A DNA stretch of 24,489 nt from positions 1 to 24,489 of the IMG/VR virus record IMGVR_UViG_3300021962_011954. The stretch is one strand, 5' to 3'. The stretch's first letter is position 1. Each line of letters starts with the position of its first letter. Origin of the DNA: a virus. Of the stretch, positions 1 to 24,489 are shown one piece after another. The notes below the pieces were generated by a model, which worked only from the letters and a program-made list of their open reading frames with translations, did not search any database and was not told where the DNA came from. The position numbers were made by a program, and so were the translations under genes.

Positions 1-153
1 GGTATTAAATTAAATTATCAAGAATTAGAGGAAATAAACTTTGCTTTATCTGACAGATTTAATAAATTGAAAGAAAAATCTGCTAATATCAAATATCTTA
101 AGTTTTTAAAAAATCTTATAATTAAAGTACGAAAAAAGATCGATATTTACTAA
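1..153 (+). CDS. C-terminal end of an unidentified protein (5' truncated)
   Basis: An open frame runs from the first base to a TAA at 151-153 and encodes the last 50 residues of a protein that begins outside the window. The visible part is rich in Lys, Ile and Asn and looks alpha-helical; it ends in a basic stretch (KVRKKIDIY). No motif is recognisable, so no function is offered. The stop codon is fused to the A-tract of the terminator hairpin that follows immediately, which supports this being a genuine gene end. Confidence 0.7.
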   Translation, partial: GIKLNYQELEEINFALSDRFNKLKEKSANIKYLKFLKNLIIKVRKKIDIY

Positions 154-184
154 AAAAGGTGGCAGGATACCTGCCACCTTTTTT
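152..184. terminator. Bidirectional factor-independent terminator
   Basis: A perfect 9-bp GC-rich stem (GGTGGCAGG, 158-166, with CCTGCCACC, 170-178) has a 3-nt loop. It is extended by six A's on the left (152-157) and six T's on the right (179-184). The A and T tracts give a U-run in both directions, so it can end the + strand gene stopping at 153 and the - strand gene stopping at 207. Confidence 0.9.
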
Positions 185-206
185 GTTTCCATTTATCAAA
201 TATAAA

Positions 207-446
207 TCAGATGATAAAGGTGCCACCAGCACCGTTTGGAATGTCTGTGAGACCTTGGAAGGTGTCATTGAAAGCTGCGCCGTCAGCGATTTCCCAAACC
301 ATGCGCTGCTGTAGGTTGGAAGCATTTACAACTTCGATGTAACCAGTGCGCTGTAGTGAAACGCCATTTAGGACGCTAGTGTCAAGTGAACCCTCTGAAC
401 CAAGGTTACGGTCAGCTGGGGTCAGCTTTAGTGTGTAACTTGCCAT
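207..446 (-). CDS. Small unknown protein, possibly a virion component (79 aa)
   Basis: The frame is open further upstream, but the start at 446 is chosen because AGGAGAT lies just before this ATG (protein begins MASYTLKLTP). The 79-residue product is soluble-looking and rich in Gly, Asn, Thr and Val, with alternating hydrophobic residues that suggest beta structure; the end (IPNGAGGTFII) is glycine-rich then hydrophobic. No known family is recognised. It is the last gene of a - strand group with the CAP-like and PD-(D/E)XK-like genes upstream and is followed by a strong terminator. A small structural or decoration protein is possible from composition only. Confidence 0.75.
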   Translation of the reverse strand: MASYTLKLTPADRNLGSEGSLDTSVLNGVSLQRTGYIEVVNASNLQQRMVWEIADGAAFNDTFQGLTDIPNGAGGTFII

Positions 447-508
447 GTAGATATCTCCTTTTCTTAAGACATGCATGCCGTTAGGCATATTTATTTATGC
501 AACTGAAA

Positions 509-979
509 TCAAAATTTACTCGTCAACAGCACAGTACAAAAGCCGTTATATACAGAAACGCCCATGAAAACATAGCTGTCGCTTAGTAACATATTTCTAT
601 ATATTGTGGTCGATAATATCTTTCTTACAATTGATTCAGTATCAGTAAAACTTTGTACTACTATCATATATTGATTGGTAGCTTTTACGCCCTCTTTTAA
701 AAGTCCAAATTGTAAAGAAAACCCATTGAGGGTAGAAATTATTTTGTTTTTTTTGCACATTTCAGCGGAGTGCTTGCACGCAATTTCTTTTAGTTTAACA
801 GACAAACCATATTTTAATAAGTGGTTGCGTAACCTGAAATGGTTGATTGCTTGTTCTACAAAAAAGCCAGCAGTAGCATTGTTAGGATCGGGTGTTGGCA
901 GAACATCGTTGTTAGAATTTACTAGTTTTTTTAATGCAAAAAGAAGATTTGTAACAAATAATTTTAGTTTTTGAAACAT
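509..979 (-). CDS. CAP/SCP (YkwD-like) domain protein, divergent
   Basis: A TTG at 985 is also in frame, but the ATG at 979 has GGAGG seven bases upstream and is preferred (156 aa). The first 20 residues are hydrophobic and basic (MFQKLKLFVTNLLFALKKLV), consistent with a membrane anchor or signal. The rest follows the bacterial CAP pattern: an asparagine-containing first helix (INHFRLRN), a 'GL..KLKEIACKHSAEMCKKN' helix, then a segment like the family's 'v..il.S..HR.nll...y..iGvsv..G' (IYRNMLLSDSYVFMGVSVYNG). The usual His of the HR pair is Tyr here and no second conserved His is obvious, so a metal-binding site looks lost. Family assignment is by motif reading only. Confidence 0.6.
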   Translation of the reverse strand: MFQKLKLFVTNLLFALKKLVNSNNDVLPTPDPNNATAGFFVEQAINHFRLRNHLLKYGLSVKLKEIACKHSAEMCKKNKIISTLNGFSLQFGLLKEGVKATNQYMIVVQSFTDTESIVRKILSTTIYRNMLLSDSYVFMGVSVYNGFCTVLLTSKF

Positions 980-1025
980 GTTCAAACCTCCAGTAATATT
1001 GCATAAATTATATTTATTGATATTT

Positions 1026-1631
1026 TTATTTATTTAGTTTAAAATGTCCTTCTTCATTTATCGAATAATGCATGCAATATTTGAATGGAATTCGCACAAA
1101 ATCTTCAAGTGTAATATTACCCTCATAATAACAGTGTTTTCTCACTCGATGACATTCGTGAATTGGCATAATAAAGTTTTCGGACGATCTTACTGCACCC
1201 CATTTGCTTGATTGCCCTAAATATTGGTCCCCACAATCATCACTTGCATTCTGCATGTGTCTCATTGGTATAAGCAGAAATTCTTGGCAATCTTCTTTAG
1301 CCATGAAGAAAAATCCTTGGCTATTTGTATTGAATGAATATTTTATTTTTCTAGCCGGTATATCAATTCCATTAAAAATATATGACCAGTTTTTATCACT
1401 CTTTACTTCAATCTCAATAAAAATAGTTTTATTAAGTTTTTTAAAATCAACACGCATATCAGGATTTTCAAAAAGTCTTATACCATTTTCATTAAGATCG
1501 TTTTCATATATTTTCCCGCCCTGATTCTCAAAAAATTTAGCAGCAAGATCTTTGCCTAATTGATCGTATTTTGAATTTCTTTGAATATTGAACTTACCAT
1601 GAATCATTCCATTTTTAATATAAGTGCTCAT
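1026..1631 (-). CDS. PD-(D/E)XK nuclease-like protein
   Basis: The ATG at 1631 has AGGAA seven bases upstream; the product is 201 aa. Residues 20-100 read like the core of a restriction-endonuclease fold: a helix (KYDQLGKDLAAKFFENQGG), then P57-D58, a beta strand and E75-V-K77 (FIEIEVKSDKNW), then a basic helix region (GIDIPARKIKY). The D58...E75-x-K77 arrangement fits the PD-(D/E)XK signature. The C-terminal half contains His and Cys residues (HECHRVRKHCYY) that could bind metal. It heads a three-gene - strand group. A role in DNA processing or host-DNA attack is plausible; specificity cannot be read from the sequence. Confidence 0.55.
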   Translation of the reverse strand: MSTYIKNGMIHGKFNIQRNSKYDQLGKDLAAKFFENQGGKIYENDLNENGIRLFENPDMRVDFKKLNKTIFIEIEVKSDKNWSYIFNGIDIPARKIKYSFNTNSQGFFFMAKEDCQEFLLIPMRHMQNASDDCGDQYLGQSSKWGAVRSSENFIMPIHECHRVRKHCYYEGNITLEDFVRIPFKYCMHYSINEEGHFKLNK

Positions 1632-1702
1632 TTAATTTTTCCTATGGCTTCACTATTTTATTTGCAGTCATCAATCTTGTCAACTTATTATGGGGGTTCA
1701 AA

Positions 1703-1948
1703 ATGGCTAAAGGCGTGAAAGGCACAACAATTAAGGCAAAGAGAATTGCAGATATGCAAAGCGTAGTCAATCAGCTTGCACATCCAGCTGCTGCTGCAAA
1801 GTACAATCATGTGAGAGTTCAACTTGAAGATGGCAAAGAAGTTCATATGCTCTTTACTGACTCAGAAGTAAAAAAGGCACTTGAAAGGGCAAAGAAAAAT
1901 CCAGAAGACTGCCCCAAGACATCTTTGTTCCGTGATCTGTTCGATTGA
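1703..1948 (+). CDS. Small basic protein of unknown function (81 aa)
   Basis: The ATG at 1703 lies behind a GGGGGTT purine-rich site. The 81-residue product is basic at the N-terminus (MAKGVKGTTIKAKRIA) and otherwise alternates helix and strand: a helix with an Ala run (HPAAAAKY), a strand (HVRVQLEDGKEVHMLF), then a helical end (SEVKKALERAKKN). No family is recognised. A terminator hairpin follows about 25 bases after the stop. Confidence 0.75.
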   Translation: MAKGVKGTTIKAKRIADMQSVVNQLAHPAAAAKYNHVRVQLEDGKEVHMLFTDSEVKKALERAKKNPEDCPKTSLFRDLFD

Positions 1949-1973
1949 AAATTTTTTCAAAAAGCGTATTATG

Positions 1974-2003
1974 AAGTCGGGCTCTAAGGTCCGACTTTTT
2001 TTT
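1974..2003 (+). terminator. Factor-independent terminator
   Basis: A 7-bp stem AAGTCGG (1974-1980) / CCGACTT (1991-1997) with a 10-nt loop is followed by a run of T's to about 2003. It sits between the 1703-1948 gene and the next + strand gene at 2014. Read-through into 2014 is still possible because no clear promoter separates them. Confidence 0.8.
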
Positions 2004-2013
2004 GGAGTATTGA

Positions 2014-2301
2014 ATGACAAGGACTGTTAAAAAAGGCGATAAAAGTGTAGAAGTAGATCTGGGTGGATCATGGAAGATATTTGACAATAACAATATTAAC
2101 AAAACTTTTGTTGTGTACCACGGTGTAATTTTCCGCACCAAGGACAGAGTCTTTTGGGTAGAAACGGATCAAGGCGGTTTTATTGTTGATCCTGCTGTTG
2201 ATAATTTAAAACCATGGGCCGAATTAGCAGGCATGGAGGAATCACAATTATCTAATATTTTGCGGGATCCTAAAGATGTATACGCTTGTAGAAAGATTTA
2301 A
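2014..2301 (+). CDS. Unknown small protein (95 aa)
   Basis: The ATG at 2014 has GGAG about six bases upstream. The product has an N-terminal basic stretch, then several predicted beta strands (KTFVVYHGVIFRTKDRVFWVET) and a helical C-terminus (WAELAGMEESQLSNIL). No signal peptide, membrane segment or known catalytic motif is visible. The gene converges on the membrane-paralogue operon, with only one base between the two stop codons. Confidence 0.7.
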   Translation: MTRTVKKGDKSVEVDLGGSWKIFDNNNINKTFVVYHGVIFRTKDRVFWVETDQGGFIVDPAVDNLKPWAELAGMEESQLSNILRDPKDVYACRKI

Positions 2302-2302
2302 A

Positions 2303-3829
2303 TCATTTGGTCGGGGGAACGAATCCAGCATATCTGTAATCTACGCCACCGCCGGGAAGTATTTTTGTTGATGTATTAAGCGGATCTGGAATCATTCCTT
2401 TAACTCCAGCTTTAATGTTTGCTATCCTCAGGGCATCAACTTTAGCTTTCAAAGCATCGGCGGCAGTTCCCGCTGGTGCCGATGCAGCAGTGGTAGCAGG
2501 CGCTTGCGGCGCAGCGGGTGATATATCAGGTTTGTTTGCAACGGTAGCAGCAGGAGCAGCAGGCGCAGCAGGCGCACTTGCAGTAGCTGCTGTAGTTGCT
2601 GGTTCGTTTCCACTAATATCCATTTGATTAGCCGCTGCTAACTCTTTAGGAAATGGATCAGTTGGTGTGGACTGGCCAGCCATCGTCTTGTAGAAGTTGC
2701 CAGTAAAATCTGGAGGTAAAGATCTATCAGCCGCTCCAATTACAGCATCCGAAGCTCCTTGCGCCTTTAGATTTTGTAAAATAGCTTCTTTACCCTGTGC
2801 ATATACATCGACAGGTACTGCTACGGTGCCTGTAGGTATTCCTAATTTTGCTTGTTCTTCGCCTCCAATACTGATGTATTTAAGATCCTTTGCAACGCCA
2901 GTCGCAATATCTTTATCAACATCATGCGAGAGTTTGACGCTTAAGTTGTTTACTTCTTCTTCTGGAATTGCACCGGTTTGTTCAGCTGCCCCCTGAACAG
3001 TTTGCATGGCGCTATCAATTACTGAATTAGTAAGCTTGGTAACACCTGAACCAATCATATATCCAAGAGCCATTAAAAATGCTGTTTTTGCAATACTTGC
3101 TTTATTAGCTCTTGCCCAAGTAGCAATATCTTTAATTCCACCTTTAATAACATTGAGTGCTTTGCCGCCAATTGTCTTAACTGCTCCTGCTAAATATCCA
3201 GCACCCTTGCCAGCCATGCTGCCTAGCCAGTTGAGAGCCCTGCTTATTTCTTCAAGCTTTTCATAATCTGCTTCTTGAACCCAGACTCTGAATGATTTGT
3301 TTTCAATCAGACCAAGTTCGCATCCTTCCTTGTAGATCGAATAGTTGTCAAAATCTAAGGAGAATTTCCATTCTTTTGCGAAACCCGGCAATTCTTCTGG
3401 CTCTCTGACTTTTTTGGGTCCAAATGCAGCGTCCCATCCCTTGCCAGCAGCCTGTACTACGGGATTTACAAACATTTTTCTTGTGAAGTACATCAAAACG
3501 CCCATTGGTATGGCGGCTGGCCCACCAACTATGCCACTTGCTAGGACTGCCATAGCCAAGGGGGGAGAAATCCCTGTCATTTGGCTTGCTTTCCCCATGA
3601 AAGATTTAGCTTTTTGCAAAGCAGGCAACACGGTACCTTTGAACTTTTCGTATTCTGGATTTATTTTGGTTGCATCTCCACCTGTGGGATCCACCTTTTT
3701 AGCATCCCATTTTTGGTATCCCTGAGAAAATCCCGATTTGACATTTTGAATGAAGTCTTTGAGACCCTCATCAAGATTGTGAGGGTCTGTATTGACATAA
3801 TCACGAAAAGAAAGGTTTAAAGTGTTCAT
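2303..3829 (-). CDS. Large membrane-associated protein, paralogue A of a tandem pair
   Basis: The 508-aa product starts with an ATG that overlaps the upstream gene's stop in an ATGA (3826-3829), implying translational coupling. It shares its architecture with the upstream gene: a short N-terminal 'SFRDYV' segment, a helical region ending in a hydrophobic Gly-rich block (about residues 88-115, GIVGGPAAIPM then MYFTR), a 'DFDNYSIYK...SFRVWV' segment (about 157-184), and a second hydrophobic segment (about 245-264, IAKTAFLMALGYMIGSGV). The C-terminal third is low-complexity Ala/Pro/Thr (about 405-460), absent from the partner. No known family is recognised. Length, abundance-style composition and membrane segments would fit an internal virion, injected or membrane-remodelling protein; this is inference. 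Confidence 0.8.
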   Translation of the reverse strand: MNTLNLSFRDYVNTDPHNLDEGLKDFIQNVKSGFSQGYQKWDAKKVDPTGGDATKINPEYEKFKGTVLPALQKAKSFMGKASQMTGISPPLAMAVLASGIVGGPAAIPMGVLMYFTRKMFVNPVVQAAGKGWDAAFGPKKVREPEELPGFAKEWKFSLDFDNYSIYKEGCELGLIENKSFRVWVQEADYEKLEEISRALNWLGSMAGKGAGYLAGAVKTIGGKALNVIKGGIKDIATWARANKASIAKTAFLMALGYMIGSGVTKLTNSVIDSAMQTVQGAAEQTGAIPEEEVNNLSVKLSHDVDKDIATGVAKDLKYISIGGEEQAKLGIPTGTVAVPVDVYAQGKEAILQNLKAQGASDAVIGAADRSLPPDFTGNFYKTMAGQSTPTDPFPKELAAANQMDISGNEPATTAATASAPAAPAAPAATVANKPDISPAAPQAPATTAASAPAGTAADALKAKVDALRIANIKAGVKGMIPDPLNTSTKILPGGGVDYRYAGFVPPTK

Positions 3830-5223
3830 CTGCGGAAAATTGGTCCTATTCTGCGGAATGGGTGGGTAAGATTGTAAAGTCTTGGGAACCTTGGCTGCAC
3901 TGGTTCCTGATAATATTGCTGTGCTGGAACTTCAACTGGGGGAGGTACTTCGGCTGCCAATCTTGCCTGAGCAGCAGCATCTAGTTCTCCAAGTTTGTCC
4001 ATAACGGCTTTATAAGCCCCCATGCCCTTTTCTTTGGCTGCTGTCAGAAGTCCTGCTAGCTGGTCCTTCATAGCGGCAGTTCTAAGGACGGTGTCTGTTG
4101 TTAGAGGGTTTCCAGCTTTATCGAGAATGTTTCCATCTGCGTCCATGGCCATGCCTCCACCTTTGACCACGGTGTCACCCGTTACGTAAAGAGGTTCTCC
4201 AGCATCGCCTTTATAAACACCTGTATCGCTGTCAAATGACATGCCAGCAGTTTTAGCTACGCTTTGAATGTCGGCTTCTGGAATTTGGCCTGAGTTTTGG
4301 CCGACTGTTTGCAGAACATCATAGGCCTGAGTGAAAACCGCATTACTCAAACGAGTAATTCCCTGTCCCATGAGCAAGCCTAAAGCCATAAGGAAAACCG
4401 CTTTGGCTATTGCAACTTTATTTTGCATAGCCCATGAAATCAAAGAAGGCAAACCTTTAAATATAGCGTTGTAGGCTTTCTTAGCACCAGACTTAAGCAT
4501 GCCCATGACATGCCCTGCACCGGCTCCGAGTTTGCGCATTAGCCAGTCTAGTCTTGCGCCTTCACTCACTAGAAGTTCAAGGTCTGGATTGGCAATCCAC
4601 TCTTGAAAAGTGCAAGTAATTAGATTTTCTTCTTTCAAGGTCTTGTAAACCATAAAATTGTCATAATCTAAAGCAAAAGTCCAATTTTCGAGAATAAATG
4701 ATTCTTTTACTGGCCCTTTTTCTTCTGGTTTATCTTCGGGCTTTTCCGTGATCTTCTTGTCAACCTTTTTAAGAGCTTCAACGCCCTTGTCAAAGCCATG
4801 TCCTGCAAGAGCTAGAACAGGATTCATAAGTGCACGGCGAGTGAAGTACATAATTGCAGCCATAGGAATGGCAGTTGGACCACCAGCTATGCCACCTGCA
4901 ACCAAGGCAATTGCCAAAGGCATGGAAAGGCCTGTTTTGCTTTTGAATTGGCCGTAGGCTTCTCTTGCCTTGTTGATGGCGCTGAAAGCCTTTTCCTTGT
5001 ACTTAGCATAGGTCTCTTCAGACGCAGCATCTTTTTTGCCGTCCCAAGACTGCAAAGCGCCACTGAAGCCTTGCTTTAGGCTCTGCCAAGCACCGGCTTC
5101 GTTTAAGTCTGATTCCTGCAACGCTAAGAAGTTGCTGAAACTAAAGTCTTTATTTAAAGATTCTTTAACCAATTTTATATCAGAGCTTTCAAGACTGTTT
5201 GGAAAATTAATTACGTTTGACAT
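3826..5223 (-). CDS. Large membrane-associated protein, paralogue B of a tandem pair
   Basis: This 465-aa protein is clearly homologous to the gene immediately downstream. Shared blocks are GIAGGPTAIPM followed by IMYFTRRALMNPV, a 'LDYDNFMVYK...CTFQEWI' segment, and AIAKAVFLMALGLLMGQGITRLSNAV. The N-terminus (DFSFSNFLALQESDLNEAG) resembles the short tags that start many T4-like internal head proteins, such as MKTYQEFIAEA in T4 internal proteins. A charged Lys/Glu/Pro linker (KITEKPEDKPEEKGP) separates the first hydrophobic block from the second half, and the C-terminus is Pro/Gln/Arg-rich. The start has AGAGGAAAC upstream. Function unknown; a role in virion or membrane is inferred. Confidence 0.8.
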   Translation of the reverse strand: MSNVINFPNSLESSDIKLVKESLNKDFSFSNFLALQESDLNEAGAWQSLKQGFSGALQSWDGKKDAASEETYAKYKEKAFSAINKAREAYGQFKSKTGLSMPLAIALVAGGIAGGPTAIPMAAIMYFTRRALMNPVLALAGHGFDKGVEALKKVDKKITEKPEDKPEEKGPVKESFILENWTFALDYDNFMVYKTLKEENLITCTFQEWIANPDLELLVSEGARLDWLMRKLGAGAGHVMGMLKSGAKKAYNAIFKGLPSLISWAMQNKVAIAKAVFLMALGLLMGQGITRLSNAVFTQAYDVLQTVGQNSGQIPEADIQSVAKTAGMSFDSDTGVYKGDAGEPLYVTGDTVVKGGGMAMDADGNILDKAGNPLTTDTVLRTAAMKDQLAGLLTAAKEKGMGAYKAVMDKLGELDAAAQARLAAEVPPPVEVPAQQYYQEPVQPRFPRLYNLTHPFRRIGPIFRR

Positions 5224-5347
5224 GTTTCCTCTTAATTTTTCCTATCGTGTGCTGTTTTGTATAAATCACCGCCGGAAACTTATGAAACAACTTCATACCA
5301 TCTCCGGAAGAGAAAATGTTTTATTTATATATGTTTCAAAAAACAAT

Positions 5348-6022
5348 TTATATGAATCTGAGAGCAGTGTCTGTTGCTTTGTCATATTCAAAGATGAGTT
5401 GCGTAAGGGGACTGGCCATCATTCCTTGTTTTTCATTACCTACTACTGAGATAGGAATATTAGTTGGCAAAGATGAATTCGTGAAAAACTTAGTAAAAAC
5501 ATTTCCAAATAAAATAAGAGGATAAAACCAAGAAGGCACAATATCCTTAACCAGATATGCTCCTCCGAGATCTAAGCCGCATTTGCCGTAAATTGTTTTT
5601 ACGGCTTCAGTGCAATAAAAAGAATCGGGATCGTTGAAGTTGAAGTCGTAGCTGGGGTCTAATTCTAAGAACGCTTGGATGCCTTTTCTAATACAATCTT
5701 CAGAGTCTTGTGTTTTATCTTTTAACCGATATACACAAAAGTCAGTCATGTACCAGTTGTCAAACCAATCAATTACCCTAAGCTTTCTGGTGCCCCAGTC
5801 GGATACGTCGATTGCGTAAGTTTCTCCATCTTCTACCAGAATTAGGGTTGCATGAGAGTATGGAGACTTTGTAAAGGTCTGAATAAGCTTTCCAAAAGGA
5901 ATTCCTAATGGACCACTCACATCGGATGCGTTATAGACAATATCTCCGGTTTCCAATGGTATTCTATTGAGTTGTTCTACAATTTCTTTTCGTCTTTGAT
6001 AAAGAGGTCCGGGTTTAAACAT
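5348..6022 (-). CDS. Permuted papain-fold (YiiX/YebB-like, NlpC/P60 superfamily) cysteine hydrolase
   Basis: The 224-aa product has the circularly permuted papain order: 'ETGDIVY' (25-30), then the His motif in KSPYSHATLILV (His57), later the nucleophile motif SFYCTEAVKTIY (Cys137). Permuted NlpC/P60 enzymes act on peptidoglycan peptides, lipids or other amide/thioester bonds. The order His before Cys, the GD-I-V start and the 'YSHA' and 'YCTE' contexts all fit; the third polar residue is not identified with certainty. The ATG is preceded by AGGAC. It is first in a - strand group with the two membrane paralogues after a 124-base gap. A role in cell-wall or membrane modification is plausible. 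Confidence 0.7.
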   Translation of the reverse strand: MFKPGPLYQRRKEIVEQLNRIPLETGDIVYNASDVSGPLGIPFGKLIQTFTKSPYSHATLILVEDGETYAIDVSDWGTRKLRVIDWFDNWYMTDFCVYRLKDKTQDSEDCIRKGIQAFLELDPSYDFNFNDPDSFYCTEAVKTIYGKCGLDLGGAYLVKDIVPSWFYPLILFGNVFTKFFTNSSLPTNIPISVVGNEKQGMMASPLTQLIFEYDKATDTALRFI

Positions 6023-6065
6023 ATGATGTCCTATAGATAATATATCATAAGTTAGTGGTGATTAA

Positions 6066-6590
6066 ATGAATTTTAGCCAATGGTTTTATGAAAGTTTGTT
6101 AGACAATGTAGCTAGAAGCTATGATCGTTATGGTTTTGATTCATCATTGTCTTTTAAACACATCATGGATTTTGTTACAAAATATTTAAAAAACAATCCT
6201 GATGCGAAGGTGCTGGATTTCGGTGCTGGAAAGAAACCTTTTTTAGCAAAACACTTTAAAAAAATGGGATTTGCGATTGATGCGCATGAATTACCACAAA
6301 ATAATAGTGAAGAACATGATGATGTAGCAGGTGAAAAATATGATCTTGTTGTAGCTTCAAACGTCCTAAATGTACAACAAACGCTGAGCAATCTAAGAAA
6401 AACGCTGAATCAAATTTTCAAGTTTACTACAGACAACGGCATGCTTTTCGCAACCGTTCCCGATCAACCAAACGAAAATTTATTTACCATCGCCAAATTG
6501 AAAGATGAAATGCTTAAAAAATTTGCTAAAGTTGTTTGCATTAAGATTAAAACCGGAACTTTGATGCAGGCATATAAAACCCATGACTAG
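6066..6590 (+). CDS. Class I SAM-dependent methyltransferase
   Basis: The 174-aa protein has motif I of Rossmann-fold methyltransferases (KVLDFGAGKKPFL, about residues 48-60), an acidic residue after strand 2 (AIDAHEL, Glu75) and a motif IV-like 'KYDLVVASNVLNV' (91-103) without a DPPY/NPPY signature. So an N6-adenine DNA methyltransferase is not indicated and the substrate is unknown. The N-terminus MNFSQWFYESLLDN resembles short tags in other proteins here. The start has only a weak ribosome site (AGTGGTGA). The gene is divergent from the papain-like gene across 43 bases. Confidence 0.75.
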   Translation: MNFSQWFYESLLDNVARSYDRYGFDSSLSFKHIMDFVTKYLKNNPDAKVLDFGAGKKPFLAKHFKKMGFAIDAHELPQNNSEEHDDVAGEKYDLVVASNVLNVQQTLSNLRKTLNQIFKFTTDNGMLFATVPDQPNENLFTIAKLKDEMLKKFAKVVCIKIKTGTLMQAYKTHD

Positions 6591-6684
6591 ACATGAAGAG
6601 TTTTTGTTTATAGTTTTATTAATTATGGTTGTTGTGATAGGGCCATTGATGTATCTGGCTTTTTGTAAAAAATTTTTGGATTAG
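6583..6684 (+). CDS. Putative single-pass membrane microprotein (33 aa)
   Basis: An ATG at 6583 overlaps the last codons of the methyltransferase gene (which stops at 6590) and opens a 33-residue frame. It consists of a short charged start (MTRHEEF), about 20 hydrophobic residues (from FLFIVLLIMVVVIGP onward) and a basic tail (CKKFLD). The pattern is that of a small membrane protein, for example a holin- or spanin-like accessory, but nothing specific supports lysis. No strong ribosome site is present; translation by coupling to the upstream gene would be required. Could be chance. Confidence 0.45.
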   Translation: MTRHEEFLFIVLLIMVVVIGPLMYLAFCKKFLD

Positions 6685-6731
6685 TAAAATTTTTTGATTA
6701 TAATTTGATATCAAAATTCGAGTTCCTCATT

Positions 6732-7205
6732 ATGAAAAAAATAAATATTCTTTATATTCCTGTATCTGGTGAAATAAAATTGATGGAAGCAGAGGACTCT
6801 TCACGCTTTAAAGAAAATGTGATAGGCGGTAATCCAGAATATCTTCGTTTTACCCCAGATGACAACATGTTGATGGTAGTGAATGAAGGCGCAAAATTAA
6901 GAAAAGAAGGTTTGAACATTCGAGCAAGCTGTATTGCGAATACTTGGTCACGACAAAATGTTTCGTGGTCAAGCAGTAAAACAATTTATGGTGATGCATT
7001 TATTGAAGGATGTCAACTTGGGATAAATAGCAAAACAATAGAAAGTTGTAGCGTACCCATAAAGGAACTTGAAGCCTTAATAGATTATTGCAATAAAGCT
7101 GAGTCATGGTGGGATTTTGCTCAAAAGAATATTGTTAACTCAACAATTTTTCAGTGGTTTACAGCAGCAACACAATATTTTGATGATGGTCAATTCAAGT
7201 TTTAG
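6732..7205 (+). CDS. DUF3846-like protein
   Basis: A TTG further upstream (6705) is in frame, but the ATG at 6732 is the natural start (157 aa). Residues 1-93 follow the DUF3846 pattern known from phages and plasmids: an N-terminal strand (INILYIPVSGEIKLME), a Gly-Gly step (VIGGNPEYLRF), 'MLMVVNEGAKL' and the family's closing motif 'IYGDAFIEG' (85-93). The remaining 60 residues are helical and Trp-rich. The function of DUF3846 is unknown. The ribosome site is weak. Confidence 0.6.
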   Translation: MKKINILYIPVSGEIKLMEAEDSSRFKENVIGGNPEYLRFTPDDNMLMVVNEGAKLRKEGLNIRASCIANTWSRQNVSWSSSKTIYGDAFIEGCQLGINSKTIESCSVPIKELEALIDYCNKAESWWDFAQKNIVNSTIFQWFTAATQYFDDGQFKF

Positions 7206-7233
7206 TTGACTGATAATTTTTCTGGTGTACAAA
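7206..7233 (+). promoter_or_regulatory. Sigma70-like promoter candidate
   Basis: TTGACT (7206-7211) is separated by 16 bases from TACAAA (7228-7233), beginning directly after the stop codon of the DUF3846-like gene and about 75 bases before the secreted-protein ATG. The same TTGACTGAT start with a 16-base spacer occurs at 20378. The -10 match is only moderate. Confidence 0.4.
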
Positions 7234-7263
7234 GAAATTGTCCAGCGCAGGACTTTGGAAACT

Positions 7264-7289
7264 TGGTACCTATGCGCTTTAAGGTACCA
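7264..7289 (+). promoter_or_regulatory. Leader hairpin upstream of the secreted Cys protein
   Basis: TGGTACC (7264-7270) pairs with GGTACCA (7283-7289) around a 12-base loop. It lies in the putative 5' leader, ending seven bases before the GGAGGA ribosome site at 7297. There is no T-run, so it is more likely an mRNA-stabilising or regulatory structure than a terminator. Confidence 0.35.
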
Positions 7290-7307
7290 TCTCACGGAGG
7301 AAGTTCT

Positions 7308-7691
7308 ATGCGTAAGATGGTGCTCGCTTTTGCTCTCGTTGTTGCTTTTGCGTCAACTACTTTTGCCGGACCATTTGGTTTGTTTAGTCGGCGCACCTAC
7401 AACAACGGTGGCAACAACACCACCTATGCTAACAATGATGGTGCCCGTTTTCCTGTCGCTAATGCCTTTTTAGGATCGGCACAAGGCGTAGCAAACCATC
7501 TTGCTTCTCTTGGCAGAGGAGTTTTTCACATGGGTGGTAATCCTTATGCTTACGAGGGCGTAGGCATGGGGGTAACTCCCGATCAAGCTTTGCGTGCATG
7601 TTGTAATAATGGTGGAGTTGTTGCTGATTATGGTGTGTGCCAAGGGGCAAACGGCATGTGGTATGCTTGCAAAAGATATCACGGTCGGTAA
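7308..7691 (+). CDS. Secreted small Cys protein with HMGG/EGVG/CC pattern
   Basis: The frame is open to 7206, but GGAGGAAGTTCT sits directly before the ATG at 7308. That start gives a classical signal peptide: MRKM, hydrophobic core LAFALVVAFAS, cleavage after TFA. The mature part has an Asn/Gly-rich linker, a helix (SAQGVANHLASLG), HMGG (74-77), EGVG (83-86), an acidic-helix 'TPDQALRACC' (90-99), a GVCQGANG segment and WYAC (118-121). This pattern resembles a small secreted family I recall from Planctomycetes (EGVG, CC, GANGWYAC); that recollection is unverified. The four Cys may form disulfides outside the cytoplasm. A strong terminator follows. Confidence 0.75.
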   Translation: MRKMVLAFALVVAFASTTFAGPFGLFSRRTYNNGGNNTTYANNDGARFPVANAFLGSAQGVANHLASLGRGVFHMGGNPYAYEGVGMGVTPDQALRACCNNGGVVADYGVCQGANGMWYACKRYHGR

Positions 7692-7708
7692 AATATATTA
7701 ATTGAAAT

Positions 7709-7768
7709 AACGAGCAGCAATCCTATATGGCGGGCCACATGGTGTGGGGGGTTGCTGCTCGTTTTTTT
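7709..7768 (+). terminator. Long-stem factor-independent terminator
   Basis: A perfect 12-bp stem AACGAGCAGCAA (7709-7720) / TTGCTGCTCGTT (7752-7763) is followed by seven T's (7762-7768). The 31-base loop carries its own small hairpin (CCACA-TGG-TGTGG). It ends the secreted-protein transcript. Confidence 0.9.
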
Positions 7769-7771
7769 GTA

Positions 7772-7816
7772 GCGAAAGAAAATTTTCACAAAGGATGAAT
7801 GTGTTTTTACGTATGG
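7772..7816 (+). promoter_or_regulatory. Promoter-like repeated element, copy 1
   Basis: GCGAAAGAAAATTTT (7772-7786) and, 27 bases from its start, ATGTGTTTTTACGTA (from 7799). A second copy with the same internal spacing occurs at 9796. Both directly follow a terminator and both lie 33-38 bases before the next ATG. This position suggests a phage-specific promoter or operator. Confidence 0.5.
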
Positions 7817-7836
7817 CATGATTTGGAGGAAGAGCA

Positions 7837-8040
7837 ATGGATTGCATTCGAGTCAATAACATGCAAGGCGTGTATAGTTTTTCTTCCGATACGGTGGAAG
7901 ATTGGGAAAAAGTTATAAACGATGCTGATAGGTATGAACATTTAGAATCACTGAAAGGCTGGGATCCTTACACTGAATGTTATAAAGTTTATTTTAATGG
8001 TGATATAAATTATTATTTTGTTGCTATGCCGAGGTGGTGA
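7837..8040 (+). CDS. Unknown small acidic protein (67 aa)
   Basis: The ATG at 7837 follows TTGGAGGAAGAGC, a strong ribosome site. The 67-residue product contains an acidic helix (DTVEDWEKVINDADRYEHLESL) and an aromatic C-terminus (YKVYFNGDINYYFVAMPRW). No family recognised. It is first after a strong terminator and a promoter-like element, and the next gene begins three bases after its stop, so the three genes to 9403 are likely one transcript. Confidence 0.75.
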   Translation: MDCIRVNNMQGVYSFSSDTVEDWEKVINDADRYEHLESLKGWDPYTECYKVYFNGDINYYFVAMPRW

Positions 8041-8043
8041 ATT

Positions 8044-8442
8044 ATGAAAGATGTTTTAGCAGAACTTGTTGAAAATGAAAATTTTGATGGAGCGGCTGAA
8101 CATTGTCTCCGGAACGAAAACAGTGAATATACTGTTATCGCACAGAAAAGAGTTGTTAATTTTTGCATCAAACAAGGTGCTTCCAAAGAGAACATCTCAA
8201 ATGTAATTACAGAATTGTTGCGTAAAAAAGAATTTAAAAAAGCTGAACCGTTTATGGATTTTGTTTCTTCCAATACGCTCTTGGCTGAATCCGTAGAATC
8301 TAACTGGCCGGATGGGATCAATTATGCCCTTCGTAAAGGTGCTGATAACTTTGATTTTGCTATTTTTAAGGCAATCCAAAGTGACAACCATAGTCTGGCT
8401 GAATTTTTAGCGTATAAAAAGAAAAAGCATTTTGGTCTTTAA
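8044..8442 (+). CDS. Helical-repeat protein, unknown (132 aa)
   Basis: The ATG at 8044 follows the GAGGTGG-TGA end of the preceding gene, giving a coupled start. The 132-aa product is almost entirely helical with pairs such as 'DVLAELVENENFDGAAEHCL' and 'ELLRKKEFKKAEPFM', and near the end 'AIFKAIQSDNHSLAEFLAYKK', reminiscent of degenerate ankyrin or HEAT-like repeats. The following gene also ends in ankyrin-like helices, so the pair may be related. A protein-binding role is likely; the partner is unknown. Confidence 0.75.
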   Translation: MKDVLAELVENENFDGAAEHCLRNENSEYTVIAQKRVVNFCIKQGASKENISNVITELLRKKEFKKAEPFMDFVSSNTLLAESVESNWPDGINYALRKGADNFDFAIFKAIQSDNHSLAEFLAYKKKKHFGL

Positions 8443-8452
8443 GGAGGATACT

Positions 8453-9403
8453 GTGAGCGAGATTGCGGAATATATTGCTTCCGAAAATTATGAAAGCCTC
8501 GTACATACAGTTCTTGGTACTGAATATACTACAAAAGACAGAACAGATATCCTTAAGTATATTCGTAGAAAAAACGCATTCAGCAGGATTGCCACAGAAA
8601 CTCTCTATAAACTTAGAGTGTCGTGCGGAGATCTGTCGGATGTTACTCGGTACTATGAAAAATCATGCGATGATACATCTAGATCGTTAATTACTGTTGA
8701 AGCACAAAATCAATACAGAAATTTAATTGCATTTTGTCCAGCAAGTATGATATTTGATAAAGCAAAAGATTTTTTTATAAAAGATATTGTTTTTGTCAAA
8801 GAATTATGCTCAATTCCTTTCAACTCTGGATTACATCCGGGTATTGCGGATTTCGATCTTATACAGAAAATTTTCTGTGAAATAAATCATGTCGATGATC
8901 CTTTCATTAAATATAATTTGTTGGAGTACTTTGTTTTGTGTATGATCTATAATTTTTCAGATCATGCTTCAAAGTTTCATCAAATCATGCAAAGTAATTC
9001 TGATCTTGAAGCCACATATATTGGAATTTGTTATCGTATTTTTGATAACAGGAGACATTATATCGCTCAGGAATTGAAGATTGCAAAAGATATTTTGCAA
9101 TCTTATCAGGGCGCTGATGTCTTTTCAGATGAAATGAAAGAAATCGTTTACAACAAAGCCTGCCACAAGCCCAACGACCCTGATAGTATTGAAATTGTCA
9201 AATTGATTTTGAATTCTGGCTTTAAGAAAATTACCGCTGGATTCAACCATGCCGTTAGTATTTGGAACGAGGAACTCGTCAAAGTAATTTTGCCGTACAG
9301 GCCCAAATTAGACAAAGCTTTAACGCAAACTACTTCCCCGGCTATCAAGTATCTTTTGACGCAAGCTGCTGAGCAAAGAGCCAAGAAAAAGAAAGTTAAC
9401 TGA
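8453..9403 (+). CDS. Ankyrin-like helical protein (316 aa), GTG start
   Basis: The start is taken as GTG at 8453, because AAGGAGG lies six bases upstream and immediately after the previous stop; the in-frame TTG at 8432 overlaps the preceding gene without a ribosome site. The product is helical and Cys-containing. Its C-terminal 80 residues (DSIEIVKLILNSG, then ITAGFNHAVSIWNEELVKVIL, then SPAIKYLLTQ) have the spacing of degenerate ankyrin repeats, followed by a basic tail (QRAKKKKVN). Function unknown; a host-protein binding role is inferred from fold type only. Confidence 0.8.
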   Translation: MSEIAEYIASENYESLVHTVLGTEYTTKDRTDILKYIRRKNAFSRIATETLYKLRVSCGDLSDVTRYYEKSCDDTSRSLITVEAQNQYRNLIAFCPASMIFDKAKDFFIKDIVFVKELCSIPFNSGLHPGIADFDLIQKIFCEINHVDDPFIKYNLLEYFVLCMIYNFSDHASKFHQIMQSNSDLEATYIGICYRIFDNRRHYIAQELKIAKDILQSYQGADVFSDEMKEIVYNKACHKPNDPDSIEIVKLILNSGFKKITAGFNHAVSIWNEELVKVILPYRPKLDKALTQTTSPAIKYLLTQAAEQRAKKKKVN

Positions 9404-9430
9404 TTAATTTTATTTTTTCTTGACCTCTAG

Positions 9431-9458
9431 TTGTCTATTCTGATTTTGGCTGTATCAT
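9431..9458 (+). promoter_or_regulatory. Sigma70-like promoter candidate for the RHH gene
   Basis: TTGTCT (9431-9436), 16-base spacer, TATCAT (9453-9458). The predicted start of transcription near 9465 leaves a leader of about 55 bases before the RHH protein's ATG at 9520. Confidence 0.4.
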
Positions 9459-9519
9459 AATGATGGAAGTGGTGGTCACAGTGACTTGCCTATTTCATCA
9501 AAGCTTTATGGAGGATGTC

Positions 9520-9732
9520 ATGGCTAATAGCAAGCAAATCAGTATTAACGGTTCCACCGAAAACAAAAAGAGCACGGGCAACAGCATTTTGTTGCGCTTG
9601 TCTCCCCGCATGGCAGAAGAAGTGCGTAATACTGCCAAGCGTGAGGAGCGTACTATTACCACTGTTGTGACTCGTGCTCTCAAGCATTACATCAAATCTG
9701 AGTATCAGATCGAGATTCAGGATTCTGAGTGA
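9520..9732 (+). CDS. Ribbon-helix-helix DNA-binding protein
   Basis: ATGGAGGATGTC precedes the ATG at 9520, fixing a 70-aa product. Residues 22-28 (SILLRLS) form the DNA-contacting strand, 29-43 (PRMAEEVRNTAKREE) the first helix and 46-60 (ITTVVTRALKHYIKS) the second, a textbook Arc/MetJ/CopG layout; such proteins bind operators as dimers of dimers. The first 20 residues are a polar, disordered arm. It sits alone between a promoter-like site and a terminator, directly before the GHKL-MoxR-VWA unit, whose upstream region carries a repeated element that could be its target. Confidence 0.85.
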   Translation: MANSKQISINGSTENKKSTGNSILLRLSPRMAEEVRNTAKREERTITTVVTRALKHYIKSEYQIEIQDSE

Positions 9733-9756
9733 GTTCTGAAATTTTGCTGACTCTTT

Positions 9757-9790
9757 AGAGCCTCATGTGATCCATGAGGCTCTTTTTTTT
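9757..9790 (+). terminator. Factor-independent terminator
   Basis: An 11-bp perfect stem AGAGCCTCATG (9757-9767) / CATGAGGCTCT (9773-9783) with loop TGATC is followed by T's to 9790. It separates the RHH gene from the GHKL operon, which therefore needs its own promoter or read-through. Confidence 0.9.
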
Positions 9791-9795
9791 ATGTG

Positions 9796-9840
9796 GCGAA
9801 AAGAAAATTTATAGATTGTGCGATGTGCTTATCGTAATTC
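9796..9840 (+). promoter_or_regulatory. Promoter-like repeated element, copy 2
   Basis: GCGAAAAGAAAATTT (9796-9810) with ATGTGCTTATCGTAA beginning 27 bases after its start (9823). It matches copy 1 at 7772 in both blocks and in spacing. It lies just before the GHKL ATPase gene (ATG 9856) and directly after the terminator, the expected place for the operon promoter. Confidence 0.5.
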
Positions 9841-9855
9841 AATAAGGAGTTAAAA

Positions 9856-11322
9856 ATGCTGTATCTCAAGATTGAGAATCAAGGTGTTTGCCCTGTCGAA
9901 GGTTTTACAATATTTGGCGCTTCCAGTAAAAATGAGAACTTTCAAAGAGAAGATATCATCGGTACCTTTGGTTCCGGTGCGAAACACGGAGTTGCTCTGG
10001 CTCTTCGTCAGGGGGTCATGCCTGTAATTTATTGCAGCAACACCAAACTGGCTTTTTACACTAAACCCTTGGTTATTAAAGGTGTAAATGGAGAGACGCA
10101 GCACCAGAGGCTTTGCGTCAAGGTCTCGGGCAAAACAGATGAAGGCAAGTCTATTAATCAAGACCGTGAGCTTGATCATACGCTTTCATATGGCTGCAAG
10201 GATTGGCAAGAATTAGCATTGGCTATTAGAGAATTCATTTCCAACGCAATTGATGCTTGCTACGAGCAAAACTTGTCGCACGAAAATGTGACAGTAGAGT
10301 TGGTGGAAGAAAACCAAGTGCGTGCCAAGTCTGGGTTTACAAGAATTTTTGTTCCTGCTTCCATGGAAGTGCAGCGGTTCTACGCAGAAATAGACAAGTG
10401 GTTTTTGCATTTCAAGGAGTCAGAAAATCTCAAAAAAGATATTTTGCAAAAAAGACAAAGGAATGCAATAAGTCTTGATGGTGAAAAAACGAGTGCTGCT
10501 GTTATCTATCGTAGAGGCGTGCGTGTTCGTGAGTATAAGTCAAGCAGCTTGCCAAGTTTGTTCGATTACAACATCCCAAATCTTGAAATTGATGAATCAA
10601 GGACGATTGATGATTTTAAAGCACGATATGAATGCGGCCAAGCCTTGCAGAAAACCAAAGATATTGAAGTCATGACCAAGTTAATTCAAGCCTTATTTAA
10701 AAATGAGATGTGCTGGGAGCTCACTCAAGATGACTGGTCCTTGACCAGAAACATTTACCTTCTACCACAGGAAAACAAAGACATGTGGCGCAAGGTATTT
10801 CATACTGTTTGTGGAGAAAAAGCGGTTATTACAAGCAAACATTTTGCCAAAAAGATCGAAGAGAAAGGCTGCATACCTGTGGTATGCAGTGACTATCAAG
10901 AAGGTATCTATAAATTTTTGCGGGAATTAAATATCCCAAATGACACCGATGTATTAACGGTACACGATAAGAACGATAGGGTGATTGTCCCTTTGACAAA
11001 CGCTGTTGTCGAAACATTCAATTGCATCTGGCAGTCTCTTGAAGATATCAATATGTTGTTTGGGCGAGACAAGCCTGAGCTTTGCTGCTTCCGGCAAATG
11101 AACACCAGCGCCTCAGTCACTATGGGCTTGTGGCATGATAATAAAATTTATGTCAATGTCGATTATGCAGATTCGACTAGCAATGCTTTGTACGACATCG
11201 TTTTAGAGGAAATTGCTCATCATGTCACTCAAGCTACAGATGGATCTAGAGAATTCGCAAATTACCTTATTTCAATCACTCGTGAGATGGTGAAAAGAAA
11301 TAAAACCAGCCGTATCATGTAA
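9856..11322 (+). CDS. GHKL-like ATPase with apparently permuted motif order and degenerate zincin-like end
   Basis: The ATG has AAGGAG upstream (488 aa). The N-terminus carries ENQG (7-10), 'FGASSK' (20-25) and a Gly-rich loop IIGTFGSGAKHG (34-45), resembling the G1 and G2 boxes of GHKL ATPases. The N-box-like motif REFISNAIDA (125-134; E126, N130, D133) comes afterwards, the reverse of the usual order. Mid-protein segments (GFTRIFVPAS, VIYRRGVRVREY) are strand-rich. Near the C-terminus LEEIAHHVTQATDGSREF mimics an HExxH metallopeptidase helix with the first His replaced by Glu. The MoxR ATPase follows 40 bases later on the same strand. Likely an ATP-driven switch working with MoxR/VWA; the client is unknown. 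Confidence 0.7.
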   Translation: MLYLKIENQGVCPVEGFTIFGASSKNENFQREDIIGTFGSGAKHGVALALRQGVMPVIYCSNTKLAFYTKPLVIKGVNGETQHQRLCVKVSGKTDEGKSINQDRELDHTLSYGCKDWQELALAIREFISNAIDACYEQNLSHENVTVELVEENQVRAKSGFTRIFVPASMEVQRFYAEIDKWFLHFKESENLKKDILQKRQRNAISLDGEKTSAAVIYRRGVRVREYKSSSLPSLFDYNIPNLEIDESRTIDDFKARYECGQALQKTKDIEVMTKLIQALFKNEMCWELTQDDWSLTRNIYLLPQENKDMWRKVFHTVCGEKAVITSKHFAKKIEEKGCIPVVCSDYQEGIYKFLRELNIPNDTDVLTVHDKNDRVIVPLTNAVVETFNCIWQSLEDINMLFGRDKPELCCFRQMNTSASVTMGLWHDNKIYVNVDYADSTSNALYDIVLEEIAHHVTQATDGSREFANYLISITREMVKRNKTSRIM

Positions 11323-11362
11323 TTGAAGAATGTTTTTTTTACTTTAACAAAAGGAGAATATG

Positions 11363-12427
11363 ATGCCTCGTCCGAAGTCAGCAGAAGCTATTTACATCGA
11401 AAACAAACTTAAATCCAATCCTGATTTACGTTATTTCGATCTAATTCAGTTCGATGATTACAAATACAACATCGAACACAACTTTTTTAATACCGTGAAG
11501 TCACGGTATAAGAAAGCTGCGGTAGAATCGAGCATTGGAACTAAAGTTAATTCAACGGTTCCAGACTATGATTATCCTGAAGAAATTCAGAGGCTGATTC
11601 CAAGCCCTGATCCATTTTTTGTGCATACACAAGATAATGTGAGTCTTGTTGAAATGGTTCAAAACATGAGCCATGTTAACAATGTCAATATTCGTCTTGT
11701 CGGTCCAACTGGATGCGGCAAGACCAGCTTGGCTGTAGAATATGCTGCCAAGAATAATGTTCCAACCATCGTTATGGACTGTGCAAACGTGAGAGAGCCA
11801 AGAGATTGGTTTGGGTATCGCAAAATCGATCCGCTGAGCAAGCAGGTTGTCTGGCATGAATCTTTGTTTGTAAAAATGGTTGAAACTCCATTTGCCGTCA
11901 TTATTCTTGACGAGCTTAATCGTGTTTCCCCCATGGTCATTAATACTTTGATTCCACTGTTAGACCATAGAAGGACTACGTATCTTGAAGAGGCGCAGCG
12001 TCAGATTTCTTGCGCAGAAGGAGTCACCTTCTGGGCAAGTATCAACGAAGGCCATCAATACACAGGTACCATTCCTCTTGATGAGGCTATTGCCGATAGA
12101 TTTGGTTTGGTGGTCGAATGCAAGTTTTTGCCACCTGCTGAAGAAGCAGCTATGCTACATAAGAAGACAGGACTAGACGAAGCTAATTGTAACAAATTGG
12201 TAGAGATTGCCAATCAAGTTCGTCTGAAATCGCAAATAGATGCAGGAGATAGCTTTTCCAAGGCAATCAGTACTAGAATGCTGGAGAATGCCGCTAAGGC
12301 TTTCAAGGCTGGCGGTCCCAAGACCATGAAGTTCACCTTGGCCAATCATTTTAGTTCTGCTGGTGGAAGCTCAAGCGAAAGGCAAAATATCATTCAACTT
12401 CTAGTAGGTAAATTTGGGTCTATCTAA
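11363..12427 (+). CDS. MoxR/CobS-like AAA+ ATPase
   Basis: Two consecutive ATGs (11360, 11363) follow AGGAG; the second has better spacing and gives 354 aa. Walker A is GPTGCGKTS (114-122), Walker B VIILDE (179-184), the sensor 1 Asn is in 'WASINEGH' (N228) and an arginine-finger region is in DEAIADRF (R246). These mark a MoxR-branch AAA+ ATPase, usually a hexamer that works with a VWA-domain partner to remodel client proteins or load metal (CobS/CobT being one example). The N-terminal 60 residues are helical and basic and may bind DNA or the client. The VWA gene starts 10 bases after the stop. Confidence 0.9.
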   Translation: MPRPKSAEAIYIENKLKSNPDLRYFDLIQFDDYKYNIEHNFFNTVKSRYKKAAVESSIGTKVNSTVPDYDYPEEIQRLIPSPDPFFVHTQDNVSLVEMVQNMSHVNNVNIRLVGPTGCGKTSLAVEYAAKNNVPTIVMDCANVREPRDWFGYRKIDPLSKQVVWHESLFVKMVETPFAVIILDELNRVSPMVINTLIPLLDHRRTTYLEEAQRQISCAEGVTFWASINEGHQYTGTIPLDEAIADRFGLVVECKFLPPAEEAAMLHKKTGLDEANCNKLVEIANQVRLKSQIDAGDSFSKAISTRMLENAAKAFKAGGPKTMKFTLANHFSSAGGSSSERQNIIQLLVGKFGSI

Positions 12428-12437
12428 GGAGAAAACC

Positions 12438-14330
12438 ATGGCCAACAGAGATTATGATTCTTTTGAATATGAAGATGACGATGGATACTTTGTAGATAAA
12501 GACTACAGAACATCAAATTCTTGGTATACTGCTCCAATTAGATCCACCTCAGAGTACCTGAGAAACTCTTATTGGGGTGATTTTTATAACCAACGATATC
12601 AGGAAAGGCAGGATCGTGCCGATACCGAGGAAGCTTTGCATGAAGTTCTTCGTGAACTGAATAAAACAGTCAACCTGACATCGAACAGTTATGATGGCAA
12701 AGAAGCTATCATAACTGTAAAATACAGTAATGGTAAGGTTCATAATGATCTTCTTGGGAATGAGCTTTATGTTTCCCCATCGATTATTCTGAACGAAGAA
12801 CTGAGCATCGTTTCCAAAGATGGAGATTATTACGGCAAGCTTGATGGCTTGCATGGCCAAGCTTTGTTGTCATCTTTTATTAGGAAAAACATTGCTCCCA
12901 AAGCCGCACAGTCTTACAAGGATTCCGACAAGTGGGCTGTGCGTAATATTTTTATGACGGATCTTCAGTCCCTCGCAAGCAATGAGGTCTATAGCTCATG
13001 GCCCGGTTTTATGAGTTATGTTACTCAACAGCAAATTGTCTTTGGACAAGACAAAAAAAAGATACTTGAAAATATCCAGCACGCAGAAAAGCTTGGTATT
13101 ATCAAGTTTGATGATTTTGTTGAGTTGCTGGCATATAACCGTTTGGCAGCAGACAGAATTGATTATTCAATATTCAATAAAGATATGCAGCAAATTTTTA
13201 ACAAAGCTGATGCGATGTTTAATAATATGCTGAATGAAAAAACTCCTAACGAAAAAAGATTTGAGAAGGCTCAAGAGGTTTATGATAAGTTAGTTGAACT
13301 TCTTAATCCGGATAACGTGCAGTCCGAAAATGGATCTGCCGTTGCTGTGAATATGGAAAATTCAGAACTCTCTAGGCCTATGACTGGAGACAATAGCTAC
13401 AATAATCATTCGAATATTGAGGGAGACATTATTTCCGCAACCTTAGATCACAACACCAAGCTGCGAGAATATGACAAACATATCGATGACAGTTTAAACA
13501 GCAACATTTTAAGCAAGGAAACAATTCTTACAGATAGAACTTACAAGCTTGTAATTCCTGCTGTAAATCCAGAAACTGTACAAGAATATGAGAAACGCCG
13601 TGCTGCAAACAAAAAGATGATTCGTGATATTAAAACGGCATTTCAATTTAAGAATAATATTCCTGTTAATCAAACTTATGGTTTGAGTGCTGGCGAATTA
13701 GACGAAAATTCTCTCTACAAGATACACTTGGAGGAATATGAAAAACTTTACCAAAGAAGGGATATGTTCGAAGCAAAAAAATATCATGTGACGATTGCCT
13801 TAGATCAAAGTTCTTCTATGTGTGGTAGAATCCGTGAGGCTTCAAGACTTGGCATTATTATTGCCGAAGCCTTAAGGGAAATGCGGAATGTCGAGTTTTC
13901 GGTTTATGGGTTCAACACCCATATGATCAACACCATCGTCTACCAAGATAAGAATTATCAAAAGCTGGAAGCATTGTCCGAGGCAAATTCCAGCGGTTCA
14001 ACAGCACTGGGATATCATATTGCAGCTATTGCAGATAAGGTGCATACGCAGTATCATAACCATGATAAGAAAATAATGTTTGTGATTACGGATGGTGTTC
14101 CGACACATGGAAGTACTAATTTGACTGCAATAGAACATACGTCATATAGCGTCAAACTAATAAGGAACATGGGCATAGATGTTTTCGGCATTGGCATCAT
14201 GAATGCTTTTACTGAAAAAGTAGGCAACGATATTTTTGGCAAAGGAAATTATGCTGTAATACAGGGAATCAAGGAAACTTTGCCCATACTGGTAACCAAA
14301 TTGAAAAAGTATCTACAAAGAATGATTTAA
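12438..14330 (+). CDS. VWA-domain (CobT-like) partner of the MoxR ATPase
   Basis: AAGGAG precedes the ATG at 12438; the 630-aa product begins with a very acidic stretch (DSFEYEDDDGYFVDKDY). Residues 1-440 are mostly helical and of unknown fold. The C-terminal 185 residues are a von Willebrand A domain with a complete MIDAS: D456-x-S458-x-S460, T522 (SGSTALG) and D552 (VITDGVP), preceded by 'YHVTIAL'. MoxR-VWA pairs act as chaperones, with the VWA protein recognising the client through a bound metal. Gene order and 10-base spacing tie it to the MoxR ATPase. Confidence 0.88.
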   Translation: MANRDYDSFEYEDDDGYFVDKDYRTSNSWYTAPIRSTSEYLRNSYWGDFYNQRYQERQDRADTEEALHEVLRELNKTVNLTSNSYDGKEAIITVKYSNGKVHNDLLGNELYVSPSIILNEELSIVSKDGDYYGKLDGLHGQALLSSFIRKNIAPKAAQSYKDSDKWAVRNIFMTDLQSLASNEVYSSWPGFMSYVTQQQIVFGQDKKKILENIQHAEKLGIIKFDDFVELLAYNRLAADRIDYSIFNKDMQQIFNKADAMFNNMLNEKTPNEKRFEKAQEVYDKLVELLNPDNVQSENGSAVAVNMENSELSRPMTGDNSYNNHSNIEGDIISATLDHNTKLREYDKHIDDSLNSNILSKETILTDRTYKLVIPAVNPETVQEYEKRRAANKKMIRDIKTAFQFKNNIPVNQTYGLSAGELDENSLYKIHLEEYEKLYQRRDMFEAKKYHVTIALDQSSSMCGRIREASRLGIIIAEALREMRNVEFSVYGFNTHMINTIVYQDKNYQKLEALSEANSSGSTALGYHIAAIADKVHTQYHNHDKKIMFVITDGVPTHGSTNLTAIEHTSYSVKLIRNMGIDVFGIGIMNAFTEKVGNDIFGKGNYAVIQGIKETLPILVTKLKKYLQRMI

Positions 14331-14352
14331 AATTCGGATGTAGATTCTTTTT
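14304..14352. terminator. Bidirectional terminator hairpin spanning both convergent stop codons
   Basis: AAAAAG-T-ATCTACA (14304-14317) pairs with TGTAGAT-T-CTTTTT (14339-14352) around a 21-base loop, with one T-T mismatch. The loop contains the overlapping stop codons of the VWA gene (+) and the next gene (-). The A and T tracts allow termination in either direction, so the hairpin is built from the coding ends of both genes. Confidence 0.6.
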
Positions 14353-15322
14353 CTATCCTGTAATCTAGCCAAGATTGGAAGCTATAGTTTTCAGAAGTGG
14401 CCCTCCAAGGTTTGTAAAGCAAACTTGTGGAGGGCTTTCCTCCGGATGCTTTTTGAGCTAAATACAATCTGGCATTCATTTCATAAGGGTCAATCTTTTT
14501 GCTACTCACATCTTCTTGAGGACATTTATTAGCTGGAACAAAACCTCGTAGTTCTGGATATTTTTGCATATCCTTATGACAAAGAACAGATAAAGCTGCA
14601 TTATAGATGTTAGATGTCGGAGTTGAACTATGCAAAACGCCTCTTAACTGTTTTAAATTTTCTACTGAAAAATCATAACCTCCGATTTTGTAAGAAGCAG
14701 CATATGCAGTAGCCGTTTTTCTTGGCATAGGCATTATATCCAATTCTTCTTCAGGGGATGCTGGTGGTGCTCCTGCTGCATCCACAAACAGTCTCGGCGC
14801 ACCTCCAAATGGAACTAAAATCCATTCTTTCATGGGGAATCGCCTGCCAAAATTACGATTGACATCTCTTATGAATTCTGGGTTGTTTATTAAATCTCTG
14901 AATCTAGGATGTGATTCGGGTTGCCATAAAGATATTACCAAATCTTTTTTATATTCGCCAAATCTACCAGCTATAGCTGAACCATATTTTATGGATTTTT
15001 TTCTTGATCCTAGCACTGTCCTAAATTCTTTGGGATCAATCTTCATTTCCTCAAGCTTGCGGTCAAGCCAAGGCTTGTCTGTATCTCTTGGAGTGTAGTT
15101 CAAAAAGTCTTCGATCTTGAAAGATGCTATGACTCCTAGTGCAGCTGGAAATACATCATAAAAAACTTCTTTTTTAAGTAGCAAATCATCATGTGTGTCA
15201 GGATATGGAGTGCCGTGATAAGCTTTATTGAAAAAAAATGTGATAGCAGGATTGATCTCATCATGCTCATTGTATATTTTGTCAGGATCTACATCTTTAA
15301 AAGCTTCTAAGTTGTACTGCAT
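14327..15322 (-). CDS. Unknown protein (331 aa)
   Basis: The ATG at 15322 has AGGTGA upstream. The product is soluble, mixed alpha/beta, with a proline- and acid-rich linker (about residues 188-198, APPASPEEELDI) and a strand-rich middle (EWILVPFGGAPRLFVDAAG). The last 20 residues (YSFQSWLDYRIEKESTSEF) resemble the SFxxW segments in the membrane paralogues and the methyltransferase N-terminus. No known family is recognised. It converges with the VWA gene by a 3-base overlap, and its promoter would lie in the 91-base divergent gap with the exonuclease gene. Confidence 0.75.
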   Translation of the reverse strand: MQYNLEAFKDVDPDKIYNEHDEINPAITFFFNKAYHGTPYPDTHDDLLLKKEVFYDVFPAALGVIASFKIEDFLNYTPRDTDKPWLDRKLEEMKIDPKEFRTVLGSRKKSIKYGSAIAGRFGEYKKDLVISLWQPESHPRFRDLINNPEFIRDVNRNFGRRFPMKEWILVPFGGAPRLFVDAAGAPPASPEEELDIMPMPRKTATAYAASYKIGGYDFSVENLKQLRGVLHSSTPTSNIYNAALSVLCHKDMQKYPELRGFVPANKCPQEDVSSKKIDPYEMNARLYLAQKASGGKPSTSLLYKPWRATSENYSFQSWLDYRIEKESTSEF

Positions 15323-15413
15323 TTTTCACCTATATCTTATTTAATTTTTTCGGTAGAATTTTTTTCCTCGGAGCGTATAAAAATTAGTCAATTTAACTAA
15401 AAGGAGTTTTTAA

Positions 15414-16031
15414 ATGAGCAAGTATATGATTATTGATACCGAAACAACTGGTTTGGACCACAATATTCACGGTATTATTACCCTTTCAGCCATAGTTTTT
15501 GAAGATACCGAAATTGTATCTGGATGGAATGGTGTAAACAAAGACTGGTCTTCAAAATTCAAGATTGATTTGTCTGCTCTTAAAGTAAATGGCTTCATGG
15601 TTGACAGGTCTAATACTTATTTTGGAAATATTTTTGAATTTAACAAAAAGGTAAATTATTTGAATTTTATTAATTATCGTAGCTTTGTGTACAGTTTTGT
15701 GGATTACATGCTAAGTGAATGCCCTAGCTGCGACTATTTAGTGGGTATGAACCTTCAATTTGACCTTGGCTTTATTCAGAAGGCTTTGAATGAGTTCGAT
15801 ATTAATGCTAACGGATTTTTGCCAAGAAAGCATATTGATCCAAGGATTATTGCTTGCGCCCTTCAAGATTGCAATAATCTGCCCAAACCTATGAAATATA
15901 TTAACAGCGAGTCTCTCTACGAGGCTTATCAAATTGAAGCTCCAAAAGCTCTTCATGCTTCGGATACGGATGTTTATATGACCCACAAACTCTGGTTGGA
16001 AATGAAAAAAACTTTCTCTTCTAAAGCATGA
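15414..16031 (+). CDS. DEDDh 3'-5' exonuclease (DnaQ/epsilon-like)
   Basis: AAGGAG lies eight bases before the ATG; the 205-aa size suits a stand-alone exonuclease domain. All motifs are present: ExoI IIDTETTGL (D8, E10), ExoII GMNLQFDLGF (D117) and ExoIII HASDTD (H181, D186), so it is the DEDDh type with two metal ions. HIDPRIIACAL is also typical of DnaQ relatives. It could proofread for the Pol III alpha-like polymerase encoded nearby on the other strand, which lacks such a domain, or trim RNA like RNase T. It overlaps the following glycosyltransferase by ATGA. Confidence 0.9.
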   Translation: MSKYMIIDTETTGLDHNIHGIITLSAIVFEDTEIVSGWNGVNKDWSSKFKIDLSALKVNGFMVDRSNTYFGNIFEFNKKVNYLNFINYRSFVYSFVDYMLSECPSCDYLVGMNLQFDLGFIQKALNEFDINANGFLPRKHIDPRIIACALQDCNNLPKPMKYINSESLYEAYQIEAPKALHASDTDVYMTHKLWLEMKKTFSSKA

Positions 16032-17152
16032 GAAACACTAAAGCAAAATTCGTGTTCAATACAATGGTTTCAAATGAAAGCCATTGTATTGAACGCATGC
16101 TTAATTCTGTATATAAATATATAGATTATTGGGTCATTCAAGATAACGGTTCCACCGATGGAACCCAAGGTATAATCAATAATTTTTTTAAGGAAAAAGG
16201 CATACCCGGATTTCTATACGAAATTCCATGGTCGGGTTGCATGGGACAAAATAGAGACCACACAGTACAAACCTGCCTGAAAGCTGACCACAATTGTGAT
16301 TGGATTCTCCGAGTCGATGCTGATGAAATTCTTGAAATAGATCATGATTTTGATTGGTCGGTATTTGACAACACAGACATCCAAAGTTTTAATGTCTTTG
16401 CAAAACAATATGACACCAAATACTTCAGAACTTGGATCTGGAACACCAAACTACCTTGGAAGTTTAAGCACGATAAAAGGCATGAATGCATAGTATTAGA
16501 CAAAGACGGAATTGGAGAAGACTTTCAAAGAATTAATTTATCTGAGAAATTTAGACATGTAGTCTTGGGCGATGGCAAGACTTGGACTAACCCCCTTAAA
16601 TATTACATGGATGCATTAGAACTTGAAAAAGACCTAATAGCCAAAAATGAAATGAAAGATGATCACTATCATCTTTTCTATGTAGGCAAAAGCTACTCAG
16701 ACACTCTTCCAAGTCAACATTTGCCATTCGGAGATGAACATAATAAAGAATTGGCAAGAAGAGGGCTCTTCTATTTTGATCAATTTGTAAATACAAGACA
16801 CAATTTTCAAAATACTAAAACAGCTAAATTTGTAGATGAAATGGCATATGTTGCCAAATTATGCTCTGCGCATCTTCAAGCTGTGATGGGCAACACAGAA
16901 GAACAAATACAGTGTCTTAAAGATGCCGAATCCTTTTGCCCACAAAGAAACGAACATTTAAAAAGTTTGGCTGAAATATATCAAAGATTAAATATGTTTG
17001 CCCAAATGCACGAAGCCACATACAAAATGATGAATGTGGGAAGAAAAAATCCTTTTCCAAACCTCTGCATGATGATAGACAATAATTCCTATTACGATAC
17101 AAGCAACTACCCATCACATTTACACGAAATTGCCAGAAGTAATTTGACCTAA
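16028..17152 (+). CDS. Family 2-type glycosyltransferase with helical C-terminus
   Basis: The ATG overlaps the exonuclease stop in ATGA (16028-16031). The 374-aa product starts with the GT-A nucleotide-sugar fold: 'VFNTMVSNES' strand, IQDNGSTDGT (D39, D44), and the metal-binding DxD in LRVDADE (97-99). About 120 C-terminal residues are helical and TPR-like (EEQIQCLKDAESFCPQ..LKSLAEIYQRLN..MHEATYKM). Such enzymes transfer a sugar from a nucleotide donor; in phages targets include modified DNA bases, host surface glycans and virion proteins. The acceptor cannot be told. Confidence 0.85.
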   Translation: MRNTKAKFVFNTMVSNESHCIERMLNSVYKYIDYWVIQDNGSTDGTQGIINNFFKEKGIPGFLYEIPWSGCMGQNRDHTVQTCLKADHNCDWILRVDADEILEIDHDFDWSVFDNTDIQSFNVFAKQYDTKYFRTWIWNTKLPWKFKHDKRHECIVLDKDGIGEDFQRINLSEKFRHVVLGDGKTWTNPLKYYMDALELEKDLIAKNEMKDDHYHLFYVGKSYSDTLPSQHLPFGDEHNKELARRGLFYFDQFVNTRHNFQNTKTAKFVDEMAYVAKLCSAHLQAVMGNTEEQIQCLKDAESFCPQRNEHLKSLAEIYQRLNMFAQMHEATYKMMNVGRKNPFPNLCMMIDNNSYYDTSNYPSHLHEIARSNLT

Positions 17153-18855
17153 ATAGCAAACAACATTTTTTGTTGCGGCTCTTTACTCAGCTTGTCAAAA
17201 GAAATGTTTTGACATTGAATAGAATTGTTTTTAAGCCAACCCTCTCCCTCAACCACATCAAATCTGTCAAATTCATAAGTTCCATCAAGAACCAAATCAA
17301 GATACTTACCTGTATCTGTTCCAATGGTAATGAAAGTTATTTCTCTTCCACCAACAGTGTGATAACGCCCAGTCGCTATCAATCCTCTGAAACGCATGAA
17401 ATTACCAAACTTTTGAGAAAACATTCCCGGCATAAAACGATTGCTCGTCCAATAACCCCTATGAGCATGTTGGTTCCAACCATCATGAATGGAATCAACA
17501 TGGGAAGGATGCAACTCGTCTCCAATCAACTTCCAAGGCCCCCTGCCAAAAGCAGCAAATTTCAAGCCAGCTTTCTTGGCTTCCTGAACATGAACCCAAG
17601 GCCTATACAAACTCTGAGCATGGTTCAAAGCAGACCACCAGAATTTCTTCGGTTGACGAACCTTTTCATAAGCCAATGCCCACACTAATTTGGCATAGCT
17701 CATCGCATGAGCACGACAAAAACTATACAAAGAAAAATAACCTAATTCCTTCATTATTTTATTTCTATCTGGATTATCTTTTATTAGTTCCTTAAATTCA
17801 TCAATTCTGCCAGCGTCTTTCTTGCTAAAACCCTTTCGAAATGATTCGGCCTCAGACTCACTACAATTCAATATGCCTTGAATAAATCTTATGCCATCAT
17901 CGTCATACACCAAACACCCATCATAACTACCAGTCTTGTGGAACTGGTCCAATATCTTTATTTTGCGACCATCAGCTGAAGGCAGTGGTCGGATAAGCGC
18001 CAAAGAAAAAGCAACTTCAGAACGACAAGAAGGACGGATGTCAAGGTGCAGTCTTCTCTGAGCAGGACTTTCTGCAAAAGTCACACCCCAAGTATCACCA
18101 TTCTGAAAGATACTAGCAGTCTCAGAATCATATTCTGGATAATCATCTAGAGATCTGCTAGACAAATCATTCAGTTGCGCCAAACCACGATTACACAAAA
18201 GATCTATTTTAAAGTAACCACGGTCTTCTATTTCATCCTTGTTTAACTTTATCTGCGAATTACTAATTTTTAAATGTTCTGGAACCTTATCGGGGAATAT
18301 AACTATGCCCCCGCAATGCAATGAATAATTTTTAAAAGTACCCTCTAAAAGAGCAGCTTCTTCGGCTATCGCAGAAGCATTAGATCCAGTCAATTCAACC
18401 AAATTGAAATGCTTGGGTATGAATTTCCGGTTTCCACGATTTCTTAATGCCTGACGAATCGCAGAGTTTTTTTGATATTTGACATGATTGCTGATTCTGG
18501 CAACCCGCCCCGGATACTTCTGCATTACCTTTTCAAGGACAATGTCACGCTGATTGTAAGCGAAATCAACATCTATATCCGGGTTGTCTTTTCTGTTTTC
18601 ATGCATAAATCGAGATAAAATAAAATTGTTTTGAACAGGATCCATATCATGGATGCCCATCAAATAGGCAACCAAAGAGCATCCAGCTGAGCCACGAGTG
18701 ATGAAACGATATTCAGGAACTAAATCTAGTATTTCACGAGTTTGTAGAAAAACATTCGCAAAATTAAACTTTTCAATCAGCTGCAACTCTCTTGCAAGCC
18801 GATCTCGATAAACCTGTGAAGCAGGTAGAGTTCTTCTAAAATGTTTGCGTAACAT
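17149..18855 (-). CDS. dnaE: Compact DNA polymerase III alpha-like (C-family) polymerase without PHP domain
   Basis: The ATG at 18855 is chosen because GAAGG lies just before it and it follows the upstream stop by one base (TGAGATG); an in-frame TTG at 18873 is less likely. The 568-aa protein opens directly in the palm: TRGSAGCSLVAYLMG, then PDIDVDF (D95, D97) and KIDLL (D218), matching the three catalytic Asp of DnaE. Finger motifs (LIRPLPSADG, FRKGFSKKD, FCRAHAMSYAKLVWALAYEK) and a short OB-fold-like strand run (FRGLIATGRYHTV..) follow. There is no N-terminal PHP domain, no Exo domain and almost no tau-binding tail; bacterial DnaE has about 1,160 residues. Likely the phage replicative polymerase. 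Confidence 0.9.
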   Translation of the reverse strand: MLRKHFRRTLPASQVYRDRLARELQLIEKFNFANVFLQTREILDLVPEYRFITRGSAGCSLVAYLMGIHDMDPVQNNFILSRFMHENRKDNPDIDVDFAYNQRDIVLEKVMQKYPGRVARISNHVKYQKNSAIRQALRNRGNRKFIPKHFNLVELTGSNASAIAEEAALLEGTFKNYSLHCGGIVIFPDKVPEHLKISNSQIKLNKDEIEDRGYFKIDLLCNRGLAQLNDLSSRSLDDYPEYDSETASIFQNGDTWGVTFAESPAQRRLHLDIRPSCRSEVAFSLALIRPLPSADGRKIKILDQFHKTGSYDGCLVYDDDGIRFIQGILNCSESEAESFRKGFSKKDAGRIDEFKELIKDNPDRNKIMKELGYFSLYSFCRAHAMSYAKLVWALAYEKVRQPKKFWWSALNHAQSLYRPWVHVQEAKKAGLKFAAFGRGPWKLIGDELHPSHVDSIHDGWNQHAHRGYWTSNRFMPGMFSQKFGNFMRFRGLIATGRYHTVGGREITFITIGTDTGKYLDLVLDGTYEFDRFDVVEGEGWLKNNSIQCQNISFDKLSKEPQQKMLFAI

Positions 18856-18856
18856 C

Positions 18857-19096
18857 TCAACCTTCCGGGTCAATCTGCTTCATAGCCTTTTTAATTTCAG
18901 AAATGCCTTTTTTCAAATGGGATATTGCTTTTTCGATGTTGTCAGAACGCATGCTCATTTTTTCACAGATATCTTGTGTGATCTCAAGGTGCTCGACCAC
19001 CACATCCAACACATCGTGCGGAGTCACTTCGTCACATAGTTTTTCTATTATTGGTCGCCAATTCTGCGTCAAAGATCGATAATTTATGCCCCGCAT
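18857..19096 (-). CDS. Small helical protein upstream of the polymerase (79 aa)
   Basis: AAGGAGGAGACT precedes the ATG at 19096, a very strong ribosome site. The 79-residue product is helical throughout, with a likely coiled coil in the second half (EKAISHLKKGISEIKKAMKQ). It ends one base before the polymerase ATG, so translation is probably coupled and the product could be a polymerase accessory; no known family is recognised. Confidence 0.8.
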   Translation of the reverse strand: MRGINYRSLTQNWRPIIEKLCDEVTPHDVLDVVVEHLEITQDICEKMSMRSDNIEKAISHLKKGISEIKKAMKQIDPEG

Positions 19097-19227
19097 AGTC
19101 TCCTCCTTGAGTAAATTCAACTATACAGGAAAACAAGAAATCGTCAAATCATGGTAGACTATATTTTGTGTGCGTGTATTATGAAATTGGGTCGGTTTAA
19201 AACTTTTACTAAAGAAGGAGCTTCATT

Positions 19228-19542
19228 ATGGCTAAGTCGAAGATTGAAAGAGTGCAAAAGCCCGAAGTCAAGGCATTCCCTACTTTGCGGGAATCGTTGA
19301 CGCAATTTATTGGACAACCTGTCGCAATTCTCTGCGCTAGGTTTAACTATCGTGGCATTCTCTCTTCCGTTGGAGAGGACCATGTTGTTCTCGCCCAAGC
19401 CCGTGCAGTTGAGAGCAGCGGAGCCTCATCCCAAGAACGGCCCAGTAACGAGGACAGCATTGGCTCAAGCGTTATCATTAGCCTTAATGCTGTAGAATTG
19501 GTATATTGGCCCAATTGGGCGTATAGCTCTTTGGAAGATTGA
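19228..19542 (+). CDS. LSm/Hfq-fold-like small protein
   Basis: The ATG follows AGAAGGAG. The 104-aa product reads like an Sm fold: a basic start and helix (LRESLTQFIGQ, 20-30), then strands VAILCARFNYRGILSSVGEDHVVL (Sm1-like: fxxRGxLxxxxxDHVVL), a 25-residue polar loop, and a final strand pair (SVIISLNAVELVYWP, Sm2-like 'isl..ve.vyw'). Sm-type proteins form rings that bind RNA. The long Ser/Glu loop (ESSGASSQERPSNEDS) between strands is unusual. Assignment is by pattern and moderately sure; other small beta-barrel folds are possible. Confidence 0.6.
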   Translation: MAKSKIERVQKPEVKAFPTLRESLTQFIGQPVAILCARFNYRGILSSVGEDHVVLAQARAVESSGASSQERPSNEDSIGSSVIISLNAVELVYWPNWAYSSLED

Positions 19543-19563
19543 TACGGATAATTAACTAACTAG

Positions 19564-19598
19564 CCTCTTCGTAGATAGATATTATATCTACGAAGAGG
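19564..19598 (+). promoter_or_regulatory. 14-bp hairpin sequestering the HNH gene ribosome site
   Basis: CCTCTTCGTAGATA (19564-19577) pairs perfectly with TATCTACGAAGAGG (19585-19598) around a 7-base loop. The 3' arm ends in GAAGAGG, the only Shine-Dalgarno-like sequence for the TTG start at 19606 (seven bases away). The T-run after the stem is weak, so RBS masking is as likely as termination. This recalls the hairpin control of free-standing and intron homing endonucleases in T4. Confidence 0.6.
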
Positions 19599-19605
19599 TA
19601 TTTTA

Positions 19606-20385
19606 TTGAGATGTAATAGATGCAAGTGTCAAAACCAAACTGTTGATGGCCGAAAATTTTGTCAATATCATTTAGATTTATTTAAAGCAAACGCTATCAG
19701 AAAAACAAAAAAAAGAAAACAAAATAATTGCTGTCATGAGTGCGGAAAGCCCAAGGAGCAAATTAAAAAATTAAGATGCAATAAATGTTTAGAAATAAGC
19801 AAAATTAAATTTAAACAAAGATTTGAAGATAATAAACAAAAAGGAATATGTGTGATCTGCAGTCAGCCAAGAAATAACTTCAGGTCATCATATTGCAATA
19901 AATGTGCTAGCAAAGATAAAAAAAGAAGCAAGAAAAAAAGACAGTATTGTAAAGAAAATAGTTTATGTTATAAGTGTATGCGCCCATCCCCAAATAAAAA
20001 AGTACTTTGTCTAGATTGTGCAATGTGCGAAAATATAAGAAAAAATATTATTTTTATTTTGCGTAAAAAAGAAGTTCCTAAAACTTCAAAAACTGAAGAT
20101 CTTTTAGGCTGTTCGATAATATTTTTTCGAGAACATATAAAAAATTTGATGGAACCGTGGATGAATGAAAATAATTATGGCGTTCATGTCCCCGGCGAGA
20201 GAAAATGGCAACTAGGCCACAGAGTGCCTGTGGCTGCATTTAATATGAAAGACCCAGATCAGCAAAAAAAATGTTGGCATTATACAAATTTGTATCCGCA
20301 GGAAGCACAAGAAAATATTTGCAATGGTGATATTATGTTTTTAAATGGGGAAAAAATCAGGGGTAGAAACTTCATGGTTGACTGA
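19606..20385 (+). CDS. HNH-type endonuclease with four-repeat zinc-knuckle array, TTG start
   Basis: The start is TTG at 19606; the nearby ATG at 19611 is out of frame and stops at once. The 259-aa protein has four Cys-x2-Cys pairs with a matching second pair, spaced every 39-40 residues: C3/C6-C19/H22, C43/C46-C58/C61, C82/C85-C97/C100, C121/C124-C135/C138, each a likely zinc ribbon for DNA binding. Residues 167-240 follow the phage HNH pattern (LLGCS..FFREHIK..W, then WQLGHRVPVAAF with H205, HYTNLYP with N228, QENI). Likely a mobile free-standing homing-type endonuclease. The Asp before the catalytic His is Gly. Confidence 0.75.
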   Translation: MRCNRCKCQNQTVDGRKFCQYHLDLFKANAIRKTKKRKQNNCCHECGKPKEQIKKLRCNKCLEISKIKFKQRFEDNKQKGICVICSQPRNNFRSSYCNKCASKDKKRSKKKRQYCKENSLCYKCMRPSPNKKVLCLDCAMCENIRKNIIFILRKKEVPKTSKTEDLLGCSIIFFREHIKNLMEPWMNENNYGVHVPGERKWQLGHRVPVAAFNMKDPDQQKKCWHYTNLYPQEAQENICNGDIMFLNGEKIRGRNFMVD

Positions 20386-20405
20386 TTAGCAAAATTTTGT
20401 ATTAT
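20378..20405 (+). promoter_or_regulatory. Sigma70-like promoter candidate
   Basis: TTGACT (20378-20383), 16-base spacer, TATTAT (20400-20405). It begins inside the last codons of the HNH gene and precedes the DUF6745-like gene (ATG 20436), leaving a leader of about 25 bases that includes AAAAGGAG. Compare the TTGACTGAT site at 7206. Confidence 0.5.
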
Positions 20406-20435
20406 TAAACAGGTTGTTTTTAAAAGGAGTGTAAA

Positions 20436-21056
20436 ATGAAGAACACTGGCTTTGATGCATGGAAAGCAAGGCTTGATTACATGAATAAAGAGTTTCCCTT
20501 TAGCAAACCTGAAGAGGGAATCGTCACAATTAAAAATGAAGAAGGTAGATTGCATGCTGACCATGAGCCAGCATGGCGTTCTCCAACACGAATTATGTGG
20601 TACCGTGACGGTCGCAAACATGGTATTGATGCTGACATTTATGGAAGCATTACTTATTATTACGAAAATATTCGTATTCCACCCAAGTATCATCAAGCGG
20701 TTGCTGATCCTGAGCTTCTGACAGTTGAAGAAGTTTTGAAACATACCAATCAAGAAGTGAGGTATGTTGGGATTAAGATTGTTGGATTTGACAGAATAAT
20801 GAAACACAAGAATTGTAAGATCATCGACAGAGATGAGAAAAAAGGCCAAGTGCTGTTTACGATTAGCGGCATCTTTGAAGAACCTGTGGCATATGTAAAA
20901 GTAATTAATTCAACCGCTGAACCTGATGGAAGTTTTAAAAATTATTTTTTATGTGTCCCCCCTCCGTCAGAAGGAATTAAAAGTTGTGCCGCTGCGGTAG
21001 CATGGACATTTGGATTTAAAAATGCTGAGGATTATCATCCCGAACAAGAGACTTAG
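20436..21056 (+). CDS. DUF6745-like protein
   Basis: The ATG follows AAAGGAG. The 206-aa product has a repeat-like N-terminal half (GRLHADHEPAW) and the C-terminal pattern I recall for DUF6745 proteins: TVEEVLKHTNQEVRYVGI (about 96-113), 'CKIIDRDEKKGQVLF', VKVINSTAEPDGS (154-166), 'YFLCVPP', AAAVAWTFGF (185-194) and a YHPEQET end. The order and the VAWTFG motif are distinctive. Family number is from memory. Function unknown; I recall the family in Planctomycetes and Actinobacteria. Likely co-expressed with the QGD protein that follows after 89 bases. Confidence 0.6.
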   Translation: MKNTGFDAWKARLDYMNKEFPFSKPEEGIVTIKNEEGRLHADHEPAWRSPTRIMWYRDGRKHGIDADIYGSITYYYENIRIPPKYHQAVADPELLTVEEVLKHTNQEVRYVGIKIVGFDRIMKHKNCKIIDRDEKKGQVLFTISGIFEEPVAYVKVINSTAEPDGSFKNYFLCVPPPSEGIKSCAAAVAWTFGFKNAEDYHPEQET

Positions 21057-21082
21057 TATAATTTGTCAACCTAACTAACCGC

Positions 21083-21113
21083 TTGACAGAATAAATAAAA
21101 AGGTTAGTATGTT
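21083..21113 (+). promoter_or_regulatory. Sigma70-like promoter candidate with long spacer
   Basis: A perfect -35 TTGACA (21083-21088) is followed by TATGTT (21108-21113) after 19 bases, slightly longer than ideal. It lies 33 bases before the ATG of the QGD protein at 21146. Confidence 0.35.
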
Positions 21114-21145
21114 ATGTGGTTTCTCAAAACCGAAAGAGGTGAAGT

Positions 21146-21469
21146 ATGAAAGAGTTCCAAGCACGCCAAGGTGACATATTTTTTAGGGTTCTTGACAAGA
21201 TTCCCACCAAAGGTCTTAAAAAGAAGACCGATGGTGTTTTGGCCTTGGGTGAAATGACGGGGCATCAGCATGCCCTGCGTACTCCTATTGCTGATTGTGA
21301 ATCGTATGTTGATGAAAACGGCGACATTTACATTCGCAGCGAGAGCGAGATTGTTGTTGGTCATGATGAACATGACAACATCATTCTTCCTGCCAACAAG
21401 TGGGTTTGTGTAAGCCGTCAGGTGGAATATAATCCCTTAGAGAAGGCAAGGCAAAGGGTGGCCGATTAG
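21146..21469 (+). CDS. Small QGD / TGHxH / HxEH conserved protein
   Basis: The ATG follows GAAAGAGGTGAAG. The 107-aa product carries RQGDIFF (7-13), GVLALGEMTGHQHAL (30-44), GHDEHDNIILP (72-82) and VSRQVEYNP (89-97). Four His and several acids in the two H-rich motifs could bind a metal. I recall this QGD-TGHxH-EH-LP-REY pattern as a small family of unknown function found in bacteria and phages. It is in the same neighbourhood as the DUF6745-like gene. No enzyme activity can be assigned. Confidence 0.65.
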   Translation: MKEFQARQGDIFFRVLDKIPTKGLKKKTDGVLALGEMTGHQHALRTPIADCESYVDENGDIYIRSESEIVVGHDEHDNIILPANKWVCVSRQVEYNPLEKARQRVAD

Positions 21470-21489
21470 TATAGATTTATTTGAAACTT

Positions 21490-21523
21490 AAAACCCCTCA
21501 GGTATAAAAGCCTGAGGGGTTTT
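21490..21523. terminator. Bidirectional factor-independent terminator
   Basis: A perfect 13-bp stem AAAACCCCTCAGG (21490-21502) / CCTGAGGGGTTTT (21511-21523) with an 8-base loop. It lies between the convergent QGD gene (+) and structural gene (-), with A's and T's on each side to serve both. Confidence 0.92.
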
Positions 21524-21530
21524 ATTATTT

Positions 21531-23174
21531 TTAAACAATCTCAAACCATGAAAGATCTGCCAGCACCTTAGTATTTGCAGATGTCGGTGCCATGGCTACT
21601 GTAAATACATCGCTTACACCGTTGATGGTTCTACCTAGTTGGAAGTTAAATTCATTTATTGTTGTAATGTCCAAAGATCCAGCCTTATTAACATAACCGC
21701 CAACAATATTCGTTCCTGTACCACTGACAATTCCTAGTGAGGACGTGTCGTATTGAACATTGCCATTATAATGTGTCACCCATGCTGTGCCACTAACCAA
21801 TGTTGGATTCAATATAATTCTATATAAAACATCTTGGTTGCTTGTCACAATTGCATTGAGATTAGAAGGTACCACGATTGAATCTAGTCTGCCGGATGCA
21901 AGTCTCATGCTAACTATTGGATAAAGTATATTTGCATCCGGTAAATTTCTTTCGGTTGTGCCCAAATCGGCGTTGTATCTTCTACTAAATCCTTCATAGC
22001 CTCCTTCAGAAACTACCGAATTGCAGATTTGTTTCAAATTACCCGATGCTGTCACTGTGCCTGTATTAGTAATTTCGTATCTAAGTGGCAAACATGCGGT
22101 CGTCATGTAGGTTCCACTTATAGGATTACCACCAACAGGAGTGTGCCTGAAAGTATGGCAATGAACATACGCTCCATTTAGCACAAATCCAACTCTTACA
22201 TCTCCAACTCCTAGCCATTCGATATCGATGAAAAAAATCAGTGAATTATTAAAGTTGGATAAGGTATATCCGCTTGGACCGCTTCCATCTAGATTATCAA
22301 CATTCCATGATCCTTTCGGAGCCCTTGTTTCGGTGACAGATCCAGAGATGTAGCTTCTAAGAACGAAATTTGCAGTAGTTCCATCCATTTCAAAATAGAT
22401 ACCATTTTGTGTGCCAAAATAACCGACTCTTTGTCTTTGATTTTCTTGCACATTAGTCATGGTGAATGTGCTGTAAATTAACAAGGATTTTCCGGGTTGA
22501 TATGGCATTACTCTTTTGGTTTCACAAACAACTTGAGAACCCGATGATAGGTTGGTGTTGAGATTGACCAAGCTTTTATTTGTTTCGTAAACGGTTGCGG
22601 CACCACCGCTTGTGACATAATTCCATTTATCGTTTATTTGATAACGATGTTGGCTATCAAAAATTGTAAACGGAGTGCTCACTCTTAATCTGCCGAAAGC
22701 GTCTGTTGAGCCTGTTGCGAATGTGACCGGAAGTGTGTTGGAACCTCCACCGGATGTTACATAAGTTACTGGGAATGGATTTGTGTAGCTAACAACCGTG
22801 CCGCTATTTAAAATGTTAATATTACCAGAATTAACATAAATATTGCCAGAATGGACATAGGCGTTGACGGTGCCGGATTGTACGTAAGCATTTACTTGTC
22901 CAGACATAACGTGAACTTCACCGGACGATACCGAAATTTTTCCAGAGAGTACGGCCATTAATCCGGAAGATATTGTGGTAATAAGATTTCCACTTGGTAT
23001 ATTTATATTGACAGTAGCGCCTCCAACGTCAACCGGTAGTGGGTTAGCCGCACTAACGTCTGTTGCAGAATTGTTTTCGCCATATTGAAGTTTTACCCTC
23101 AAATGTTTGGCATCTCCAATTTCATCTGCGGCTAGTACTTTGTCATGATCTGTGAGACGTACATTATCTGACAT
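21531..23174 (-). CDS. Virion structural / tail-fibre-type protein with Ser-Gly repeat shaft
   Basis: The ATG at 23174 has GGAG upstream; the product is 547 aa. Residues 1-55 are a small N-terminal domain. About 60-125 form a shaft of short repeats, each ending in Ser-Gly every 7-9 residues (SGEVHVMSGQVNAYVQSG...), likely a beta helix or trimer. From about 158 the sequence matches a structural protein type I recall from T4-like cyanophages: 'DAFGRLRVSTPFTIFDSQHRY', 'YQPGKSLLIYSTF', 'RQRVGYFG.QNGIYFEMDG', 'IDIEWLGVGDVRVGFV', 'CHTFRHTP' and 'YMTTACLPLRYEI'. Exact virion location is unknown. Confidence 0.82.
   Translation of the reverse strand: MSDNVRLTDHDKVLAADEIGDAKHLRVKLQYGENNSATDVSAANPLPVDVGGATVNINIPSGNLITTISSGLMAVLSGKISVSSGEVHVMSGQVNAYVQSGTVNAYVHSGNIYVNSGNINILNSGTVVSYTNPFPVTYVTSGGGSNTLPVTFATGSTDAFGRLRVSTPFTIFDSQHRYQINDKWNYVTSGGAATVYETNKSLVNLNTNLSSGSQVVCETKRVMPYQPGKSLLIYSTFTMTNVQENQRQRVGYFGTQNGIYFEMDGTTANFVLRSYISGSVTETRAPKGSWNVDNLDGSGPSGYTLSNFNNSLIFFIDIEWLGVGDVRVGFVLNGAYVHCHTFRHTPVGGNPISGTYMTTACLPLRYEITNTGTVTASGNLKQICNSVVSEGGYEGFSRRYNADLGTTERNLPDANILYPIVSMRLASGRLDSIVVPSNLNAIVTSNQDVLYRIILNPTLVSGTAWVTHYNGNVQYDTSSLGIVSGTGTNIVGGYVNKAGSLDITTINEFNFQLGRTINGVSDVFTVAMAPTSANTKVLADLSWFEIV
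22800..22997 (-). repeat. Ser-Gly-ended repeat tract coding the fibre shaft
   Basis: About nine irregular units of 7-9 codons, each ending in Ser-Gly and with alternating hydrophobic residues (V-N-A-Y-V), lie in residues 60-125 of the structural protein. Two nearly identical neighbouring units (VNAYVQSG and VNAYVHSG) suggest recent duplication. Confidence 0.7.
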
Positions 23175-23326
23175 AATGGCTCCAAATTTTAGTTAGGACA
23201 TTAAATATGTATTAATTTGAATAAAACTTATTGGTTTGATAAAAATAATTCAAATGCTAAGATTGGTTCAAGCTGTATTAGAATTGGGAAAATTTTGCTG
23301 TTTAATCGCTGAAAGCTGGAGATAAA

Positions 23327-23527
23327 ATGCTTCGTAATTCGGTTTTATATGAGAGGGTACGGCAGTCCTGTGGGCTGAATGCAATTTGCATTTGGTCGAG
23401 TGATGACCGTTATGTTTCTGTTGGATTTGGGAGGTGTGAAAGTGGTTTGTTTTCAGGTAGCAAATCGGTAAGTTCTGGATTCAATTTGGCACATAAAGTG
23501 TGTTTTGGATTCGAGGGTAGAAAATGA
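23327..23527 (+). CDS. Small unknown ORF before the RNA ligase (66 aa)
   Basis: The ATG at 23327 follows GGAGATAAA, and the stop overlaps the next gene's ATG in ATGA (23524-23527), both good signs. The 66 residues are Ser/Gly/Cys-rich (VGFGRCESGLFSGSKSVSSGFN) with no known motif, so a real protein is uncertain; the region could be an untranslated leader or a small RNA. A 15-base palindrome (AATGCAATTTGCATT, 23378-23392) lies within it. If not a gene, 23175-23523 is a gap of about 350 bases holding the divergent promoters of the structural and ligase genes. Confidence 0.45.
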   Translation: MLRNSVLYERVRQSCGLNAICIWSSDDRYVSVGFGRCESGLFSGSKSVSSGFNLAHKVCFGFEGRK

Positions 23528-24489
23528 TCACTCTACAACAAGCATATGCGGCCTTGCAGGGCAGGAAAGAATTTGTTATTACAGAAACAGAAAAGACAAT
23601 ATCATTTGATTATATTATTGTAATGGATGATAGTTTCAATGATATGAAATATGGGTTTATTAGAAGAAACTTTAGGGGAATTACATTTGGTAAAAATGGA
23701 GAGCTTTTGAGTTTGCCGTTTCCAAAGTTTTTTAATATCAATCAAAATTCAGAGTCTCAATTTGTAGATCACAAGAATAAAAATGCTGTGGTTTATGAAA
23801 AAGCTGATGGGTCGATGATACATTGTTATTTATTGGATGGCAATATTGTATCATCCACCTGCAGGTCATCGACAAATATTCAGTCAAAAGACGCTTTAAA
23901 TTTTATAAATGCTGATATTTTGTTACAAAATCAGATTTTTGAATCTATAAATTTGGGTTTTACTCCAATTTTTGAATGGGTTGCACCGCACAATCAAGTG
24001 GTGGTTTGGTATGAAAGGCCAAGATTAGTCTATCTAATGAGCAGGAATAGAAAGACTGGCAATTATTTGTTTGAGGAAAAATATGCAGACAAAGTTAGAA
24101 AATTTGACATTAGATTTGGTGACATTTTAAATAGTGTATCTGGAGAAAATTTTGAGGGTTATGTTTGTCATTTGGAAGATGGAAATATTTTCAAAGTAAA
24201 GACTCCATGGTATTTGTTACGGCATAGAAGTGTAGATCTGTTGTCCAAACCGAAATACAAGATATATGAAGTTGCTTTGAATGGATATATTGACGATGTC
24301 ATATCTTTAGCTCCTATAACTCATGTAGAGTTGTATAAGAAGGTGCAGAGGGAAGTGGAGATTGATTTGCTATACTCTAAAATCGAATTAGAAAAGAAAT
24401 ACATGGAGGCTTTAAGACACAGTGGTGACATAAATGATAATGCACATAGGAAAAGGTTCGTTGAGTTGGTCAAGGGTGACGAGAATTTT
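23524..24489 (+). CDS. rnlA: T4 Rnl1-like RNA ligase (3' truncated)
   Basis: A frame begins MITLQQAYAALQGRKEF at an ATG overlapping the previous stop (ATGA) and stays open to the window end (322 residues; T4 Rnl1 has 374). Nucleotidyltransferase motifs appear in order: motif I YEKADGSM (nucleophile Lys93), motif III/IIIa around IFEWVAPHNQVVVWYE and LVYLMSRNRKTG, and motif IV EGYVCHLEDGNIFKVKTPWY with the K-x-K of motif V. Lys93 is close to T4 Rnl1 Lys99. This family seals single-stranded RNA breaks with ATP; in T4 it repairs host-cleaved tRNA. The C-terminal specificity domain is largely visible but its end is beyond the window. Confidence 0.9.
   Translation, partial: MITLQQAYAALQGRKEFVITETEKTISFDYIIVMDDSFNDMKYGFIRRNFRGITFGKNGELLSLPFPKFFNINQNSESQFVDHKNKNAVVYEKADGSMIHCYLLDGNIVSSTCRSSTNIQSKDALNFINADILLQNQIFESINLGFTPIFEWVAPHNQVVVWYERPRLVYLMSRNRKTGNYLFEEKYADKVRKFDIRFGDILNSVSGENFEGYVCHLEDGNIFKVKTPWYLLRHRSVDLLSKPKYKIYEVALNGYIDDVISLAPITHVELYKKVQREVEIDLLYSKIELEKKYMEALRHSGDINDNAHRKRFVELVKGDENF

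Follow-up and report, generated by a model that had tools for sequence, protein, structure and literature searches.

A probable circularly permuted GHKL-type ATPase encoded beside a MoxR-VWA pair in a viral genome fragment

Organization of the locus

We analysed a 24,489-base fragment of a virus record, which is referred to over its whole length as the window. It carries three long + strand open reading frames of 488, 355 and 630 amino acids, each with a ribosome-binding site, for a putative permuted GHKL-type ATPase with a C-terminal zincin-like domain (9856-11322), a MoxR-family AAA+ ATPase resembling CobS, NorQ and CbbQ (11360-12427) and a VWA protein resembling CobT and NorD (12438-14330). 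For the last of these, an ATG at 12438 with a ribosome-binding site upstream is favoured over a less likely TTG at 12414. An initial annotation had proposed these three genes with spacings of 40 and 10 bases; the genes and the second spacing are borne out, and the first gap, between the GHKL-like and MoxR genes, measures 37 bases.

An RHH (Arc-like) regulator gene lies upstream on the + strand (9460-9732; phrog_582, 7.4e-7), with a probable start at 9520 that has a ribosome-binding site. At its boundary with the triad sits a + strand intrinsic terminator (9757-9783) with an 11-pair stem, six G-C pairs and a U8 tail, and immediately 3' of it a weak promoter-like element (9796-9813, + strand). 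This element had been described as repeated; there is a single exact copy, at 9796, and a shorter relative near 7771, which likewise comes just after a hairpin and its T run, lends the repeat weak support. In both stretches (7705-7785 and 9757-9813) the hairpin and T run are followed directly by GCGAAA(A)GAAAATTT, and the two could be terminator-promoter pairs.

On the other side, a gene for a 331-residue protein of no recognised function (P331; 14327-15322, - strand) converges on the triad and is syntenic in a related phage, and a terminator-like hairpin is found past the triad end at 14428-14444. No strong + strand terminator was found at the two junctions within the triad. Gene order, spacing, ribosome-binding sites and the upstream terminator agree with the operon proposed earlier, which is likely. 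The RHH regulator was rejected as its head, because the strong terminator at 9757-9783 divides the RHH gene from the triad, and in the relative an intron-split tRNA gene occupies that interval. It is plausible that the triad forms a transcription unit of its own, without the RHH gene, starting after this terminator.

In L039, a locus of the related phage, the tRNA gene that separates RHH from GHKL is interrupted by a group I intron (~6660-6930; RF00028 in Rfam, 51.4 bits). Read by eye, the tRNA after splicing would carry the anticodon UUC (Glu); ARAGORN calls a tRNA-Ser at this place, overlapping the intron end. The intron and split tRNA are absent from the window.

The MoxR and VWA proteins

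The MoxR protein has the Walker A motif GPTGCGKT (residues 115-122), the Walker B motif VIILDE (180-185), a sensor 1 asparagine (N229) and a conserved arginine (R247), confirming its earlier assignment as a MoxR AAA+ ATPase. It matches Pfam AAA_5 (1.2e-16), CbbQ_C (8e-8) and phrog_249 (6.4e-35), and a profile built from it and its phage relatives matches chains of midasin, NorQ (1e-44), CbbQ and CobS. The VWA protein, as had been claimed, has a complete MIDAS (D456-x-S-x-S, T522 and D552). It matches Pfam VWA (5.8e-7) and phrog_5298 (1.1e-8), and its profile matches CobT (7e-20) and NorD. An AlphaFold2 model of the VWA protein from two sequences reached a pLDDT of 39.4. Scans with the two-sequence alignments of MoxR and VWA recovered the same single relative and nothing else, and PADLOC gave no defence-system match for the triad components, just weak AAA P-loop overlaps. 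As judged from these motifs and profiles, the pair belongs to the known CobS/CobT and NorQ/NorD kind of chaperone, in agreement with the initial annotation.

The same matches raise the possibility that the pair is a viral cobaltochelatase helper acting with a host CobN to raise cobalamin production. Tailed viruses, archaeal ones among them, have been suggested to do this (PMC8651126), and both the phrog_249 and phrog_5298 annotations and the CobS/CobT profile matches are in line with it. However, the MoxR profile scores higher with NorQ and CbbQ chains than with CobS, the proteins are 14-27% identical to named CobS/CobT-like proteins of phages, and no cobalamin gene was recognised within the 24-kb fragment; CobN could be supplied by the host. 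We regard this role as very improbable.

A permuted order of GHKL motifs

A fixed order of motifs is what normally identifies GHKL ATPases, among them Hsp90, MutL, gyrase, MORC, histidine kinases and RIIA. Canonical members have the N-box first, followed by G1 and G2, whereas the first triad protein has the order G1, G2, N-box. Its G1-like motif N8-x-G10 (9877-9885, + strand) keeps the asparagine in 59/73 and the glycine in 67/73 family members. The G2 motif G36xxG39xG41 (9961-9978, + strand) matches IGQFGVGF of Hsp90 and is present in 73/73, a count to which the search pattern itself contributed in part; that pattern did not select for the N-box or E-x-R. The N-box itself, R125-E126-xxx-N130-xx-D133 (10228-10254, + strand), lies 3' of G1 and G2 and matches that of Hsp90 and MORC, with E126, N130 and D133 in all 73 sequences. 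Further downstream, E247-x-R249 (10594-10602, + strand; 73/73) contains a candidate catalytic arginine, so that E126, N130, D133, G36, G39, G41, E247 and R249 are all invariant. Equating this arginine with the catalytic arginine of Hsp90 was rejected: its position resembles that of 'NVSRE', with a match that falls short of significance.

Because the protein begins seven residues ahead of G1, no N-box can precede that motif, and relatives start at the same point. The glutamate and asparagine of the N-box ExxxN are thus present together with GxxGxG and a mostly kept NxG, but in an order that marks a permuted variant rather than a canonical member. The earlier description of a GHKL-like ATPase was right in kind; it did not include the permuted motif order, and Pfam does not recognise the protein as GHKL. 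Pfam, NCBIfam and PADLOC gave no solid match for this protein (best Pfam HATPase_c_2, E 0.23), and in PHROGs it matches only phrog_8203, a family of no assigned function.

No viral relatives turned up in scans that used only the proteins of the window, and a viral scan with the first alignment of the GHKL-like family (A1) yielded 167, of which 80 were kept. A further 12 loci were identified in bacterial and archaeal MAG contigs, and no homologues were found in plasmids. The permuted GHKL proteins are a broad, widespread and apparently undescribed phage family; in the open-access literature we found no description of a permuted GHKL protein, nor of GHKL with MoxR as a phage system.

Profile and structural support for a probable permutation

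Canonical GHKL templates (Hsp90, MORC-like and MutL) were drawn from MAG genomes, and hhalign was run between them and family residues 1-255. Against the canonical GHKL profile, query residues 112-171 aligned with template positions 23-75 (score 36.7) and query residues 23-53 with template positions 114-148 (26.9), such that the two matches come in swapped order; the maximum for column-shuffled templates was 16.5, the best of 100, and hhalign E-values are single-pair values. The Hsp90-like profile gave 30.4 and 29.7 against 20.5 when shuffled, and the control profiles of MoxR and VWA scored 11.8 and 14.9. Independent weak matches are consistent with this: to a sacsin GHKL profile (28-68, against residues 4-39 in the homologue from Bordetella phage CN1), to MORC2 at the G2 stretch and to HATPase_c_2 at residues 114-152.

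AlphaFold2 modelled the protein from 45 sequences with a pLDDT of 92.6 and a pTM of 0.84. The model contains a strand at 2-9, a helix at 41-51, four strands, a helix at 120-137 and strands at 145-151 and 161-167, a predicted order of elements that is the Bergerat order rotated. Foldseek matches to GHKL structures were partial and sequential only (MORC2, probability 0.23; RIIA, 0.84), which is expected, if not proof, because a sequential method here meets a permutation. Together, the swapped hhalign matches above the shuffled controls, the conserved motif order and the AlphaFold2 model make a permuted GHKL ATPase the most likely identity, and we consider a circularly permuted GHKL fold very probable. 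The protein is probably also an active ATPase.

The C-terminal zincin-like domain

The C-terminal domain matches the minigluzincin abylysin (4jiu) in Foldseek with a probability of 1.00 and a TM-score of 0.55 over 83 columns. It shares its fold with the minigluzincins but differs from them in having EExxH in place of HExxH (residues 451-455; 11206-11220, + strand), within a longer motif reading EExxH...D..R; E451 is kept in 58/73, E452 in 55/73 and H455 in 55/73 family members. HExxH itself occurs in 0/73 GHKL-like sequences, which thus do not have the zinc site of zincin metallopeptidases. The 'protease-like end' proposed for this protein therefore holds for the fold and fails for the peptidase motif.

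An active metallopeptidase would make the triad a proteolytic remodelling machine. In addition to the abylysin-like fold, an N-terminal HExxH domain in the VWA proteins of five phage relatives (BS162P1, GMA6, Cantare, MT835482 and LR756508) speaks for this idea; but HExxH is absent, and read as lost, in the VWA proteins of the window and its relative as well as throughout the GHKL-like family. As the first zinc-ligand histidine of HExxH is a glutamate in that family, an ordinary peptidase is unlikely, and we consider a proteolytic triad very unlikely. It is possible, from the motif, that the domain is instead a binding or altered metal site. In the phage CobT-like VWA proteins of loci L008, L128, L129, L130 and L131, the N-terminal HExxH is of the type HELCHVLY/HEGCHVLY.

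Distribution of the triad

Four loci (L037, L038, L039 and L055) share the gene order P323-(RHH)-GHKL-MoxR-VWA-P331 and look like one phage type, with the same GHKL protein in several metagenomes. The relative is 60% identical to the window in the GHKL protein, 67% in MoxR and 51% in VWA. Among 83 distinct loci examined, MoxR-VWA adjoins the GHKL-like gene only in two lineages, that of the window and one relative, and at none of the others. Of 50 whole records, others too have AAA_5 or VWA matches, but these do not form an adjacent pair beside GHKL. Two huge phages encode GHKL and MoxR/VWA-type genes far apart in one genome, and L089 has an AAA_5 protein ~3 kb upstream of GHKL, without a VWA. 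An 'AAA-ATPase' near the GHKL gene of R26L was rejected as a MoxR protein, being BCS1-like.

Conversely, eight records of phages that encode a MoxR relative gave no GHKL match at all, and five phages (Gordonia GMA6, Brevibacterium Cantare, Bacteroides BS162P1, MT835482 and LR756508) have adjacent MoxR and VWA genes in records from which the GHKL-like gene is absent. The initial annotation had itself named MoxR-VWA without the GHKL-like gene in related genomes as counting against a three-part system, and these five phages show that arrangement. Since GHKL occurs without MoxR-VWA and MoxR-VWA without GHKL, the association is at most specific to two related lineages, and the triad is not a general system. 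The dedicated three-part remodelling machine of the initial annotation is correspondingly weak, retaining the adjacency in two lineages and lacking it at all the other GHKL loci among the 83.

Elsewhere, the GHKL gene has primase, polymerase, HNH or recombinase genes as neighbours. In L041 (4316-5227), L045, L047 and L049, a conserved 300-residue protein with a Toprim-like DHDPSG motif is encoded upstream of the permuted GHKL gene, at a distance of 0.3-1.6 kb; it looks TopoVIA-like, an identity left unsupported by Pfam, NCBIfam and PDB searches, which gave no match. In three planctomycete MAG loci (L133, L134 and L135), RuvB-like ATPase, short conserved and integrase-like genes lie upstream of the permuted GHKL gene.

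A possible client of the MoxR-VWA pair

The clients of MoxR-VWA pairs are often encoded next door, as for NorQD with NorCB, CbbQO with Rubisco and CobST with CobN. For this reason, if the pair in the window has a client or partner nearby, the GHKL protein is the best candidate, an assignment by analogy that we make tentatively and somewhat against the odds. Our main reading, to which we give a probability of roughly 0.5, is that the locus is one transcription unit joining a CobST/NorQD-like pair to a permuted GHKL ATPase, which may be the dedicated client of that pair.

In NorQ-NorD, the MoxR hexamer hydrolyses ATP, a finger of the VWA protein sits in the ring pore and the MIDAS grasps the client at an acidic patch (PMC9976466). 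By the same scheme, the MoxR AAA+ ring in the window would drive the VWA adaptor, which would grip its target via the MIDAS metal site. The permuted GHKL protein, with its predicted Hsp90/MORC-type ATP pocket, may bind and hydrolyse ATP as a clamp, and the pair may remodel it as a dedicated client or partner in this lineage. In its fullest form, a widespread natural GHKL permutation, joined to a zincin-like domain whose metal site is altered, would have been captured in one lineage as client or partner of the CobST-like motor, with the motor loading, opening or recycling the clamp; we regard this as unlikely, and if true, two ATPases would work with one adaptor as a single machine.

A joint unit is favoured by retention of the whole block in the relative despite 51-67% identity, but general synteny could explain this adjacency, P323, RHH and P331 being kept too. 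The principal competing explanation, which we place a little below an even chance, is that GHKL and the CobST-like pair serve the phage independently and share an operon by chance, GHKL acting alone on phage or host DNA-bound complexes in the manner of MORC or RIIA and MoxR-VWA serving in virion assembly. The occurrence of each without the other, the wide separation in the two huge phages and the replication- and recombination-type neighbours of GHKL all point this way, as does the virion-assembly role proposed for jumbo-phage MoxR-vWA pairs (PMC7824862). The tight spacing, the two junctions without a strong + strand terminator and the retention of the triad in both diverged lineages argue against it.

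Comparison with known systems

With CobS/CobT, NorQ/NorD and CbbQ/CbbO the window has in common the AAA+ motifs, the VWA MIDAS, adjacent genes and profile matches; its third gene, however, encodes a GHKL-like ATPase and not CobN, NorCB or Rubisco. Phage CobS/CobT-like MoxR-VWA pairs have already been described (PMC8651126, PMC7824862), including a jumbo-phage chaperone pair with a metallopeptidase-fused vWA (PMC7824862). As in the latter, MoxR and VWA are neighbours in a tailed phage, and the C-terminal VWA region of the window is homologous to that of phages with HExxH in their VWA proteins; the window and its relative have lost HExxH and gained the GHKL-like gene upstream. MoxR-vWA ternary conflict systems (PMC7159879, eLife 2020) likewise combine MoxR, VWA and a third protein, and the bpMoxR profile fell just under the cut-off; their third component is VMAP or similar, and the paper mentions neither GHKL nor HSP90 by name. 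The first triad protein shares with Hsp90, MORC, MutL, sacsin and T4 RIIA the N-box ExxxNxxD, GxxGxG, an invariant arginine and Hsp90/MORC-like profile matches, and differs in its G1-G2-N-box order and C-terminal minigluzincin-like domain. The MoxR-VWA pair is already known, the permuted GHKL protein is an apparently undescribed form of a familiar ATPase type, and a machine made of all three is a hypothesis.

If the family is permuted, this would account for common phage proteins (phrog_8203) having been left 'hypothetical', would offer for them the concrete hypothesis of an ATP-driven clamp, and would show that the ATP pocket tolerates rewiring. Adjacency to MoxR-VWA makes the GHKL protein a candidate client of a phage remodelling pair that is otherwise an orphan.

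Other genes in the window

The window also encodes a YiiX-type permuted papain-like enzyme (C92; 5348-6022, - strand) and a DNA polymerase III alpha protein (17149-18873, - strand) with NTPase and finger regions and without the N-terminal PHP part, whose gene is possibly split. A T4 RnlA-like RNA ligase gene (23524-24489) is ended by the window edge.
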